Positions 1 through 64,000 of a DNA stretch of 64,000 nt are shown one piece after another. The position numbers were made by a program, and so were the translations under genes. Position 1 is the stretch's first letter, and each line of letters begins with the position of its first letter. The stretch is from Paenibacillus hemerocallicola. GTDB lineage: Bacteria; Bacillota; Bacilli; Paenibacillales; NBRC-103111. Under the pieces are notes generated by a model. That model did no database searches. It had not been told where the DNA came from and saw only the letters and a list, made by a program, of their open reading frames with translations. The DNA lies in contig NZ_VDCQ01000023.1 in NCBI RefSeq assembly GCF_006265175.1, positions 1 to 64,000 of the forward strand, written 5' to 3'.

Positions 1-91
1 TCGTTTCTCTTAAAGGGTGTCCACTTTTTATTCTACATGCAACCACTCCTCTATTCCGCTGTTTATTACCGACTTTCACCGTGCGAGATCG

Positions 92-118
92 AAATAACGG
101 AAGTCTGTGCCGTTATTT
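92..118. repeat. Short hairpin of the TAACGGA repeat type
   Basis: AAATAACGG at 92-100 is complementary to CCGTTATTT at 110-118, separated by 9 nt. A further direct copy of AATAACGGA follows at about 141-150. The same core recurs in the gaps near 5171 and 47520. The rest of 1-247 holds no convincing gene: the only open frame (37-234) has no ribosome binding site or recognisable protein character. Confidence 0.4.
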
Positions 119-247
119 TCAGGAGTGTAACGAAATTCGAGTCAATAACGGAATCCAGTGACGCTATGTACAGGCAACTTCTTGTCACGCCTGCCAAAAC
201 GCTTCCAGCTTGTATGCCGATTATACGGTCGTAGTTTTATAAAGAGC

Positions 248-278
248 ATTTTAGTAAAAATATTATTTTTACTAAAAT
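248..278. repeat. Perfect 14-bp inverted repeat built on TTTTAGTA
   Basis: The arms 248-261 and 265-278 are perfectly complementary around a 3-nt loop and are followed by a T run at 280-286, so on the plus strand this could terminate a gene left of the window. Its core TTTTAGTA (249-256) and reverse complement TACTAAAA (270-277) recur as ACTAAAA at 297-303 and TTTTAGTA at 325-332, and again upstream of the LacI gene at 1615-1622. That makes a regulator-binding cluster an alternative reading. The rest of 279-468 shows no gene. Confidence 0.4.
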
Positions 279-468
279 ATTTTTTTGTTGAGGGAAACTA
301 AAATATCGCATATAATCAAGGGGGTTTTAGTATTGGTAGCGATTCAGAGAGCGGACCGGATGACGAAGCGAAAGGCAAACAAGCCCGACTCGGCCGCGAC
401 AGCGCCGCCTGTACGGGGCGTTTTGAAGGGGGGAGTCAGGCGCAGACGAGACGCAAGGCTCGGCTCGT

Positions 469-1455
469 TTATTTCGGCGACACCGTCGATGCCCGCGCGA
501 TCAGCTCCGATTCGGCCGTAGCGTTCCGCCACTGTTCCTCTCCGGCGGGAGCGTCGTCGAGCAGCAGGCCGATCGCTTGCTTGGCCAGCGACTCCACATT
601 CGGGCCGACCGTCGTCAGCGGCACGTCGAGCACGAATTCCATCTCGTAGATGGCGTCGTACACGACGAGGGAGAAGTCGTCGGGGACACGATAGCCGTGC
701 TTGCGAATGAAATGAACGAAGCGGTACAAATTGCCCTGACTGTCCACGACAAACGCAGTAGGGCGGGACGCTTCGGGCTGACGCAGCAAGTGCAGCAGCC
801 GTTCCTCCGGAAACGGCGCGAGCCTATCCGTGAGAACGATCGACTCGGGACGGTAATGAAGCTGGAAGTCGAGAATGCCCATCGTGAAGCCGATCAGCTT
901 CTCCGTTTCGGCACCGACGAATGCGAGCCGCGTATGCCCGAGCTCGGCCAAATGCTGCACGCCCTCGTAGATCGCGCCCTTGCGGTCGATCGTCAGACGA
1001 TGGGACCGGTCCAGCAGAGCGCCTCCGAGCATGAGCATGTTGCCTTTGAATTGCTCCTTCGTCTGCAGGAACGCATAGGTCGGAGTCCATGTCGGCAAAC
1101 ACCAGGAGGCGATATGATCGACTTGATGCCGATGAAACAGCTGAAACGCTTTCTCCGGATTGGCGATGCTGACCAGCGTCGAATATCCGCGGGCGTTTGC
1201 CTGACGCTCCATCTCGTTGCACATATGCCCGAAAAACAGGCCGTTTCCGCGATGCCAAATGATGCCGATGCTTTTCGCTTCCGCCTGCAAGGCTTGCTTT
1301 TTGGCCGGAACGCTCCGGCTGTAGTTCAGCTCCTTGGCGATTTGCAATATGCGCTCGCGCGTCTTGTCGCCGACGCCCGGCTCGTTATTGAGCGCCCGGG
1401 ATACCGTTCCCAATGTCACTTTGGCGGCTTGGGCGATATCTTTAATGGTAGCCAT
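469..1455 (-). CDS. LacI family transcriptional regulator
   Basis: A 328-residue LacI/GalR regulator. Residues 1-50 form the classical helix-turn-helix plus hinge (begins MATIKDIAQAAKVTLGTVSR). The rest is a periplasmic-binding-protein-like sugar sensing domain with LAELGHTRLAFVG near the middle. The start is supported by a GAGGGAA site 8-12 nt upstream. The gene diverges from the hydrolase at 1697 across about 240 bp, so it probably controls that hydrolase and dehydrogenase pair and perhaps itself. The effector is unknown; a sugar or sugar acid is inferred from the family and neighbours. Confidence 0.9.
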   Translation of the reverse strand: MATIKDIAQAAKVTLGTVSRALNNEPGVGDKTRERILQIAKELNYSRSVPAKKQALQAEAKSIGIIWHRGNGLFFGHMCNEMERQANARGYSTLVSIANPEKAFQLFHRHQVDHIASWCLPTWTPTYAFLQTKEQFKGNMLMLGGALLDRSHRLTIDRKGAIYEGVQHLAELGHTRLAFVGAETEKLIGFTMGILDFQLHYRPESIVLTDRLAPFPEERLLHLLRQPEASRPTAFVVDSQGNLYRFVHFIRKHGYRVPDDFSLVVYDAIYEMEFVLDVPLTTVGPNVESLAKQAIGLLLDDAPAGEEQWRNATAESELIARASTVSPK

Positions 1456-1653
1456 GAGATGTATTCCCTCAATTCGTCGTAATGGATATACCCCGGAGGA
1501 TGTGCGCTGATGGTCGAACGTACTCTGTTCCGGAACGCTGCGAAAAGTAACGATATACGGTTGCGTTTTCTAAAAGTATATAAAATTTGCGGTCTTGCGG
1601 CAACTTGCGAAAGGTTTTAGTAATCCGTTCCTTGATCATTTTATTTTTATTTG

Positions 1654-1671
1654 TTAGAAATCGATTACTGA
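1654..1671. promoter_or_regulatory. Candidate LacI-type operator
   Basis: TTAGAAATCGATTACTGA is an 18-bp imperfect palindrome (7 of 9 symmetric pairs match) with the central CG typical of LacI-family operators. It lies in the divergent region between the LacI gene and the hydrolase, 26 bp before the hydrolase start. The AGTAATC half site also occurs at about 1619-1625. Assignment is by shape only. Confidence 0.4.
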
Positions 1672-1696
1672 ATGATGGATACAGGGGGACTGTCCG

Positions 1697-3634
1697 GTGC
1701 ATATGAAATCGTATTTGCTGAAAATCGCGACGGAGATGACGGAACGGACGCTGCCCGGCTTCGCTTCGCCCGCCGATCTGGAAATATGGCGCAAGCGGAG
1801 GCAGAAGCAGTTTCTGGAGATGATGGGGCTTGACCGTTACTTGGAACGGCCGAGAACGCCATTGAACGTGAAGGTGACGGGAACGGTCCGGTGCGACGGC
1901 TTTCGGATCGACAAGCTCAGCTACGAAAGCTTGCCGGGGCTGTACGTTGCCGCCCATTTGTACATCCCGGACCGGCTGGAGCGTCCCGCTCCCGGCATCG
2001 TTTATTTGTGCGGCCATCATGAGAAGCAGAAAATCCATTACCAGGACCATCCGCGCCATTTCGCGAAGCTCGGCTTCGTCTCGCTGGCGATCGATACGAT
2101 CCAGTTCGGCGAGGTGCGGGGCATGCACCACGGCACGTATTCCCACGGCCTGTTCAATTGGGTCAGCAAAGGCTATACGCCGGCGGCGACCGAGACGTGG
2201 AATGCGATGCGCGCGCTGGACCTGCTGGAAGGGCTGGGCGAGGTCGACGGCGAGCGGCTGGGCGTCACCGGCCATTCCGGGGGCGGCGCGATCAGCTGGT
2301 GGACGACATGCGCCGACGACCGGATCAAGGCGATGGCGAACTCGTCCGGCACCGGCCATCTGGCCTCGCATATCCGCGAGCGGACGCTCGATTTGCACTG
2401 CGACTGCAACTTTCCGAACAATCCGTCCGGATGGTCGCTCATCGAGATGTACGCGCTCGCGGCCCCGCGCCCGGTGCTTATCGTCGCTCCCGACCGCGAC
2501 CGGGTATTCCGGATCGAGTCGATCCGTTACGCGTACGAGCGGCTTCGGGACGTGTACCGCGAGGCGGGCGCGGAAGACCGACTCCGATTGTTGGCATTCC
2601 GCGCTCCGCATATGTATACGCCGGAGTCCCGGAAAACGATTTTCAGCTGGTTCCTGACCCATCTGGCCGGCAAACCGACGGCTCCGGAGGAGGCTGCGGA
2701 CATCGACGGAATCCGGCTGCCCGAAGAGCAGCTGCTCGTGTTCGGGGGCAGCCCTCCGGCGGATGATCGTTCGGTGACGGTGCAGGATTGGTTCATACCG
2801 GCGCCGGCATCCGTTGCGCCGGACACCCCCGAGCGGCTGGAGACGGAGAAGCGGCGGCTGATCGAAAGGCTGCGGCGCGATTGCTTCGCCGCATTTCCGG
2901 AGAGTCCGGAGCCGTTAGGCACTGTGTGGGAGCAGGAGCATATGGACGCGGCGGACAACTGGTTCCGGCAATTTACGTTTGCTTCGGAAGACAATTGGCG
3001 GCTGTGGGGTGAAATACGCGGACGCGGACATCATGCGGACGCACCGGGTCCCGCGGCGGTTTGTCTGCGGATGCCCGGCGACGGCAAAGGAACGGCGTCG
3101 TGGGGCAGCTTGAAGGGACTTTCTCCGGACGTGTGGTTCAGGGCGCGCATCGATCCGCGCGGCACCGGCGATACCGCTTGGGGGTCCGAGCTGAACTGGC
3201 ATATCCGCAGAGCCGCGGCCGCCGCGGGCCGGACGATCGCATCGATGCGGGTATGGGACGCCCTGCGCGGCTTGGCCGCCGTTCGCGGCATGCCGGAGGT
3301 CGATCCGGACCGGATCGTGCTGGCGGGCAAAGGCGAAATGGCCGTCGTTGCGTTATACGCCGCGCTGCTGGATGGCCGGGTGGCGGCCGTCGTGCTGGAG
3401 GAGCCGCCCGAAACGTTGGATGCCCCCGGCGATCCGGAAGGCTTCGGGCCCGCGAACGAATTGATCGGCGCTTTGCGCCATGCGGATTTGCCCCAAGTGG
3501 CGGCGATGCTATGGCCGACCAAGCTGGTGTTCGTAGGATCGCGTCCGGACGGCTACGCCTGGACGGAGGACGTATACCGCAGTCTGGGAACGCTCGGGCA
3601 TATTGTGGAAGCGGCCGATTTGAGCGAACTGTAA
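1697..3634 (+). CDS. Double alpha/beta hydrolase, acetyl xylan esterase-like
   Basis: A 645-residue cytoplasmic protein with no signal peptide. Residues about 90-340 form an alpha/beta hydrolase of the large esterase type (acetyl xylan esterase/dienelactone hydrolase-like). Its nucleophile elbow is GHSGGG with Ser194, and there is a possible acid in APDRD and a His in RAPHMY. Residues about 440-640 resemble a second hydrolase fold, but its elbow reads GKGEMA, so the nucleophile is missing. The chosen start is GTG at 1697, 9 nt after AGGGGG; ATG at 1703 is the alternative. It is followed 41 nt later by a Gfo/Idh/MocA dehydrogenase and faces a LacI regulator, which points to deacylation of a sugar derivative. 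The substrate is not predictable. Confidence 0.75.
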   Translation: MHMKSYLLKIATEMTERTLPGFASPADLEIWRKRRQKQFLEMMGLDRYLERPRTPLNVKVTGTVRCDGFRIDKLSYESLPGLYVAAHLYIPDRLERPAPGIVYLCGHHEKQKIHYQDHPRHFAKLGFVSLAIDTIQFGEVRGMHHGTYSHGLFNWVSKGYTPAATETWNAMRALDLLEGLGEVDGERLGVTGHSGGGAISWWTTCADDRIKAMANSSGTGHLASHIRERTLDLHCDCNFPNNPSGWSLIEMYALAAPRPVLIVAPDRDRVFRIESIRYAYERLRDVYREAGAEDRLRLLAFRAPHMYTPESRKTIFSWFLTHLAGKPTAPEEAADIDGIRLPEEQLLVFGGSPPADDRSVTVQDWFIPAPASVAPDTPERLETEKRRLIERLRRDCFAAFPESPEPLGTVWEQEHMDAADNWFRQFTFASEDNWRLWGEIRGRGHHADAPGPAAVCLRMPGDGKGTASWGSLKGLSPDVWFRARIDPRGTGDTAWGSELNWHIRRAAAAAGRTIASMRVWDALRGLAAVRGMPEVDPDRIVLAGKGEMAVVALYAALLDGRVAAVVLEEPPETLDAPGDPEGFGPANELIGALRHADLPQVAAMLWPTKLVFVGSRPDGYAWTEDVYRSLGTLGHIVEAADLSEL

Positions 3635-3675
3635 ACGAAACGGAGTTTAGAAGCCGAGTAGAGGAGATCGATGAG

Positions 3676-4923
3676 ATGAAGACATATGCGATCGTAGGTG
3701 CCGGAGTCCGCGCAACGTCGATGTTTGCGAAGCCGCTCGTACAGGAGCTGCAGGAGCACGCCAAGCTGGTCGGGATATGCGATGTGAACCGCCATCGCGC
3801 CGAGGAGATGGGACGGATCGGGGAGGGCATTCCCGTGTTTACCGATTTCGACGATATGCTGCACAGCGCGAAGCCGGACGCGGTGATCGTGACGACGCCC
3901 GACAGCATCCATCACGAGTACATCATCCGTTCGCTGGAGGCCGGTTGCGACGCCATCTCCGAGAAGCCGATGACGACCGACGCCGACAAGTGCCGGGCCA
4001 TACTGGAGGCGGAGCGGAGAACGGGCAGGAAAGTAACGGTCACGTTCAACTGCCGATTCATGCCGTACGTGGTCAGAGTGAAGGAGCTGCTGAACGAAGG
4101 CGTCATCGGGACGATCCAGAGCGTTAACCTGGAGTGGCACCTCGACCGGATTCACGGGGCGGACTATTTCCGCCGCTGGCACCGCCGCATGGAGAACAGC
4201 GGAGGGCTGCTCGTGCACAAATCGACGCATCATTTCGATATGGTCAACTGGTGGTTGAACGACGAGCCGGATACCGTCTTCGCCTTCGGCTCGAACCGGT
4301 TTTACGGACCGAACCGCGAGCGGCGGGGGGAACGGTGCCTGACTTGCGGGCACGGGGCCGAGTGCGAATTCTACTATGATATCCGCAAGAGCGGCATCGC
4401 TCGCTCACTCTACTACGAGGCCGAGCATCTCGACGGCTATTATCGCGACCAGTGCGTATTCGGCGACGATATCGATATTTACGATACCGCATCCGTCAAC
4501 GTGAAGTATGCGAAAGGCGCGCTGCTCACCTACTCGCTGACCGCCTACAACCCGATGGAGGGCTGGAAGGCGACGTTTATCGGCTCGAAGGGCAGGCTGG
4601 AGGCTTCCGATTGCCATCGGGGCATAGGCTCGGAGGACCCGAATCAGTACATTCACGTGTACAACGCGAACGGGGAGAAAATCACCACCGCGACGGGCAA
4701 GGCAAAGGGCGGGCACGGAGGAGGAGATCACAGGCTGCGTCGGATGATCTTCGTCGGCGACGTGAAGGACACGCTCGGCCAGCAGGCCGGCTCCCGCGAA
4801 GGCGCGATGTCGATGATGATAGGCGCGGCTGCGAACTTGTCCATCGCCCACGGGCGCGCATTTTCGATTCCCGAGCTGCTGCGTCAGCCGGCCGAAGCTT
4901 TGCCGGCGGTGGGGAACGGTTAA
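3676..4923 (+). CDS. Gfo/Idh/MocA family oxidoreductase
   Basis: A 415-residue NAD(P)-dependent sugar dehydrogenase-type protein. The N-terminal Rossmann fold begins YAIVGAG, and the family EKP motif is at residues 96-98. The C-terminal alpha/beta domain carries HKSTHHFDMVNWW. An uncommon cysteine motif, CxxC-x5-C (Cys221, Cys224, Cys230), sits in a loop reading RCLTCGHGAEC and may bind a metal. The start is the ATG preceded by GAGGAG at 9 nt; the frame is open upstream but has no better signal there. It probably forms an operon with the upstream hydrolase and oxidises or epimerises a sugar derivative. It ends at a strong terminator. Confidence 0.85.
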   Translation: MKTYAIVGAGVRATSMFAKPLVQELQEHAKLVGICDVNRHRAEEMGRIGEGIPVFTDFDDMLHSAKPDAVIVTTPDSIHHEYIIRSLEAGCDAISEKPMTTDADKCRAILEAERRTGRKVTVTFNCRFMPYVVRVKELLNEGVIGTIQSVNLEWHLDRIHGADYFRRWHRRMENSGGLLVHKSTHHFDMVNWWLNDEPDTVFAFGSNRFYGPNRERRGERCLTCGHGAECEFYYDIRKSGIARSLYYEAEHLDGYYRDQCVFGDDIDIYDTASVNVKYAKGALLTYSLTAYNPMEGWKATFIGSKGRLEASDCHRGIGSEDPNQYIHVYNANGEKITTATGKAKGGHGGGDHRLRRMIFVGDVKDTLGQQAGSREGAMSMMIGAAANLSIAHGRAFSIPELLRQPAEALPAVGNG

Positions 4924-4971
4924 GCTAACGCGAACGGGTTCGGCAATATTTTGGCAAAAAAGCTTCGCACC

Positions 4972-5008
4972 ATAACGGCAATGCCTTCGCGGCATTGCCG
5001 TTATTTTG
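4972..5008 (+). terminator. Rho-independent terminator
   Basis: 14-bp perfect arms (4972-4985 and 4991-5004, core ACGGCAATGCC) around a TTCGC loop, followed by TTTTG. It closes the hydrolase/dehydrogenase operon. Confidence 0.85.
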
Positions 5009-5170
5009 TCTGAACAGAAGGGGGATTGCCGCAATTGCTACGGCCGGTGAATGAAATGCCGTTAATAATTAACGTTGTTGGTTAAAGTAACCATTCCCAG
5101 TTTGCCATAGTCGAGCAAGTAATGCTGAAAACAGTTACTGCTTAGGTAGTGAGAGATGAATGGTCAGGAT

Positions 5171-5355
5171 AACGGACACCCCAGACCTTATGGGGCGAAA
5201 AAGGGTCGAATTCGTAACCGAACGGACACCATAGACCTTATGGCGTGCAACGAGGCGCTTTTCGGCCCGTTTCCGAGGGGATAACGGCTCTCCCGTCCGT
5301 TAGCCGGATCGAAGAAGGGCATTCGCCCCAATAGCGTCGCTCCTGTCCGTTAGCC
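5171..5355. repeat. 50-bp phased direct and inverted repeat block
   Basis: AACGGACACC occurs at 5171 and exactly 50 bp later at 5221. Both copies are followed by a small stem-loop around AGACCTTATGG in which base changes partly preserve pairing (CCCCA/TGGGG versus CCATA/TATGG). The inverse core TGTCCGTTAGCC or CGTCCGTTAGCC occurs at 5294 and again exactly 50 bp later at 5344. No coding potential is visible. It lies in the 725-bp gap before the LysM-3D gene. Confidence 0.55.
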
Positions 5356-5733
5356 CATGAGCCCGTGATCCGCCAGTTTGTCCCTCAGTCCGTCCCTCAG
5401 TTAGTCCATCAGTAGTCACCGATCCAGTAGGACGACGGCGGAAAGGAGCGATTAGCAAATCGACTCCCAACGTCGTGCTATCGGCAATTATACGGAGCTA
5501 GCGTTTGCGCTGCGTTCTACTAGTAAAGAGAGTTAGCTATTTGCCCCAAAGCGAGCCGTGACCCTGCATTAACACGATCAAGTTTACCATAAATGAGCAT
5601 GGATTATTCGTCTATGACTTAGAGGGGAGATCAGGCTTTATCCGCCCGATGTTTAAAACATCCGCACGCGGGTAACTCTAGTAACATCCAAATCTATCTA
5701 TCACTTTGACGAAACGAGGAGGATGTTGCTAGA
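5356..5733. other. Long noncoding leader region before the LysM-3D gene
   Basis: No gene is visible. The last 150 bp could be a structured 5' leader of the next gene. A c-di-AMP riboswitch, common upstream of such wall proteins, was looked for, but its conserved blocks were not found. GAGGAGGA at 5717-5724 is the ribosome binding site of the following gene. Confidence 0.4.
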
Positions 5734-6498
5734 ATGCGAAGCTGGATGAAATGGTGCATGGCGGTCGTTGCGGGAGTAACGGTCGCAACCGGCGCGGGCT
5801 CGACGGCGTCGGCATACAACAGTCAGGATGAAGAGTGGGCGATAGCCGATAATTGGTCATACGCGGGGGGCGAGTGGAAATTCACTTTTCCCGCCCAGCG
5901 GGAAGCACAGGCGCAACAGCAGCCCCAGCAACAGCAAGAGTTGCAGTACACGCAAGCGGCATCCGAGGGTGCTGCGGCCCCTGTGGTGAGCATTTTGCAT
6001 TATCAAGTAAACGCCGGAGATACGCTGTATCAAATATCCCGCGCTTTCGGCATTACGGTCAATGAGCTGCTGGCGGCGAATTCGCTGGATAACCCCAACC
6101 GGCTGAGCGTCGGGCAGCGGCTTGACATTCCCCAGCTCGAGTCCGGCTGGAGCGGCGACGGGGAACGGCCCATCGTACAACGGGTATTGAGCTCCACCTT
6201 GACCGCATACACGGCCGGCAAGGAGTCTACGGGCAAAACGCCCTCGCACCCGGCCTACGGCATTACGCGCAGCGGCAGCAAAGCGGAGGAGGGCCGGACG
6301 GTCGCGGTCGACCCGTCCATTATTCCGCTGGGCTCCACCGTATTGATCGAAGGCATCGGCATACGCAAGGCGGAGGATACCGGCTCCGCGATCCGCGGAG
6401 CGCGCATAGACGTATACATGAACGACTTGAAAGAAGCGGTGCAATTCGGAGTGAAGAAAAACGTCAAGGTGTTCGTGCTGGAGGACAGCAGCGTGTGA
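5734..6498 (+). CDS. Secreted LysM and 3D domain cell wall protein
   Basis: A 254-residue exported protein related to Bacillus YocH-like wall-active enzymes. The signal peptide covers residues 1-27 (ends TASA). A Gln-rich linker spans about 56-72. A LysM peptidoglycan-binding motif lies at 88-134 (HYQVNAGDTLYQISRAFG). A C-terminal 3D domain at about 153-250 carries the three aspartates D193, D215 and D226 in VAVDPS, AEDTGS and RIDVYM. The 3D domain is the double-psi barrel fold of lytic transglycosylases such as MltA. The start follows GAGGAGG at a good distance. The gene is monocistronic and likely acts in wall turnover or resuscitation-type remodelling. Confidence 0.85.
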   Translation: MRSWMKWCMAVVAGVTVATGAGSTASAYNSQDEEWAIADNWSYAGGEWKFTFPAQREAQAQQQPQQQQELQYTQAASEGAAAPVVSILHYQVNAGDTLYQISRAFGITVNELLAANSLDNPNRLSVGQRLDIPQLESGWSGDGERPIVQRVLSSTLTAYTAGKESTGKTPSHPAYGITRSGSKAEEGRTVAVDPSIIPLGSTVLIEGIGIRKAEDTGSAIRGARIDVYMNDLKEAVQFGVKKNVKVFVLEDSSV

Positions 6499-6670
6499 GC
6501 GGCCGCGGGGTGGAACTGCCGGATAGAACTGCCGGGTGGACTGGCGGCCGGCTTCAGCGAGGCATAGAGCGATAGCGGTACGAGAAGCGGCAGCGACGTC
6601 CCTGCTAAGGGGATATTGCTGCCGCCAAAAACCGTTTACCGCTTCCCTCGTTCGGTCTTCCTGCGGATAC

Positions 6671-8170
6671 TCAACGCGCGAACGCGTTTTTCCCGCCGCT
6701 CCGAATACCCGCCAAGCCGATCTGACCCGCGCCGGTAACAGGCTCGCGCGAACCGTCGACGGCCGGATCGGCGTAGCGGACGAACCAGTCGTCGAGCTTC
6801 GCTTTCATCGCCGTCATCGTCTCCACGCTATGATGCTCGTACGCCAAATTTCGCTTCTCGCCGGGATCCGCCGCGAGATCGTACAGCTCGTGCGGTCCGT
6901 ACGGATACCGGTGAATGTATTTCCAGGTCTTCGAACGCACCATCCGCACCGGACCGTATTCGTCGTAGACGACGACGTCTTCCCTCTCCTCGTGGGGCTG
7001 TCCGGCCAGGAGCGGGTAGAAGCTATGGCCGGGCAGCGAGCGATAGTGCGGCTCCCCGCAGGCATCCGCCGCACTTGTCGGGCCGCCGTCCGACCGATCG
7101 GTCGCCCCGCTCCGTCCGTCACCCCCGTCCGCTCCGCCAATCCCGTCGCTTCCGACTCTCCCGCCGATCCCGGCATACTCCAATATCGTCGGCATGAAGT
7201 CATAAGCGCTAAGGAGCGCGTCGCTGACGACGCCTTCCGGGATGCGGCCCGGGTGGCTGAATATCGCCGGCACCTTGACCGAGCTGTCGTACATGTTCTG
7301 CGGGAACGTGCCGTTTCCTTTGCCCCAGAAGCCGTGCTGTCCGCAGCTGAAGCCGTTGTCGCTCATGAAGACGACGAGCGTATGCTCCCGTGCGCCCATC
7401 CGTTCGAGCTTGTCGAGGATGCGCCCGATTTGCAGGTCCATCGCCGTGATCGCGGCGAAATATCCTTTCAGGTTCGCTTTCCAGTCGTCGCCCCACGGCG
7501 GATTCGGGATCGTCCAAGGATGCTTCGGCTCCTGCGGGCAAGATTCGAACGGGCAGTCGTCATACAGCCGGACGATTTCCTCGGGGTGGTTCCCGACCCA
7601 CGGGCTGTGAGGAGCGGTGTAATGAACGCTCAAGTAGAAAGGCTTCTCGCCGTCCTGAGCATCGAGAAAACCGAGCGCTTCGTCCGTAATGACGTCGGTT
7701 ACGTAACCCGGCTCGTCGTAGCAATGTCCGTTCCGGACCATCGGGGCGTTGTAGTAGGGGCTGCCGCCGGTTTGATGGGCGTACCAGAAGGCGAAGCCGG
7801 GCGCTGCCTGCCGATTGTCGCCCAGATGCCATTTCCCGCTCAAGCCGCAAACGTACCCGTTATCGGCCAGTGTCTCGGCATAAGTAGGATGGCCTTGCAA
7901 ATAAGCAACGGCGCGTTCCCCTATGTTACCTTCCCGAATCCAGTCGTGAACGCCGTGCTGGGACGGGATTTTGCCGGTCATGAGCGAGGCGCGGGCCGGG
8001 GAGCAGACGGGGGAGGCGCAGAAGAAGTTGTCGAAGCGCATGCCCGTTGCCGCCAGCCGGTCCAGATTGGGAGTTTTCACCTCTTTGTTGCCCGCGCATC
8101 CCATCGCCCAGGCGCCCTGGTCGTCGGATAAAATAAAGACGATATTCGGCGTCCGCCCAAATTGTTCCAT
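6671..8170 (-). CDS. Sulfatase (formylglycine type)
   Basis: A 499-residue arylsulfatase-family hydrolase. The N-terminus NIVFILSDDQG supplies the metal aspartates. The active-site signature CSPAR has Cys56 as the residue converted to formylglycine, followed by ASLMTGK. KWHLG near residue 110 and the second metal site FMSDNG near 265 are also present. No signal peptide is seen, so it acts in the cytoplasm on imported sulfated material. GGAGGG lies before the ATG. It is the last gene of the leftward operon after the binding protein at 8294. A Gly/Asp/Ser-rich insertion (about 325-355, many G, D and A residues) is unlike the family core. An anaerobic or aerobic maturase is not in the window. 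Confidence 0.9.
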   Translation of the reverse strand: MEQFGRTPNIVFILSDDQGAWAMGCAGNKEVKTPNLDRLAATGMRFDNFFCASPVCSPARASLMTGKIPSQHGVHDWIREGNIGERAVAYLQGHPTYAETLADNGYVCGLSGKWHLGDNRQAAPGFAFWYAHQTGGSPYYNAPMVRNGHCYDEPGYVTDVITDEALGFLDAQDGEKPFYLSVHYTAPHSPWVGNHPEEIVRLYDDCPFESCPQEPKHPWTIPNPPWGDDWKANLKGYFAAITAMDLQIGRILDKLERMGAREHTLVVFMSDNGFSCGQHGFWGKGNGTFPQNMYDSSVKVPAIFSHPGRIPEGVVSDALLSAYDFMPTILEYAGIGGRVGSDGIGGADGGDGRSGATDRSDGGPTSAADACGEPHYRSLPGHSFYPLLAGQPHEEREDVVVYDEYGPVRMVRSKTWKYIHRYPYGPHELYDLAADPGEKRNLAYEHHSVETMTAMKAKLDDWFVRYADPAVDGSREPVTGAGQIGLAGIRSGGKNAFAR

Positions 8171-8244
8171 ACGTTTCCCTCCATCTTATAGTCCGACTAT
8201 AGTTCGAACGCCGCACGATCGGCGGCCCGGAACATGCGCAGCAG

Positions 8245-8266
8245 GCTCTCCGTATTGCCGGAGAGC
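8245..8266 (-). terminator. Stem-loop between binding protein and sulfatase
   Basis: GCTCTCCG (8245-8252) pairs perfectly with CGGAGAGC (8259-8266). There is no T run on the minus strand, so it is more likely an mRNA processing or partial attenuation structure separating the binding protein from the sulfatase than a full terminator. Confidence 0.3.
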
Positions 8267-8293
8267 TCTGCCGTGCCATCCTTAACCGGACGG

Positions 8294-9817
8294 CTATTTC
8301 TTTTCCTTATACGCTTTGTTGACTTCCTCCAAAATTTTGTTGCCGCCCTGGTCGCGCCATTTCTTCGACAGCTCGGCGATGCCGGCGTCGATATCCGTTT
8401 TGCCGGTCAAAATGTTCATGAACACCTGGTTGTACAGCTCCTTGACGACGCCGCCGAATTCGGTCTCGGCATTGGTCGTCACATTGACGAGGTTCGGCAC
8501 CATATATTTCGAGGCGATCTCGACCGATTCCTTCGCCCGGTCCGCCTGCGGCTCGGTTTGCGGCAAGTAGTTGTTCGTAAGCGGCCAAGCGACGCTTCCC
8601 CAGGCGAGAGCATGAGCCCAGCCGCCCGAGGCGAAGCTGTCTTTGGCCCGTTCCGCTTCATTATATGTGATTTTGTCGCCCTGCTTCGTGTAGTGGACGC
8701 CTTCGATCCCGAGCTCGAGCAGGTCGCGTCCTTCCTTGGAGAGCATGAACTCGATGAATTTGGCCGCTTTCTCCGGATCTTTCGCGCCTTTCGTAACCGC
8801 CGTGAACAAGCCGTTCTTCGGAATCGCGACCATGCCCGCCTTGCCGTCCGGTCCGGACGGGGGAGCCATGTAACCCAGCTTTCCTTGCGGATTGACCTTC
8901 TGCAGACTCGTCTCGATCCGGTTCACGTGACGATACATGCTCGCGTCCATCGTGCCGACCTTGCCTTGATAAAACTTCTGCTCCTTCATCTGCGTATCGT
9001 TCAGCATATATTCCGGCTCGATCAGCTTCTCGTCCCACAGCTTCTTGATATAGGCCATGCCTTGCTTGAAGGAAGGATGCTCGAATTTCGGGATGACATT
9101 GTTTTTGTCGTCAAGCGCCCAGTCCCCGTACGGCATCCCGTAGGCGTAGAAGACGAATTCGAAGGCGTTCGGCCCGGGCTTGACGGACGTGAAGCCGTAC
9201 GTATCGTTTTTGCCGTTCTTGTCGGGATCCTGCGTGGCGATCGCCTTCAGCGCGGCGTAGAACTCGTCCAACGTTTTCGGCGGCTTCAGGCCAAGCGTGT
9301 CGAGCCAGTCTGCCCGGTAAGGGATGAGCACGTTGGAGCGTTCCCTCTCGATGAACGGGTAGCCGTAATATTTGCCGTTGATTGCCGTCCAGGAGAGACT
9401 TTCCAGCTTCTGCTTGACGGTAGGCATCGAGGACAAGTAATCGTTGATCGGGACGATCATGCCGTCGTTGATCCATTGGGTGAGCGAGTTGGACGGATAG
9501 TTGATCGTCACGACGTCGGGCAAATCTCCGGTCGCCATCGCCACATTGATTTTATCGTAAGAGCCTTCCGGCACGATCTTCAGCGTCAAATCGATATTCA
9601 GCCGCTTGTTGATCTCGGCCACGATGCGGTCGTCCGGCTTGATGCTGCCGGAAGCGACGTCGCCGGTCGTCATGAAGACGATCTTGGCCGGGGCGCCGGT
9701 ATTTGCCGCCGCACCCTCCTTGGACGAGGAATCTCCGCCGCATGCGCTTAATACGGGAACGATCATCAATGCCGCCGCAATCGTGGTCGTTTTCGTTTTG
9801 TTCCATTGTGTGTTCAT
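8294..9817 (-). CDS. Extracellular solute-binding lipoprotein (LplA type)
   Basis: A 507-residue family 1 solute-binding protein for an ABC importer. The lipoprotein signal peptide ends with LSAC (Cys25), then a Ser/Gly/Lys linker. The fold is recognisable from DLPDVVTINYPS, DPDKNGKNDTYGF and FIEFMLSKEGRDLLELGIEG, the last being typical of the long LplA-like proteins of Paenibacillus. AAGGAGGT lies 8 nt upstream of the ATG. It is transcribed after its two permeases (9851-11697) and before a sulfatase, suggesting a sulfated oligosaccharide as ligand. That ligand is inference from neighbours. Confidence 0.9.
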   Translation of the reverse strand: MNTQWNKTKTTTIAAALMIVPVLSACGGDSSSKEGAAANTGAPAKIVFMTTGDVASGSIKPDDRIVAEINKRLNIDLTLKIVPEGSYDKINVAMATGDLPDVVTINYPSNSLTQWINDGMIVPINDYLSSMPTVKQKLESLSWTAINGKYYGYPFIERERSNVLIPYRADWLDTLGLKPPKTLDEFYAALKAIATQDPDKNGKNDTYGFTSVKPGPNAFEFVFYAYGMPYGDWALDDKNNVIPKFEHPSFKQGMAYIKKLWDEKLIEPEYMLNDTQMKEQKFYQGKVGTMDASMYRHVNRIETSLQKVNPQGKLGYMAPPSGPDGKAGMVAIPKNGLFTAVTKGAKDPEKAAKFIEFMLSKEGRDLLELGIEGVHYTKQGDKITYNEAERAKDSFASGGWAHALAWGSVAWPLTNNYLPQTEPQADRAKESVEIASKYMVPNLVNVTTNAETEFGGVVKELYNQVFMNILTGKTDIDAGIAELSKKWRDQGGNKILEEVNKAYKEKK

Positions 9818-9850
9818 AGCTGCGACCTCCTTCGGTTATATCGGATAGCG

Positions 9851-10714
9851 TTACTCTTTAACGGCTCCGAGCGTAACGCCCTGTACGAAATATTTTTGGA
9901 AAAACGGGTAAATGAGCAGTACCGGAATCGTCGAAACCATGACCGAAGCCATCTTCATCGACTGGCCCATCAGAAACGGATTGTCGCCCCCGCTCTGGAA
10001 GCTGGCCTCGTTCTCAACGAGCATCGCCCGGAGGAACAGCTGCAGCGGCCATTTATCTTTATCCGTAATGTACATGATCGCCGTGAAAAATTCGTTCCAG
10101 CGGGCAACCGCGTAGAACAGCGCCACCGTGGCGATAGCCGGCATCGACAGCGGCACGACGATGCGGAACAGGACGCCCAGATCGTTGCAGCCGTCGATGC
10201 GAGCCGATTCTTCCAAGCTTTCCGGAAGAGCCGTGAAGAAATTGCGCATAATGATCAGGTTGTAGGTGGTGAGCGCCGTCGGAATGATGAGCGCCCAAAC
10301 CGTATTCAGCAGATGAAGCTGCTTGACGACGAGATAAGTCGGAATCAACCCGCCGTTGAACATCATCGTGAATACAATCAGGAACATAATGGTCCGCTTG
10401 CCTTTCAGGTGCGATTTGGAGAGCGCATAAGCGGCCAGTACGGTCATCAGCATGCTGAGCAGCGTGCCGACGCCGGTGACGAACAGGCTGACCCCGTAGG
10501 ACGACCATAGCTCCTTCATATTGAAAATATAAGCGTAGGCTTCCCATGTAATCGTTTTCGGAAACAAATGGATATTGCTGGCCAAACTTTCCTGAAGCGG
10601 AATGATGGACACGATCAGCGAATCCCAGAACGGATACAGCGTAATGATCGACAGACAGGTTAACAATATGACGTTCGACACGTCGAACAGCCGGCTCGCA
10701 AAGCTTTGCTTCAT
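9851..10714 (-). CDS. Carbohydrate ABC transporter permease (LplC/YtcP type)
   Basis: A 287-residue inner-membrane permease with about six membrane segments. The MalG-like cytoplasmic loop reads ESARIDGCNDLGVLFRIVVPLSMPAIATV, with the EAA-type Gly, and the C-terminus ends FVQGVTLGAVKE, typical of the family. The start at 10714 is set by GGAGGG just upstream; an open frame continues further but is a shadow of the next gene. It partners the permease at 10729-11697. No ATPase is encoded nearby, as is usual for these importers, which share a common MsmK-like ATPase. Confidence 0.93.
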   Translation of the reverse strand: MKQSFASRLFDVSNVILLTCLSIITLYPFWDSLIVSIIPLQESLASNIHLFPKTITWEAYAYIFNMKELWSSYGVSLFVTGVGTLLSMLMTVLAAYALSKSHLKGKRTIMFLIVFTMMFNGGLIPTYLVVKQLHLLNTVWALIIPTALTTYNLIIMRNFFTALPESLEESARIDGCNDLGVLFRIVVPLSMPAIATVALFYAVARWNEFFTAIMYITDKDKWPLQLFLRAMLVENEASFQSGGDNPFLMGQSMKMASVMVSTIPVLLIYPFFQKYFVQGVTLGAVKE

Positions 10715-10728
10715 CCAAGGTCCCTCCT

Positions 10729-11697
10729 CTAGTAGACGCCTTGCTCGCCCATCATCCGGGCCAACTTGTTGGCGACGACGAGCAGAACGAAGTTGATGAC
10801 CGATTTGAACAAGCCGACCGCCGAGGCCAGACTGAACCGTCCTTCCGTCAGACCGATCCGGTACACGTACGTATCGATAATGTCGGAAACCGAATAGACG
10901 ACGGGATGATACAAGACGAATATTTGCTCGAAGCCCGCCTCCATCAGCGAGCCGATGCGAAGCAGCAGCAGGATGACGATCGTTCCGCGGATACAAGGGA
11001 TCGTAATATGCCACATCTGCCTCCAGCGGTTGGCTCCGTCTACGACAGCCGCCTCATACAGCTGGGGATTGACGCCTGCAAGCGCTGCCATATAGATGAT
11101 CGTGTTCCACCCGAATTCTTTCCAGATCATCGACCAGACAAGCGTATCGCGAAAATGGTCCTCGCTGCTCAGGAAGCCGACCGGCTCGCCGCCGAACGCC
11201 TGGATCAGCTTGTTGACCACGCCTCCGTCCGTCGACAGCAGGTTGATCAGAAGTCCTCCGAGAATGACCCAGGAGATGAAGTGGGGCAAGTAAATGATCG
11301 TCTGTACCGTCCGCTTGAACGTCTTCAGGCGAATTTCGTTCAGCAGCAGGGCGACGGCGATCGGCAGCGGAAAGCCGAACGTAAGACGGTACAAGCTGAT
11401 GATGATCGTATTCCAGAATACTTCCCAGAACTTGTCCAGCGAGAACAAGTATTGAAAATGCTGAAACCCGACCCAGGGACTACCCAATATCCCCTTCGTA
11501 AAGCTGAACTGCTTGAAAGCGATGACCGCCCCGTACATCGGGTAATAATGGAATACCCCGTAATACAGCAGCGCCGGTACGAGCATCAAATACAAGTAGC
11601 GGTTCGCCCACAAATGTCTCCCGAGAGCGCCCGATGGCCTTAGCGGCTTGGGAGTATTTCGTGGATGCGGCCGGCTGCCGGGAACGACACGGTTCAT
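10729..11697 (-). CDS. Carbohydrate ABC transporter permease (LplB type)
   Basis: A 322-residue MalF-like permease. The N-terminal segment reads YLYLMLVPALLYYGVFHYYP, followed by MYGAVIAFKQF. The coupling loop is LYEAAVVDGANRWRQMWHITIPCIRGTIVI, and the C-terminus is ANKLARMMGEQGVY, all standard for LplB. AAAGGAGGT directly precedes the ATG at 11697, which is preferred over an upstream in-frame start at 11730. It is the first gene of the import operon and lies about 200 bp downstream of the AraC-type sensor on the same strand. No clear promoter was identified in that gap. Confidence 0.93.
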   Translation of the reverse strand: MNRVVPGSRPHPRNTPKPLRPSGALGRHLWANRYLYLMLVPALLYYGVFHYYPMYGAVIAFKQFSFTKGILGSPWVGFQHFQYLFSLDKFWEVFWNTIIISLYRLTFGFPLPIAVALLLNEIRLKTFKRTVQTIIYLPHFISWVILGGLLINLLSTDGGVVNKLIQAFGGEPVGFLSSEDHFRDTLVWSMIWKEFGWNTIIYMAALAGVNPQLYEAAVVDGANRWRQMWHITIPCIRGTIVILLLLRIGSLMEAGFEQIFVLYHPVVYSVSDIIDTYVYRIGLTEGRFSLASAVGLFKSVINFVLLVVANKLARMMGEQGVY

Positions 11698-11905
11698 GGC
11701 TCGACCTCCTTTATATGGATACGTTTTCAAGACCGCGACCGCCTGCGCATCGTCATGTCATGCCGTGTAATGGCGGCGGACCGTCTTTCTGGTTATCAGC
11801 ATATAAGGAGTCGGCTGCGGCGAAAAGAATCGCTTTCCGTACATTGGTGTCAAATCCTCATTCGCCGCGGTATCCATTTCTCACATTGGAATCAAATGCC
11901 CGGTT

Positions 11906-14209
11906 TCACCCGTTTTCCAGTCGTTCCATAACCCCGTTTTTCCGGTAATCGGTCGGCGTCATGCCGAAATGCTTCTTGAAGGCGCGGATCAAATTGAGCT
12001 TCGTGCCGAAGCCGCTCGACTCGGCGATGTCCGTTACCGTCTTGTCCGTTTCGTTCAGCAGTGCGCAGGCGTCCTGAAGCCGCACCTCCGTCAAATATTC
12101 CACGAACGTTTTCCCGGTCGTTTCCTTGAACAGCTTGCTGAAATAGTTGGCGTTCATGAAAACCGTTTCCGATACGGATTGCAGACTCAACTGATCCTTG
12201 CTGTGCTGGCGTATATAGGCCGTTACTTTATCCATGAAATCGGCGTTCTTATGATCCCTCTTATGCTGGATAAACCGGTACGCCCGGCCGATCATATCGT
12301 CGAACCAGGCGCTGATGCCGGATAAGGAAGACTGCTTGCCGTAGTCGTAGTACATGGCGGGATCGGTGCCGAATACGTCCTCCGCGTTCCCGTTCAGCTC
12401 GAAAATAACGGTCACTATCCCGTTGACGATATGGGTCAAAATCATGTTTTTGTAATGGTAGCCGAGCGAATCGTCTCCGCCCAGCCGCTCGAATATTTCG
12501 GTCTTGATCGCGAGCGACTTGTCCAGGCTGCCGCTCTTCAGCTCGACGATCAGCTTGTCCGCCTGGCTGCGATAGGCGATGAACGTGTTGCGGTTCGCCT
12601 GGTTCGCCAGCAAATCCTGAAACGCCACAATGCTGCCGGCCCCCGACATCCGTTCCAGCAGAAGCGCGTCGATCGCTTCGTGATACGAAAGCGAGACGTC
12701 CGATACTTTGTCGTAATAACCTCCGATGCCGATCGTCGTTTTTAGCCCAGTCTGCTCCGCGATGCCGCTCTGAATGCTCATGGCGATCGTTTTGGCCGCC
12801 AGTGCGGCGGATTCCTTGCTTGCACCTTCGGCGAAGTTCAGCACGACTACGTCGTATTTCTGCACCTGGCTTACGACGACCCCGCCGCCGTGTTCTTCGA
12901 CGATTTGCTCGCAAATGCTGCGGATCCGGTAATGCAGCAGGCTGCGGTAGGAGTCGTCGGAATGGTCGGCGTCCCCGGAAGCGGACGTCTGCACGACCAG
13001 AACGGCAATCCGTTCCGGCTGCAGCGGAATGCGGTAATAGTCGAGCTCGCGAACCGTTTCTTCCTGCGTAGCGGGCTTCCCGAGCAGCAGATGGAGGAGG
13101 AAATGCTCCCGCATGACGATTTCCGTTTCCTTGAGCTTTTCCTGAAACTCGTCGTTCATCGTCCACAGCCTGTCGAACGAGCCGCGGATGAAGCTGAATT
13201 CGTCCTTGTAGCCCGCAGCCGGCTCCGCCCGTTGGGCGATGGCCTGCACCATCCGCTTGATCGGACGGGAATACCGGCCGGAGACGATAACCATCAAGGC
13301 GATGCCGATCGCGAAGCATAGTCCGGATACGGTCAGCGTGACGCCGAGGACGGCGCGGGATTGCTTGAACACTTCTCGCGATGGATTGAACGTGACGTAC
13401 TGCCAGCCGTTAAAATCCGATGTCAGATAAGACACGAACGTGTCCGTGCCGTTTACGTCATGGGTAAAATAGCCTTCCTGGCCGTTCTTCATGGCATCGG
13501 CATCCGCCGCCTCGAACCGGGTAAACAGCAGCTCCTTGTCCTTGTAAGACAACACGCTGCCCGAAGCGTTCAGGATGGCGACGTTGCCGAGCTTCCTGTT
13601 GTTCGTGTTGACGACGGCGTTATAGAGCAGATCCTCCTTCAAATTGATGACGAGCACGCCGGACTTGTTCAACGCATGCAGCGGAACGCTCATCATGTAG
13701 CTGAGCACGTTTTCTTTCGTGCCTTCGGCGTACGAGATCGGGTTCGTGTCGTACCAGGAGGAGGCTTTCGATTCCTTCATGAAGGGGACGATGGCGTCCT
13801 TGTGCCAAAAGCCGGCGAGGTCGGCGATGCCGGAGTTGGAGATGACCTTGCCGTTGCGGCCGCTATATAAATAAATGGAGTGGATATAGGCGGAAGAGGC
13901 GACCTTGTCGCGAAACGAATCGTTGATGCTTTCCAGGAAACGATACTCCGCATTCATATCCCAATCGAGCCCGATGGCCCGCTGTATATCTTTGTTCAAG
14001 GCGAGGGAAGAGGCCAGCCGTTGGACCTCGACCAACGTGTTCTCCACGAGCTTCCTCGTCTGCCCGAGCACCTCGATGTTGGAGCGGGACACCTCCCGCT
14101 TCAGCATACGGTCCATGTAACCGTATACAACAGTGCCCGAGACGATTGTTATCAAAATCATGGCCAGCGTCAGCTGCATCAGCAGCCGGACGAAAACGGT
14201 GCGTTTCAT
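11906..14209 (-). CDS. Membrane-bound AraC-type sensor regulator
   Basis: A 767-residue one-component transmembrane regulator of the kind that controls Paenibacillus sugar importers. It has a membrane segment at about 8-30, an extracellular sensor domain (dCache-like) to about 285, a second membrane segment near 290-312 ending GRYSRPIKRM, a cytoplasmic linker, and a C-terminal AraC/XylS helix-turn-helix at about 665-765. The HTH includes MNANYFSKLFKETTGKTFVEYL and FKKHFGMTPTDYRK. There is no receiver or kinase domain. The start is MKRTVF, preceded by a GGGGGA site. It lies upstream of and co-oriented with the permease operon and is expected to activate it when the sugar is present. Confidence 0.88.
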   Translation of the reverse strand: MKRTVFVRLLMQLTLAMILITIVSGTVVYGYMDRMLKREVSRSNIEVLGQTRKLVENTLVEVQRLASSLALNKDIQRAIGLDWDMNAEYRFLESINDSFRDKVASSAYIHSIYLYSGRNGKVISNSGIADLAGFWHKDAIVPFMKESKASSWYDTNPISYAEGTKENVLSYMMSVPLHALNKSGVLVINLKEDLLYNAVVNTNNRKLGNVAILNASGSVLSYKDKELLFTRFEAADADAMKNGQEGYFTHDVNGTDTFVSYLTSDFNGWQYVTFNPSREVFKQSRAVLGVTLTVSGLCFAIGIALMVIVSGRYSRPIKRMVQAIAQRAEPAAGYKDEFSFIRGSFDRLWTMNDEFQEKLKETEIVMREHFLLHLLLGKPATQEETVRELDYYRIPLQPERIAVLVVQTSASGDADHSDDSYRSLLHYRIRSICEQIVEEHGGGVVVSQVQKYDVVVLNFAEGASKESAALAAKTIAMSIQSGIAEQTGLKTTIGIGGYYDKVSDVSLSYHEAIDALLLERMSGAGSIVAFQDLLANQANRNTFIAYRSQADKLIVELKSGSLDKSLAIKTEIFERLGGDDSLGYHYKNMILTHIVNGIVTVIFELNGNAEDVFGTDPAMYYDYGKQSSLSGISAWFDDMIGRAYRFIQHKRDHKNADFMDKVTAYIRQHSKDQLSLQSVSETVFMNANYFSKLFKETTGKTFVEYLTEVRLQDACALLNETDKTVTDIAESSGFGTKLNLIRAFKKHFGMTPTDYRKNGVMERLENG

Positions 14210-14470
14210 GTTGCGTTCCCCCTGTAGACCGTCGGTTCTCTTTTTCTTTTGTCTTCCTATTGTAGCATGACGGCGGGCCGATGTCCGGGACGGGCATACA
14301 AGATTCATTTTCCAGTACCGCGCCGAGATCGTACGGACTCCGGATTTCCCGGTGTGCCGGCTTTACAAAATCTTTTCAATCCAATGATTCCGCGTTAACA
14401 ATCGGTTGCTATCCTGTTGGAAGGTTGGAGAAAGCATGAGGACAAACCTAATGAGGGGGAAGCGCATTTG

Positions 14471-15925
14471 ATGAACAAAACATGGCTCGCTGCCGCTGCG
14501 ACAGCACTCGCGCTGACGACGGGGACGGTAATCGCTTCCGCTGCTGAGGTGGCGGGAACTACCGCGGAGACAATCAAGTATTCGAGCAACGGAGAAGCGG
14601 TCTCGCCTTCCGCTAACGCGGTCAACATCGGCGGTTCCCTGTACTTGCCGATCCGCGCATTCGGCGAAGCAACCGGCAAATACGTGGATTGGGACGAATT
14701 CCGCAGCAGCGTCTCTTTGACGGACAAGCCCGAGCTTGTCGGCAAATATAAGCTCGTCGCGCCGGATTTGGCGCAAGGAATCAAGATGGGCGTCGGTTCC
14801 TCGCTGACGCATTTGCCGGGCGATCCCGACAATGTGTTCTATACGACCGCCGACCGCGGTCCCAACGGGGAAATCGAAGTGAATGGAGCAACCGTCCGCA
14901 CGTTCCCGCTCGCCGAATACACGCCGACGATTTATAAAATCGAAATAGCCGACGGGCAGATCAAGATTTTGGAGCAATTCCCGCTGAAGGTAAACGGAAC
15001 GAATCCCGTAACGGGCAAAGCCGGCATTACCGGTCTGCCGAATATCAAGGGCCGGGACGAGACGCCTTATGATCCCAAGGGGGAAAAGGAGCTTGCCTAC
15101 GATCCTTACGGTCTCGACGTGGAAGGACTCGCGTATAATCCGAAGGACGATACGTTCTGGATCTCCGACGAGTACGGTCCGTCGATTGCGCATGTGAAGC
15201 GCGACGGCACGCTGATCGAGCGAATCGTACCGAAGGGCTGGACCGCGCAAGCCGCTACCCCGTTGGTAACGGCGCATGAAGCGCTGCCGGCCGCGTACAA
15301 CAAGCTGCGTCAAAACCGCGGAGCCGAGGCGGTAGGCATCACGCCGGACGGCGGCTACATGTTCATGGCGATGCAAAGCCCGCTGCGCAATCCGAACAAA
15401 GATACCGACAACTCCCGCCAGCTGCGCATTATCAAGTTCGATTTGGCGACGCTGAAGCCGGTAGCCGAGTTCGCTTATGTCGCCGAAGACGCGAATCAAT
15501 TCAAAGGGCTGAAGCAGGGCGATATCGTCATATCCGATCTCGTCGCCGTGAACGAGAACGTGCTGCTCATCGACGAACGCGACAAAAACGCGGGAGACAG
15601 CGCCCAATTGAAGCGCATCTTCGCCATCGACTTGTCGAATGCGACGAACATTCTCGGCAAGTACGACGATAATCAGTCGGCCGGGAAGACGTTGGAGCAA
15701 ATGAGCGTCGGAGAGTTGAAGGCAAACGGGATTACGCCTCCTTCCAAACGGACCGTGGTGGATCTGGTCGCTTTCCGGTTCCCGTACGAGAAAGTGGAAG
15801 GGCTGTCGCTCGTAGGCGGCGATACGATCGTCATCGTCAACGACAACGATTTTGGCGTGGGCAGCGATTTGCCCGAGAACGGCACGGAGCTGTGGACGTT
15901 CAAGCTGCCTTATACGATCAAGTAA
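14471..15925 (+). CDS. Secreted esterase-like phytase domain protein
   Basis: A 484-residue exported protein. The signal peptide ends around IASAAEVA (residues 1-25). A short region about 40-85 (VNIGGSLYLPIRAFGEATGK) resembles the copper amine oxidase N-terminal domain found on many Paenibacillus surface proteins. The remainder is the phytase-like beta-propeller family: LTHLPGDPDNVFYTTADRGPNGE, then EGLAYNPKDDTFWISDEYGP, and finally EGLSLVGGDTIVIVNDNDFG. Acidic residues at these positions bind calcium in related propellers. GAGGGG precedes the ATG. It stands alone. Phosphoester hydrolysis outside the cell is plausible but the substrate is unproven for this family. Confidence 0.8.
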   Translation: MNKTWLAAAATALALTTGTVIASAAEVAGTTAETIKYSSNGEAVSPSANAVNIGGSLYLPIRAFGEATGKYVDWDEFRSSVSLTDKPELVGKYKLVAPDLAQGIKMGVGSSLTHLPGDPDNVFYTTADRGPNGEIEVNGATVRTFPLAEYTPTIYKIEIADGQIKILEQFPLKVNGTNPVTGKAGITGLPNIKGRDETPYDPKGEKELAYDPYGLDVEGLAYNPKDDTFWISDEYGPSIAHVKRDGTLIERIVPKGWTAQAATPLVTAHEALPAAYNKLRQNRGAEAVGITPDGGYMFMAMQSPLRNPNKDTDNSRQLRIIKFDLATLKPVAEFAYVAEDANQFKGLKQGDIVISDLVAVNENVLLIDERDKNAGDSAQLKRIFAIDLSNATNILGKYDDNQSAGKTLEQMSVGELKANGITPPSKRTVVDLVAFRFPYEKVEGLSLVGGDTIVIVNDNDFGVGSDLPENGTELWTFKLPYTIK

Positions 15926-15989
15926 CGTTTAATCGGCACGCGATTCGAAGCGCTGCCGCATAAGCGGGGAGATGAACCTTGCTGACGAA

Positions 15990-16504
15990 TTACCCCGCAT
16001 ACCCGCGGAAAAACTCGTTATAATACGTAAACTTCACGCCCGGAACGCGGAAGCCCATCGCGAATCCGGATTCGATTAACGTGACGGAATGTAAATGGCG
16101 CGAATGAACCCGGCTGCGGACGAGCCGTTCCACGAATGAGCGGTTGCCGCGGCGAATGGCGGCCGCGAGTGCCGATGCAAACGGCCTGTTGTCCCGGATG
16201 GTGCGATACAACGGCAGGATCGCCGCTGCGATCGCCCGGTGCGCTTTCGTGCTGAACCGGAATTGCGTCGTGCCCGGCCGCAGGGACGTACCGTTCGTAT
16301 ATTGGTACAGCGGTGCGGGGAACGAAACGTCAAGAAAATAACCGATTCCGTTCGTCGAAAGGTTCGGACTGCGCAGCCGGGCCGTGCACTCATGATCCCC
16401 TTCTATCGGAAAATCGCCCGCGACGAACGCTATGCGCGGATATGGTCCGCAGCGGTAAGAAAAGCCGATTTGGACAAAATGCTCCGGCTGTTCCGGCAGG
16501 CCAT
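15990..16504 (-). pseudogene. Uncharacterised protein gene, start out of phase
   Basis: An open frame runs from a stop at 16533 down to TAA at 15990 with strong coding character (third positions rich in G/C). It encodes about 167 residues, including GLPEQPEHFVQIGFSYRCGPYP, GIGYFLDVSFPAPLYQY and ESGFAMGFRVPGVKFTYYNE. The frame has no ATG or GTG start; its first TTG is at 16211. An ideal AAGGAG (16514-16519) with 9-nt spacing leads to an ATG at 16504 that is one base out of phase with this frame. The simplest reading is a one-base deletion just after the start, so this is a pseudogene, a sequencing error, or less likely a frameshifted gene. I do not recognise the family. Confidence 0.55.
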
Positions 16505-16616
16505 AGGGTCGCTCTCCTTGTCGCGTGTTTCTTCAGCATATGCCGGGAATAGGAGAGGAAGCAGGCTAACGCCCAATGACAAATTTAGGCCAACGATCTT
16601 TTTTGCACGGCGAGAG

Positions 16617-16664
16617 AAAAAGCCCCCAATACCGCAATATATAGGCGGAATGGGGGCTTTTCTT
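16617..16664 (-). terminator. Terminator after class II aldolase
   Basis: AAAAGCCCCCA (16618-16628) pairs with TGGGGGCTTTT (16651-16661). An inner CCGC/GCGG pair extends the stem, and T runs lie on both sides, so it can work in both directions. It sits 20 bp after the aldolase stop. Confidence 0.85.
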
Positions 16665-16684
16665 TTGTTGATCGCGCAATCGAA

Positions 16685-17539
16685 TCAGGCTTTGCCGTTG
16701 CTGCCGAAAAGCCGAATCTTTTGTTGGACGACCTGTCGGATCGCCTCCCGCGCCGGTCCCAAATATTTGCGCGGATCCAGCTCCGTGCCGTTGGCATCGA
16801 GGAATTGCCGCACGCTGCCCGTAAAGGCGGCCATGTTCTCGGTATTGACGTTGATTTTGCCGATCCCCGACGCGATCGCATCCCGAATGGTAGCATCGGG
16901 AACGCCGGATCCCCCGTGCAGCACGACCGGCGCTTCTATGGCCCCGGCCACTTCGCGAATGACGTCGCAGCGCACATGCGGCTCCTGCCGGTACAGGCCG
17001 TGCGCGGTTCCGACAGCGATAGCCATCGCATCCACGCGAGTTTGCTCCCAGAATGAGATCGCATCCGCCGCTTTGGTGATCGCCGCATCCTCGTCGCGGA
17101 CATGGCGTTCGTCTTCGGTGCCGCCGATTTGGCCAAGCTCGCCTTCCACAGATACTCCTACTGCGTGAGCGGCCGCTACGATTTGCTGTGTAAGCCGGAT
17201 ATTTTCTTCAATGGGGAAGTGGGAGCCGTCGAACATGACCGAGCTGAAGCCGGCGCGAATGCACTTCATGCATATGTCGAAGCTGCCCCCATGGTCCAGA
17301 TGCAGGGCGATCGGAATGCGGGATTGCTTGGCCAGCGTCTGCGCGATGGCGACTACCGTGTCAAGCCCCATATATTGAATCGCCATCTCCCCGGCGCCGA
17401 AAATTAGAGGAGATTGCTCTTCCTCCGCGGATTGGGCGATCGCCTGGGCAAATTCCAAGTTGATCAGGTTGAATTGTCCGACCGCGTAACGCCCCTTCTT
17501 TGCCTCTGCGAGCATTTCATTCATGGAAACCAAACTCAT
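16685..17539 (-). CDS. Class II fructose/tagatose-bisphosphate aldolase
   Basis: A 284-residue zinc-dependent aldolase that cleaves a ketohexose 1,6-bisphosphate to dihydroxyacetone phosphate and glyceraldehyde 3-phosphate. Zinc ligands and catalytic residues are visible: HLDHGG (His80, catalytic Asp82, zinc His83), VEGELG (Glu134), GTAHG (His180) and LHGGSG (His208), then KINVNT. The start at 17539 follows AGGAGG; a longer in-frame extension to 17635 reads through promoter sequence and is rejected. It diverges from the DeoR, phosphofructokinase and importer operon and shares its ATTATCA boxes, so it is probably co-regulated and completes that pathway. Fructose versus tagatose stereochemistry cannot be read from sequence. 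Confidence 0.92.
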   Translation of the reverse strand: MSLVSMNEMLAEAKKGRYAVGQFNLINLEFAQAIAQSAEEEQSPLIFGAGEMAIQYMGLDTVVAIAQTLAKQSRIPIALHLDHGGSFDICMKCIRAGFSSVMFDGSHFPIEENIRLTQQIVAAAHAVGVSVEGELGQIGGTEDERHVRDEDAAITKAADAISFWEQTRVDAMAIAVGTAHGLYRQEPHVRCDVIREVAGAIEAPVVLHGGSGVPDATIRDAIASGIGKINVNTENMAAFTGSVRQFLDANGTELDPRKYLGPAREAIRQVVQQKIRLFGSNGKA

Positions 17540-17576
17540 GCCGAATCCTCCTGTGTCTGAAATAATGAGCGGTTGA

Positions 17577-17643
17577 ATTATCAAATGATATCTTTTGTTA
17601 GCAAAAAGATCGTGTAAATTATCATAAATTATCAAATATTATC
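17577..17643. promoter_or_regulatory. Left ATTATCA operator cluster
   Basis: ATTATCA at 17577-17583, 17618-17624 and 17628-17634, and the near copy ATTATCG at 17638-17644. The last three start exactly 10 bp apart, one helical turn. The cluster lies just upstream of the aldolase gene and is the likely binding region of the adjacent DeoR protein. Confidence 0.6.
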
Positions 17644-17718
17644 GCCGATGTGTTCATATTATTTCATCCTCCAACAAAAGGCAACTGTTATTTTTTAAAT
17701 CCGTTTTGGAGAAAATAG

Positions 17719-17747
17719 TTTACAAAACACGTAAATGTTTATATAAT
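17719..17747 (+). promoter_or_regulatory. Sigma-A promoter of the DeoR operon
   Basis: TTTACA at 17719-17724 and a consensus TATAAT at 17742-17747 with a 17-bp spacer. The transcription start would fall just before the right ATTATCA cluster. Confidence 0.8.
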
Positions 17748-17761
17748 CGAATCGAAAGTTG

Positions 17762-17798
17762 AATTATCAAAAGTTATCAAAAATTATCATGATTATCG
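17762..17798. promoter_or_regulatory. Right ATTATCA operator cluster
   Basis: ATTATCA (17763), GTTATCA (17773), ATTATCA (17783) and ATTATCG (17792) recur at 10, 10 and 9 bp. They sit immediately downstream of the promoter -10 box, where a bound DeoR repressor would block transcription. The TTATCAAA core is repeated in both clusters of the divergent region. Confidence 0.65.
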
Positions 17799-17838
17799 AC
17801 TATCGTCCCGATTTGTTTTGAAACGAGGTGTTCCTTTC

Positions 17839-18627
17839 ATGCTGCCTGAACAACGGCATCAAGGCATACTCGGCCTGCTGAAAGAAAAAAATCAGGTCAG
17901 TATCGCCGATCTCGCCTCCGAGCTGCAAGTTTCGCAAATTACGGTCCGCCGCGATTTGGAGCAGCTGGAGAGCAGCAATCAAATTATTCGCATTCGCGGG
18001 GGCGCCAAGCTGCTGGACAGCGAGCATGTCGAGAAAGATACGAACTTCTTGAACCGCCGCTTCCACAATCAGGCGTCCGTGCAGCAGCAGGAAAAAAAGG
18101 CGATCGGGAGTCTGGCCGCCTCCATCGTCCAGGATGACGAGACGATCCTGATCGATGCCGGATCGACTGCGATGGAACTGGCCAAGCACCTCTATCAGAA
18201 AAAAGGCGTAACCGCGATTGTCACCACGGTTAATATCGCCGAGGAACTGGAGGGCCGGGAAGGCGTAACGACCATCATTACCGGGGGGTTGTTTCGTTCC
18301 AGGACGACCACGCTGGTCAACCCGATCATGGACCGGATGCTGACCGAGATTTATGCCGACAAGGTGTTTATCGGAGTGACGGCGGTATCGGTAAACCGAG
18401 GCTTTACCGGCAACGATTTTCTGGAATCGGATGTCAAGCGCCAACTGCTCAAATCGGGCAAAGAAGTGTATTGGCTCGTCGATTCCACCAAAATCAATTC
18501 GATCAGCACCATTCAGGTATCCCCTATCCTGCCGGACCACACGATCATTACGGATGACGGACTCCCGCCGGAAATTATGCGGCAGCTGGAGCAGAAATGC
18601 CGGGTACTTGTGGCCAAGAGAGGGTGA
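17839..18627 (+). CDS. DeoR family transcriptional regulator
   Basis: A 262-residue DeoR repressor. The helix-turn-helix spans residues 1-57 (LLKEKNQVSIADLASELQVS and ITVRRDLEQLE). The sugar-phosphate sensing domain follows, with DAGSTAMELAKHL and GVTAVSVNRGFTGNDFLESDVKR. The ATG at 17839 lies 8 nt after GAGGTG; a TTG at 17818 is less likely. It is the first gene of a six-gene operon and lies opposite the aldolase gene. DeoR proteins usually respond to phosphorylated sugars, so an intermediate such as a hexose phosphate or bisphosphate is the expected inducer. Confidence 0.92.
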   Translation: MLPEQRHQGILGLLKEKNQVSIADLASELQVSQITVRRDLEQLESSNQIIRIRGGAKLLDSEHVEKDTNFLNRRFHNQASVQQQEKKAIGSLAASIVQDDETILIDAGSTAMELAKHLYQKKGVTAIVTTVNIAEELEGREGVTTIITGGLFRSRTTTLVNPIMDRMLTEIYADKVFIGVTAVSVNRGFTGNDFLESDVKRQLLKSGKEVYWLVDSTKINSISTIQVSPILPDHTIITDDGLPPEIMRQLEQKCRVLVAKRG

Positions 18628-18631
18628 ATCG

Positions 18632-19825
18632 ATGAAAACTTACAATGTGGTAGTCGGCCAGTCGGGGGGGCCGACGCCGGTAATCAACGCGTCCTTGCGC
18701 GGCGTGGTGGAACAGGCGCTCAAGGCGGAGCAGGTGGATCGAATTTACGGTACGCCCAATGGCCTGTCCGGCATACTGCGCAATGAACTGATCGGCCTGA
18801 ACGGCAAGCTGCCGCAAATCCGGCAAGCTGCAAGGCAGCCGGGCGCCGTGCTCGGCACATCCAGACACCCGCTCCATGAATCGGAATACGAGCGGATCAT
18901 CGCGAATCTGGAACAGGCCGATGCCAAAGTGTTCTGCTATATCGGCGGCAACGGCTCCTCCCGCACCGTGCTGGCATTGGCGGAATACGCCAGAAGCAAA
19001 GGAAAAGATATCCGGTTTGTGCATATTCCGAAAACGATCGACAACGATTTGGATGGAACGGACCATACTCCGGGTTATGGAAGCGCCGCCAAATTTCTTT
19101 CTCATATGACGCAATGGTTCGCCGTCGATATGGTTTCGCTGCAAACCGTACCCAAAATCGAAATCATCGAAGTGATGGGCGGCAACCGGGGCTGGCTTCC
19201 GGCGGCAAGCGCGCTGTTCAAAACCCGAAGCGGCTACCCGAATCTGGTCTATTTGCCGGATAAGCCGGTCGAGGCGACGACGATCTTGAATGATGTTGAA
19301 AGCGTTTTCCAAAGAAAGGAAAGCATCATGATGATGGTGCCGGATCACCTTCGGGTGAACGGGCTGCCTACGGATCCGCTGGCGGTAGAGGACCGATTGC
19401 GGGGGAATAATACGGGAATCGGTTTTCGGTTGTCGCAGCATATTACCCGGACGCTGGGCATTCCGACGCGCACAACCGTCCCTTATGCGCTGTACCGCAT
19501 CGCGCCGGGAGCGGTATCGGCCGTCGATCTCGAGGAAGCTTACCAGCTCGGCGCGAAAGCGGTCGAATACGCGGCGGCCGGGTATACGGGCGGCATGGTA
19601 AGTCTGGAACGGGTATCCGCCAAGCCCTATTTGAGCCGCATTCGTTGGGTGGCGCTCGACGGAGTGGCCGGACAAGAAAAGACGTTTCCCGCCGCCTACT
19701 GGAATGCGGACGAGCATCGGCCGACCGCGGCCTTCGCCGACTATCTCCTTCCTCTTATCGACGGCGAAACGCCGGATTGCCTATTCAGCTTGAGCGACTT
19801 GGACAGAAAGGGGTTTTCACAATGA
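18632..19825 (+). CDS. 6-phosphofructokinase, PPi-PFK-like with mixed donor signature
   Basis: A 397-residue phosphofructokinase that makes a ketohexose 1,6-bisphosphate. QSGGPTPVINAS is at 10-21 and the donor loop GGNGS at 105-109. PKTIDND at 133-139 carries the catalytic aspartate and the substrate-binding Thr, and EVMGGNRGW lies near 185. The Gly in GGNGS is the ATP-type residue, while the Lys of PKTIDND is the PPi-type residue; this mix is known in some ATP-using members of the PPi-like clade. The usual GGD aspartate is replaced by Asn. The length fits long PPi-type enzymes. It starts 4 nt after DeoR and overlaps the next gene by ATGA. With the divergent aldolase it forms a split of hexose phosphate into trioses. 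Confidence 0.88.
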   Translation: MKTYNVVVGQSGGPTPVINASLRGVVEQALKAEQVDRIYGTPNGLSGILRNELIGLNGKLPQIRQAARQPGAVLGTSRHPLHESEYERIIANLEQADAKVFCYIGGNGSSRTVLALAEYARSKGKDIRFVHIPKTIDNDLDGTDHTPGYGSAAKFLSHMTQWFAVDMVSLQTVPKIEIIEVMGGNRGWLPAASALFKTRSGYPNLVYLPDKPVEATTILNDVESVFQRKESIMMMVPDHLRVNGLPTDPLAVEDRLRGNNTGIGFRLSQHITRTLGIPTRTTVPYALYRIAPGAVSAVDLEEAYQLGAKAVEYAAAGYTGGMVSLERVSAKPYLSRIRWVALDGVAGQEKTFPAAYWNADEHRPTAAFADYLLPLIDGETPDCLFSLSDLDRKGFSQ

Positions 19826-21126
19826 AAGCTTGGAAACACGTAAAAACGGCGGGAATGGGACTGCTTATGACTTCGTTGGTTGCGGCCTGCTCCGCACCGG
19901 CTGCGCCTCAAGGCGGCGAGAGCGGTTCGAATCAAAACAAGGACGGCAAAACGGTCATCACCTGGCTGCAATGGTGGAAAAGCGATGTAGGCGAAGGGCC
20001 GCTCAATGAGCTGAAGCAGGCATTCGAGGCAAAAAATCCCGACATTGTGGTGGACATTCAGGATATGCCGTTCGCTCAGGTGCACGACAAGCTGGTCACC
20101 TTAAACGCATCGGGCAATGTGCCGGACGTGCTGACGATTTCCTCGCCGTGGGTGGCCGAGTTCGCCATTGCCGGCATCAGCGAGCCGCTGGACAATTATT
20201 TCAAAGCCATGCCCGAGGAGTTTCAGAAAAACGCTCAAGGTCCCCTCTGGACGCCATGGCAGGGAAAGCGTTATTCCATCGGCTTTTTTACCGGCAATGT
20301 CGCGCTGTTCTACAATAAGAAAAAGCTGGAGGAGGCGGGGGTGAAGCCGCCGACAACCTGGGATGAATTTTTGAAAGCAAGCGTTGCCTTGTCCGATCCG
20401 GGCAAAAATAAATATGCGATAACCGGCAATATCGGGGCCGAACCGCCTTCCACCGTCACTTATGAAGTGTGGCCGCTCATTTTGCAGGCGGGCGGCAAGC
20501 TGATCGAGAACAACCGGGCCGCATTCAACTCGGATGCCGGCGTTAAAGCGCTGGAATACTACAAAAGCCTGATCAAAACACGCAAAGTGGCCACTCCGGG
20601 AGAGCTGTCGGCCGGCGAGAAAGAAAAACGGGCCAACTTCAGCTCGGAAAATACGGCCTTTATGCTGGAAGGCCCATGGGGCATCAGCATCCAGAAGAAG
20701 GCGAATCCGAACTTGGAATTCGGCATCGTGCCGCTGCCGGTAGACGTCGCCGCAGGCACGATCGCCGGAGGAACGTCCGTCGGCATTGCCGCCAAGAGCA
20801 AAAACAAGGAAGCCGCCTGGAAGTTCGTTTCGTTCCTGGCCGGTCCGGAAGCGCAAGTGATGTGGGCCAAATCGACGAACAATTTCCCGCACAACAAAAA
20901 AGCGCTGCAGGATCCGTTCATTCAGGGCGATCCGATGCTGAAGGTGTTCGCCGACCAATTTGCCATCAATCCCGTCAACCCGGATTTGCAAATGCCTCAG
21001 TCCAATGAAATGAGAAAAATGTTCATCAATGAGGTGCAGAACTTTTTGACCGACAAAAAAACCGCCCGGCAGGCGCTGGATGATGCGGCCAAAGCTTGGA
21101 ACGATATTTTCAGCCGGTACAACTGA
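19822..21126 (+). CDS. Sugar ABC transporter substrate-binding lipoprotein
   Basis: A 434-residue MalE-type (family 1) binding protein. The lipoprotein signal ends LVAAC (Cys23). Family features include ITWLQWWKSDVGE, PDVLTISSPWVAEFA, FYNKKKLEEAGVKPPTTWDEF and MLEGPWGIS. The ATG overlaps the stop of the phosphofructokinase gene (ATGA) with AAAGGGG upstream. It delivers sugar to the two following permeases. It is clearly a different subfamily from the LplA-like proteins elsewhere in the window: shorter, closer to UgpB/MalE. Confidence 0.93.
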   Translation: MKAWKHVKTAGMGLLMTSLVAACSAPAAPQGGESGSNQNKDGKTVITWLQWWKSDVGEGPLNELKQAFEAKNPDIVVDIQDMPFAQVHDKLVTLNASGNVPDVLTISSPWVAEFAIAGISEPLDNYFKAMPEEFQKNAQGPLWTPWQGKRYSIGFFTGNVALFYNKKKLEEAGVKPPTTWDEFLKASVALSDPGKNKYAITGNIGAEPPSTVTYEVWPLILQAGGKLIENNRAAFNSDAGVKALEYYKSLIKTRKVATPGELSAGEKEKRANFSSENTAFMLEGPWGISIQKKANPNLEFGIVPLPVDVAAGTIAGGTSVGIAAKSKNKEAAWKFVSFLAGPEAQVMWAKSTNNFPHNKKALQDPFIQGDPMLKVFADQFAINPVNPDLQMPQSNEMRKMFINEVQNFLTDKKTARQALDDAAKAWNDIFSRYN

Positions 21127-21179
21127 GTAGCGGAGCAGGGGGGCCGCCCGGCCCTCCGTCTGCCCAAAAGGAGTTCATC

Positions 21180-22064
21180 ATGAAACCCAATTCCGCCATG
21201 AGAACCGCACAGAGAATGTCCTTTATATTGCCGGCGATGATGCTGCTGGTCCTGCTTACGGGCTACCCGCTGGCCAATGTCGTCTATATGAGCTTTTTTA
21301 ATTACGCCAATCCGGCCGAACCGAGCTTTTTCGGGCTATCCAATTATATAGCTGTTTTGAAAGACCCTTTGTTCTGGAAGGCGCTCGGCAATACGCTTGT
21401 ATTCACGTTTGGTACGGTCGTGCTTGTCATGCTGCTGGGGCTTTCGTTCGCCTCGCTGCTGAACCTGAAAATCAATCCGAAGGTCAGAGGCGCTTTCCGC
21501 TCGGTGCTGATGTTTCCGTGGCTGCTGTCCAGCAGCGTTGTCGGCTCGATCTGGATGCTGCTGCTGGCGCCGTTCGGATTGCTCAACTGGTTTTTGCTGC
21601 AAGTCGGCGTGATCCAAGAAAGCATAGCCTGGCTGAGCGACGGACGCTTCGCTATGCCGGGCCTCATTCTCGCCAATGCCTGGAGAAGCTTTCCGTTCGC
21701 CATGCTAATGCTGCTGGCCGCCTTTCAAACGGTGCCGGAAGACATCAAGGAAGCGGCGCAGGTCGATGGGGCCGGACGGTTTACCAGGTTCACCCGGATT
21801 GTGCTGCCGCATATTAAAGGCATTATGCTGACTATTTTAATCCTGGAAATTATTTGGAATTTCCGTTCGTTCGACCTCGTCTTCCTGATGACCGGAGGCG
21901 GCCCGATGCATGCAACCGAAGTATTGTCCACTTATGTATACAACAAAGCGTTCCGCTCGTTGGACTTCGGGTATTCTTCCGCGCTGGCGATTTTCATGCT
22001 GATCGTCATGGTTCTGATCTCACTGTTTTACATCCGCAGCACGTTGAAGAAGGAGGGGGACTGA
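21180..22064 (+). CDS. Sugar ABC transporter permease (MalF/UgpA type)
   Basis: A 294-residue permease with about six membrane segments. It starts at ATG 21180, 6 nt after AAAAGGAG. It contains LPAMMLLVLLTGYPLANVVY, the coupling loop EAAQVDGAGRFTRFTRIVLP, and MTGGGPMHATEVLSTYVY, characteristic of the MalF/UgpA group. It follows the binding protein by 53 nt; the GC-rich gap (21135-21160) could form a weak stem that tunes relative expression. It pairs with the permease at 22066. Confidence 0.93.
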   Translation: MKPNSAMRTAQRMSFILPAMMLLVLLTGYPLANVVYMSFFNYANPAEPSFFGLSNYIAVLKDPLFWKALGNTLVFTFGTVVLVMLLGLSFASLLNLKINPKVRGAFRSVLMFPWLLSSSVVGSIWMLLLAPFGLLNWFLLQVGVIQESIAWLSDGRFAMPGLILANAWRSFPFAMLMLLAAFQTVPEDIKEAAQVDGAGRFTRFTRIVLPHIKGIMLTILILEIIWNFRSFDLVFLMTGGGPMHATEVLSTYVYNKAFRSLDFGYSSALAIFMLIVMVLISLFYIRSTLKKEGD

Positions 22065-22065
22065 A

Positions 22066-22884
22066 ATGCCGCTCAAAAAATGGAGCCTGTACGGGCTGAT
22101 CGCCCTGCTCATCTGTATCGTGCTGATCCCGATGTTCTGGATGCTGTCCATTGCCCTGAGGACCAATCTGGAAGTGTTCTCGATTCCGTTGAAGCTGATT
22201 CCGGCTCATCCGACGTTCGATGCGTTTCGCCAAATTTTGCAAAATCCGGATATGGTCCGGCTGTTTATGAACAGCTACTTCGTTTCGATTCTGGTCACGC
22301 TGCTGTGCATTTTGCTGTCGGCGTTGTCCGGTTACGGGCTGTCCCGCTTCCAGTACAAATCCAAAAAGCTGGTCGTGCTGTACATCTTGCTGACGCAAAT
22401 GTTCCCGATGGTGCTGCTCAGCATACCGTATTTCCTGATTATTTCCGGAATGGGTCTGTACAATACTTATACGGCGCTCATTCTCGCCTACACCTCGTTC
22501 GCGCTTCCTTTCTCCATTCTGATGATGCGGGATTTCGTCAACAGCATTCCGCGGGAGCTGGACGAGGCGGCGACGATCGACGGCTGCGGGCCGTACGGCA
22601 CCTTTTTCCGCATCATCCTGCCCCCGTGCCTGCCGGGGCTGATCGCCACGGCCGTATACACCTTTATTCTGGCCTGGAACGAATATTTGTTCGCGGTCGT
22701 GCTGACCCAGGATATTACGTCCCGTCCGCTGACGCTCGGCATCGGCATGCTGATCGGCGAATATACGACGCAATGGAATCAGTTGATGGCTCTTTCGTTT
22801 ATGGCGAGCGCGCCGCTGGTCATCGTCTTCATGTTTGTACAAAAGTATTTCCTGCAAGGGCTGACGGCGGGGAGCGTGAAATAA
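22066..22884 (+). CDS. Sugar ABC transporter permease (MalG/UgpE type)
   Basis: A 272-residue MalG-type permease beginning one base after the stop of its partner, with AGGAGGGGG upstream. Its coupling loop is ELDEAATIDGCGPYGTFFRIILPPCLPGL, and it ends KYFLQGLTAGSVK, the standard C-terminus. No ATP-binding subunit is in the operon; a shared MsmX/MsmK-type ATPase elsewhere in the genome is expected. Confidence 0.93.
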   Translation: MPLKKWSLYGLIALLICIVLIPMFWMLSIALRTNLEVFSIPLKLIPAHPTFDAFRQILQNPDMVRLFMNSYFVSILVTLLCILLSALSGYGLSRFQYKSKKLVVLYILLTQMFPMVLLSIPYFLIISGMGLYNTYTALILAYTSFALPFSILMMRDFVNSIPRELDEAATIDGCGPYGTFFRIILPPCLPGLIATAVYTFILAWNEYLFAVVLTQDITSRPLTLGIGMLIGEYTTQWNQLMALSFMASAPLVIVFMFVQKYFLQGLTAGSVK

Positions 22885-24030
22885 ATGCGACAACCGGAAA
22901 AAGAAGCCGACGGCTTGTCTCCTATCGTGCGGGACAAGCTGCAGCGGCTGCGGAATATGCTGGCGGACCTGCAACTGGATGCGGTCGTTTTAACTTTGCA
23001 GCGAAATGTAAGCTGGCTTGCCGGAAGCAGAAGCCATATCAATACCGCGTCCGAGCCGGCCTGCTGCAAGCTGGTCGTCACGGCCCGGGACGTATATCTT
23101 GTGGCCAGCAATATAGAAGCGGAGCGTCTCGCCGAGGAAGAATTCGTCCCGTCGGGCTTTGCCCCGGCGCTCTGCGGCGTATTCGTCTGGCCTTGGCATG
23201 AGCCTGCCGTGCAGGAGCGCTTGCTGGCGGAATTGCTCGCGGGCAGCTCCCGGATCGGCACCGATGCGGATATGGAAGCGGAGTTTCGGGGGCTGCGGAC
23301 GGTTTTGCATCCGCTGGAGCTGGACGAGTGGAGCGGCCTGGGCGAGCTGGCCGGGGAAGCGCTTGAAGAGACGGCGGCCCGTATCGCCGCGGGACAAAGC
23401 GAATTCGAGCTGGCGGCGATGCTCGCCCGGAACTGTCTGGAGCGGGAGCTGGAGCCGATCGTCTATTTGACGGCGGCGGACGAGCGAATCGCCGAGCGCC
23501 GGCATCCGCTGCCGACCTCCCGGCGGCTCGAAAGCTGCGCCATGCTCGTGCTGTGCGCCAGACGGCGCGGCAAAATCGTATCGGCGACAAGGATGGTGCA
23601 TTTCGGACAGCCGCCCGAGGCGCTGGTCCGCCGACATCGGGCGGTCGCGGAAATAAGCGCCCGCCTCCATGCGGCGACCCGCCCGGGGAAAACATGGGGA
23701 GAATTGTATGCCAGCCTGCAACAATTTTACGGCGAAGCCGGTTTTCCAGGGGAAGAGCGGCGCCATCACCAGGGCGGGCTCGCCGGCTATGCCACCCGGG
23801 AACAGCTGGCGCTGCCGGCAAGCACAGGCGCCGTGCAGACGAATCAGCTGTACGCCTGGAATCCGACGCTGCCCGGGGTAAAGTCCGAGGACACGCTGTG
23901 GGTCGGCGATCATTTCTCCGCTTGCCTCACCGATCCGCCGCATCGCTCCTCCGCGATATACCCGCGCATCGAGATTGAAGCGGACGGCCGGAAATGGAGT
24001 CGGCCGGGCTTGTTGATTCGGGCGCGGTAA
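22885..24030 (+). CDS. M24/creatinase-fold protein lacking metal ligands
   Basis: A 381-residue protein starting directly after the permease stop codon. Residues about 10-140 resemble the creatinase N-terminal domain (LQLDAVVLTLQRNVSWLAGS), and 150-375 the pita-bread M24 fold. In active aminopeptidase P enzymes two aspartates lie in the central strands. Here the corresponding stretch reads MLVLCARRRGKIVSATRMVHFG with no aspartate. The region of the metal His and Glu residues reads RHHQGGLAGYATRE and GVKSEDTLWVG. It is therefore probably not a conventional metallopeptidase. Its place as the last gene of a sugar operon suggests a role in sugar metabolism or binding. The function is unknown. Confidence 0.75.
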   Translation: MRQPEKEADGLSPIVRDKLQRLRNMLADLQLDAVVLTLQRNVSWLAGSRSHINTASEPACCKLVVTARDVYLVASNIEAERLAEEEFVPSGFAPALCGVFVWPWHEPAVQERLLAELLAGSSRIGTDADMEAEFRGLRTVLHPLELDEWSGLGELAGEALEETAARIAAGQSEFELAAMLARNCLERELEPIVYLTAADERIAERRHPLPTSRRLESCAMLVLCARRRGKIVSATRMVHFGQPPEALVRRHRAVAEISARLHAATRPGKTWGELYASLQQFYGEAGFPGEERRHHQGGLAGYATREQLALPASTGAVQTNQLYAWNPTLPGVKSEDTLWVGDHFSACLTDPPHRSSAIYPRIEIEADGRKWSRPGLLIRAR

Positions 24031-24140
24031 GCGTCGGCGTCCAGACTAACGCTCCAGACGGCCCGGCGCCACTCAAAGACCTGTATAGAGCCCTAAGTCG
24101 CCCCTTGAGTCAACCCCCGTGCGATTCTCCAAACCGTCCC

Positions 24141-26531
24141 TTAAGTAGCGGGTTCGATCTCCACTTGACCTACGTTGGGGTCCTTCAGCACGATGCGTCC
24201 TTCGATCGGCGCTCCGGAGCGGTCGATCAGCTTCAGCTTGCCCGTGCGCCCTTTCTCGATCAAGCTGCGGATCATGGCCGGCGTGAGCGTCTTGCCGAGG
24301 CTTTCCTTCCAGATGACGAATTTGCAGCCGAGCTTGTAGTTGCTGCAGCCGTAGCCTTTGTTGCCCATGAAAATATGGCCGCCGCACCCTTCGCGGGGAC
24401 AAGCGCCGATCGTTTCGCGCTCGCCCGTCTTGACGGGCGCCGCTCGAGCGGCTTGTCCGGCGCCGTCCGCCTCGGCGGCGGTCGAGGCGGAAGCCGCGCC
24501 GCCTCTCGCGGACCCTCCCCCGGCACGCGCCCCGCGCGCGGGCTTGTCCGCCGCAGCGGCTCCCGCCCGCGTCCCGCGTGCGGACTTGCCCTTGCCTGTC
24601 GCGCCGCCTTTTCCCGCGGCGGCCTGATCCGGCTCGAAGGCGGTTTTGGCCGCCCGCGGCTGTGTGCGCACCTTGTCGATAATGGAGCGGGTAAACTTCT
24701 TCACGTTCTCCATGAACGTCTCGTCGGAAGCTTGCCCGCGCGATATTTCATGCAGCCGGCGCTCCCATTGGCCGGTCATCTCCGGCGAAGTGAGCAGCTC
24801 GACGCCCGCGCCGCGGATCAGCTCGACGGCCGTACGGCCCTTGAGCGTAATCGCGATCCGCTTGCCCTGCATTGTCACGTAGCCGACGTTTTTCAGCCGT
24901 TCGATAATCGCCGCCCGCGTAGCCGGCGTGCCGAGCCCCGAATCTTTCATCGCGTCGCGCAGCTCCTCGTTCTCGAGCTGCTTGCCCGCGCTCTCCATCG
25001 CCTTCAGCAGCGTGCCCTCGGTGTACGGCTTCGGCGGCTGGGTTTCCTTCTCCTTCGCGGCCGAATCGCGGCAGTGCACCGGCTCGTCCGGCGCCAGCAC
25101 GAACGGCGTCTCGACCAGCTCCTCCTCGGGCTCGCTCGGTCCGTCGGCCTCTCCGTCCTTATTGTCCTTACCGCCTTCAGGCTTGCTGCCGGATTTGCCG
25201 GATTTTTTGCCGCCGTCCCTGGACGACTTGTCGTCCTCGTAAATCGTCTTCCAGCCGAGGCTGATCAACTGCTTGATCGTCGTCTTGAACGTTTCCTTCT
25301 CCACCTCGGTCAGCACCGTGTGCACCTTGTATTCGGCGGGCGGATAGAAGTGGGACAGGAATCGGCGGATAATGAGGTCGTACAGCTTCTGCTCCTCGGG
25401 CGTCAGCGAGCCCGCCCGCTTGCCTGTCGGCAGGATGGCGTGGTGATCCTCGACCTTGGCCGGATTGCACACGGCTTTGTTGTTTTTGTGGACGAGCTTT
25501 TTGTCCGCGCCGCTCGCCAACGCTTCGTACGGCGTTCCTTTAAGCGCATCGAGCGCCCGGTGCATTTCCGGAATGTTCTGCTCGTTGACGTAGTTGGAGT
25601 TCGTTCTCGGGTACGAAATGACTTTATGCTTCTCATAGAGCGATTGGGCGATATCGAGCGTCTTCTTCGCCGAGAAGCCGAACTTGGCGTTCGCGTCGCG
25701 CTGCAGCAGCGTCAAGTCGTACAGCTTGAACGGATATTCCTTCGTATCCTTGACCTCGTAGCTGGCGACCGTTCCCGGCTTGTCCCTCACCTTGTCGGCA
25801 AGCCCTTGCGCCTTGGCCGGGTCGGTCAGCCGGTCTCCCTGCCACAGTCCGCGATAGCTCGTCTCCGACTGGTCGAAATACGCCTCCACCTCGTAAAATT
25901 TCGCCGACGAGAACGCCTCGATCTGCTTCTGCCGGTCGTACAGCAGAGCCAGCACCGGCGTCTGCACGCGTCCGACGGATAGCAGCTCGTTGTGCTTCGT
26001 CGTGAAGGCGCGCGAGCCGTTCATGCCGATCAGCCAGTCCGCTTCGCTTCTGGCCCGGGCGGCTCTGGTCAGCGGATCGTACGCGCTGCCGTCCTTCAGC
26101 TCCGCGAAGCCGCGCCGGATCGTCTCCGGCGTCAGGTCGGAGATCCACAGCCGCCTGACCGGCTGGCGCAGCTTCAGATGCTGCTGGATATAGGCGAAGA
26201 TGAGCTGCCCCTCGCGTCCGGCGTCGCAGGCGTTGACGATGTCGCCGCAATCTTTGGCGAGCGTCTGGATGACCTTCAACTGGTCCTTCGTCCGCGGATT
26301 CGGCAGCAGCTTGAACGAATCGGGAATGATCGGCAAATCGTTGAAATTCCATTTTTTATATTTGTCATCGTAAAGGTCGGGCTCTGCCAGTCCGATCAAA
26401 TGTCCGATCGCCCATGTAATGACGAAGCGTTCCCCTTCGAGGTGGGTACGCTTGTTGGCCGCTCTCGGCTCGATTGCGGCGGCGATATTCCGGCCCATAT
26501 CCGGTTTCTCGGCAATAATCAATGTCTTCAA
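24141..26531 (-). CDS. topB: DNA topoisomerase III
   Basis: A 796-residue type IA topoisomerase that relaxes or decatenates DNA through a 5'-phosphotyrosine. The Toprim domain begins KTLIIAEKPDMGRNIA and has the acidic cluster NACDAGREGQLIF. The catalytic tyrosine is Tyr307 in ISYPRTNS, and SVGRVQTPVLALLYDRQ is family-typical. After about residue 590 comes a long Ala/Gly/Lys/Arg-rich linker, then a C-terminal zinc-ribbon-like repeat (CPREGCGG, GYGCSNYKLGCKFVIWK) seen on TopB of Firmicutes. The start is TTG at 26531 after GGGGGA; an upstream in-frame extension to 26633 looks noncoding. It converges with the M24-like gene. Confidence 0.93.
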   Translation of the reverse strand: MKTLIIAEKPDMGRNIAAAIEPRAANKRTHLEGERFVITWAIGHLIGLAEPDLYDDKYKKWNFNDLPIIPDSFKLLPNPRTKDQLKVIQTLAKDCGDIVNACDAGREGQLIFAYIQQHLKLRQPVRRLWISDLTPETIRRGFAELKDGSAYDPLTRAARARSEADWLIGMNGSRAFTTKHNELLSVGRVQTPVLALLYDRQKQIEAFSSAKFYEVEAYFDQSETSYRGLWQGDRLTDPAKAQGLADKVRDKPGTVASYEVKDTKEYPFKLYDLTLLQRDANAKFGFSAKKTLDIAQSLYEKHKVISYPRTNSNYVNEQNIPEMHRALDALKGTPYEALASGADKKLVHKNNKAVCNPAKVEDHHAILPTGKRAGSLTPEEQKLYDLIIRRFLSHFYPPAEYKVHTVLTEVEKETFKTTIKQLISLGWKTIYEDDKSSRDGGKKSGKSGSKPEGGKDNKDGEADGPSEPEEELVETPFVLAPDEPVHCRDSAAKEKETQPPKPYTEGTLLKAMESAGKQLENEELRDAMKDSGLGTPATRAAIIERLKNVGYVTMQGKRIAITLKGRTAVELIRGAGVELLTSPEMTGQWERRLHEISRGQASDETFMENVKKFTRSIIDKVRTQPRAAKTAFEPDQAAAGKGGATGKGKSARGTRAGAAAADKPARGARAGGGSARGGAASASTAAEADGAGQAARAAPVKTGERETIGACPREGCGGHIFMGNKGYGCSNYKLGCKFVIWKESLGKTLTPAMIRSLIEKGRTGKLKLIDRSGAPIEGRIVLKDPNVGQVEIEPAT

Positions 26532-26784
26532 TGCTTTTCCCCCGGTATGAAAGTCCGGCGAACAATCCGGCACGCATCGCGTCAATGAGACCGGTCGCAT
26601 GTTTGTTGTTCGCCGCTCGTGGTTCCTTTTCATACTACCATAAACGGGCGGCCTGCGGCAGAGGAGGAAACGGGTGCCATGCGGCTACAAGTTATTGCAT
26701 AATCTAGACTGTAATGCTAATTTGGAGAAGAGGTCGATCCATCGGAACCGATAGTACACAATCGAAGAGGTGATCCGTTCTCGT

Positions 26785-29094
26785 ATGATGACTGGCTGGA
26801 GAGAGCATTTTCTGAAAATACCGCGTTATATGCTGCTGCTGCTCGCATTCAGTACGCTGATCGGGACCATCCCCGTTCTCGCACTCGGCCTGTTCTCTTA
26901 TTACACGGCCTCGGGAGACGTCGAACAGAAGATCAAGGAAAGCAACATGCAGGTTTTGCTGCAAACGCAAATGCGCGTCGAGCAGTTCATGAAGATGCTG
27001 GAGCTGACGGCGATGCAATACGCCAATTCCCCGCAAGTCACGTCGGTGCTGAACGGACCCGTCGACGTTACGGACTTCGTCCGGATACGCAATCTGCATA
27101 CCGGCATGTATAATTTGCAAACGCTTTCCGGAATCAGCGAAGGCTATTTGATCGGCAGCGAGCATAATTGGGTGATCAGCTTTACGGCCGTTGCCCCGCT
27201 GGACGAATTTCCGCTGCGGAGGCAGCTAGAGCTGTACGCCAAACATCCGAACAATTTGTTTTGGGACATCGATCCGCTTCCCGAGGAGGCTTCGCGACCG
27301 CCGACGGTCCGCATGGTCTACAAGCTGCCGATTTTGCCTTTTACCGAGCAGCCCAAAGGCTTTCTCGTCATCGAAATGCTGAAAACGCAATTCCGGAATT
27401 TGCTGGCGGCGGATCACGACAAGCTGGGCGACATTTACGTGCTGAACCGGGAGGGCAGCGACTTCCTCAGCGACAATGCCGGGCGCGGCGAGTCGCACCG
27501 GCGGGTTCACGACAGGATCGCGGAGACGGTTCTCCGGACGGGTCATAGCTCGGGCGTCATCCACGACGAGATCGACGGGACGAAGATGATGTTTGCTTAC
27601 CGCGGCTCCTCCAACGGCTGGATATACGTATCGGCGGTTTCCCTGGACGAGATAAACCGGCAAACGCGCAAAATCGCCATAGCCACGTTCGTGGCCTGCA
27701 GCATTATTTTTGCAGTGGTCGGCGTACTGGCGCTGCTCATCAGCCTGCGGATGTATTCGCCGATTAAGCGTTTATCCGAGGTGACCAAGATCGGCCATAT
27801 CGGGGAAACGGGAAGCCGGGACGAGTTTATCTCGATGGAGGAGCGATTCCGGACGCTGTTCAGCACCGGGCAGCAGCTGAAGCAGCAAATGCAGGGACAG
27901 TTTACGCAGCTGAACGAATTTCTGATGCTGAAGCTGTTCACCGGACAGCTGTCCGAGCGGGATTTCGCCAGCCGCAGCGAGCAGTTCGGTTTTCCCGCCG
28001 GATGGAAGCGGCTCGCGGTGCTGACGCTGCAGATCGATACGCTGCAGGATACGCGCTACCGGGATCACGATAAAGACCTGCTGCTGTTCGCGATCCATAA
28101 TATGGTCGGGGAACTGATCCCCGCCGGCCGGCGGTTCAGCCCGGTGCTGCTGGACAGGTCGCAGGTGACGCTGGTGACTAGCGATCTGGATAGCGCCGCG
28201 GAGCTCAAGGCGTTTTATTACGGGATAGCCGAGCAGCTCAAAACGAAGGTGCGCGAATATTTGCAGGTGCAGGTCAGCATCGGCATCAGCAGACCGTTCT
28301 CCGCCCCCACGGACGCGGTGCGCGCCTATAACGAAGGGCTGGAGGCGCTTCGCAGCCGGATTTACTTGGGCGGCGGCATTATCGTACATGTTGAAGACGT
28401 GCAGAGCGAGCATCGCGAACCCGCCTCGGCCGCCTATACGAAGCTGAAAGGGACGGAAGACCAGTTGATCAAGGCGCTCAAATCGGGAGAGCCGGAGAAA
28501 GCGACGGAATGGTTCGACAAATATATGTCCGAAATGGCGGAACACAATGCGAGCGTAAATGAATATCCCGTCTTCATGATGCAGCTCGTCTCGCGCTTGT
28601 ACCAGATCGTGCAGGAGCAAGGGGGCGCGGTGCATCAAGTGTTGGGGGAGCAGGCATCCTACGGGCAGCTGATGAAGCGGAGCACGCCGCACGATATAAG
28701 CGAATGGTTCAAGCGCGATTTGCTTGCGCCGATCGTCGATTTCCTGAATCGTCAAGCCGAGTCCCAATATATCGGCATCGTGAGCCGTATGGTCAAGCTC
28801 GTCCAGGAGAGGTACGATCAGGACATTTCCTTGGAAGGCTGCGCGGAAACGCTCAACTTTCACCCGGTTTATTTGAGCCGGGTGTTCAAGAAGGAGATGG
28901 GCGTGACGTTCAGCGAATATTTGGCCGAATTCCGGATGGGCTTGGCCAAGGAATGGCTGGAGACGAGCACGATGAAATTGTCGGAAATCGCGGAGCGGCT
29001 CAACTATTCCAACACGACGGCGTTTATCCGCATCTTCCGCAAAGTGGTCGGCATGACCCCGGGACAATACCGGGAACGTCACCACAAAGCTTGA
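26785..29094 (+). CDS. Membrane-bound AraC-type sensor regulator
   Basis: A 769-residue transmembrane one-component regulator. Membrane segments lie at about 15-37 (MLLLLAFSTLIGTIPVLALG) and 295-318. An extracellular Cache-like domain lies between them, and the cytoplasmic linker begins MYSPIKRLSEV. A C-terminal AraC helix-turn-helix spans about 665-765 (FHPVYLSRVFKKEMGVTFSEYL, FIRIFRKVVGMTPGQYR). The start is the first of two adjacent ATGs behind GAGGTGA; a GTG at 26770 is an alternative. It precedes the LplB-LplC-binding protein operon at 29868 on the same strand, separated by a terminator and a composite repeat, and probably activates it. Confidence 0.88.
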   Translation: MMTGWREHFLKIPRYMLLLLAFSTLIGTIPVLALGLFSYYTASGDVEQKIKESNMQVLLQTQMRVEQFMKMLELTAMQYANSPQVTSVLNGPVDVTDFVRIRNLHTGMYNLQTLSGISEGYLIGSEHNWVISFTAVAPLDEFPLRRQLELYAKHPNNLFWDIDPLPEEASRPPTVRMVYKLPILPFTEQPKGFLVIEMLKTQFRNLLAADHDKLGDIYVLNREGSDFLSDNAGRGESHRRVHDRIAETVLRTGHSSGVIHDEIDGTKMMFAYRGSSNGWIYVSAVSLDEINRQTRKIAIATFVACSIIFAVVGVLALLISLRMYSPIKRLSEVTKIGHIGETGSRDEFISMEERFRTLFSTGQQLKQQMQGQFTQLNEFLMLKLFTGQLSERDFASRSEQFGFPAGWKRLAVLTLQIDTLQDTRYRDHDKDLLLFAIHNMVGELIPAGRRFSPVLLDRSQVTLVTSDLDSAAELKAFYYGIAEQLKTKVREYLQVQVSIGISRPFSAPTDAVRAYNEGLEALRSRIYLGGGIIVHVEDVQSEHREPASAAYTKLKGTEDQLIKALKSGEPEKATEWFDKYMSEMAEHNASVNEYPVFMMQLVSRLYQIVQEQGGAVHQVLGEQASYGQLMKRSTPHDISEWFKRDLLAPIVDFLNRQAESQYIGIVSRMVKLVQERYDQDISLEGCAETLNFHPVYLSRVFKKEMGVTFSEYLAEFRMGLAKEWLETSTMKLSEIAERLNYSNTTAFIRIFRKVVGMTPGQYRERHHKA

Positions 29095-29099
29095 CCGGG

Positions 29100-29149
29100 G
29101 CCTTCGCCGCGGCGGATCGACCGATCTCCGCCGGCGAAGGCTTTGTTTG
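29100..29149 (+). terminator. Terminator after AraC-type sensor gene
   Basis: GCCTTCGCCG plus CGGCGGA (29100-29116) pairs with TCCGCCGGCGAAGGC (29127-29141) with a two-base bulge, followed by TTTGTTT. It separates the sensor gene from the importer operon. Confidence 0.85.
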
Positions 29150-29198
29150 CGATCATTCCTATGGAATTTCCGAACAGGGCGGGGATGAGTTCGAACTA

Positions 29199-29590
29199 AC
29201 TGTAAAACATACAGGTTGTTGAAAAAGTCAAAAAGAGAGAGTTGCCCTACAAAAAGAAGTGGGGGAAAGGTGCGGAAAGCGAAGCGGTTGACTTTTAAAT
29301 CGAGTTGTAACCGCTAAAATCTTAAAAACAACACGATGTTAACGGATGTGGAGCGCATTCCCCCACCTCTTGTCTCCGGCGCCTCCTCTCTTTGCAGACT
29401 TTTTCATCAGCCTCAAAATATACAGTTATTTTGAGGAGCGAGCGTCTACTGACTATGGTTAGCTGGAAAAAATACAGTTGATTTGTTCGTTTTTGACCGT
29501 ATAGCGGTTTCGATTCGATTTAACTGCCTATTTTCCAGCTATTTCGGCGATTTTTGCTTTTTTTCTAAATTTAGCTGTATGTTTTACAGT
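29199..29590. repeat. 392-bp composite element with 16-bp terminal inverted repeats
   Basis: ACTGTAAAACATACAG at 29199-29214 is perfectly repeated in inverse at 29575-29590. Inside lies a nested inverted pair: GTTGAAAAAGTC at 29219-29230 and GACTTTTTCATC at about 29398-29409, each flanked by AAAGAGAG-like sequence, resembling insertion sequence ends. A perfect 10-bp hairpin CCTCAAAATA/TATTTTGAGG (29411-29436) follows. The ATACAGTT core recurs three more times. There is no transposase, so this looks like a MITE-like or stand-alone intergenic repeat. The rest of 29150-29867 shows no gene. Confidence 0.65.
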
Positions 29591-29867
29591 CCGTATGCGG
29601 AAGGACGAGCTTCGTCGTTCACGCTCCATAGTCGGCTATCCGTACTTATTCACCGCCTGTAGTCCGATACTCCAACCTCGGGAGAGCAAAGTTAAAAACG
29701 GTGCATGGCAGGTTAAATAAGGTGGATGCCGGAACGTAAAAAACGGGCGCGGCTGCGGGATTGACGCCAAACTCGGCAAACAAGTTGGATTCGGTGCATA
29801 GCATGTTCCCGGCATACCCCCCATAATCCAAATCAAGACCCGAGCAAGCGATGGAAGGGAGGATGCC

Positions 29868-30842
29868 ATGGTGAACGCGCAAGCCCAAGCCCAAGCGAAT
29901 CCGCAAGATGCGGACGTACGAAATGAAAGCGCAAACAGACCGCAATGGATCAAGGACGTCGTCAAGGACCGCTGGCTGTATATAATGGCTTTGCCGGGCA
30001 TTGCGTATTTTTTGATCTTCAAGTACGTTCCGATGTACGGCATCATGATGGCATTTCAGGATTTCAAGCCGCATCTCGGTTTTATGGACAGTCCTTTTGT
30101 CGGTCTCAAACATTTTCAGCGCTTTTTCGGCGAGGAGCAGTTTTGGATGCTGTTCCGCAACACGTTTCTGCTGGCCGTGTACAATCTCGTTTTCTTCTTC
30201 CCGCTGCCGATCGTACTCGCGCTCATGCTGAACGAAGTCGGCCGGGAACGGTTCAAGCGGTTTATCCAGACGCTCGTCTACATTCCCCATTTCGTATCGT
30301 GGGTCGTTGTCGTGGGCATTTTCTACATCTTGTTCACGACCGAGGGAGGAGCCGTCAACGAGCTGGTATATGCCGCGACGGGCGAGAAAATTCCGTTCCT
30401 GCTGGAGCCCGGTTGGTTCCGGACGATGATCGTCGGTCAATCGATTTGGAAAGAAGTCGGCTGGGGCACGATCATTTTCCTCGCCGCGCTCGCCGGCGTC
30501 GACCTGCAGCTGTACGAAGCGGCCCGCATGGACGGCGCCGGAAGGTGGAGGCAGCTGTGGCATATTACGCTGCCCGCGATCCGCAGCACGATCGTCATTT
30601 TGCTCATCCTGAGGCTCGGGAGCTTCCTGGACTCCGGGTTCGAGCACATTTTCCTGATGCTGACCGCGACGAACCGCGAGGTCGGGGAAGTATTCGATAC
30701 GTACGTGTATGTGAAAGGGCTTACCCAAGGGCAGTTCAGCTACAGCGCCGCCGTAGGGCTGTTCAAGTCGCTTGTCGGTCTGCTGCTGGTCGTATCGGCC
30801 AATTGGCTGGCCAAACGATTCGGCGAAGAAGGCATATATTGA
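29868..30842 (+). CDS. Carbohydrate ABC transporter permease (LplB type)
   Basis: A 324-residue MalF-like permease. A Gln/Ala/Asn-rich hydrophilic N-terminus (residues 1-25) precedes WLYIMALPGIAYFLIFKYVP and MYGIMMAFQDFKPH. The coupling loop is LYEAARMDGAGRWRQLWHITLP, and the C-terminus is ANWLAKRFGEEGIY. GGGAGG precedes the ATG. It is the first gene of a three-gene importer operon with the permease at 30867 and the binding protein at 31762. Close in sequence style to the permease at 10729, it suggests a related but separately regulated substrate. Confidence 0.93.
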   Translation: MVNAQAQAQANPQDADVRNESANRPQWIKDVVKDRWLYIMALPGIAYFLIFKYVPMYGIMMAFQDFKPHLGFMDSPFVGLKHFQRFFGEEQFWMLFRNTFLLAVYNLVFFFPLPIVLALMLNEVGRERFKRFIQTLVYIPHFVSWVVVVGIFYILFTTEGGAVNELVYAATGEKIPFLLEPGWFRTMIVGQSIWKEVGWGTIIFLAALAGVDLQLYEAARMDGAGRWRQLWHITLPAIRSTIVILLILRLGSFLDSGFEHIFLMLTATNREVGEVFDTYVYVKGLTQGQFSYSAAVGLFKSLVGLLLVVSANWLAKRFGEEGIY

Positions 30843-30866
30843 CCGGGGGCGAAAGGAGAATGTGCC

Positions 30867-31739
30867 ATGATTCAAGATAAAACGTGGAGCAACCGCCTGT
30901 TCGATACAGTCAACTACGCGCTGTTGATCCTGATCGCGCTCGTATGCATCCTGCCGTTCATCTACGTGCTGGCCGTGTCGTTTACGGCTCCGCACATCGT
31001 CGCCGAGGGCGGATTTATTTTGTTCCCGAAGCAATTTTCACTGGCCGCTTACGAATATATATTCTCGACGAGCACGCTCGTCCGCAGCTTGGGCGTCTCC
31101 ATCTACGTAACGGTGCTCGGGACGCTGATCAATCTGGTGCTGACCTCGCTTCTGGCGTATCCGTTGTCCCGCCGCAACCTCAGAGGACGGAAATGGATGA
31201 TGCTGGGCGTTCTGTTCACGATGCTGTTCAGCGGAGGCTTGATCCCGACCTACTATGTGGTCAAGTCGCTGCATATGATCGATACGCTGTGGTCGCTCAT
31301 GATCCCGACCGCGATCAGCGCCTTTAACCTTATCGTGCTGAAAAACTTTTTCCAGCAAATTCCCGACGGGCTGGAAGACTCCGCGAAAATCGACGGCTGC
31401 AACGATATCGGCATATGGTTCCGAATCGTGCTCCCTCTGTCGCTGCCGGCGATGGCGACCTTCGCGCTGTTTTACGCGGTCGATCATTGGAATCGGTACT
31501 TTCAGGCGATCATGTATATTAACGACAATACGAAGTGGCCGGTCCAGGTGCTGTTGAGAGAGATCGTCATTAACGCCAACAGCCGGATCGGCGATACGGG
31601 CATCGAGGAGATGCTCATTCAGCCGCTGACGATCAAGATGGCGGTCATCGTATTCGCCACCTTGCCGATCATCGCGATATACCCGTTTTTGCAAAAGCAT
31701 TTTGCCAAAGGAGTCATGCTCGGCTCGGTAAAAGGATAA
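30867..31739 (+). CDS. Carbohydrate ABC transporter permease (LplC type)
   Basis: A 290-residue MalG-like permease with AAAGGAGAA upstream of its ATG, 24 nt after its partner. The coupling loop reads DSAKIDGCNDIGIWFRIVLPLSLPAM and the C-terminus HFAKGVMLGSVKG. It forms the membrane channel with the LplB-type permease and relies on a shared ATPase that is not encoded here. Confidence 0.93.
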   Translation: MIQDKTWSNRLFDTVNYALLILIALVCILPFIYVLAVSFTAPHIVAEGGFILFPKQFSLAAYEYIFSTSTLVRSLGVSIYVTVLGTLINLVLTSLLAYPLSRRNLRGRKWMMLGVLFTMLFSGGLIPTYYVVKSLHMIDTLWSLMIPTAISAFNLIVLKNFFQQIPDGLEDSAKIDGCNDIGIWFRIVLPLSLPAMATFALFYAVDHWNRYFQAIMYINDNTKWPVQVLLREIVINANSRIGDTGIEEMLIQPLTIKMAVIVFATLPIIAIYPFLQKHFAKGVMLGSVKG

Positions 31740-31761
31740 TTCGATTCGGGAGGTCGGTACG

Positions 31762-33288
31762 ATGAAATCCAATAAAAAGCTCGTTATGTTGTCTGCGGCC
31801 GTTGTCGCGGCTTCGCTCCTGACAGTCGCCTGCAGCGATTCCGCCAAGCAGGGAGATACGCCGCAGGGGGCCCAAGGAACAGAGGCTCCGCTGAATCTGA
31901 GCATCGCCATCGCGCAGGTCGGGGACATTCCGGCGAAGGGCAATGCGGTCGAGCAGGCGATCGAGAAATATACGAACGCGAAGCTCGACATTCAATGGAT
32001 TCCGAGCGCCGCCTACAACGATAAGGTCAACGTGATGCTGGCTTCGAACGAAATGCCCAAGCTGCTGAAGGTGAACCAGACGCCGGGCGTCGTCAATGCG
32101 ATCGAGTCCCAGCTGTTCTGGGAAATCGGTCCGCTGCTCAAGCAGTACAAAAACATGAGCGCGCAAAACGAACAGTTTTTCCAAAACATATCGGTGGAGG
32201 GCAAAATATACGGGGTGCCGCTGTACCGCAACATGGGGCGCGGGGCGATCGTATACCGCAAGGACTGGCTGGACCAGCTCGGCCTGACGATTCCGAAGTC
32301 GATCGACGGCTGGTACAACGTACTGCGGGCGTTGGCGCTGAACGATCCGGACAAGAACGGCAAAAACGACACGTACGGCATCGTGCTGAACAAAACGTAC
32401 AATCAGGGAGCGGCTTCGATGCTCACCCGGCTGTCCGTGGCGATGGGCGGCGTCAATAAATGGGGCGTCGACAAGGACGGGGCGTTCACGCCGGAATTTA
32501 TGACCAAGGAGTTCACCGACGTGCTCAAGCTGTTCCGCAGGTTGTATGAGGAAAAGCTGATCAACCAGGACTTCGCCGTGCTCGATGCGACCGAAGCGGA
32601 GAAGCTGTTCGACACGAGCCGCGTCGGCATCCGGCTCGCGGTGGCGACGAACGGCAAAAGCCAGCAGGACCGGCTGAGCAAAACGACGCCTTCAGCCGTA
32701 GTCGACGTCGCGAGCTTCGAAGGTCCGCAAGGTATCCGCATCTCGTCGGAGAACGGCAACAACGGCTTCCTCGTCATTCCGAAGTCGTCGGTCAAGACGG
32801 AGGCGGAGCTGAAACGGGTGCTCGGCTTCCTGGATAAGCTGATGGACCCGGACATGTCGACGCTGCTGCTGCGCGGACTCGAAGGGACGCATTTCGCGAA
32901 TACGGGCGACAAGCGCACCGAGTTTATCGGCGACGGCTTCAATATGTTCCAGCGCGAGGTGAAGCCTTACCGGGACAATCTGCCCGTGCTGGAAGGCTAC
33001 AACGTCGCTCCGCTCAAGGACGTGCCGATCGGGGAGAAGGGGACGAAGATGGAATCGGACGGCATCAAATATATCGTCTCGAATCCGGCGTTGACCCTGA
33101 CGTCGGCGACGTTCTCCGAAAGAGGGCAGGAGCTGGAGCAGCAAATCAACGACGCGCAGACGAAATTCATTATGGGCAAAATCGACGAGACCGCTTACCA
33201 GGACGAAATCGCCAAATGGAAAAAAGCCGGCGGCGATAAAATAATGGCCGAATACAAGGAATCGTATATGAAGCTGAAAAAGAAGTAG
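31762..33288 (+). CDS. Extracellular solute-binding lipoprotein (LplA type)
   Basis: A 508-residue long binding protein. The lipoprotein signal ends LTVAC (Cys24). It contains DPDKNGKNDTYGIVLNKTYN, YRKDWLDQLGLTIPKSIDGW and the lysine-rich C-terminus YMKLKKK. GGGAGGT lies before the ATG. It is the last gene of the operon begun at 29868 and is followed by a terminator. A glycoside hydrolase is not present beside it, so the ligand class rests only on the family (oligosaccharides). Confidence 0.92.
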   Translation: MKSNKKLVMLSAAVVAASLLTVACSDSAKQGDTPQGAQGTEAPLNLSIAIAQVGDIPAKGNAVEQAIEKYTNAKLDIQWIPSAAYNDKVNVMLASNEMPKLLKVNQTPGVVNAIESQLFWEIGPLLKQYKNMSAQNEQFFQNISVEGKIYGVPLYRNMGRGAIVYRKDWLDQLGLTIPKSIDGWYNVLRALALNDPDKNGKNDTYGIVLNKTYNQGAASMLTRLSVAMGGVNKWGVDKDGAFTPEFMTKEFTDVLKLFRRLYEEKLINQDFAVLDATEAEKLFDTSRVGIRLAVATNGKSQQDRLSKTTPSAVVDVASFEGPQGIRISSENGNNGFLVIPKSSVKTEAELKRVLGFLDKLMDPDMSTLLLRGLEGTHFANTGDKRTEFIGDGFNMFQREVKPYRDNLPVLEGYNVAPLKDVPIGEKGTKMESDGIKYIVSNPALTLTSATFSERGQELEQQINDAQTKFIMGKIDETAYQDEIAKWKKAGGDKIMAEYKESYMKLKKK

Positions 33289-33357
33289 CGAACTGCTGCG
33301 TTATCGCGTTCACCGAAAAGGATCCAGCCCGCTGCCGATCCTATGCGATCGACGATG

Positions 33358-33400
33358 AACCTCTGTCCCTCTTGCGAGGAGGACGGAGGTTTTCGCTTTT
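33358..33400 (+). terminator. Terminator of importer operon
   Basis: AACCTCTGTCCCTC (33358-33371) pairs with the GAGGACGGAGGTT arm (33379-33391) with G-U pairs, followed by TTTTCGCTTTT. The remaining 33401-33578 holds no gene. Confidence 0.75.
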
Positions 33401-33578
33401 GTCGGCGCATTCGACGCTGCCTGCTTTCCTTCCGCCGACATCGGCCGAGGTTCTCCATACTGCCAAGGCCCGGATCGATACGCGCAATGTTTGGTACCCG
33501 AGCCGTTTGGAGCATACTAGTACAGGTATAGTCGGGTATTCCCGGTGTTCGATCATTGAGGTTTTGTAAATTTGTTTC

Positions 33579-33600
33579 ACGCAAAAGGATATATTTGCGT
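33579..33600. promoter_or_regulatory. Inverted repeat over the phnC promoter
   Basis: ACGCAAA (33579-33585) and TTTGCGT (33594-33600) form a perfect 7-bp inverted repeat with an 8-bp spacer. It overlaps a possible -10 box TATATT (33590-33595), 55 bp before phnC. A good -35 could not be assigned. It is a candidate operator for control of phosphonate uptake; no PhoP box was recognised. Confidence 0.4.
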
Positions 33601-33654
33601 AATGTCGAATGATGTCTATCGTGGTAAAACCATGGCAAAGAAGGATTGAGTCGG

Positions 33655-34428
33655 ATGATCGAATTCAAGCATGTCAAGAAAGTATACGCCAATGGGACGA
33701 TCGGTCTGAACGACATTAACCTGACTATCGGCAAAGGCGAATTCGTCGTCATCGTCGGCTTGTCCGGAGCCGGGAAATCGACGATGCTGCGGTCGATCAA
33801 CCGGCTGCACGATATAACCGAAGGCGAGATTCTGATCGAAGGCAAATCGATTACGGCGGCCAAAGGCGAGAGCCTGCGCAAAATGCGCCGGGGGATCGGG
33901 ATGATTTTCCAAAGCTTCAATCTGGTCAAACGGTCGACGGTGCTGCGCAACGTGCTGTCCGGCCGGGTCGGGTACCATTCGACGCTGCGGACGATGTTCG
34001 CCGCGTTTCCGAAGCGCGATGTGGAGCTTGCGCTGAAAGCTTTGGAGCGGGTCAATATATTGGAGAAGGCTTACGTTCGCGCCGACCAATTGTCCGGCGG
34101 ACAGCAGCAGCGCGTCTCGATCGCCCGGGCGCTGGCGCAGGAGGCGACGATCATTTTGGCGGACGAGCCCGTAGCCTCTCTCGACCCGCTGACGACGCGG
34201 CAGGTTATGGACGATTTGAGGCGCATCAATCAGGAGTTGGGCATTACGACGATCGTCAACCTGCACTTTATCGATCTGGCGCGGGAATATGCGACGCGGA
34301 TCATCGGGCTGCGGTCCGGCCAGGTCGTATTCGACGGACCGGTCTCGGAGGCGACGGACGATGCGTTCTCGGACATATACGGCCGCGCGATCAAGCGGGA
34401 CGAGCTGTTGGGGGGAGCAGGACATTGA
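33655..34428 (+). CDS. phnC: Phosphonate ABC transporter ATP-binding protein
   Basis: A 257-residue ABC ATPase. The Walker A motif is GLSGAGKST at about 39-47, the Q-loop [17 protein letters not shown] is the PhnC hallmark, the signature is LSGGQQQR, and Walker B is [12 protein letters not shown]. The family feature [13 protein letters not shown] follows the Q-loop. ATG 33655 lies 9 nt after AAGGA. It overlaps phnE by 4 bases. It energises uptake of phosphonate or related phosphorus compounds with PhnE; the cognate PhnD candidate is 4.4 kb away on the other strand. Confidence 0.93.
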
Positions 34429-36002
34429 AATCGCCCACACCGGTCGCCCGCCCTTCCCGAATGAAGCTGTACGGCTGGCTCGTCGTGCTTGCCGTGCTGT
34501 TCATCGGCAGCGTCTATCAGACGGAAGCGACGCTGACGAAGCTGTTTACGGGAACGCCGCAAATATGGGCGTTCATCAAAGAAATGTTCCCGCCCGACTG
34601 GTCGTTTACCCCGAAGGTATGGAAGCCGATGAAGGAAACGCTGCAGATGGCGATCGTCGGCACGCTGCTGGGCGCGCTGTTCGCGTTCCCGACCGCGCTG
34701 CTGGCCGCGCGCAACGTCACGCGTTCGCCGTGGTTGTTTTACCCGGCCCGGCTAATCATGAACTTGCTGCGGACGATTCCGGATCTGCTGTACGCGGCCT
34801 TGTTCGCGGTCGTTGTCGGGTTCGGCCCGACGGCGGGTACGCTCGCCCTGTTTTTCTTCACCTATGGAATCATTTCCAAGCTCGCCTACGAATCCGTGGA
34901 AGCGATCGATCCCGGTCCGCTTGAAGCGATGACCGCGGTCGGCGCGAACAAGCTGCAATGGATCCGCTTCGGGGTGCTTCCGCAGGTGGCGCCCACGTTT
35001 CTGGCTCATTTGCTCTATACGTTCGAGGTCAGCATCCGCGCGTCCGCCATCCTTGGTCTCGTCGGGGCCGGAGGCATCGGGCTGCTGCTGAAAAACGTGC
35101 TCGATCTGTTCCGCTACGATCAGGCGTTTGTCCTTATTTTCATGACGCTGGTCGTCGTTATCGTGATCGATACGATTAGTACGCGGATCCGCACCCTGCT
35201 GCTGAGAGGCACGAAAAAGCCGATGTCCCCGGCCGCCGGCCGTTGGGGATGGGTTGCCGGCATAGCCGCTGCCGTGCTGCTCGTCGCCTGGTCGGTGAAA
35301 GGACTCGAATTCCAAGGCATTCAGGAAACGGCCAAGGTGATGTCCAAAGCGATGATCAAGGGCTTGCTGCATCCGGACTGGAAGTACGTCTGGCTGCCGG
35401 AAGGCGAGGATTTGATCCGCAACCTGCTCATGACGCTGTCGATCTCGTATTTGGGCAATATCGTCTCGATGATCGTCTGTATTCCGCTGGCGTTCTGGGC
35501 GGCGGCGAATATGAGCCGGTCGAGGCTCGTGTCGGGGAGCGGCAAAATCGTGCTCAGCGTTATCCGCACCGTCCCCGAGGTGATCATGGCGATCATTTTC
35601 ATCAAGGCGGTAGGACCGGGAGCGTATGCCGGGGTGCTCGCACTCGGCGTCCACTCCGTTGGGATGCTCGGCAAGCTGTACGCCGAAGCGATCGAGAACA
35701 TGGACATGGGGCCCATCGAAGCGCTCACCGCCTGCGGCGCGAACCGGTGGCAGACGCTCGCGTTCGCGATCATTCCGCAGGTGCTGCCGGATTTTATGTC
35801 GTATGCGCTATACCGGTTCGAAATCAACGTCCGCTCGGCCACCCTGCTAGGTATCATTGGGGCGGGCGGCATCGGGACGCCGCTCATCTTCGCGATCAAC
35901 GGCTACAGCTGGCCGCGCGTCGGCATCATTTTGCTAGGGATCATCGTCACGGTATCCATCATCGACTACATTTCCGGCTCACTGCGGAGACGGATCGTGT
36001 GA
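34425..36002 (+). CDS. phnE: Fused double phosphonate permease (PhnE-PhnE)
   Basis: A 525-residue protein with two complete PhnE permease domains in tandem. Domain 1 covers about 30-265 (coupling loop [30 protein letters not shown]) and domain 2 about 280-520 ([30 protein letters not shown]). Each ends with [12 protein letters not shown] or [12 protein letters not shown]. Single PhnE proteins are about 260 residues and work as dimers, so this is a covalent heterodimer replacing PhnE1/PhnE2. It starts with TTG 34425, overlapping the phnC stop, after GGGGGAG; an ATG at 34461 has no ribosome binding site. Confidence 0.92.
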
Positions 36003-36028
36003 GAGAGCTTCTCTTTGCGTATGCGATG

Positions 36029-36075
36029 AACAAGCGCTTGCCTTTCGTTCCGAAAGGAAGGGCTTGTTTGTCGTT
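36029..36075 (+). terminator. Terminator after phnCE
   Basis: The arms AACAAGCGCTTGCCTTTCG (36029-36047) and CGAAAGGAAGGGCTTGTTT (36051-36069) pair with a few mismatches and lead into TTTGTCGTTTG. The remaining 36076-36253 shows no gene. Confidence 0.7.
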
Positions 36076-36253
36076 TGTCGGTCACCCGGTCATCAATCGC
36101 TGCCTAACAAGGGATCAGGTATGGGGGATGGAGAGGAAAGGAAGAAATCGATCTCGCGGAGACCCTTCAAATTTGCGTCGGGGAGTGGGGCCGATGCAGA
36201 TGTGGAAGCTGGGTAAACGGGAATTGTTGTTACCGATTTTCAAAAACGGAAAA

Positions 36254-36694
36254 TTATAGTTGAGATAAACTTCTACAAGCTATTTCTTCCACTTGTTCCA
36301 GCCGCAAATCGTTCGTAACGAAAACGTCAGCTTGTGCTAGGATGGCCGAAGCGATTACAAGAGCATCCGGTGTTTTTATGCCGTATTTTCCTCTTAGAAA
36401 AGCAGCTCGCTCGGCAACCGGATTGTCGACAGGCACAACTGAAAGATTTGGGAAATGGGCGAATAATAGCTTGTATTGTTTCTCTAGAGCCAAGTTCGCC
36501 TCCCGAATCGGTTTCACGAGGATTTCTGTCAACGAAATGGTCGAAGCGACGGCTGAATAGGCTCCTTCCTCAACTTGCTCGAGCAGCCACTTGGCTTTCT
36601 CGCCAAAATCCGGATGTTGCTCAAACACATAAATAAATATATTCGTATCCAGCGCGATTTTTTTAAAAGACGAAAGGGATGAGGCGATTACCAA
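36254..36694 (-). CDS. PIN domain toxin-like ribonuclease (VapC type)
   Basis: A 146-residue PIN-domain protein. The acidic active-site residues are in order: Asp16 in ALDTNIFIY, Glu in SLTEIL, Asp in KTPDALVIAS and Asp in VTNDLRL, so the catalytic set is complete. It starts at TTG 36694, 8 nt after AAGGAG that lies inside the end of the upstream AbrB gene; the two overlap by 7 bases. Such pairs are toxin-antitoxin modules in which the PIN protein cleaves RNA. The region is visibly more AT-rich than its neighbours, suggesting recent acquisition. Confidence 0.88.
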   Translation of the reverse strand: MVIASSLSSFKKIALDTNIFIYVFEQHPDFGEKAKWLLEQVEEGAYSAVASTISLTEILVKPIREANLALEKQYKLLFAHFPNLSVVPVDNPVAERAAFLRGKYGIKTPDALVIASAILAQADVFVTNDLRLEQVEEIACRSLSQL

Positions 36695-36939
36695 TTTTCT
36701 CGCTCCTTCCGGATATGGTCATCACTCGATTCGTCTGTCCATAGCTCTTTCCCAAGCCCCCAAAGTTTGTCAGTGAATGATTTGGGTTTCGGCATAACAA
36801 TGATCTCATCACGAACCTCATCATATTGCCACAACAATTTATCGCCAACCGTCAATTTTGCTTTTACGCGTATTTCCTCTGGAATTGTAATTTGATATTT
36901 TGTACGAATTTCACTTTCTAATTTCATTATCTGGTTCAT
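36688..36939 (-). CDS. SpoVT/AbrB-type antitoxin
   Basis: An 83-residue protein with an N-terminal AbrB swapped-hairpin domain (RTKYQITIPEEIRVKAKLTVGDKL) and an acidic, tryptophan-rich tail (LWGLGKELWTDESSDDHIRKE) likely to bind and block the PIN toxin. AAAGGATG precedes the ATG. Translated first and overlapping the toxin gene, it has the normal antitoxin position and probably represses the pair by binding the promoter just upstream (36940-36990, AT-rich). Confidence 0.88.
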   Translation of the reverse strand: MNQIMKLESEIRTKYQITIPEEIRVKAKLTVGDKLLWQYDEVRDEIIVMPKPKSFTDKLWGLGKELWTDESSDDHIRKERENW

Positions 36940-37018
36940 GTCGCACCATCCTTTTGGTAATCCTACTATTATTCATTCTATCACACTATTACTGATTTGA
37001 TCCAACGAAATGACAAAC

Positions 37019-37045
37019 GCGTCACGGAATTATATTCTGTGACGC
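37019..37045 (-). terminator. Hairpin after glycosyltransferase operon
   Basis: GCGTCACGGAAT (37019-37030) and ATTCTGTGACGC (37034-37045) pair with one G-U around a 3-nt loop. On the minus strand it is followed by GTTTGTCATTT, a weak T-rich tail. It lies between the glycosyltransferase stop and the antitoxin gene start. Confidence 0.6.
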
Positions 37046-37074
37046 GCCGGCAGCGAACCGATGAACCGCTCGGA

Positions 37075-38553
37075 TCATCGGAGCTTGTATATATAGTACT
37101 CCGTATCCGCCTCGAGCTTGACAAACCGCTCGTTTAAATACATCTTCAGCCGGCCTTCCGGATCGCCGTCGATGTACCCTTTGAGCGGCACGAAATAGGC
37201 GGCCCCCTCGCGTACGAAATAATCGAGCTCGGCGATCGGGTCCTCCGGATTCGAATTCGTCACGCGCCAACCGGCCCGGTGTGAAGCGTTCAGCAGGGAC
37301 GGATCGTCCGTGCCGGTGACAATGAGATCGTCCGAGGCAGAATATCGTCCGACGACGGCAGCCTGACGGATGACTTCTTCGTTCTGCAGGCCGATGACAG
37401 GAGCGACGGTCGCGAAGCTTTCGAACGTCAAAACGCTGATGGCCGCAACGATTCCGACTGCCGCCGCCTTGTGGAGCTTTCGCGCCCGGCCGGATGTCCA
37501 AGCCCGCTCGAACAATTTCCCCAGCGCATACGCTCCGAGCAGCGCCACTAACGGTCCTATGAAAACGAGGTAGTAGTTGAACCGAATAACGGCAACGATC
37601 GTAGCCAGTTCGACGAGCATGGCGAACGTCCAAGCGCATATGGCGAGATGAGAGCGCAGGCGGAACAGCGCCATCGCCAAACCGAGCAGGAATAACGCGA
37701 GCCCGCACCAAGTAAACGCTTTCGGCAGCTCGGAGGCAAAAAAAGCCCATGCTTCCTTCGCGTGCGTCGCGCTCGCCATGGCCGGCAGGATGTGCTTGGA
37801 GGCGATGCCGGATACGAAGGCGGACTCCGCTACGGTGCCGAGCCAACGGTAATAGGTGTATGGGGGCAGCAGCGCCAACGCGACGAATGCCCATAGCTCC
37901 CAGCGTAATGCGGCACGCCACCCGTATTTTACCAAAACCATGACGATCATCGGAATGCCGACGAAGACGGCAGGCACTTTCTCGCAGACGGCCAGCGCGG
38001 TGAAGAGGGCCGAGACGAAGAGCAGGCTGCGTTTCCCTCTCGCGATCCATTCGCCAAACCAATAAAAGGCGCCGGTGTAGAAAAACAAAGCGGCGGACTC
38101 CGGCATGATGGCCCGGGAATACAGGACGTTCAACGGCAGCAATCCGTATAGAACAACGGACAAACCCGCCACGAAAGGCGAAAAATGCCGCAGGGCGATC
38201 CGGTAAACGAACAAAGCCGACCCCATAAAGAACGAAATCGGCACCAAGCGAGCCAACGCGTAATGGTAGCCGAAGAGCTCGTACAGAACGGCGATCAGCC
38301 CGGTTGTAATTTGCAGCTCCAGCTGCGCGTAATTCGGCATCGGACCCTGGTAGTTCAACTGGGGGAACCATACATTGAACCGGTGCTCCGCGAAATTCCG
38401 TGCCATCGCCTCCGTATCGGACTGCCGCCAAGAGTCGTACCCGTAGGGGGAATCGGACAAATAGGGCAGCCGGACGGCAAAGACGAGCGCAAACAGCCCG
38501 ACCAGCATGGCTGCGCGCAGCAGAGTCCGCACGGAGACCGGGACGGACTTCAT
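37075..38553 (-). CDS. Glycosyltransferase family 39-like membrane protein
   Basis: A 492-residue multi-spanning protein of the GT-C/ArnT-PMT class. The first loop after the N-terminal helix has YGYDSWRQSDTEAMARNF, with the Asp and the WRQ.DT pattern of lipid-linked sugar transferases. About ten to twelve membrane helices follow, then a soluble C-terminal region from about 395. The ATG overlaps the stop of the preceding GT2 gene (ATGA), so translation is coupled. The pair probably moves a sugar from a polyprenyl-phosphate carrier made by the GT2 onto a surface acceptor. Confidence 0.85.
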   Translation of the reverse strand: MKSVPVSVRTLLRAAMLVGLFALVFAVRLPYLSDSPYGYDSWRQSDTEAMARNFAEHRFNVWFPQLNYQGPMPNYAQLELQITTGLIAVLYELFGYHYALARLVPISFFMGSALFVYRIALRHFSPFVAGLSVVLYGLLPLNVLYSRAIMPESAALFFYTGAFYWFGEWIARGKRSLLFVSALFTALAVCEKVPAVFVGIPMIVMVLVKYGWRAALRWELWAFVALALLPPYTYYRWLGTVAESAFVSGIASKHILPAMASATHAKEAWAFFASELPKAFTWCGLALFLLGLAMALFRLRSHLAICAWTFAMLVELATIVAVIRFNYYLVFIGPLVALLGAYALGKLFERAWTSGRARKLHKAAAVGIVAAISVLTFESFATVAPVIGLQNEEVIRQAAVVGRYSASDDLIVTGTDDPSLLNASHRAGWRVTNSNPEDPIAELDYFVREGAAYFVPLKGYIDGDPEGRLKMYLNERFVKLEADTEYYIYKLR

Positions 38554-39356
38554 GCTCCGCCTTCGCCGTTCCGCTCGATCCAAGCAGATACTTCCGGCTC
38601 AGTGCGAGCTGAAGTATATTTAACGGCGCGAATAAGCCGAAAATACCCGACGATCGTGCGGGCCACGTTCATTTTGCTGCGGCCTTCCTTCAGGTCGTAA
38701 TCGAGTCTGAGCGGGAGCTCCCCGGCTTTCACCCCGATTTGGCCGAGCCGGGCTATAATTTCCGCCGTGCAGGCGAACCCCTTCGACGTCACGACATTTC
38801 CCCCATAGTGCTGAAACGCTTTCTGTATGATTTGCACCGTGTAAGCCCGGAAGCCGCTCGAATAGTCGTTTACGCCCGGAATCGGAAAGAGCAGCTTGAA
38901 AAACAACCGGGCCCCCCGGCTGTAGAGCTTGCGCAGAAAGGGCACGCCGCGTTCGATCCCGCCCGGAGTGAATCGCGAGGCGATGACCAGCTCCAGCCGC
39001 TCGTCCCGAAGCTTCCGGACCATGGCAGGAACCAGCTCCGGACTGTGGGTATTGTCCGCATCCAGTGTGATCAAAATATCCGCTCCGCAGAAATGCCGCG
39101 CGGTATGCGCGAGCATCGTTTGCATCGCTTCTCCGAGCCCGCGGTTCTCCGGATGAACGAGCAATGTGGCGTTCGGAAACGTGCGGACAAATTCGCCGAG
39201 GAGCGAGCCCGTCCCGTCCGTACTGCCGTCGTTCACGAAGCAGAGGTGGAGCGAATCGCCAACATGCCGCCGCAGCTGCTTCAATCGGACGAACAGCTTG
39301 GGCAGAGCAGCCTCTTCATTGTAGACGGGCATGCCGATTACGATTTTACAGTCCAT
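38550..39356 (-). CDS. Family 2 glycosyltransferase (dolichol-phosphate mannosyltransferase-like)
   Basis: A 268-residue GT-A enzyme without C-terminal membrane helices. VIGMPVYNEEAALPKL is the start of the nucleotide-sugar fold, then FVNDGSTDGTG and the catalytic metal motif ITLDADNTHSPELV. RFTPGG and LPLRLDYDLKEGRSKMNV are typical of DPM1/GtrB enzymes that make polyprenyl-phosphate sugars. GGGAGAAT precedes the ATG. It is first in a two-gene operon with the GT39-like protein. Confidence 0.9.
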   Translation of the reverse strand: MDCKIVIGMPVYNEEAALPKLFVRLKQLRRHVGDSLHLCFVNDGSTDGTGSLLGEFVRTFPNATLLVHPENRGLGEAMQTMLAHTARHFCGADILITLDADNTHSPELVPAMVRKLRDERLELVIASRFTPGGIERGVPFLRKLYSRGARLFFKLLFPIPGVNDYSSGFRAYTVQIIQKAFQHYGGNVVTSKGFACTAEIIARLGQIGVKAGELPLRLDYDLKEGRSKMNVARTIVGYFRLIRAVKYTSARTEPEVSAWIERNGEGGA

Positions 39357-39465
39357 GTCAATTCTCCCGCAGTGTCATCGATGTGTACGACGAACTGTTT
39401 TTTGTCGTTAATGGTTAATGGGTTGTAGCATTCCCATTATTCCCCTTAACGATTCAGGGCAACAC

Positions 39466-40224
39466 TCAGTCGTTATTGCAGCAGCCGTCCTGCTCCATAT
39501 GCCCGGACCGAGTCATTTTCGTCTGCAAATAGCTCGCATTGTATTCGGACACATCTCCCCATAACGGAACCCGGCCCTCCACAGCCATTCCCGACCTTTG
39601 CAGCGCCTCCAGCTTCTTCGGATTGTTCGTGATTATAGTAACCGGCTTGCTGCGCAGCGTCCGGAGAACGCGGATGGCATCGCCGTAATTGCGGGAGTCG
39701 TCGGCAAAGCCGAGCGACAGGTTGGCGTCGACCGTATCGTATCCGTTTTCCTGCAAAATGTAGGCAAGGGCTTTGCTGAAAAGTCCAATGCCCCGCCCCT
39801 CCTGATTGGCCAAATAAAATAGCGCTCCGGTGCCGTGTCCGGCAATCTTTTTCATCGATTGCTTAAGCTGGAAGCCGCAGTCGCACCGTTTGCTGCCGAA
39901 AATATCGCCGGTATGGCAAATCGAATGCAGCCGGATCCAGGCATGCTCCGCGTTCTCGAAATCCCCGTACACGAGTACGCTCGATTGCTGATATTCCGCC
40001 AAATTGACGGAGGACAATTTACCGACGATTCGCTCGAAATGATCGGTCACCTCCTCGCAGTTCAGCCAGCAGTACCATTTGAATTCGACCGTTTCCCCAT
40101 CCAGATCGACCGGCAGCCGAATCGGACCGACCAAATAAATCGCTCCTTTTTCCCCGGGAATCACTTGTACTTTAGGCTCCAGCAGGGCAAGGACGGCGGG
40201 ATCGAGGCTTTTGACTCCAGACAT
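39466..40224 (-). CDS. ribA: GTP cyclohydrolase II
   Basis: A 252-residue stand-alone RibA that opens GTP to the first riboflavin precursor. The zinc motif ICHTGDIFGSKRCDCG supplies three cysteines. ANQEGRGIGL with the catalytic Arg and TNNPKKLEAL complete the active site. The DHBP synthase half found in Bacillus RibBA is absent, and a terminal QDGCCNND tail is odd. AAAGGAGC precedes the ATG. It is not next to other riboflavin genes, and no FMN riboswitch was seen, so it may be a second copy used for a special pathway. Confidence 0.9.
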   Translation of the reverse strand: MSGVKSLDPAVLALLEPKVQVIPGEKGAIYLVGPIRLPVDLDGETVEFKWYCWLNCEEVTDHFERIVGKLSSVNLAEYQQSSVLVYGDFENAEHAWIRLHSICHTGDIFGSKRCDCGFQLKQSMKKIAGHGTGALFYLANQEGRGIGLFSKALAYILQENGYDTVDANLSLGFADDSRNYGDAIRVLRTLRSKPVTIITNNPKKLEALQRSGMAVEGRVPLWGDVSEYNASYLQTKMTRSGHMEQDGCCNND

Positions 40225-40307
40225 GGCGAACGCTCCTTTGAGTTGTCATCGCTTGTAGGTTGCCCCAAGACGAATAAATCATAAAGCGGCAATATGCTTA
40301 TGGATTA

Positions 40308-40352
40308 AAACAGCCATTCCGATGTGCGGAAGCACATGCGGGATGGCTGTTT
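40308..40352 (-). terminator. Terminator of phnD (bidirectional)
   Basis: AACAGCCATTCCGATGTG pairs with CACATGCGGGATGGCTGTT (40308-40326 with 40333-40352), with A and T runs outside. It lies 30 bp past the phnD stop. Confidence 0.8.
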
Positions 40353-40384
40353 ATCGTTCAAGCGTGTTGAAGCGGGATAGCGGA

Positions 40385-41332
40385 TTACTTGCCGCCGAGC
40401 TGCTTGTTCGCGTCGCGTACGACGTTGAAGTTCTCGTCTTTGCCTTCCACGTACCCTTTGTGCGTGTAGACGTCGAAAATGATTTTTTGGCCCTCCGGAT
40501 CTTTGCCGATTGCGATAAAGGCGTCGGAAATCTTTTTCTTCCACTCGGTACTCATGTCCGGGCGGACGGCGATCGTGTCATTCGGAATTTTATCGGTAAA
40601 CGCGAGAACCCGCGTTTTTTGCATAACGTCCGGTACGTCCTTCTGCATTTGCGCGCGGATGTCCTGGAACACCGCGACGGCGTCGACCTGACCGTTCAGC
40701 AGCCCGATAATCGCTTTGTCGTGGCCTTGGAACTGGACGCCTTGCACGTCGGAAACGGGATCGATTCCGTTCTTCTTCATTAATAGGGCGGGATATGTGT
40801 AACCGGCGGCGGATGTCGTGCCTTGCCAGCCTATCTTTTTGCCCTTCAGGTCTTTGATTTCTTTGATCGGGGAATCGGCCTTGACGACGATCATCGATTT
40901 GTACGAATCGACGAGATCCTGCGTCGGTTGACCGGTTTTGTCGTCGACGCCGAGACGGGTAGCCTGAAGCAGCAGGTCGGCCGCCTTCTTCGTGTCATGG
41001 GCGACGACATAGTTGGTCGGAGGGAGGAAGCCTACGTCAACCTGTTTGGAAGCCATAGCCTCGATTACGGTGTTGTAATCGGTCGATACGCTGACCTTGA
41101 CCGTGATGCCGAGCTTGTCCCCCAGCAGCTTCTCGAGCGGCTTCGCTTTCGCTTCCAGCGTCTCTGCGTTTTGCGAAGGCACGAACTGTACTTTCAGTTC
41201 TTTCGGCACGTATCCTTGCGAGGCGGATGTTTTGCCGTTGTCGGACGTGCCCGCTTCCTTTTGCGCACAGCCTACCGACAGACCTGCGGCCAGAATGACG
41301 GATAGGCCGATAGCCGATGCTTTCTTGAACAT
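40385..41332 (-). CDS. phnD: Phosphonate-type ABC transporter binding lipoprotein
   Basis: A 315-residue PhnD-family protein. The lipoprotein signal ends LSVGC (Cys22). KVQFVPSQNAETLEAKAKPL, DVGFLPPTNYVVAHD and GKKIGWQGTTSAAGYTYPALL are the phosphonate-binding signature, with the Ser/Thr cluster that contacts the phosphonate group. GGGAGG precedes ATG 41332; an upstream in-frame start is not supported. It is monocistronic and separated from phnCE by about 4.4 kb, yet is the only PhnD in the window, so it is the likely partner. It diverges from a 5'-nucleotidase-like gene. Confidence 0.9.
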   Translation of the reverse strand: MFKKASAIGLSVILAAGLSVGCAQKEAGTSDNGKTSASQGYVPKELKVQFVPSQNAETLEAKAKPLEKLLGDKLGITVKVSVSTDYNTVIEAMASKQVDVGFLPPTNYVVAHDTKKAADLLLQATRLGVDDKTGQPTQDLVDSYKSMIVVKADSPIKEIKDLKGKKIGWQGTTSAAGYTYPALLMKKNGIDPVSDVQGVQFQGHDKAIIGLLNGQVDAVAVFQDIRAQMQKDVPDVMQKTRVLAFTDKIPNDTIAVRPDMSTEWKKKISDAFIAIGKDPEGQKIIFDVYTHKGYVEGKDENFNVVRDANKQLGGK

Positions 41333-41447
41333 GTTTTGTGTCCTCCCTTTTGTACACCCTACCCAGAGTAAACGCAGAAATAATATATCACAATTCGACA
41401 TTTGTTTGGTACGAATCGCATGTTAAGTTGTCGTAAACCGTCGACGT

Positions 41448-41476
41448 TTGTATTGTTGGGACCACCCTGCTATAGT
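41448..41476 (+). promoter_or_regulatory. Putative sigma-A promoter of nucleotidase gene
   Basis: TTGTAT (41448-41453) and TATAGT (41471-41476) with a 17-bp spacer, ending 32 bp before the TTG start of the nucleotidase gene. Confidence 0.45.
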
Positions 41477-41508
41477 TGGATGAGAATAGATCGCAGGAGG
41501 GAACCGAT

Positions 41509-43119
41509 TTGCCGGAAGCGAACGCGATGGTCCGCCTTACGCTGGTGGAAACAAGTGACTTGCACGGGAGTATTTTACCCATTCGCTATGCAAATAATGA
41601 GCAAAACGAAGTCGGTCTTGCCAAGGTCGCTTCGCTGCTTCGCCGGGAAAGGGAACGGGCCGGGAGCGAAGGCGGATTCGTTCTGGCGATCGACAACGGT
41701 GATTTGATTCAAGGGACGCCTCTCGCCTACTATCACGCCCGGATCGACAACGCGCCGGCGGATCCGATGGTGCTGGCTTTGAATAGGCTCGGATACGATG
41801 CGGCCGTCATCGGCAATCATGAATTCAACTATGGGATGTCCGTTCTGGACAAGGCGGTGTCGGAATCGGAATTCCCGTGGCTGTCGGCCAATACCGTCAA
41901 GGCGGGTACGGAAGAGCCTTATTTCGGAAAGCCGTATTTGATCAAAAATTGCAATGGCGTCAAGGTCGCCGTGCTCGGTCTGACAACGCCGTATATCCCG
42001 AATTGGGAAAACCCGCGTAATATCGAAGGTCTCGCGTTTTTGGACGCGGTAGAAACGGCTGACCGATGGGTCCCTTATTTGCGCCGGGAGGAAGGGGCCG
42101 ATGTCGTTATCGTCTCGTACCACGGGGGCTTCGAGAAGGATCCGGATACGGGCGAGGCTACGGAAACGCCGACAGGAGAAAATCAAGGCTACCGGTTGTG
42201 CATGGAAGTTCCCGGAATCGACGTACTGCTGACGGGACACCAGCATAGGGAAATATCGGGAAAGACGTTGAACGGCGTGACGATCGTGCAGCCCGGATAT
42301 TTGGGGCAGCAGGCCGGAATCGTCAGAATGGTGCTGGTACCGGACGGGAACCGATGGAGAATTGCGGAGAAGGCGTCCGAGCTGCTCTCCGTGAACGGGA
42401 TAGAGCCGGATCCCGAGGTGTTGGATATCGCCGAGCCTTACGAAGCCGCGACGCAGCAATGGCTGGATACGCCGATCGGATCGATCGAAGGCGACATGAC
42501 GGTGCGCGACCCGATGCAAATCCGCATGAAGGACAACGCGATGATCGAGTTTATCAACAAGGTGCAGATGGAGAATTCCGGCGCCGCCATTTCCAATACG
42601 GCTTTGTTTACCGACGACTCCCCCGGTTTCCCGCCTCGAGTGACGATGCGCCATATCGTATCGAACTACATTTATCCGAACACGCTGAAAGTGATCCGCA
42701 TTACCGGCAGGGACATGATGGACGCTCTGGAACGCAACGCCACCTATTTCACGACGGACGGGAACGGAAAAGCGGCGATCAACCCGAAGTTCGCGGTGCC
42801 CAAGCCTCAGCATTACAATTACGACATGTGGGAAGGCATCGAATATACGCTCGACGTATCGCGTCCGGAAGGGAGCCGCGTCGTTCGGCTGATGCATCGG
42901 GGGGAGCCTGTCGACCCGAACGGCGAGTACGATGTCGCCATGAACAATTATCGCGCGGGAGGCGGCGGGGACTACACGATGTTCCAAGGAAAGCCGGTCG
43001 TGAAAGATATCCCGACCGACGTTTCCGAGCTGATCGCCAATTATATACTGGAACGGAAAACCGTTGCCGCCACTGTGGACGGCAATTGGGAAGTGATTAC
43101 GTCGTCTGCGCCGTCATAA
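41509..43119 (+). CDS. Cytoplasmic 5'-nucleotidase / 2',3'-cyclic phosphodiesterase-like protein
   Basis: A 536-residue UshA/CpdB-type enzyme. The metallophosphoesterase half has DLHG (near 18), [23 protein letters not shown] and GHQH in canonical order. The C-terminal 5'-nucleotidase domain begins about residue 320 and includes [22 protein letters not shown] and [16 protein letters not shown]. The start is TTG 41509, 8 nt after AGGAGG. There is no signal peptide, unlike most UshA proteins, so it acts inside the cell. Its position opposite phnD suggests phosphate release from imported phospho-compounds. The stop codon overlaps the convergent chemotaxis gene by 6 bp. Confidence 0.88.
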
Positions 43120-44385
43120 GCGGAAGACGACCGTTTTTCGTTTCAAGCCTTCCGCCTGGTTGCGGAGCACGTCCGAGGAAGCGGATATTTCCTCCATGAC
43201 GGCCGTCTGCTCCTGGGCTGCGTCGGCGACGCGGAAGGCGCCTTCGGATATGGTCGCCGCAATATCGGCGATCTCTTTGGCGTCTCCGAACGTCCGGCGG
43301 ATTTGCTCCGTCTGCCCGTTCATATGGACGACGATGCTTTGCAAAGCCCGGGCCGACTCGTCCGCGGAGGCCGTTATCTCGGACAAGGCGCGGTTGGCCG
43401 CTTCGCCTTTGGTTTTCTCTTGGCGGATCAGCATCACCTGATTGTTCGTTTCGCGGGAGACGCTGGCAGTCTGCTCCTGCATTTGCCGGACCAGCCGGTT
43501 GATCTGCTCCCCGGCTTCGGAGCTGTCCGTCGCCAGCTTGCGGATCTGATCCGCCACGACGGAGAAGCCGAGTCCGTGCTCGCCGGCATGCGCCGCTTCG
43601 ATCGAAGCGTTCAAGGCGAGCAGTTGGGTCTGTGCGGCGATTTCCCCGACGAGATGGGAAATTTGTCCGATTTCCTTTGCATGCGTCTCGAGCTTGCGGA
43701 CGATCGTCAGCGTCTGCTCGCTCATGACGGAAATGTCCGTCATGCCCCCGACGAGCGAGCGGAACGTAACGCCGCTGGATGCAATCGTCTTCACCATCGC
43801 TTCCGACAAGGCGATCGCATGCTCGGCCTGGCGGCTTACTTCGCCCGCCGTCTCCGTCACCCGCTCCACGGAGCGGAACATCGTCTGCGCCGATTCGGCT
43901 TGCGTCGAAGCGCCTTCGGCGACCCGATCGATCGTGATGGCGATCGTCTCGATTTGATGCGCGGCGTGGCCGATCGCGGAGCTGAGGGAATTGGCGCTTT
44001 GATCGGTGACGCCGACGCTGTCTTTCAGCTCGGCGATTATCTGCTTCAGGTTGCCGAGCATCGTCCCGAACGACCGGTGAAGCTGCAAAATCTCGTCGTT
44101 GGACCGGTACTCGGGAATCGTCACATTCAAATTCCCGGTAGCGGCCTCATCCACGACGGCGGACAGCCGCAGCAGCGGGCGGATAATAAATTGCGCCGCC
44201 AGCCACCCGAGGAAGCTCGTCCACAGGATGCCCAGCGCCAGCACCCCGCAGATGTAGAGCCAGTCGGCCATATTCGGGGCAAGCCACGGCTTCAGCACGA
44301 AGATGAAAAAGCCGCTTGTTCCGTACGTTATGATCGAAACGCCGGAGATGCCGAGCACCAGCTTTCGGACTAGACCGAACTTCAT
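43114..44385 (-). CDS. Methyl-accepting chemotaxis protein
   Basis: A 423-residue receptor. Two membrane segments (about 9-31 and 40-65) are separated by only a few residues, so there is almost no extracellular sensor. A HAMP domain spans about 62-115, followed by the signalling domain with the hairpin tip [38 protein letters not shown] near 255-290. [14 protein letters not shown] lies near the C-terminus. AAGGAGGAAA precedes the ATG. With so small an outer part it may sense membrane or cytoplasmic signals. It is convergent with the nucleotidase gene. Confidence 0.92.
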
Positions 44386-44835
44386 GTCGTTTCCTCCTTG
44401 ACGCGCGGTTTGTCGCGCTTCCAGTTGTTTATGGCGTTGTATTGCCGGGGCTCGCGGTTGTGTAGCATCGCTTCGAAGCGCGACATCCCGACAGCGAGGT
44501 GCGGATTCGCGGATTGAATGCGGAAACTGCGTGCGATCCGAATGAAGGAACTCTTATCGGGCGGCTTCGATCAGAAGCCTTTTTTCCAAGTATAAGGGAG
44601 AGCAAGCCGAGGGGATGTGACGGAAATCACACGTTTCCGGCAGGCGCCGGATACGAAAGTCCCATACCAGTTAAGCTCTTAAACGTCGATGAACATCATG
44701 CAGCCGGGAGCTTGTTTGAGCCGGCCTGCCGATCGAGAGATGCCGGTGGTCGGAATACGGGTGCATGGCCGAATGGTGAAGGTTGGGTTACAATAGGGAT
44801 AAGGTTACTTGGAATTACGGAAAGGGGAGACGGAC
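44386..44835. other. Intergenic region before pxp operon
   Basis: A 450-bp stretch without a convincing gene. It is the shared upstream region of the leftward chemotaxis gene and the rightward pxp operon. A possible -10 TACAAT sits at 44789-44794 with a poor -35. No riboswitch or repeat was recognised. Confidence 0.4.
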
Positions 44836-45645
44836 ATGTTCGGCAAGGACGATGAGGCAGCTCTGCACCCGCTCGGCGACTCGGCGCTGCTGATCCGTTT
44901 CGGGGAACGGATCGAGCCGGGCTCGACCGGGAAAGTACGCGCGGCCGTTCGCAAGCTGGAAGCGAAGCCGTTTCCCGGTTTTATCGAAGCGGTGCCGTCA
45001 TACGCCGCGCTGGCGGTTTACTACGATCCGTGGATCGTGTACCGGTCATTGCGCTACAAGCGGGCCGACGCGGAGGAAGCCGTGTATGAAGCCGTATGCG
45101 ATACGGTCCGCTCGCTTCTTGCATCGCAATCGGTCGACGATGACGATGAGACGGACACCGTAGTGACGATTCCGGTCTGCTATGGGGGGAGCTACGGCCC
45201 GGATCTGGACGAATTGGCGGCATACCACCGCATTGGAGTAAAAGAAGCCGTTGCGCTGCATGCCGGAGCGGAATACACCGTAGCGATGATCGGATTCGCT
45301 CCGGGCTTTCCTTACTTGTCCGGACTGCCCGAACGGCTGGCGACCCCCCGTCGGGCAACGCCCAGAGGCGAGGTTCCGGCCGGCAGCGTAGGCATTGCCG
45401 GTAGTCAAGCGGGTATGTACTCGCTGAAAACGCCCGGAGGCTGGAATATTATCGGACGTACGCCGCTTCCGCTGTTTCGTCCGGACGCCGAGCGGCCTTC
45501 GCTGTTGCAAGCGGGAGATCGCGTAAGGTTCGAGCCCATTACGCCGGAACGGTTCGAGGAATTGGCGTCTTCCGCCGCACGGACGACTGACCTTGATGGC
45601 GCCGAGCGGAGAGGGGGACAGCTTGATCATGCAAAATCAAAGTAG
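44836..45645 (+). CDS. pxpB: 5-oxoprolinase subunit PxpB (KipI family)
   Basis: A 269-residue PxpB/KipI protein. It has PLGDSALLIRFGERI at the start, IPVCYGGSYGPDL in the middle, and the family stretch IGFAPGFPYLSGLPERLATPRRATPR followed by PAGSVGIAGSQAGMYSLKTPGGW. With PxpC and PxpA it makes the ATP-dependent enzyme that opens 5-oxoproline (pyroglutamate) to glutamate. AAAGGGGAG precedes the ATG. It overlaps pxpC by 17 bp. In Bacillus the homologue KipI also inhibits the sporulation kinase KinA, so a second role is possible. Confidence 0.92.
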   Translation: MFGKDDEAALHPLGDSALLIRFGERIEPGSTGKVRAAVRKLEAKPFPGFIEAVPSYAALAVYYDPWIVYRSLRYKRADAEEAVYEAVCDTVRSLLASQSVDDDDETDTVVTIPVCYGGSYGPDLDELAAYHRIGVKEAVALHAGAEYTVAMIGFAPGFPYLSGLPERLATPRRATPRGEVPAGSVGIAGSQAGMYSLKTPGGWNIIGRTPLPLFRPDAERPSLLQAGDRVRFEPITPERFEELASSAARTTDLDGAERRGGQLDHAKSK

Positions 45646-46672
45646 CGCCTACGTGGTTAAGTCGGGCTTGTTCACGACTGTGCAGGATGACGGCCGCTTC
45701 GGCCATCAGCGCATCGGCGTGCCCGTCGGCGGCGCCATGGACGGCTATGCCCTGCGCGCGGCTAACGCGCTCGTCGGCAACGGCCCGCGCGCGGCCGCGC
45801 TCGAGCTGACGCTCGCCGGCTTCGCGCTGCGGCTGGACGCCGACGCGCTCGTCGCCGTCACCGGCGGCGGCTCCTCGCCGACCGTCGACGGCTGCCCGCT
45901 GCCCGCGTGGCGCGCCGTCTTCGTCCGCCGCGGCGCCGAGCTCGCCTTCGCGCCCGCCGCCTCCGGCTGCCGCGCCTACCTCGCGATCGCGGGCGGCTTC
46001 GCCGTGCCCGCCGTGCTCGGCAGCCGCGGCACGCACGTCCCGTCCCGGCTCGGCGGCCTGGACGGCCGCCCTCTGCGGGCGGGGGACGCGCTGCCTGTCG
46101 GCGCGCCGGAGCCAGCTGCCGCTGCGCTGCTCGCGAAGCTGCGCGGCGAGGCCGGGGACGCGGCTTGGGCGGCCCCCGCCTGGGGCGTCAGCCCGCACGC
46201 GCTGCCGGCTTACGACGACCATCCGGTCGTGCGGGTAACGCCGGGCCCCGAATACGAACGCTTCGCGCCGGACAGCCTGCGGCTGTTCCTCGCTTCGGCG
46301 TTCGTCGTCTCGTCCCGCTCCGACCGGATGGGCTACCGGCTGGACGGCCCGCGGCTGGAGTTGGCTGGCGCCGGGGCCGGAAGCCTGCTGTCGGAGCCGG
46401 TCACGGCCGGGACGGTTCAGGTGCCGCCGGACGGTTTGCCCGTCGTGCTTATGGCCGACAGACAGACGACGGGCGGCTATCCGCGCATCGCTCAAGTGTC
46501 CGAGGCGGATCTGCCTCTGCTGGCGCAGGCGAGGCCCGGAGCGCAAGTGCGATTCGAGCTGATCGGTCATGCCGAATCCCGGCAATGGCTGCTGGCCGTC
46601 CGGCTGGAGGAGCTCATGCTGCGGGCCGGCATCGGGATGCGGATGCGGGAGGAGACGGAGCGTTATGGATAA
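45629..46672 (+). CDS. pxpC: 5-oxoprolinase subunit PxpC (KipA family)
   Basis: A 347-residue PxpC/KipA protein. [30 protein letters not shown] is the family start, then NALVGN and, late, [13 protein letters not shown] and [18 protein letters not shown]. The ATG at 45629 follows GAGGGGG by 11 nt; a TTG at 45623 with 5-nt spacing is the alternative. The first 600 bp are much more GC-rich than the flanking genes, with nearly all third positions G or C and many Ala and Arg codons. It overlaps pxpA by 8 bp. Confidence 0.92.
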
Positions 46673-47408
46673 ATCGGACAAACGTATCGACTTGAACTGC
46701 GATATCGGCGAAGGCTTCGGCGTATACCGGACCGGCGAGGACGAGCGGCTGCTCGATGTCGTGACGTCGGCGAATATAGCCTGCGGCTTTCATGCGGGCG
46801 ATCCGGCGACGATGCTGCGGACCGTAAGGCTGTGCGCGGAGCGCGGCGTGGCGATCGGCGCGCATCCGGGGCTGCCGGACATGACAGGGTTCGGCCGGAG
46901 AGAGATGGCGATTTCGCCGCAGGAAGCTTACGAGATGACGGTATATCAGCTAGGGGCGCTGTACGGCTTCGTCCGGGCGGAAGGGGCCGTTATGCGGCAT
47001 GTGAAGCCGCACGGGGCGCTTTACAATATGGCGGCTGCCGATGCCGGTCTGGCCGAAGCGATCGCGGAGGCGGTGCGGCGCGTGGACGCTGCGCTCGTTT
47101 TGGTCGGGCTCGCCGGAAGCGAGCTGGTCCGCGCCGGTGCGGCTGCGGGGCTGGCAACCGCCGCAGAAGCGTTCGCGGACCGGCGGTACCGGCAGGACGG
47201 CACGCTCGTGCCGAGGCGGGAGCCGGGAGCGATGATCGGAGACGCCGCCGAGGCGGTCGGCCAAGTGCTGCGTCTCGCCGCGGCGGGACAGGCGCAGACA
47301 GTGTGCGTACACGGTGACGGCCCGCATGCCCTCGAATTCGCTTCCCGGGTCCGGCAAGGATTGCAGCAGGCGGGATGGCGGCTTGCGCCGGTGGCGGGCG
47401 AAGCGTGA
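46665..47408 (+). CDS. pxpA: 5-oxoprolinase subunit PxpA (LamB/YcsF family)
   Basis: A 247-residue PxpA protein with the complete family pattern: [44 protein letters not shown] and VKPHGALYN, then [10 protein letters not shown] near the end. It is the catalytic TIM-barrel-like subunit of 5-oxoprolinase. GGGAGGAGAC lies upstream. It is the last gene of pxpBCA. No transporter for oxoproline and no terminator were seen; the following 100 bp lead into the repeat block. Confidence 0.93.
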
Positions 47409-47513
47409 CGTGCGGAGATTGGCCAGAGAACGCTCCTTCACTTTTTCATTGAGTTGGATTTTATAGGAAAACGAGGGGATTTCCGTTTGATGGCGATTTC
47501 CTTGCGGCAGCGC

Positions 47514-47726
47514 GGAACAATTACTTCCGTTATTTGAATCGAAGGGAAGCATAAGTTCCTCTAATACCGAGGGAAGGGCGTAAGAACAGCACGAACGGAA
47601 CAATTTTTTCCTCTATCCGGGCAAAACGCTATTCAAACAACAATGTTACTGCCAATAAAGGAACTAATCCTTCCTCTACGCTCCATTTTACGGCTTTCCG
47701 AAGGGCATAACGGAACTTTTTGTTCC
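47514..47726. repeat. Five GGAA-N7-TTCC units
   Basis: Five 15-nt palindromic units, each GGAA[C/G] then six bases then TTCC, start at 47514, 47545, 47597, 47660 and 47712. Most are followed by TCTA, GTTA or GCTT. Spacings are 31, 52, 63 and 52 bp. Inter-unit sequence is only loosely conserved. There is no coding potential in 47409-47876. The unit resembles binding-site or RNA-hairpin arrays rather than a CRISPR, because spacers are irregular and units are diverged. Confidence 0.6.
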
Positions 47727-47876
47727 GCTTGCCTGGTTGGACAGTCTTTCATGCAGCGCCCCCTTGCGGGCCTTCCTATACGGGCTCCGGTCGATAATCC
47801 CCACACCGGTTACGGAAGCGCTTAGTTTGCCGCATAGGTGAAACGATGTCGGTTTATTAAAACCAGTGGGGGATAT

Positions 47877-48092
47877 ATGAATGATCGAATACCATGGGGA
47901 ATTTTCAGCTATATAAAGCCTGAATTCGCTTATAGATACACTTTCGGCAATATCCTTCGACATCGGAAGCCTTCCAAATCCTTCATTAGTAACTATAGGA
48001 TTTCCGGAATTGCGGGGGTAGCCTTCGGTTTATATGTATTGTACAAAGTTTTTACAAATGGATTTGGAAATTACCCTGGCTGCGGTGCCTGA
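47877..48092 (+). CDS. Small membrane protein, unrecognised
   Basis: A 71-residue ORF with GTGGGGGAT just upstream of ATG 47877. It begins MNDRIPWGIFSYIKPEFAYR and carries one likely membrane segment near 46-65 (SGIAGVAFGLYVLYKVFTNG), with basic residues before it. Codons are more AT-rich than in surrounding genes. No family is recognised. It could be a genuine small membrane protein or an acquired remnant. Confidence 0.45.
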   Translation: MNDRIPWGIFSYIKPEFAYRYTFGNILRHRKPSKSFISNYRISGIAGVAFGLYVLYKVFTNGFGNYPGCGA

Positions 48093-48182
48093 CAATATGT
48101 TTTTTTGCATTGCAATAAGACCAGACCTTTCCCTTCGCCTCAGGAGAATATCTTTATAAACATTCTTTCCCAAATGTTAGGC

Positions 48183-48211
48183 TTGATGAATCCAACGTCA
48201 TCCCATATAAT
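48183..48211 (+). promoter_or_regulatory. Sigma-A promoter of a short transcript
   Basis: TTGATG (48183-48188) and TATAAT (48206-48211) with a 17-bp spacer. The unit it would drive contains the 15-codon ORF at 48268 and the terminator at 48376. Confidence 0.65.
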
Positions 48212-48267
48212 TGTAATGTTACCAAAATGGCAATGAAAATCGACTAAGGTGAGAGGAGGCGTACGGC

Positions 48268-48315
48268 ATGCAAAACATGTTGTTTAACGGCAAAATCGAG
48301 GTGTACCGCTTTTAA
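48268..48315 (+). CDS. 15-residue micro-ORF (possible leader peptide)
   Basis: MQNMLFNGKIEVYRF, preceded by AGGAGG at 48254-48259 with 8-nt spacing, as good a ribosome binding site as any in the window. It lies between a consensus promoter and a terminator 61 bp after its stop, which is the layout of a translational or transcriptional attenuator. It may also encode a free micro-peptide. No family is known to me. Confidence 0.45.
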   Translation: MQNMLFNGKIEVYRF

Positions 48316-48375
48316 CCGAATACGGCCTAAACTTAACCTTCACCTGATGCGCGTGAATACATACATTCGACACAG

Positions 48376-48402
48376 GCACGATGCGGGTTATCGTGTTTTT
48401 TT
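48376..48402 (+). terminator. Terminator/attenuator before CD3324-family gene
   Basis: CACGAT (48376-48381) and ATCGTG (48389-48394) form a stem followed immediately by TTTTTTTG. It is short but has a perfect T run. It lies between the micro-ORF and the 35-codon ORF. Confidence 0.65.
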
Positions 48403-48491
48403 GTTCCCTTTTTTCCGAGGTTTACGGGACTAATCCGCCGCTCGCGGCGTCCGGACGGGAATCCGGACCATTCTAAATAGGAGGTGAGACG

Positions 48492-48599
48492 ATGAAAGCG
48501 CTCAGCATTGTTCAAGTCGGGTCGGTTTTGGCATCCAACAATCTAGAGGAGGTTTTCATCAATGAGTTACAAAAACGGAAAGGATTTTCTTCCGCCTAG
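48492..48599 (+). CDS. 35-residue ORF overlapping the CD3324-family gene
   Basis: MKALSIVQVGSVLASNNLEE and 15 further residues, ending at TAG 48597-48599. A near-perfect AGGAGGTGAG lies 3-4 nt upstream of its ATG. Its last 38 bp overlap the start of the CD3324-family gene in another frame, so ribosomes translating it would reach the start of that gene. This is a typical arrangement for translational coupling or a leader peptide. It is not recognised as a known peptide. Confidence 0.45.
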   Translation: MKALSIVQVGSVLASNNLEEVFINELQKRKGFSSA

Positions 48600-48852
48600 C
48601 TTATTGAAGGAACTGCAAAATTACATTCAAGGCGAACTTGTCTATATTCCGAAAATCGAGCAAACCAGGGCCGGATGGGGCGAGAATAACGGAACGCGCA
48701 AGCTGATCGAGAAGCGCAACCGCGAAATTTACCAGATGTACAAAGGCGGCGCAAGCGTCATCGAGCTGATCCAGCGCTTCCATCTGTCCGAGGACAGCAT
48801 CCGCAAAATTATCGTCAAGACCCGGGAACTCGTACAAAATGTGGCCAAATGA
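48562..48852 (+). CDS. CD3324 family protein (HTH-like)
   Basis: A 96-residue protein with the CD3324-family pattern: an N-terminal segment KDFLPPSLLKELQNYIQGEL, then VYIPKIEQTRAGWGENNGTR, and a C-terminal helix-turn-helix-like part EIYQMYKGGASVIELIQRFHLSEDSIRKIIVK. The family is widespread in Firmicutes, small, resembles Mor-type DNA-binding domains, and has no firm function. AGAGGAGG lies 9 nt before the ATG. It is preceded by two tiny ORFs and an attenuator-like hairpin and followed by a terminator that starts at its stop codon. Confidence 0.85.
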   Translation: MSYKNGKDFLPPSLLKELQNYIQGELVYIPKIEQTRAGWGENNGTRKLIEKRNREIYQMYKGGASVIELIQRFHLSEDSIRKIIVKTRELVQNVAK

Positions 48853-48885
48853 AAGCAGGACGTTTATCGTCTTGCTTTTTTTCTT
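48852..48885 (+). terminator. Terminator of CD3324-family gene
   Basis: AAAGCAGGACG (48852-48862) pairs with CGTCTTGCTTT (48868-48878) with one G-U, followed by a T run. Confidence 0.85.
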
Positions 48886-48950
48886 TGCGGCGGAGATTTT
48901 TGCGCGGAAACGTTTGTATAATGAAACGAGACCTGACGGAGGGATGGCCG

Positions 48951-49343
48951 ATGAAACGCGTTTTCGTGTACGGAACATTGATGACGGGAGAGGCGAACCA
49001 TGGCATAGCGGCGCCTCATACGTTTTCCGTCGAGCCCGGCGCGGTGAGAGGAAGACTTTACAATGCCGGACCGTATCCGGCTCTAGTAGTCGAAGCGACG
49101 GGAAACGACGATGGCGGCAACGTCGTGCGAGGCGAATGGCTGACCGTGAGCGATGAGGGGCTTCCGGCGATGGATGCGCTCGAAGACTATTACGGCCCCG
49201 GCGATCCCCGAAACGACTACGATCGGGTGCATATCCGCGATATCGACGGCATTCGCCGCGGTTGGGCGTACGTCTGGCAAAATTCGAGGGGATGCGCGGA
49301 AATACGCTCCGGATTTTGGCGGGAGCGCGAATCAAACTTCTAG
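48951..49343 (+). CDS. Gamma-glutamylcyclotransferase-like protein
   Basis: A 130-residue AIG2/GGCT fold protein. VFVYGTLMTGEANH is the family substrate loop, then GRLYNAGPYPALV and the catalytic Glu region MDALEDYYGPGDPRNDYDRVHI. It would release 5-oxoproline from gamma-glutamyl compounds, which fits with the pxpBCA oxoprolinase 1.5 kb upstream, although many homologues have other roles. GGAGGG precedes ATG 48951. A TATAAT at 48917-48922 could be its own promoter. Confidence 0.85.
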   Translation: MKRVFVYGTLMTGEANHGIAAPHTFSVEPGAVRGRLYNAGPYPALVVEATGNDDGGNVVRGEWLTVSDEGLPAMDALEDYYGPGDPRNDYDRVHIRDIDGIRRGWAYVWQNSRGCAEIRSGFWRERESNF

Positions 49344-49362
49344 TACAACGGCTGGAATGAAA

Positions 49363-49371
49363 TGCTATAAT
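49363..49371 (+). promoter_or_regulatory. Extended -10 promoter of the phosphorelay operon
   Basis: TGCTATAAT gives an extended -10 (TGn-TATAAT) 45 bp before the first response regulator; the -35 region is weak. Confidence 0.55.
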
Positions 49372-49415
49372 GAAGAGAATTGAAAGAATCATGTCGAAAG
49401 AACGGAGAGAACAAC

Positions 49416-49796
49416 ATGACGGGGAAAAAAATACTGCTTGCCGACGACGAAACGGCACTCCGCTTCCTGCTCACGGAAACGCTGGCGGACGAAGGCTACG
49501 CCATTACGGAAACCGAGGACGGACAGCAAGCGAAAGACAAGCTGCAGCAAGAGTCGTACGATCTGGTCATCCTCGATTATATGATGCCGGAGAAAACCGG
49601 GGTCGAAGTATGCGAATGGCTGCGCGGATCGGATTCGCCGAACCGCGACATTCCGGTCATTTTGCTGACCGCCAAGGCGCTCGAGAAAGACAAGGAAAAA
49701 GCGAAGGCGGCCGGCGTCACGTCCTACGTCGTCAAGCCGTTCAGTCCGCTCCAATTGATCGATATCGTGGGAAGCCTGCTCGGGGACGGCGAATAG
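49416..49796 (+). CDS. Stand-alone CheY-like response regulator
   Basis: A 126-residue single receiver domain. ILLADDETALR carries the acidic pocket, VILDYMMPEKTG carries the phospho-acceptor Asp54, and the conserved Thr (LLTAKA) and Lys107 (YVVKPFS) are present. There is no output domain. GGAGAG lies before the ATG. It is first in an operon with the hybrid histidine kinase at 49819 and the Hpt-REC-GGDEF-REC protein at 52838, and is probably a phosphate shuttle or sink in that relay. Confidence 0.92.
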   Translation: MTGKKILLADDETALRFLLTETLADEGYAITETEDGQQAKDKLQQESYDLVILDYMMPEKTGVEVCEWLRGSDSPNRDIPVILLTAKALEKDKEKAKAAGVTSYVVKPFSPLQLIDIVGSLLGDGE

Positions 49797-49818
49797 TCGG
49801 GGAGAGGAACGGATCAGT

Positions 49819-52800
49819 ATGCCGACCAAAATGAGAAGCATCGCATCGAACGTGTCTGTTTTGATTTTTACGACCATTTTGCTGTTCGCCGTCTTCGTGC
49901 TCGCTACCGGGTTGACGATGAACAACCATATCATAGAGGCCCGTGACAACCTCGAGCTGGAAATGCAGGACCAGGCGCTTGTCGAAAGCTTGTATAACGA
50001 CTCGCAAACGGTCGTTTCCGACTTGAGGGCGTATTTGGCATTCGGCAGAGCCGATTTTTTGACCCAATTCCTCGCCATGAGGCAGACGTTCGATGCGAAG
50101 CTGAACGATATATCCGACCGATTCCAAAGCCGCGACTACGGAGAGAAATTTTCCAACGAATGGAACGCCATTCTTAAAGCGTGGGCAAGCTACCGACAAT
50201 CGAGCGAAACGGTAATCGAGCTTAAAAAAAGCGGCAGCATGGAAGAAATCGAGAATATGTCGAAGACGACGACCACGTCCAACGTGAACGATATGAACCG
50301 CAATTTTCAGACGATCATGTCCTCGCAGAACGAATCCGTGCAGCGCTGGCTCGACGATAACCGGAAACGGACCGACATGCTGATCCTGCTGCCGATCCTC
50401 GTCGTTACGGGCGCCGCGATAGCCGGCGGGCTGCTAGTCGTTTATTTGCGCCGCAAGGTGATCGGCCCGATCGTTCAAGCCGACGCGGCCGTCAACCGGA
50501 TTGCCGATGGCGAATATGTGCAGGTCGCGCTCAGCCACCGCAACGACGAGCTGGGGCGGCTCGAGCGCGGCATCAATTTCATGTCGGGCGAATTAAGACA
50601 GCGTCACGTCGCACTCAAGGAATCGAACAAAGAGCTGATCGACCAGCGCGACCTTCTGGAGGCGCAGAATGAAGAAATATCCGCCCAGCAGGTCGAGCAG
50701 CAGGAGATGCTGCTTAAGCTGACCGATCGGGAACGCGAGCTGGAGCTGATTACGACCTATCAGGAGAAGCTGACCGGCCACGTGGAAATCAAAGCGTTCC
50801 TGAACCATTCGGTCAAAGCGCTGCTGCAGGCGCTGCATCAGGATGCGGCCGTGCTTATCGCGGAGAATCCGGAGACGTCCGCTTTCGACGTCATTTACTC
50901 GTACGGATACCCGCAGGGCGCGCTCCCTTCTTCCTATAAAGAGTTGTTCGGACCGAGCATGCGCGTCCTGCACGAGAAGCAGGCCATCTACCGGAAGCGG
51001 CAGCTGAATGCGGACGAACGGGGCATTCACGGCGGCTATGACACCGCGCTGGACCAATACTATCCGCTTCTCGACGAATATTCGCACGTGATCGGCATGC
51101 TCCTCATTACGTCCTATGGGGCAAGCGAGGTGGACGACACGCTGCATCGGCTCACCAAAGGGCTCGTCCGGCAGTTCGCGCTCGCATTCCTGGCGCAGAC
51201 GACGAACGAGGAGCGGCGCAAGCAGGCGTACTTGCTGGAAGAGCTGAACGAGGAGCTGTCCCAGGAGCGCGACAGCTTGCAGCAGCAGCGGGATCTCGTT
51301 AGGCGCATCATCGAATCGATTCACGAAGGCATGGTCATGTGCGACGGCGGCGGACGGATTCTGTTTTCCAATGAGCGCATGAACGAGATGTTCGGCTTCG
51401 ACCGTTTCTCCGGATCGAATGTCCGGGATTTTTGCCGGCATCTGGAAGCGGGGGCTCCGGACAAATCGCAGCTGGGCGAATTCGCCGAGGCGGTCCTGAA
51501 CGGAACGCTTGAGCAAGTGCAGGAACGGTTTACGCTGGCGCTCGAAGACGGACGCGAGGAGCATTTCGAGCTGTATGTCAACTCCATAACGGACCCGATC
51601 GAGAATACGCGCAGCTTCCTGTTCGTGTTCCGCGACCGCACCAATGAGGAAATGGCCGACGAGATGAAGAACGAGTTCATCAGCATCGTGTCGCACGAGC
51701 TGCGTACCCCGCTCGCGAGCGTTCTCGGCTTTATGGAAATTTTGCTGAACCGGGATATTCCGAAGGAAAAGCAGAAGAAATATATGGAGACGATTTACAA
51801 GGAAGCGAGCCGACTGTCCAACCTGATCAACGATTTCCTCGATCTTCAGCGGATGGAATCGGGCAAGCAGGCGTACCAGCACATTCCCGTCAACATGTCG
51901 GCGGTCGTGAGGGACGTCTCCGAGCAATGGCAGGGCAAGCAGGACCATCGCATCGACACGGCCATCGAGCCGGAAGTGTTCGTTACGGCCGATATCGACC
52001 GGATGACGCAGGTGATGCACAACTTGCTTAGCAATGCGGTGAAATATTCGCCGACCGCGGACCGAATCGCAGTCCGTGTCGCCAAGGACCGCGACTATGC
52101 GGTTATCGAGGTGCAGGATTTCGGTTTGGGTATTCCGGAGGACGCCAAGGAGAAGCTGTTCAACAAGTTTTATAGGGTGGACAACTCCGATCGCCGGCAA
52201 ATCGGCGGCACCGGCCTCGGGCTCGCCATCGTCAAGGAAATCATCGAGTCCCACCACGGTACGTTGACGTTCGAGTCGGAGCTCGGCGTCGGCTCCACCT
52301 TCCGCATTCGGATGAAAACTTATCGCGCGACCGGGATGGGCGGCAAGGTCGTCATCGTGGAAGACGACGAGAACTTGTCCAAGCTCATTGCCGTCGCCTT
52401 CGAGAAGCTGAACGTATCGACCGTACAGCTGCGCAGTGCGGAGGATGCGGTTTTGTCGCTGCGGGAAACGACCGGGCCGGCTCCGCTTATTTGCATCGTC
52501 GATATCCAGCTGGACGGCAAGAAGCTGGGCTGGGATTTCATCGCCGAGCTGTTGCAGCATCCGGTATACCGCAACACCCCGGTCATCGTGTCGACCGTCC
52601 TGGAGCCGCCCAAGCATTTTCATGAGACGGATACGGGCAAATATTTGCGCAAGCCGTTCACGATCGACCGGCTGCTCGAGCTGGCAGCGAGCCTGATGGA
52701 GCCCGCCCAGAGCAATCCTACCGTCGTTTTTCCGGTTCAGGACCGGGAGGCGATCGCAACGAAGCTTGAAGAGAAAGGGATTCACGTGACCGATTTGAAG

Positions 52801-52845
52801 ATCAAACGGGATATTATCGAAGTGGAAGTGAAGAAGCATGACTGA
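49819..52845 (+). CDS. Hybrid sensor histidine kinase with C-terminal receiver
   Basis: A 1008-residue membrane kinase. Membrane segments at about 11-33 and 190-212 enclose a mostly helical extracellular domain (four-helix-bundle type). A HAMP domain covers about 212-265 and a coiled coil to 315. A GAF-like domain spans about 330-460, a second coiled coil to 495 and a PAS-like domain about 495-605. HisKA has His626 in VSHELRTPLASV, and HATPase_c has NLLSNAVKYS, DFGLGIP and GGTGLGLAIV. The receiver begins IVEDDENLSK with phospho-acceptor Asp895 in CIVDIQLDGK. About 45 residues of unknown fold follow at the C-terminus. It overlaps the next gene by 8 bp and likely phosphorylates its partners in relay. 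Confidence 0.93.
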   Translation: MPTKMRSIASNVSVLIFTTILLFAVFVLATGLTMNNHIIEARDNLELEMQDQALVESLYNDSQTVVSDLRAYLAFGRADFLTQFLAMRQTFDAKLNDISDRFQSRDYGEKFSNEWNAILKAWASYRQSSETVIELKKSGSMEEIENMSKTTTTSNVNDMNRNFQTIMSSQNESVQRWLDDNRKRTDMLILLPILVVTGAAIAGGLLVVYLRRKVIGPIVQADAAVNRIADGEYVQVALSHRNDELGRLERGINFMSGELRQRHVALKESNKELIDQRDLLEAQNEEISAQQVEQQEMLLKLTDRERELELITTYQEKLTGHVEIKAFLNHSVKALLQALHQDAAVLIAENPETSAFDVIYSYGYPQGALPSSYKELFGPSMRVLHEKQAIYRKRQLNADERGIHGGYDTALDQYYPLLDEYSHVIGMLLITSYGASEVDDTLHRLTKGLVRQFALAFLAQTTNEERRKQAYLLEELNEELSQERDSLQQQRDLVRRIIESIHEGMVMCDGGGRILFSNERMNEMFGFDRFSGSNVRDFCRHLEAGAPDKSQLGEFAEAVLNGTLEQVQERFTLALEDGREEHFELYVNSITDPIENTRSFLFVFRDRTNEEMADEMKNEFISIVSHELRTPLASVLGFMEILLNRDIPKEKQKKYMETIYKEASRLSNLINDFLDLQRMESGKQAYQHIPVNMSAVVRDVSEQWQGKQDHRIDTAIEPEVFVTADIDRMTQVMHNLLSNAVKYSPTADRIAVRVAKDRDYAVIEVQDFGLGIPEDAKEKLFNKFYRVDNSDRRQIGGTGLGLAIVKEIIESHHGTLTFESELGVGSTFRIRMKTYRATGMGGKVVIVEDDENLSKLIAVAFEKLNVSTVQLRSAEDAVLSLRETTGPAPLICIVDIQLDGKKLGWDFIAELLQHPVYRNTPVIVSTVLEPPKHFHETDTGKYLRKPFTIDRLLELAASLMEPAQSNPTVVFPVQDREAIATKLEEKGIHVTDLKIKRDIIEVEVKKHD

Positions 52846-54574
52846 TTCGCAGGAGCGGGACGGATTGGAGAAGCAGCGCAGAAACGAAAGGTTGTTGAAG
52901 GAAGGCAAAGCCCATTTCCTGGAGGAGCTGCACAAGCAGATTCACACGATGGAGCAAATGCTGTGCCGGATGGAGCAGGATTTCGAAGAAGAGCTTCCCG
53001 GACATTTTTACCGGTATGCCCACACGCTGAAGGGCAGCGCCCCCGTATTCGGCTTCGCCAGCGTGGGCGACGTCGCCGGGCTGCTCGCAGCCGAGTGGGA
53101 GTGGTCGCAGGAAGAGGCGAAGGCGGAGACGGCAGCGGCCTCCTCGGCGAGGCAAAGCGCGTTGAACAGCAAGGGCAGCCTGATGCAGCTGAAGATGGAA
53201 TTGATCATTTTGCAGCGCCAGCTGCAGGTCAGCGATCAGAAGGAGCAAGGGGCGCGTACGCCGTTAATGGGACAGACCGGCAAGCTGCTCGTCGTCGACG
53301 ACGACGATGTGCTGCGCTCGTTTCTCGTCCGCCGGTTCGAGCTGGACGGTTATATCGTTCACGAATCGGACTCCGTGGCCAAAGCCAAGCAGAAGCTGCG
53401 CGAGGATACGTACGACCTGATTTTGCTCGACCTGATGATGCATCCGCAGTCGGGCTACGAGTTGTTCGATTATTTGAAGGAAGACCCGACGCTGAAATGG
53501 ATTCCATTGATCGTCCTGTCGGCACGGAACGACGTGCACGACAAAGTACGGTGCCTCATGCTCGGAGCGAACGATTACGTGACGAAGCCGTTTCAGTACG
53601 ACGAACTGGCCGCGCGTATTTTCAGCCTGCTGTCCCGTACGAAAAATTTCGAGCAGCTCGCCTTTCGCGACCCGCTTACAGGCATATTCAACCGGCGCTA
53701 TTTCGATCATCAGATCGAACAGGAGCTGCAGCGGATCGCCCGTTATCCGGCGCCGATTTCGATAGCGTTCATCGATATCGACCGGTTTAAGCATATTAAC
53801 GATACGTACGGACATGCGATAGGCGATCTCGTGCTGCAGGGTCTGGCCCATTTGCTGCAGCAGCAGCTGCGCTCGACCGATTTTCTTGCCCGCTTCGGCG
53901 GTGAAGAGTTCATCGCGGTCATGCCGAATACGACGGGGGAGCAGGCAGCCCGCATCATGGAGGGAGTACTCCAGCTTACGCATCGTCAGCCGATAGCGCA
54001 ATATGAGGGACAGCCGTTTTCGATTACATTTTCCTGCGGAGTTGCCGAATGGACGAAAGGGCTGCCTACGGCGCACTGGATCGCGCTCGCCGACGAAACG
54101 ATGTATCGGGCGAAGCAGCAGGGACGCGATCGCGTGCTGATCGCCGGCGGCAAATCGGAGACGGCGGTGCTGTTCGCGCCGGAAGGCGAATTAAAGCCGA
54201 AACGGGTACTGGTCGCAGACGATGACGGCATTCTCCGCTCCATTCTCGCGTCCCGTCTGAAGAAGCTGTCGGTCCAGGTCGCCGAAGCGAAGGACGGGGA
54301 GGAAGCGTACCGCTATTTGCACGAACATGACGTCGATTTATGCATTTTGGACGGAGTCATGCCGAGAATGGACGGTTTCGAATTGTTGAAGAAGATGAAG
54401 GCGGATTCCGGCGAACGGTTAAGGAATACCCGCATATTGATGCTGTCCGGCAAAAAGCGCGAGGAGGACATCGCCCTAGCGTTGCAGCTCGGCGCCGACG
54501 AATACATGTCCAAGCCGTTTTCCCTTGTCGAGCTGGAGATGCGGGTGAATCATCTGCTCGGGATAAACGAGTGA
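52838..54574 (+). CDS. Hpt-REC-GGDEF-REC diguanylate cyclase regulator
   Basis: A 578-residue cytoplasmic signalling protein with four domains. Hpt spans about 20-130 (YAHTLKGSAPVFG, His62), and receiver 1 about 148-268 (VVDDDD, LLDLMMHPQSG, YVTKPF). GGDEF spans about 275-440 with the active site GGEEF at 354-358, a full DPLTGIFNRRYF helix and an RxxD inhibitory site (RSTD) five residues before GGEEF. Receiver 2 spans about 455-575 (VADDDG, ILDGVMPRMDG, YMSKPF). It should make c-di-GMP under relay control and be product-inhibited. It is last in the operon and is followed by a terminator. Confidence 0.93.
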   Translation: MTDSQERDGLEKQRRNERLLKEGKAHFLEELHKQIHTMEQMLCRMEQDFEEELPGHFYRYAHTLKGSAPVFGFASVGDVAGLLAAEWEWSQEEAKAETAAASSARQSALNSKGSLMQLKMELIILQRQLQVSDQKEQGARTPLMGQTGKLLVVDDDDVLRSFLVRRFELDGYIVHESDSVAKAKQKLREDTYDLILLDLMMHPQSGYELFDYLKEDPTLKWIPLIVLSARNDVHDKVRCLMLGANDYVTKPFQYDELAARIFSLLSRTKNFEQLAFRDPLTGIFNRRYFDHQIEQELQRIARYPAPISIAFIDIDRFKHINDTYGHAIGDLVLQGLAHLLQQQLRSTDFLARFGGEEFIAVMPNTTGEQAARIMEGVLQLTHRQPIAQYEGQPFSITFSCGVAEWTKGLPTAHWIALADETMYRAKQQGRDRVLIAGGKSETAVLFAPEGELKPKRVLVADDDGILRSILASRLKKLSVQVAEAKDGEEAYRYLHEHDVDLCILDGVMPRMDGFELLKKMKADSGERLRNTRILMLSGKKREEDIALALQLGADEYMSKPFSLVELEMRVNHLLGINE

Positions 54575-54599
54575 ATCCCGCATTGCGGCTCCTGCGTAT

Positions 54600-54648
54600 A
54601 ACAAGCCTCCGTCCCCGCTGTCGATGCGGCTCGGAGGTTGTTTCTTTC
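54600..54648 (+). terminator. Terminator of the phosphorelay operon
   Basis: AACAAGCCTCCG (54600-54611) pairs with CGGAGGTTGTTT (54632-54643) with one mismatch; TTTCTTT follows. Confidence 0.8.
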
Positions 54649-54843
54649 ACGTACTTTCTTATCGGAACTATGCATTATTTTCCTATTTTTGTCGTCAATA
54701 CCAGTCGTTTGATGGTAGAATAGCAGTATTGGGAGAGGGGTGATCATCACCAAGCGATGTTGAGATAGCCGACATATTGTTGAGGCGGGAATCGGCTATC
54801 CGGACGGAAGAAATCGGATTTTACAGACCGGAAGGGGAATGAC

Positions 54844-55653
54844 ATGATATTTGTAGGAGTAATGTTCGCCGTAGTAGCGGCTGTCATCTATTTGTTTTAT
54901 GAAACGGTTTATGCCGAAGTGACGGAAACGAGAGTGGAATCCGAGCACGTAAACGGCGAGTTGAAAATCGTGCAAATTTCCGATTTGCATGGGCGGACCC
55001 GGTTCTGGACCGGCACGGTCGGCGAAATCGTCGATTCGCTGAAGCCGGACATCGTATGCGTGACCGGGGACTTGTTCAACCGGCTGGAGCAGTTGCCCGA
55101 GGTCGTGAAGGAGCTGTCGCGTCTCGATTGCGAGTATTTGTTTTTCGTCCCCGGCAATCATGAGTGGGAAGAGCGTTCCGGCTTCAGGCGCCGCAGATTT
55201 ACGGAGGAGGAGCACATCCGCGTGCTGCGGGATATCGGCGTACGCAAGATGAGGGTGCTCGCCAACGAAGGCGAGTTGATCGAAGTGAAGCGGTCCAACG
55301 TTTATGTATACGGTTTCGACAATTCGAAGTACGGTCGGGAGCATCACACGCTTCCGAATGAAAATATCGACGGAGCGTTCCGGCTTACACTCGCCCATTC
55401 TCCCGGCATAGCGCGTTGGATGGACAAACGTTCCATCGGCTACGATTTGCTGCTGGCGGGGCATACCCATGGCGGACAAATCCGATTTTTCGGCAAAGCG
55501 ATCGGACGTTACGGACGCCACCATACGGGACTGAAGGAAATGGCGCCCAAGCGGTACATGTATATCAATCGGGGCCTCGGGACGATTCACCTCCCGTTCC
55601 GCATAGGCTGTCGACCGGAGATCGCTCTCATCCGGGTCGTCGGCGCGAGATAG
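54844..55653 (+). CDS. Membrane-anchored metallophosphoesterase (YkuE-like)
   Basis: A 269-residue calcineurin-type phosphoesterase. The single N-terminal membrane anchor covers 2-19 (IFVGVMFAVVAAVIYLFY). The metal motifs follow in order: QISDLHGR, VTGDLFN, VPGNHEWE, LAHSP and AGHTHGGQ. The length and TM anchor match the YkuE/YpbG group, thought to act on membrane-linked phosphates such as UDP-sugars or lipids, but substrates are not settled. GAAGGGGA precedes the ATG. It is monocistronic. Confidence 0.9.
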   Translation: MIFVGVMFAVVAAVIYLFYETVYAEVTETRVESEHVNGELKIVQISDLHGRTRFWTGTVGEIVDSLKPDIVCVTGDLFNRLEQLPEVVKELSRLDCEYLFFVPGNHEWEERSGFRRRRFTEEEHIRVLRDIGVRKMRVLANEGELIEVKRSNVYVYGFDNSKYGREHHTLPNENIDGAFRLTLAHSPGIARWMDKRSIGYDLLLAGHTHGGQIRFFGKAIGRYGRHHTGLKEMAPKRYMYINRGLGTIHLPFRIGCRPEIALIRVVGAR

Positions 55654-55683
55654 TGTCCGCATTTCCGGCAGCGGACCGGGAAG

Positions 55684-55713
55684 TTGGAATCGCTACTTTC
55701 GTTCTGGTACAAT
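55684..55713 (+). promoter_or_regulatory. Sigma-A promoter with extended -10 for DUF2203 gene
   Basis: TTGGAA (55684-55689) and TACAAT (55708-55713) with an 18-bp spacer, preceded by TGG (extended -10). It ends 24 bp before the DUF2203 start codon. Confidence 0.6.
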
Positions 55714-55737
55714 CGAGAGAAGAGGAGGCGACATGGG

Positions 55738-56136
55738 ATGGAGAAAAAATGGTTCACGTTGGAGGAAGCGAATGCGCTGCTCCCGAAAATTCGCGAAGAA
55801 ATCGACGAACTGCAATCGATCAAGCGGGAATTCGAGAAACGTTACCTGCGCCTGAAGCTACTGAAGGAGCGGGCGGGGAAACCGCGTCCGGAGGAGCCGG
55901 ATCCGTTTTTTACGCTGGAAAGCGAGCTGGAGTTTATGCAAATCGAAGCTCGCACGCTCGTCCAAAGCATTCATATGAAGGGCGCTCAGCTGAAAGACCT
56001 CGACATGGGGCTGGTCGACTTTCCGTCGTTGCGAGACGGCGAAGAGGTGCTGCTGTGCTGGCGGCTCGGGGAAGAATCGATCGCCTATTGGCACGGGCTG
56101 AGCGAAGGGTTTATCGGAAGAAAGCTGATCGATTAG
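55738..56136 (+). CDS. DUF2203 family protein
   Basis: A 132-residue soluble protein of the DUF2203 family: WFTLEEANALLPKIREEI at the start, a long central coiled coil (about 15-60), then LKDLDMGLVDFPSLRDGEEVLLCWRLGEESIAYWHG at the end. The conserved HG and W-LGE features are present. AGAGGAGG lies 9 nt upstream. Function is unknown in general. The copper gene at 56175 follows 38 bp later on the same strand, so co-transcription is possible. Confidence 0.85.
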   Translation: MEKKWFTLEEANALLPKIREEIDELQSIKREFEKRYLRLKLLKERAGKPRPEEPDPFFTLESELEFMQIEARTLVQSIHMKGAQLKDLDMGLVDFPSLRDGEEVLLCWRLGEESIAYWHGLSEGFIGRKLID

Positions 56137-56174
56137 TGCAACCGGTTGTATGAATGAGGGGAACGAACTTACAC

Positions 56175-57809
56175 ATGGACAAGATGGTTAGATGGATCGT
56201 TTCGACCGCGCTTGTGCTCGTCTGCGCGTTCGTTTTGGTTGCCCCGAATACGGCATCCGCGCATGCGGTGCTGACGAAGGCGGTGCCGGAGGCGAACAGC
56301 CAGATGAACGCGGCGCCTGAGCGAATCGAATTGACGTTCAACGAGCGGCTGGAGTCGGAGCTCCACTATATTAAAGTATACGATGAAATCGGCAGAGTCA
56401 TATCCGACCGGAAAGCGACGATGTCGAGCGATCAGAAGGTTATGACGCTCGAGCTGCCGAAGCTGGGCAACGGGCGTTTTACGGTGACGTACCACGTCAT
56501 TTCCGCGGACGGGCATCCGGTCGAAGGGACGTATGTGCTGTCGATCGGCCCCGGCTCCGAGGGCGGCCTGGTCGCCGATTCTTCGTCGCTGCACAGCGGG
56601 CATCAGCTGTCGGCGGATATGAGCGTATACGATATTTTGAAATATATATCCCGGATCGCCTATTATTTCGGACTGTTGGCCGTTGTGGGCTGGGTGCTCT
56701 GGGGAGCTTTCGCCGGTTTGCAGCGTTCCTCCATCGGGGAGCATTACCGGAACGGGCTGCTTGGCGTTCAGCGCACCCACTTTTTGGCATTGATCGCTTT
56801 TGTCTATTTCCACTACCAGGATTTGCTCGGCGATCAAGGCTTGGGAGAGCTGGTCGGGCTGTTCACCGGCACGTGGGTCGGCCGTTCCTGGCTGGCTGCG
56901 TTCGTTCTGGCGCTGATCGGCTTTGCGCTGCTGGGCCGCTCGAAAGCGGGCGACTTCATCTGGATCGGTTTGCTGCTGCTCGCGAAAAGCGTAAACGGGC
57001 ACGCGATGGGACACGATCCGCAATGGATTACCGTGCCGCTCGACTTTATCCATTTGCTCGGGGCGGCCGTATGGGTAGGCGGTCTGCTGCTGATCGTGCC
57101 GCTGTGGAAGAAGAATCGGACTTGGATAGACGGATTTTTGCCGAGGTTTTCCAATGCGGCGCTAGTCTCGATCATCGCGCTCGTGTTGTCGGGTACGGCG
57201 ATGACGCTTATTTATTTGCCCGGTCTCAACTATTTATTGTATTCCCAATGGGGCAAGCTGCTTATTGCCAAAGTCGTATTCGTCGTCATCGTGATTTTGC
57301 TCGGGCTGGGCGTCCGGCTGGCGATGAGAAAGCGCAAGGAGAACGACGTGCGCGACATGGTGCGGATGGACTTCGCCGCCATGGGCATTATCGTCGTGCT
57401 CGTCGGGCTGCTTACCTTCATCAGCCCGGTTCCGCCGAATGAGCCGATGTATTGGCACGTGATGGGCGAGAAGGTGCATATGACCGTGCAAGTGACCCCG
57501 AAGGTGCCGGGAGACAATCAATTCCGGGTCGACGTCTGGCTGCCGAAGGAGCTCGGCGAGCCGAAGCGGGTGCAGCTGAGGCTGCAGGATTTGGACAAGC
57601 CGGATATCGCGCCGATCGACGTTCCGCTGACGGAGCATAAGAACGATACTCAGGATGCGGCCTTTACCGCCGACGAGACGTTCGGGCAATTCAGCTACAA
57701 ATCCGACGGTCCGTTCATACCGTTCCCCGGGAAGTGGAAGCTCGAATTCCGCGTCCTAGACAAAAACGACGACGAGACGGTGTACACCGAGGAGACGCGA
57801 GTGTATTAG
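56175..57809 (+). CDS. ycnJ: CopC-CopD fusion copper transport protein (YcnJ-like)
   Basis: A 544-residue membrane protein resembling Bacillus YcnJ. The signal peptide ends SASA so that the mature protein begins with a His (HAVLTKAVPEAN), the copper ligand of CopC. The second ligand region is ISADGHPVEGTYVLSIG. About eight membrane helices of CopD follow from about 160 to 430, with HAMGHDPQW, and then a soluble YtkA-like domain (about 435-544, VTPKVPGDNQFRVDVWLP). It probably brings copper into the cell. GAGGGGAA lies about 12 nt before the chosen ATG; ATG 56154 is an alternative. A terminator follows. Confidence 0.88.
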   Translation: MDKMVRWIVSTALVLVCAFVLVAPNTASAHAVLTKAVPEANSQMNAAPERIELTFNERLESELHYIKVYDEIGRVISDRKATMSSDQKVMTLELPKLGNGRFTVTYHVISADGHPVEGTYVLSIGPGSEGGLVADSSSLHSGHQLSADMSVYDILKYISRIAYYFGLLAVVGWVLWGAFAGLQRSSIGEHYRNGLLGVQRTHFLALIAFVYFHYQDLLGDQGLGELVGLFTGTWVGRSWLAAFVLALIGFALLGRSKAGDFIWIGLLLLAKSVNGHAMGHDPQWITVPLDFIHLLGAAVWVGGLLLIVPLWKKNRTWIDGFLPRFSNAALVSIIALVLSGTAMTLIYLPGLNYLLYSQWGKLLIAKVVFVVIVILLGLGVRLAMRKRKENDVRDMVRMDFAAMGIIVVLVGLLTFISPVPPNEPMYWHVMGEKVHMTVQVTPKVPGDNQFRVDVWLPKELGEPKRVQLRLQDLDKPDIAPIDVPLTEHKNDTQDAAFTADETFGQFSYKSDGPFIPFPGKWKLEFRVLDKNDDETVYTEETRVY

Positions 57810-57882
57810 GTAACGGCGGGACGGGGCGCCGGTTCAACGAAAACGAAGCATTCCTTTTTACCGCGAGAGCCGACGAAGACGG

Positions 57883-57932
57883 GCTCCCTGCCGGATACGC
57901 GAACGACGCGCTCCGGCAAGGGAGCTTTTTTT
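57883..57932 (+). terminator. Terminator after CopC-CopD gene
   Basis: GCTCCCTGCCGGA (57883-57895) pairs with TCCGGCAAGGGAGC (57912-57925) with one bulge, followed by seven T. It separates the copper transporter from the two-component genes. Confidence 0.9.
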
Positions 57933-57981
57933 GGAGAGAGGGTTGCTTCACTTTAGGGGGAACAAACGAGGAGGTGTCGTG

Positions 57982-58788
57982 ATGTCGCTCCGGCGATATA
58001 AGCTGCTTACCATTCTTCTGCCGGCGGTCGTGATCGGCGGCTTCGAGCTAATCCGGCATGAGCTGCTGCTCCATTATTTGTCGATGGAAGTCGGGAATTT
58101 CTATATCATCATTTTGACGCTGCTGCTGTCGTACTGGTTCTCGACGTGGATGTTCCGCAAAATTCAGAGCATGAACCAGACGATCGCCGAGGAGCAGTCG
58201 CGGACCGCCGTTTACGAGGAGCGCGAACGGCTGGCTCGCGAACTGCACGACAATATCGCGCAAATGCTGTTTTTCCTGAACGTCCAGCTGAAGCAGGGGA
58301 AGACGGAGGAGGCGCGGTCGGTCGTATCGGAAATCGATCATCATCTGCGCCAGGCGATTTTCAACTTGCGATCGCTGCCGGAGGACGGCGTATCGTTTCC
58401 CGAACGGTTGGATCGCTGGCTGCGCGAATGGAGCGTCATCTCCGGCGTCGAGGTGGAGCGGCGGGGAGAGTGGGCGGACGGAATATTCGATTCGTCCGAA
58501 GAGGTCCAGCTGTTCGCCATCGTGCAGGAAGCGTTCACGAACATTCGCAAGCATTCGCAGGCGGACCGCGCCGTGCTGGACTGGGAATGCGGGGCGGCGG
58601 GAGATTGGGCGCTCACCGTCAGAGACAACGGCACGGGCATCCGGCCTCCTGCTACGGGCGCGAGCAAATACGGCATTTCCATGATGCGGAAGCGCGCCGC
58701 CGAGCTTGGGGCGGTACTGCATGTACGTCCGATCGAGGACGGCGGAACGGAACTCAGAATCGAAGGCCGAAAGGAAGGAAAACCATGA
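57982..58788 (+). CDS. Sensor histidine kinase, intramembrane type (NarL/LiaS class)
   Basis: A 268-residue kinase with two membrane segments (about 9-30 and 39-58) and almost no extracellular loop. HisKA_3 has His89 in ERLARELHDNIAQML, and the ATPase has QEAFTNIRKHS, DNGTGI and YGISMMRKRAAELGA. GAGGAGGTG is 5 nt upstream. It overlaps its response regulator by ATGA. Its position between the YcnJ-like and YcnI genes suggests sensing of copper or membrane stress, replacing the YcnK repressor that controls these genes in Bacillus. That role is inferred. Confidence 0.92.
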   Translation: MSLRRYKLLTILLPAVVIGGFELIRHELLLHYLSMEVGNFYIIILTLLLSYWFSTWMFRKIQSMNQTIAEEQSRTAVYEERERLARELHDNIAQMLFFLNVQLKQGKTEEARSVVSEIDHHLRQAIFNLRSLPEDGVSFPERLDRWLREWSVISGVEVERRGEWADGIFDSSEEVQLFAIVQEAFTNIRKHSQADRAVLDWECGAAGDWALTVRDNGTGIRPPATGASKYGISMMRKRAAELGAVLHVRPIEDGGTELRIEGRKEGKP

Positions 58789-59462
58789 CGCCGTATCGCG
58801 TATTGATAGCCGACGACCATCCGCTCGCCCGCAAAGCGATTCGCAGCTTGCTGGATGAGGATGCGCTGTTCGAGACGATCGGGGAAGCGTCGCGCGGCGA
58901 GGAGGCCGTCGCTTTATGCGGCAATCTGCAGCCGGATCTCGTGCTGATGGACATCAACATGCCGGACATTAGCGGGCTCGAGGCGACCCGGCGCATCAAG
59001 CAGCTGCACCCCCATATTCGCATCGTCATGCTTACCGTATCCGACCATGTGGCGGATTTGTTCACCGCGATCCAATTCGGGGCCCAAGGCTATTTGCTTA
59101 AAAATATGGATCCCGACGACTGGATGCACTATTTGCGCGCGCTGCTCGACGACAATTCGGCCGTGTCCCGGCAAATGGCGGACAAGCTGTTCCAGCATTT
59201 CCGCGGCGGCGGTACCGGAGCGTCTCCCTCCGAGCCGGATTCCAGCGTGCTTACGCCCCGTGAACGGGAGCTGATCGCCTGCGTGGCCGCCGGGGATACG
59301 AACCGGCAAATCGCCGAGCGTCTCGTGATCGCCGAGAACACGGTGAAAAATCATATCAAAAATATTTTGGACAAGCTGAATTTGGAAAACCGGGTCCAGC
59401 TGACCGCTTACGCCGTAAGGCAAGGCTTGACACATATCGGTCAAAAACGCGGGGAAAAATAG
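58785..59462 (+). CDS. LuxR-type response regulator (NarL/LiaR class)
   Basis: A 225-residue response regulator. The receiver (1-120) has LIADDHPLARKA and phospho-acceptor Asp56 in LVLMDINMPDISG. The C-terminal LuxR helix-turn-helix (about 155-215) reads LTPRERELIACVAAGDTNRQIAERL followed by VIAENTVKNHIKNILDKL. AAGGAAGG lies before the ATG. It partners the overlapping kinase gene. YcnI follows after 82 bp and is a likely target. Confidence 0.93.
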   Translation: MTPYRVLIADDHPLARKAIRSLLDEDALFETIGEASRGEEAVALCGNLQPDLVLMDINMPDISGLEATRRIKQLHPHIRIVMLTVSDHVADLFTAIQFGAQGYLLKNMDPDDWMHYLRALLDDNSAVSRQMADKLFQHFRGGGTGASPSEPDSSVLTPRERELIACVAAGDTNRQIAERLVIAENTVKNHIKNILDKLNLENRVQLTAYAVRQGLTHIGQKRGEK

Positions 59463-59544
59463 CCCGGTCGAGTCATTCTCACAGCCCGGCTTTTTCGTTA
59501 CAGTGATACGTGGAGACAAACTCGACAAAAGGGGCTGAACCGAA

Positions 59545-60165
59545 ATGAGAAAAACAGGAACGCTGCTCGCCGTCTGCCTGATCGCGATGATGATGTTCGC
59601 AGGCATCGCGAGTGCTCACGTAACCGTGCTTCCGAACGAATCGACGCAAGGCAAATACGAAGTATTTACGCTGCGCGTGCCGACGGAGAAAGAAATCGCC
59701 ACCGTGAAGGTGGAAGTGAAATTCCCGGCAGGCGTAACCGTATCGCGCTTCGAGCCGAAATTCGGCTGGAAATACGACGTAACGAAGGACGGCTCGGGGA
59801 AAATTACGAGCGTTGTCTGGACGGCGACGGGCGAAGGCTTCGGCGCGACGGAGTTCGGCGAATTCAAAATGTCCGGCAAAGTGGAAAATGACGCCAAGGA
59901 TTTGTCGTGGAAATCTTACCAAACGTACAAGGACGGCAGCGTGGTCGAATGGGTAGGCGCGGAAGGCTCAGACAAACCGGCCTCGGTGACGAAAATAAAA
60001 GCGGCGCCGAAGGGCGCGGATTCGCACGGTCACGATACCGGCGCGGCAGCGCCGGCCGACGACTCCCATACCGGCGAGTCCAAGACGCCGCTCTATCTCT
60101 CGATCGCGGCTGTCGTATTGGGCGCGTTGGCGTTGATCGTGTCGCTGCTGAAGAAAGCGAAGTAA
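59545..60165 (+). CDS. ycnI: YcnI-like membrane-anchored copper-binding protein (DUF1775)
   Basis: A 206-residue extracytoplasmic protein. The signal peptide ends GIASA, leaving a mature N-terminus of HVTVLPNESTQGKYEVFTLRVP. That N-terminal His, with a Glu in the same strand, is the copper-binding arrangement known for YcnI. W-containing strands (FGWKYDV, VVWTATGEGFGATEFGEF) are typical. A His/Asp-rich linker (ADSHGHDTG, DDSHTGES) at about 155-175 and a C-terminal membrane helix end in KKAK. It may hand copper to the CopC-CopD protein. A terminator follows. Confidence 0.9.
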   Translation: MRKTGTLLAVCLIAMMMFAGIASAHVTVLPNESTQGKYEVFTLRVPTEKEIATVKVEVKFPAGVTVSRFEPKFGWKYDVTKDGSGKITSVVWTATGEGFGATEFGEFKMSGKVENDAKDLSWKSYQTYKDGSVVEWVGAEGSDKPASVTKIKAAPKGADSHGHDTGAAAPADDSHTGESKTPLYLSIAAVVLGALALIVSLLKKAK

Positions 60166-60189
60166 GAGCATAAGGTCGGCATAGGCAGG

Positions 60190-60232
60190 AAACGTCTTTC
60201 GGAAGCGAATGCTTCCGGGGGACGTTTCTTTT
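60190..60232 (+). terminator. Terminator after ycnI
   Basis: AAACGTC and GGAAGC (60190-60206) pair with GCTTCC and GACGTTT (60211-60227), with a mismatched inner bulge, followed by CTTTTGTTTTG. Confidence 0.85.
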
Positions 60233-60394
60233 GTTTTGACGCCAAAAACCAATCACGAATAAACCGGTTGTCGTTTCTTGGTCAACAAGCAGAAAAGGCT
60301 CCTATTCGGCTCATAAAATTACGTGCAAGGAGTCAATAGCACATAAGAATTTGGAGCTGACGTCCTGTAACATATAAAGTATCGCGACAATGGA

Positions 60395-60409
60395 AATGTA
60401 AGCGCATTT
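60395..60409 (+). promoter_or_regulatory. Candidate catabolite-responsive (cre) element
   Basis: AATGTAAGCGCATTT is close to the CcpA-binding cre consensus (one clear mismatch) and is flanked by AAATG/CATTT symmetry. It lies about 40 bp before the binding protein gene, where CcpA would repress it in the presence of preferred sugars. Confidence 0.4.
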
Positions 60410-60447
60410 ATAAGGAGCGATATGAGGATAAAGGGAGATGAGGTCGA

Positions 60448-61830
60448 ATGGGTTTCATCAGGAAATGTTCGGGGGAAGGCGGGATGAAGACGTTTCTGGC
60501 GCTCGCTATTGTCGCCTTGCTGGCTGCCTGCACCGGCAATGGCGGCGAGAAGCAAGAAGCCGGCAGCGACGGAAAAAAAGAAGGGGAACCGTCGCTGCCG
60601 GCAGGGACTGCCGCGAAATCGGAGCCGGTTATGCTGACGTTTTTCGAGCCTTCCACCGGCCAATCGCGGGAATTGTTCATGGAACAGTATGGAAACGCGA
60701 TCGAGAAGAAGTTTCCGCATGTGAATACGAATTTTGTTCATATTACGCCAAAAGACGGGGGCGGATATATTCTGCTGCCGGACTTATTGGCCTCCGGAAC
60801 GCATATCGATGTCGTCTTCTCTTCCATCGGGGCGATCCACAGCCGATTCATCGATTACCAGCTGCAATCGGACATTACCGATCTGATTACGAAATACAAG
60901 TACGACTTATCCCGTCTCGATGATACGGCAGTCGGGCTTATGAGGGAGATCGCGGGCGGCGGCATATATGGCCTCCCGGTTACGAATAATCCCGGTGTGC
61001 TCGTCTACAACCGGGACTTGTTCGACAAGTTCGGGGTGCCGTATCCGAGGGACGGGATGACTTGGGATGAGACCTACGATATCGCCAAGAAGATGACCAG
61101 AACGGATGGCGGCGTGAACTACCGCGGCTTCGTCACATCTTTCAGCCATATCGCTCTAATGAACCAGCTGTCGGCCAATTTCGTCGATCGCGCTACGTTC
61201 AAGCCGCTATTGTCCACGGATGACAAATGGAAAAAGCATGCGGACAACCTGGTCCGGTTTTTCCAGATCCCGGGCAACGAGGTGAAAGGCACGAATCTTG
61301 CGCAGATGAACAAATGGTTCATTGAGGAGCGGATTGCCGCAATGTATGCGACACAGGTATGGTTGTCGCCGTCCGATCCGCTCAACCTGGTGAACTGGGA
61401 TTTGGCGAGCTTGCCCGAGTACGGCGATTTGCGAGGCATCGGTTCGCAGCCGTACCCGACATACTTCAACATTACGAACATGGCCAAGGGCACGGCCCGG
61501 GATACCGCCTTCCAGGTCATTGCCTGGCTGACCAGCGACGAATATCAATTGGCGAAATCGAAAGAAGGCGTGCTGCCGATGGTCAAAAGCCCGGAAATTC
61601 GCACCGCGTTCGGCTCGAACATGCCTTTTCTGAAAGGGCGAAACGTCAAGGCGCTGATGCCGGCCAAGCCGGCCGCAGCCAGTGTATGGACGAAGTATAC
61701 GCCGGTCGCGAACGCAGCTATGCTGGAGCAGTTGGATAAAGTGCTTCAGGGGCAGATCGATGTGAACGCGGCGATGAGACAGGCGGCGGAAGCCGTCGAG
61801 AAGAAGGTTGCCGAAGACAAGGCCAAGTAA
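60448..61830 (+). CDS. Extracellular solute-binding lipoprotein (family 1)
   Basis: A 460-residue sugar-type binding protein. A lipoprotein signal ends ALLAAC (Cys28 with this start). The fold is visible in VMLTFFEPSTGQSRELFME, DVVFSSIGAIHSRF, NNPGVLVYNRDLFDKFGVPYP and EERIAAMYATQVWL. Two starts are possible: ATG 60448 behind AAGGGAG, and ATG 60484 (MKTFLALAIV) behind GGGGAAGG, which would give a more usual signal peptide. No permease is adjacent inside the window; the sensor gene at 62007 follows on the same strand. Confidence 0.88.
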   Translation: MGFIRKCSGEGGMKTFLALAIVALLAACTGNGGEKQEAGSDGKKEGEPSLPAGTAAKSEPVMLTFFEPSTGQSRELFMEQYGNAIEKKFPHVNTNFVHITPKDGGGYILLPDLLASGTHIDVVFSSIGAIHSRFIDYQLQSDITDLITKYKYDLSRLDDTAVGLMREIAGGGIYGLPVTNNPGVLVYNRDLFDKFGVPYPRDGMTWDETYDIAKKMTRTDGGVNYRGFVTSFSHIALMNQLSANFVDRATFKPLLSTDDKWKKHADNLVRFFQIPGNEVKGTNLAQMNKWFIEERIAAMYATQVWLSPSDPLNLVNWDLASLPEYGDLRGIGSQPYPTYFNITNMAKGTARDTAFQVIAWLTSDEYQLAKSKEGVLPMVKSPEIRTAFGSNMPFLKGRNVKALMPAKPAAASVWTKYTPVANAAMLEQLDKVLQGQIDVNAAMRQAAEAVEKKVAEDKAK

Positions 61831-61900
61831 GTCGCCGCTGCGTAATATCGTTGCGTAATCCCACGTACCTCTACCTGCATGCAGGTTGCGCCGATACGGA

Positions 61901-61945
61901 AGAAGGCGACCGACAAGGCGAATTGCTGCCTTGCGGTCGCCTTCT
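61901..61945. repeat. Long stem-loop after binding protein gene
   Basis: AGAAGGCGACCGACAAGGC (61901-61919) pairs almost perfectly with GCCTTGCGGTCGCCTTCT (61928-61945). No T run follows in either direction, so it may be an imperfect terminator or a transcript-stabilising element. A 14-bp perfect palindrome ACCTGCATGCAGGT sits just upstream at 61873-61886. Confidence 0.5.
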
Positions 61946-62006
61946 CAAATAAATGGAATGCGTTATAATAAGAGATACACTTACTTCTATTTCGGTATGG
62001 AAACGG

Positions 62007-64000
62007 ATGAAGCAGCCTATGAAATGGCTCCGCATGTACACCGGCAAAAAATACTGGTTTAAGATGCTCATTTCGATCGCTCTGCTGTCGATTGTCGTAG
62101 TAGTCCTTTCCTCGACGGCGTTATTTTACAAATCGCGGAATACGCTGCTGAATATGCAGCATGAGTCCAACCGGAAGATGCTGGAGCAGGTCAGCTACAA
62201 CGTCGATTTCACCGATCGGATGCTGACGAATCTGATTACTTCGACTTACTTCGATGCGCGTACCGCCTATCTGCTCGAAACGGCGCAGCCGGAGGAGTTC
62301 AAGCTGTATGCCAGCATCATGTCGTTCGAGAAGCTGCAGAGCTCGGTCCCGCTGCTGCAGTCGATTACCGTCTACAATTCCCGCAACGGCTGCTATTATT
62401 ACTATTCCGAAGCGAAGGTGCTCAACTGCAGGGACGATGGCGTGGACGGCAAGCTGGACCGTTACTTGATGGGGGCGGACAGCGTGCCCAAGCTGCAGTT
62501 GGTGCCGATTTATTATGGCGAATCCGATCGCCGGATCAGCCATTTTTCGTTTTTTATGTACAGCAACGCAGCAGGTACGTTATTCGGCTCGGGCAGCAGC
62601 GCGCTCATCTTCAATATTAAACCGGAATGGCTGTTCGCCAACGTGTCCGAGATCAACCGGTTGACCGAGTATTCGGACAGTCATCTGCTCATTATCGACG
62701 GCAGCGGCAACATCGTGAACGACTTGTCCGGGAGCGGTTCATGGAACAGGCTGCGGGATCGGATCGAAGCGAGGAGGCAGAGCGACGGGGGCTCGCGTTC
62801 ATTTATCGACAATAGCGACGGCCTTTCCAGTCTTGTTACCTATGTGCCCTCGCCAAACAACGACTGGACGATCGTCAGCGTTCAGCCCTACGATGCGGTA
62901 TTTCAAGTAATCCGCGAAATGAAGGCGTTTGCAATGGTAGCGGTAGCGGTCGTTCTGCTGCTCACCGCCGCAAGCTCGGCGCTGCTCGCATCGCGGCTGT
63001 ACAATCCGGTATCCGGCATTCTTCGCCTGATCCGCAAAGATCCCGAGCTGGACGGAACGCCTGTGTCCGGCAATCGCGACGAGTTCGGCGTCATCTCGAC
63101 GGTATTGGAGCGGACGATGAGCGAGATGCGATCGCTCAAGCAGAAGCAGGATTCGCAAAGCGGCATTTTGCGCGGATATTACGTTCGTCAGCTGCTGCTC
63201 GACAGTCCCCACGTCTCGCCCCTCGATGCGGCCGACAAGCTGAACGTCGGTGCCGAACGCGGTCTAAGTTATGCGATTTGCATGTTCAAGCTGGATGACT
63301 ACGCCGATTTTTTGCGGGACAACAGTCCGGAAGACCGGCGTCTGTATACGTTCTCCATCGGCAATATTATGCAGGAGATCGTCTCGAAGTCGATGTCCGG
63401 CGATGTGATCGATGCGGGAGGAGATCATTTCGTAGCACTTCTGTACGGTGATCGTGCGGACGACGATCTCGACGCGCAAATTAGCCGACTGTCCACGGAT
63501 GTGCAGGAAACGGTAATGAGGTACTACAAGCTTTCCCTTACGGCCGTATACGGCGATCCCGTGTCGGATTGCCGGCAAATTTCCCGGCTGTACAAGACCG
63601 TGGAAGATTATGCGAAGTACAGATTCGTCTACGGCAAACAATCGGTCATCACACCGGCGCTTCTTCGCCTGAGCGAAGAGAAGGAGTCGGACGGCGTTCC
63701 TCCCGAGCCGGAGAAGAGCTGGATCGCCGCGATTCGGGCACAGGACGGGAACGATGGCGACAGCGCTAGATGCTTAACGGAGCTGTTCGAATATATCGCC
63801 CGATGCCGATACGATCAAATGATCAATGCCTTGCTTGCTTTGGCGGCAAGCGCCACTCACGCGAAACGCTCGGCTTCGGGCGATGCGGATTCGACCGATT
63901 TGCGCTCGGTATACAAGCTTATTCTCGAGAAGGAGACGCTCGGGGAAGTGTACGAATTGTTTATTTCGCTGTTTCACACAAGCGCTCCATACGACTCGCA
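62007..64000 (+). CDS. Membrane-bound sensor regulator, AraC-type, partial
   Basis: An open frame runs from ATG 62007 (alternative ATG 62019) to the window end, at least 664 residues. A membrane segment lies at about 20-42 (ISIALLSIVVVVLSSTALFY). A large extracellular domain extends to about 305, with SFFMYSNAAGT and the sequence VTYVPSPNNDWTIVSVQPYD. A second membrane segment (about 308-332) is followed by LYNPVSGILRLIRKDPELDG and a cytoplasmic linker like those of the sensors at 11906 and 26785. The expected AraC helix-turn-helix lies beyond the window, so the class is inferred from architecture. The ribosome binding site is weak. Confidence 0.75.
   Translation, partial: MKQPMKWLRMYTGKKYWFKMLISIALLSIVVVVLSSTALFYKSRNTLLNMQHESNRKMLEQVSYNVDFTDRMLTNLITSTYFDARTAYLLETAQPEEFKLYASIMSFEKLQSSVPLLQSITVYNSRNGCYYYYSEAKVLNCRDDGVDGKLDRYLMGADSVPKLQLVPIYYGESDRRISHFSFFMYSNAAGTLFGSGSSALIFNIKPEWLFANVSEINRLTEYSDSHLLIIDGSGNIVNDLSGSGSWNRLRDRIEARRQSDGGSRSFIDNSDGLSSLVTYVPSPNNDWTIVSVQPYDAVFQVIREMKAFAMVAVAVVLLLTAASSALLASRLYNPVSGILRLIRKDPELDGTPVSGNRDEFGVISTVLERTMSEMRSLKQKQDSQSGILRGYYVRQLLLDSPHVSPLDAADKLNVGAERGLSYAICMFKLDDYADFLRDNSPEDRRLYTFSIGNIMQEIVSKSMSGDVIDAGGDHFVALLYGDRADDDLDAQISRLSTDVQETVMRYYKLSLTAVYGDPVSDCRQISRLYKTVEDYAKYRFVYGKQSVITPALLRLSEEKESDGVPPEPEKSWIAAIRAQDGNDGDSARCLTELFEYIARCRYDQMINALLALAASATHAKRSASGDADSTDLRSVYKLILEKETLGEVYELFISLFHTSAPYDS

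Follow-up and report, generated by a model that had tools for sequence, protein, structure and literature searches.

A conserved leader ahead of a CD3324-family gene in Paenibacillus: a candidate uORF-controlled attenuator with a second, translational layer

Introduction

What kind of control is exerted on a small gene whose upstream region holds a promoter, two small reading frames and a hairpin of the terminator type? The question is raised by a CD3324-family gene in a 64-kb window (the whole stretch of Paenibacillus hemerocallicola DNA that was analysed), whose host genome, G000, measures 9.65 Mb. A preliminary description of this DNA had noted a consensus promoter, a micro-ORF, a hairpin with a T-run, a 35-codon ORF and a CD3324 start embedded in that ORF, each of which was found again in its place, and had read the arrangement as translation-coupled or antibiotic-type attenuation. 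Among open-licence PMC papers, no study was found on the CD3324 family and none on a Mor activator in Paenibacillus; none was relevant by title on the Mor family, and nothing by title on uORF attenuation in Paenibacillus.

Layout of the locus

The CD3324 gene lies between pxp-like genes on its 5' side and a gamma-glutamylcyclotransferase gene on its 3' side, and a terminator-like hairpin at its 3' end suggests a one-gene unit. The locus comprises the following features.

48155-48169, + strand: upstream box TATAAACATTCTTTC, conserved
48183-48211, + strand: sigma-A type promoter, TTGATG-17-TATAAT, 10 of 12 consensus matches
48247-48256, + strand: 5' arm of helix P1, AGGUGAgAGG, overlapping the micro-ORF1 SD (predicted fold, cross-genus permutation test)
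48268-48315, + strand: micro-ORF1, 15 codons with an ATG start, encoding MQNMLFNGKIEVYRF, SD GAGAGGAGG (SD-led ORF in 94/94 leaders)
48313-48322, + strand: micro-ORF1 stop motif UAACCGAAUA; family consensus AACUGAAUA, usually preceded by U (family comparison)
48337-48345, + strand: 3' arm of P1, CCUUCACCU, within a conserved AACC..CACCUGA segment (fold, conservation)
48343-48376, + strand: P2, candidate antiterminator, CCUG (48343-48346) with CAGG (48373-48376) and a local hairpin between them (folding)
48377-48402, + strand: intrinsic terminator-type hairpin CACGAU/AUCGUG (stem 48377-48395) and T7 (near-invariant stem, model R1)
48449-48468, + strand: hairpin directly 5' of the ORF2 SD, altered yet re-paired in L007 and L009 (by eye)
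48492-48599, + strand: ORF2, 35 codons, encoding MKALSIVQVGSVLASNNLEEVFINELQKRKGFSSA, SD AGGAGGTGAG, overlapping the CD3324 start out of frame (same frame in 96/120 loci)
48546-48552, + strand: SD of the CD3324 gene, GAGGAGG, within ORF2 (sequence)
48562-48852, + strand: CD3324-family gene, 96 aa, Mor-like helix-turn-helix protein (profiles, structure model)
48851-48879, + strand: terminator-like hairpin closing the CD3324 gene (hairpin prediction)

The match of the promoter to the consensus is close, but four promoter-like sites occur in 6 kb where 2.8 are expected, so that a single site is not above chance by sequence alone. By eye, the congeners L007 and L009 keep TATAAT at the same position.

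The upstream box has an equivalent in relatives, TATAACCATTCTTTCGCTTGA, which in most of them lies at the promoter of a further upstream unit, Element A (see below); one match is found 55 nt 5' of Element A in 7 of 8 relatives (9 matches in total, 2 of them elsewhere). A regulon defined by this box was considered and rejected, as the box is not enriched in G000 (5+5 matches vs 9+5 for the reversed control) and is essentially single-copy in the 8 relatives.

Conservation of the leader

The comparison drew on 104 genomes of the same family, 392 of the same order and the DNA upstream of 100 orthologues from the family; counts across leaders and loci, here and below, are of related genomes taken singly rather than of independent events. 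The terminator, CACGA..TCGTG with its T-run, fits a strict pattern in 94 of the 100 orthologous loci. A covariance model extending from the stop motif to the T-run (R1, built from 43 sequences) matches 99 of the 100 loci once each, the 43 source sequences being among them. The sole miss, L080, is cut by a contig start. The match at L071 is partial, and four loci (L049-L051, L103) score only 28-36 bits. Together with the ORF2 frame, shared by 96 of 120 loci, these frequencies place the arrangement beyond chance.

Searched across the order at E<=0.01 under strict filters, R1 matches 101 of the 392 genomes, with one match in each: 98 of the 104 family genomes, the window's own genome included, and three genomes of other families (G104, G116, G281), where the match adjoins the CD3324 orthologue directly upstream. 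Among the family genomes that have no match, G001, G019, G020 and G076 lack an orthologue at E<=1e-25, the leader of G005 is cut at a contig end and that of G067 has diverged. In G088, whose CD3324 gene is at the start of a contig, the match is on a different contig; in the other 97 matched family genomes, the match at the locus is the single match in the genome. The 20 loci sampled from other families give 3 matches. No R1 match was seen before any other gene, and in a class-wide sample, only 2 of 398 genomes match, both of them family members, with none outside the order.

An independent exact-pattern scan of a collection of 84,980 species returned 57 stretches, titled Paenibacillus, Gorillibacterium, Paenibacillaceae or Bacilli MAG. 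CD3324 lies within 400 nt in 52 of these, and the remaining 5 run off the end of the stretch.

Micro-ORF1 and helix P1

The preliminary description had called for both small ORFs to be conserved in relatives. For micro-ORF1, this is the case: an ORF led by an SD-like motif (GGAG or GGGG) is found in all 94 leaders, and in 90 of them it stops in or at AACUGAAUA or a variant, in frames relative to the motif that number 43, 39 and 8. The motif carries stops in all three frames in many genera, and the position of the stop is thus conserved independently of the peptide. The four exceptions comprise a scoring artefact (L091), two ORFs that end about 10 nt earlier (L078, L101) and one that runs on (L061).

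The ORF itself varies from 12 to 27 codons. Its peptides are strongly unlike between genera (MNTMTVAMNVAAAAEVLVS, MVVVLDTMNKGKGFANK, MFDFTTTIKKGFWLN and, in the window, MQNMLFNGKIEVYRF), as are their ends (EVYRF, EVLVS, GFANK, GFWLN and others). No arrest motif is conserved across genera in these peptides, and no tlrB-like R/K-X-R/K motif was found at their ends. Judged from the sequences, micro-ORF1 is conserved as a unit of translation with a fixed end point, and its peptide is not.

The SD of micro-ORF1 (SD1) lies in one arm of a predicted long-range helix. The predicted pairing partners in the window are AGGUGAgAGG (48247-48256) and CCU.UCACCU (48337-48345), and the helix between them, P1, would span the whole of micro-ORF1. 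Its arms change together between genera: UCAGGaaGGA occurs with UCCgauCCCUGA in g14 and GGGGAGAUGG with CCAUCCCCC in g15; likewise, GGGAG occurs with CUCCU in g8 and GACGaaAGG with CCUGACGUC in g21 (read by eye). When the arms were permuted among 19 genera, each represented by one sequence, own pairs reached -14.6 kcal/mol against -12.7 for permuted pairs (median p 0 of 1000 permutations; 0.014 in the worst of 30 draws). Compared with control segments of equal length, P1 stood at -14.9 vs -9.9, -10.1 and -8.4, and the real partner was better than the stretch after the T-run in 18 of the 19 genera. In 11 of 49 representatives (L067, L010, L011, L069, L078, L025, L083, L073, L091, L020 and L022), the own partner paired no more strongly than partners from other genera did on average. 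An RNAalifold alignment of the leaders, which began 85 nt 5' of the terminator and excluded the 5' arm of P1, found the terminator only. Overall, P1 is supported as a long-range helix by covariation between genera.

Terminator and candidate antiterminator

The terminator hairpin of the window pairs CACGAT with ATCGTG (48377-48395), is followed by seven T and has a predicted energy of about -8.9 kcal/mol. Its stem is almost invariant across genera, beyond what a hairpin or a terminator alone would need.

P1 and P2 are mutually exclusive, since P1 holds the CCUG that is otherwise free for CAGG at the foot of the terminator. Ribosome mimicry, in which SD1 and the start region were masked in the folding of 50 representatives (P2 being scored in 49 of them), reduced P1 from a mean of 9.1 to 0.5 pairs and raised the probability of P2 from 0.03 to 0.36. 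The mean terminator probability fell from 0.95 to 0.76, a small average effect obtained with equilibrium folding. The four sequences of the window's genus changed from 0.96 to 0.75, 0.83 to 0.43, 1.0 to 0.03 and 0.75 to 0.07, and the terminator was left unmoved in several genera, such as most of g21, g22 and g8. This modelling makes P2 a candidate antiterminator. Because CCUG and CAGG are almost invariant, covariation support for P2 is absent beyond G-U changes in part of g18. An extension of P2 by CGU:ACG was rejected as a universal feature, as CGU is replaced by CUU or CAU in g1, g15 and g20 and ACG is fixed.

ORF2 and the CD3324 start

ORF2, whose ribosome binding site in the window is a 9-nt SD match, was surveyed in 120 loci (100 of the family and 20 from other families). 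An SD-led ORF that stays open through the CD3324 start occupies frame 1 in 96 loci (77 of the family and 19 of the others), frame 2 in 4 and frame 0 in none, and 92 of the 96 stop at +38; the second small ORF is therefore conserved as well. Start distances range from 58 to 130 nt in these 96 loci, and the last residue is mostly Pro (58), followed by Ala (20) and Gly (7). Over the last 60 nt before CD3324, the ORF2 frame is open in 109 of the 120 loci, against 44 and 39 for the other frames. In 24 of the 120 loci, 17 of which belong to g16 or g17, ORF2 is absent or closes upstream of the CD3324 start.

The stop of ORF2 is created by a third-base T at CD3324 codon 12, where Pro is encoded by CCT in 77 of 84 cases and Ala by GCT in 10 of 14; for comparison, CCT accounts for 3/100 at codon 11 and 34/100 at codon 30. 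Of the 10 codons with the lowest synonymous diversity (74 scored), 6 fall within CD3324 codons 2-13. At codons 10-12, low diversity could alternatively come from RNA structure over the SD, in some sequences only, and codon bias near the start together with local RNA structure may add to it across codons 2-13. Two further candidates were set aside: the AGY form of Ser at codon 13 as a mark of the stop, since Ser79 is equally fixed, and a conserved hairpin over the CD3324 SD, which is inconsistent among sequences. In this comparison, ORF2 reads as a coupling leader cistron, for which helping and hindering CD3324 are alike conceivable.

The CD3324 protein

The product belongs to the CD3324 family by profile (NF040785, 107.2 bits vs a cut-off of 65) and to the Mor transcription activator family (PF08765, 32.4 bits vs a gathering cut-off of 24.9). 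A structure model of the 96-aa protein has a confident helix-turn-helix (HTH) in its second half (mean pLDDT 80.8, pTM 0.52). Foldseek matches to this model are weak: V. cholerae VpsT ranks first at E 0.14, with Mu C in third place (E 0.18) and Mu Mor in fifth (E 0.39). A sequence search of the PDB returned four matches at E<=1, none of them relevant. The modelled product is a small HTH protein and probably a regulator.

A CD3324 match at E<=0.001 is found in 102 of the 104 family genomes, and an orthologue at E<=1e-25 in 100 of these 104 and in 249 of the 392 genomes of the order. Two paralogues with about 50% identity lie elsewhere in the window's genome (L002, L003), and the gene at L003 overlaps the end of a 312-aa ORF.

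A second upstream unit in relatives

Most relatives carry a further micro-ORF unit, Element A, for which L015:1038-1137 serves as reference; equivalents were found in 86 further family loci and in 19 loci of other families. It consists of a box TTATAACCATTCTTTCGCTTGA, a palindrome AGCCGGCCGGCT, a micro-ORF encoding [MVL]ITTxEV[VIA][SF][AV]-stop and a hairpin. A pattern search found the extra micro-ORF in 86 of the 100 family loci and in 14 of the 20 from other families. It ends in EV[VIA][SF][AV]-stop in nearly all, the EV being partly built in by a pattern that demanded G[AG]GGTG. The stop falls within the loop of the hairpin, which shows two-sided changes in 5 of its 6 pairs, and a hairpin of GGAGGCC..GGCCTCC type often comes next (by eye).

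A model of Element A built from 44 sequences (R2) scores at least 45 bits in 87 of 100 family loci and at least 61 bits in 19 of 20 loci of other families, and at E<=0.01, it matches 292 of the 392 genomes of the order, weak matches included. In the window's genus, Element A is absent from the CD3324 locus, and the window's genome has only a 25-bit match, elsewhere. G012 has a strong R2 match in its genome yet none in its locus, L070. Element A gave no Rfam match in the loci tested. The distribution of R2 suggests that control by tandem units is widespread in the order, with one stage retained in the window's genus.

Relation to known systems

Several described leaders, considered here as the cited excerpts present them, resemble parts of this one. 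The vmlR leader of B. subtilis has a 3-codon uORF with its SD single-stranded before the stem, and its gene encodes an ABC-F resistance factor (PMC9226507). A uORF in an anti-antiterminator stem, an antiterminator with an apical hairpin, an intrinsic terminator and an SD-linked second layer make up vmlR (PMC9226507), and the parts predicted here, with P2 as candidate antiterminator, follow the same order. In contrast to vmlR, the uORF here has 12 to 27 codons and its own SD inside the stem, and an HTH protein is controlled; the out-of-frame overlapping second ORF is a further difference from vmlR as the excerpt of PMC9226507 describes it. The tlrB (yxjB) leader peptide, also of B. subtilis, ends in an RYR arrest motif that is required for tylosin induction (PMC6851288). 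Like tlrB, the CD3324 leader would combine an intrinsic terminator with an SD-sequestering hairpin that also closes the leader peptide, and the clustered stops at the end of micro-ORF1 recall the tandem stop codons of the tlrB peptide (PMC6851288). Unlike tlrB, micro-ORF1 has no conserved RYR-type motif and controls no rRNA methylase.

A stand-alone HTH protein under proposed uORF attenuation has the layout of whiB7/wblC of Actinobacteria, where a uORF and a Rho-independent terminator gate the transcript of a transcription factor induced by translation stress (PMC13236596, PMC11550727); no sequence relation is claimed. The CD3324 leader differs by its ORF2 and by the additional micro-ORF unit of relatives, and induction is established for whiB7. 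In toiL-topAI of E. coli, which likewise has a uORF, stalling at different places in toiL is read through RNA pairing, and translational repression leads to Rho-dependent termination (PMC12121999), whereas the CD3324 leader is modelled as an intrinsic attenuator. Phage Mu Mor and C (PF08765; 1rr7, 9l0x) match the C-terminal HTH of CD3324 by profile and weakly by fold. Unlike them, CD3324 is a chromosomal gene in 100 of 104 family genomes, with metabolic and signalling neighbours in the window.

Proposed mechanism and alternatives

Translation-coupled attenuation, as first proposed, is the reading best supported by the comparison, in which micro-ORF1 and its stop, the helix covarying with SD1, the terminator, and the frame and stop of ORF2 are all kept. 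The antibiotic-type variant is plausible by analogy with vmlR, tlrB and whiB7. More precisely, the leader probably attenuates transcription under the control of a uORF and adds a second layer, at translation, ahead of CD3324 (probability roughly 0.6).

Under this reading, SD1 would be briefly free as the leader is transcribed. Were SD1 and the early codons to stay free of ribosomes, SD1 would pair with CACCU in P1, closing micro-ORF1 and holding CCUG; the CACGAU/AUCGUG hairpin would form and transcription would stop at 48396-48402. A ribosome initiating on micro-ORF1, or delayed early within it, would instead block P1, and CCUG would pair with CAGG; P2 would compete with the terminator at its foot, and polymerase would read through. 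Translation of ORF2 would follow, its ribosomes crossing the CD3324 start and stopping at +38, so that ORF2 would gate the translation of CD3324 or be coupled to it. The final product would be a small HTH protein, probably a regulator. Translation of both leader ORFs and the direction of the switch are thus parts of the model; translation stress may be the signal, and autoregulation may play a part.

If correct, this would provide the widely conserved CD3324 family with a concrete upstream signal, ribosome behaviour on the leader, and with a testable role as a translation-stress regulator. The layout joins an SD-closing helix, a three-frame stop cassette, an overlapping out-of-frame ORF and, in relatives, tandem units, and would offer a clean system for studying how attenuators operate without a conserved arrest peptide. 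A bolder extension, possible though doubtful, would set the locus beside whiB7 as its equivalent in Paenibacillales, a master switch for translation stress. Its small HTH protein would be autoregulatory, and would be gated by one micro-ORF attenuator, or two in tandem, together with an out-of-frame coupling ORF.

Among the alternatives, the terminated leader (about 180 nt) might itself be a trans-acting small RNA, with CACCUGA binding the SDs of other mRNAs and readthrough into CD3324 being secondary. The resemblance of CACCUGA to an anti-SD seed, the almost invariant terminator stem and the single R1 match per genome are consistent with this. It is nevertheless unlikely, as the leader lies directly 5' of CD3324 in 99 of 100 family loci, in all 3 matches from other families and in 52 of 57 exact-pattern stretches, micro-ORF1 is always conserved, and the C-rich segment co-changes with SD1 in cis, for which trans targets would have no need.

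A leader that binds a ligand or protein (riboswitch-like, or bound by CD3324 in autoregulation), with the micro-ORF incidental, would explain why the stop motif, CACCUGA and the terminator stem are conserved in sequence beyond the needs of base pairing. However, an incidental ORF would not be expected to keep its SD and stop in 90 of 94 leaders while its peptide drifts, and Rfam has no match in the 64-kb window, in the leader (E<=5) or in the leaders of 14 loci, which makes this reading quite unlikely. The fixed frame and overlap in 96 of 120 loci would fit a fusion in which +1 frameshifting within the 38-nt overlap makes ORF2 an alternative N-terminus of CD3324. This is very improbable, as ORF2 stops before the CD3324 start in several g16 genomes (e.g. 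L026, L029, L030) and CD3324 has a good SD of its own. Lastly, a lone promoter and hairpin are common by chance, but a chance or relic arrangement with no regulatory role is scarcely credible given conservation and covariation over 19 genera and R1 matches in four families.

Neighbouring genes

The attenuator proposed above is set among genes that recur near CD3324 in relatives. In the window, pxpB/C/A-like genes occupy 44809-47408 and gamma-glutamylcyclotransferase 48951-49343, both frequent neighbours of CD3324 elsewhere. PxpA and gamma-glutamylcyclotransferase were named by profile match; the other two upstream genes are those we take to be PxpB and PxpC. Pxp enzymes and gamma-glutamylcyclotransferase both act on 5-oxoproline. 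Among the 120 loci, with short flanks, upstream neighbours include PxpA in 32 and PxpC in 18, and downstream neighbours PxpA in 17 and gamma-glutamylcyclotransferase (GGCT) in 47. By genus, PxpC lies 5' of CD3324 in 9 of 24 loci of g18 and 6 of 13 of g21, and PxpA lies 3' in 9 of 24 and 8 of 13, respectively.

Further 3' in the window, 49380-54574 encodes, one after another, a response regulator, a hybrid histidine kinase of large size, and a protein in which Hpt, receiver and GGDEF domains are combined. At another locus, an Rfam purine riboswitch (L075:128-230, minus strand, 57.9 bits) lies about 0.8 kb 5' of the CD3324 gene, on the opposite strand.
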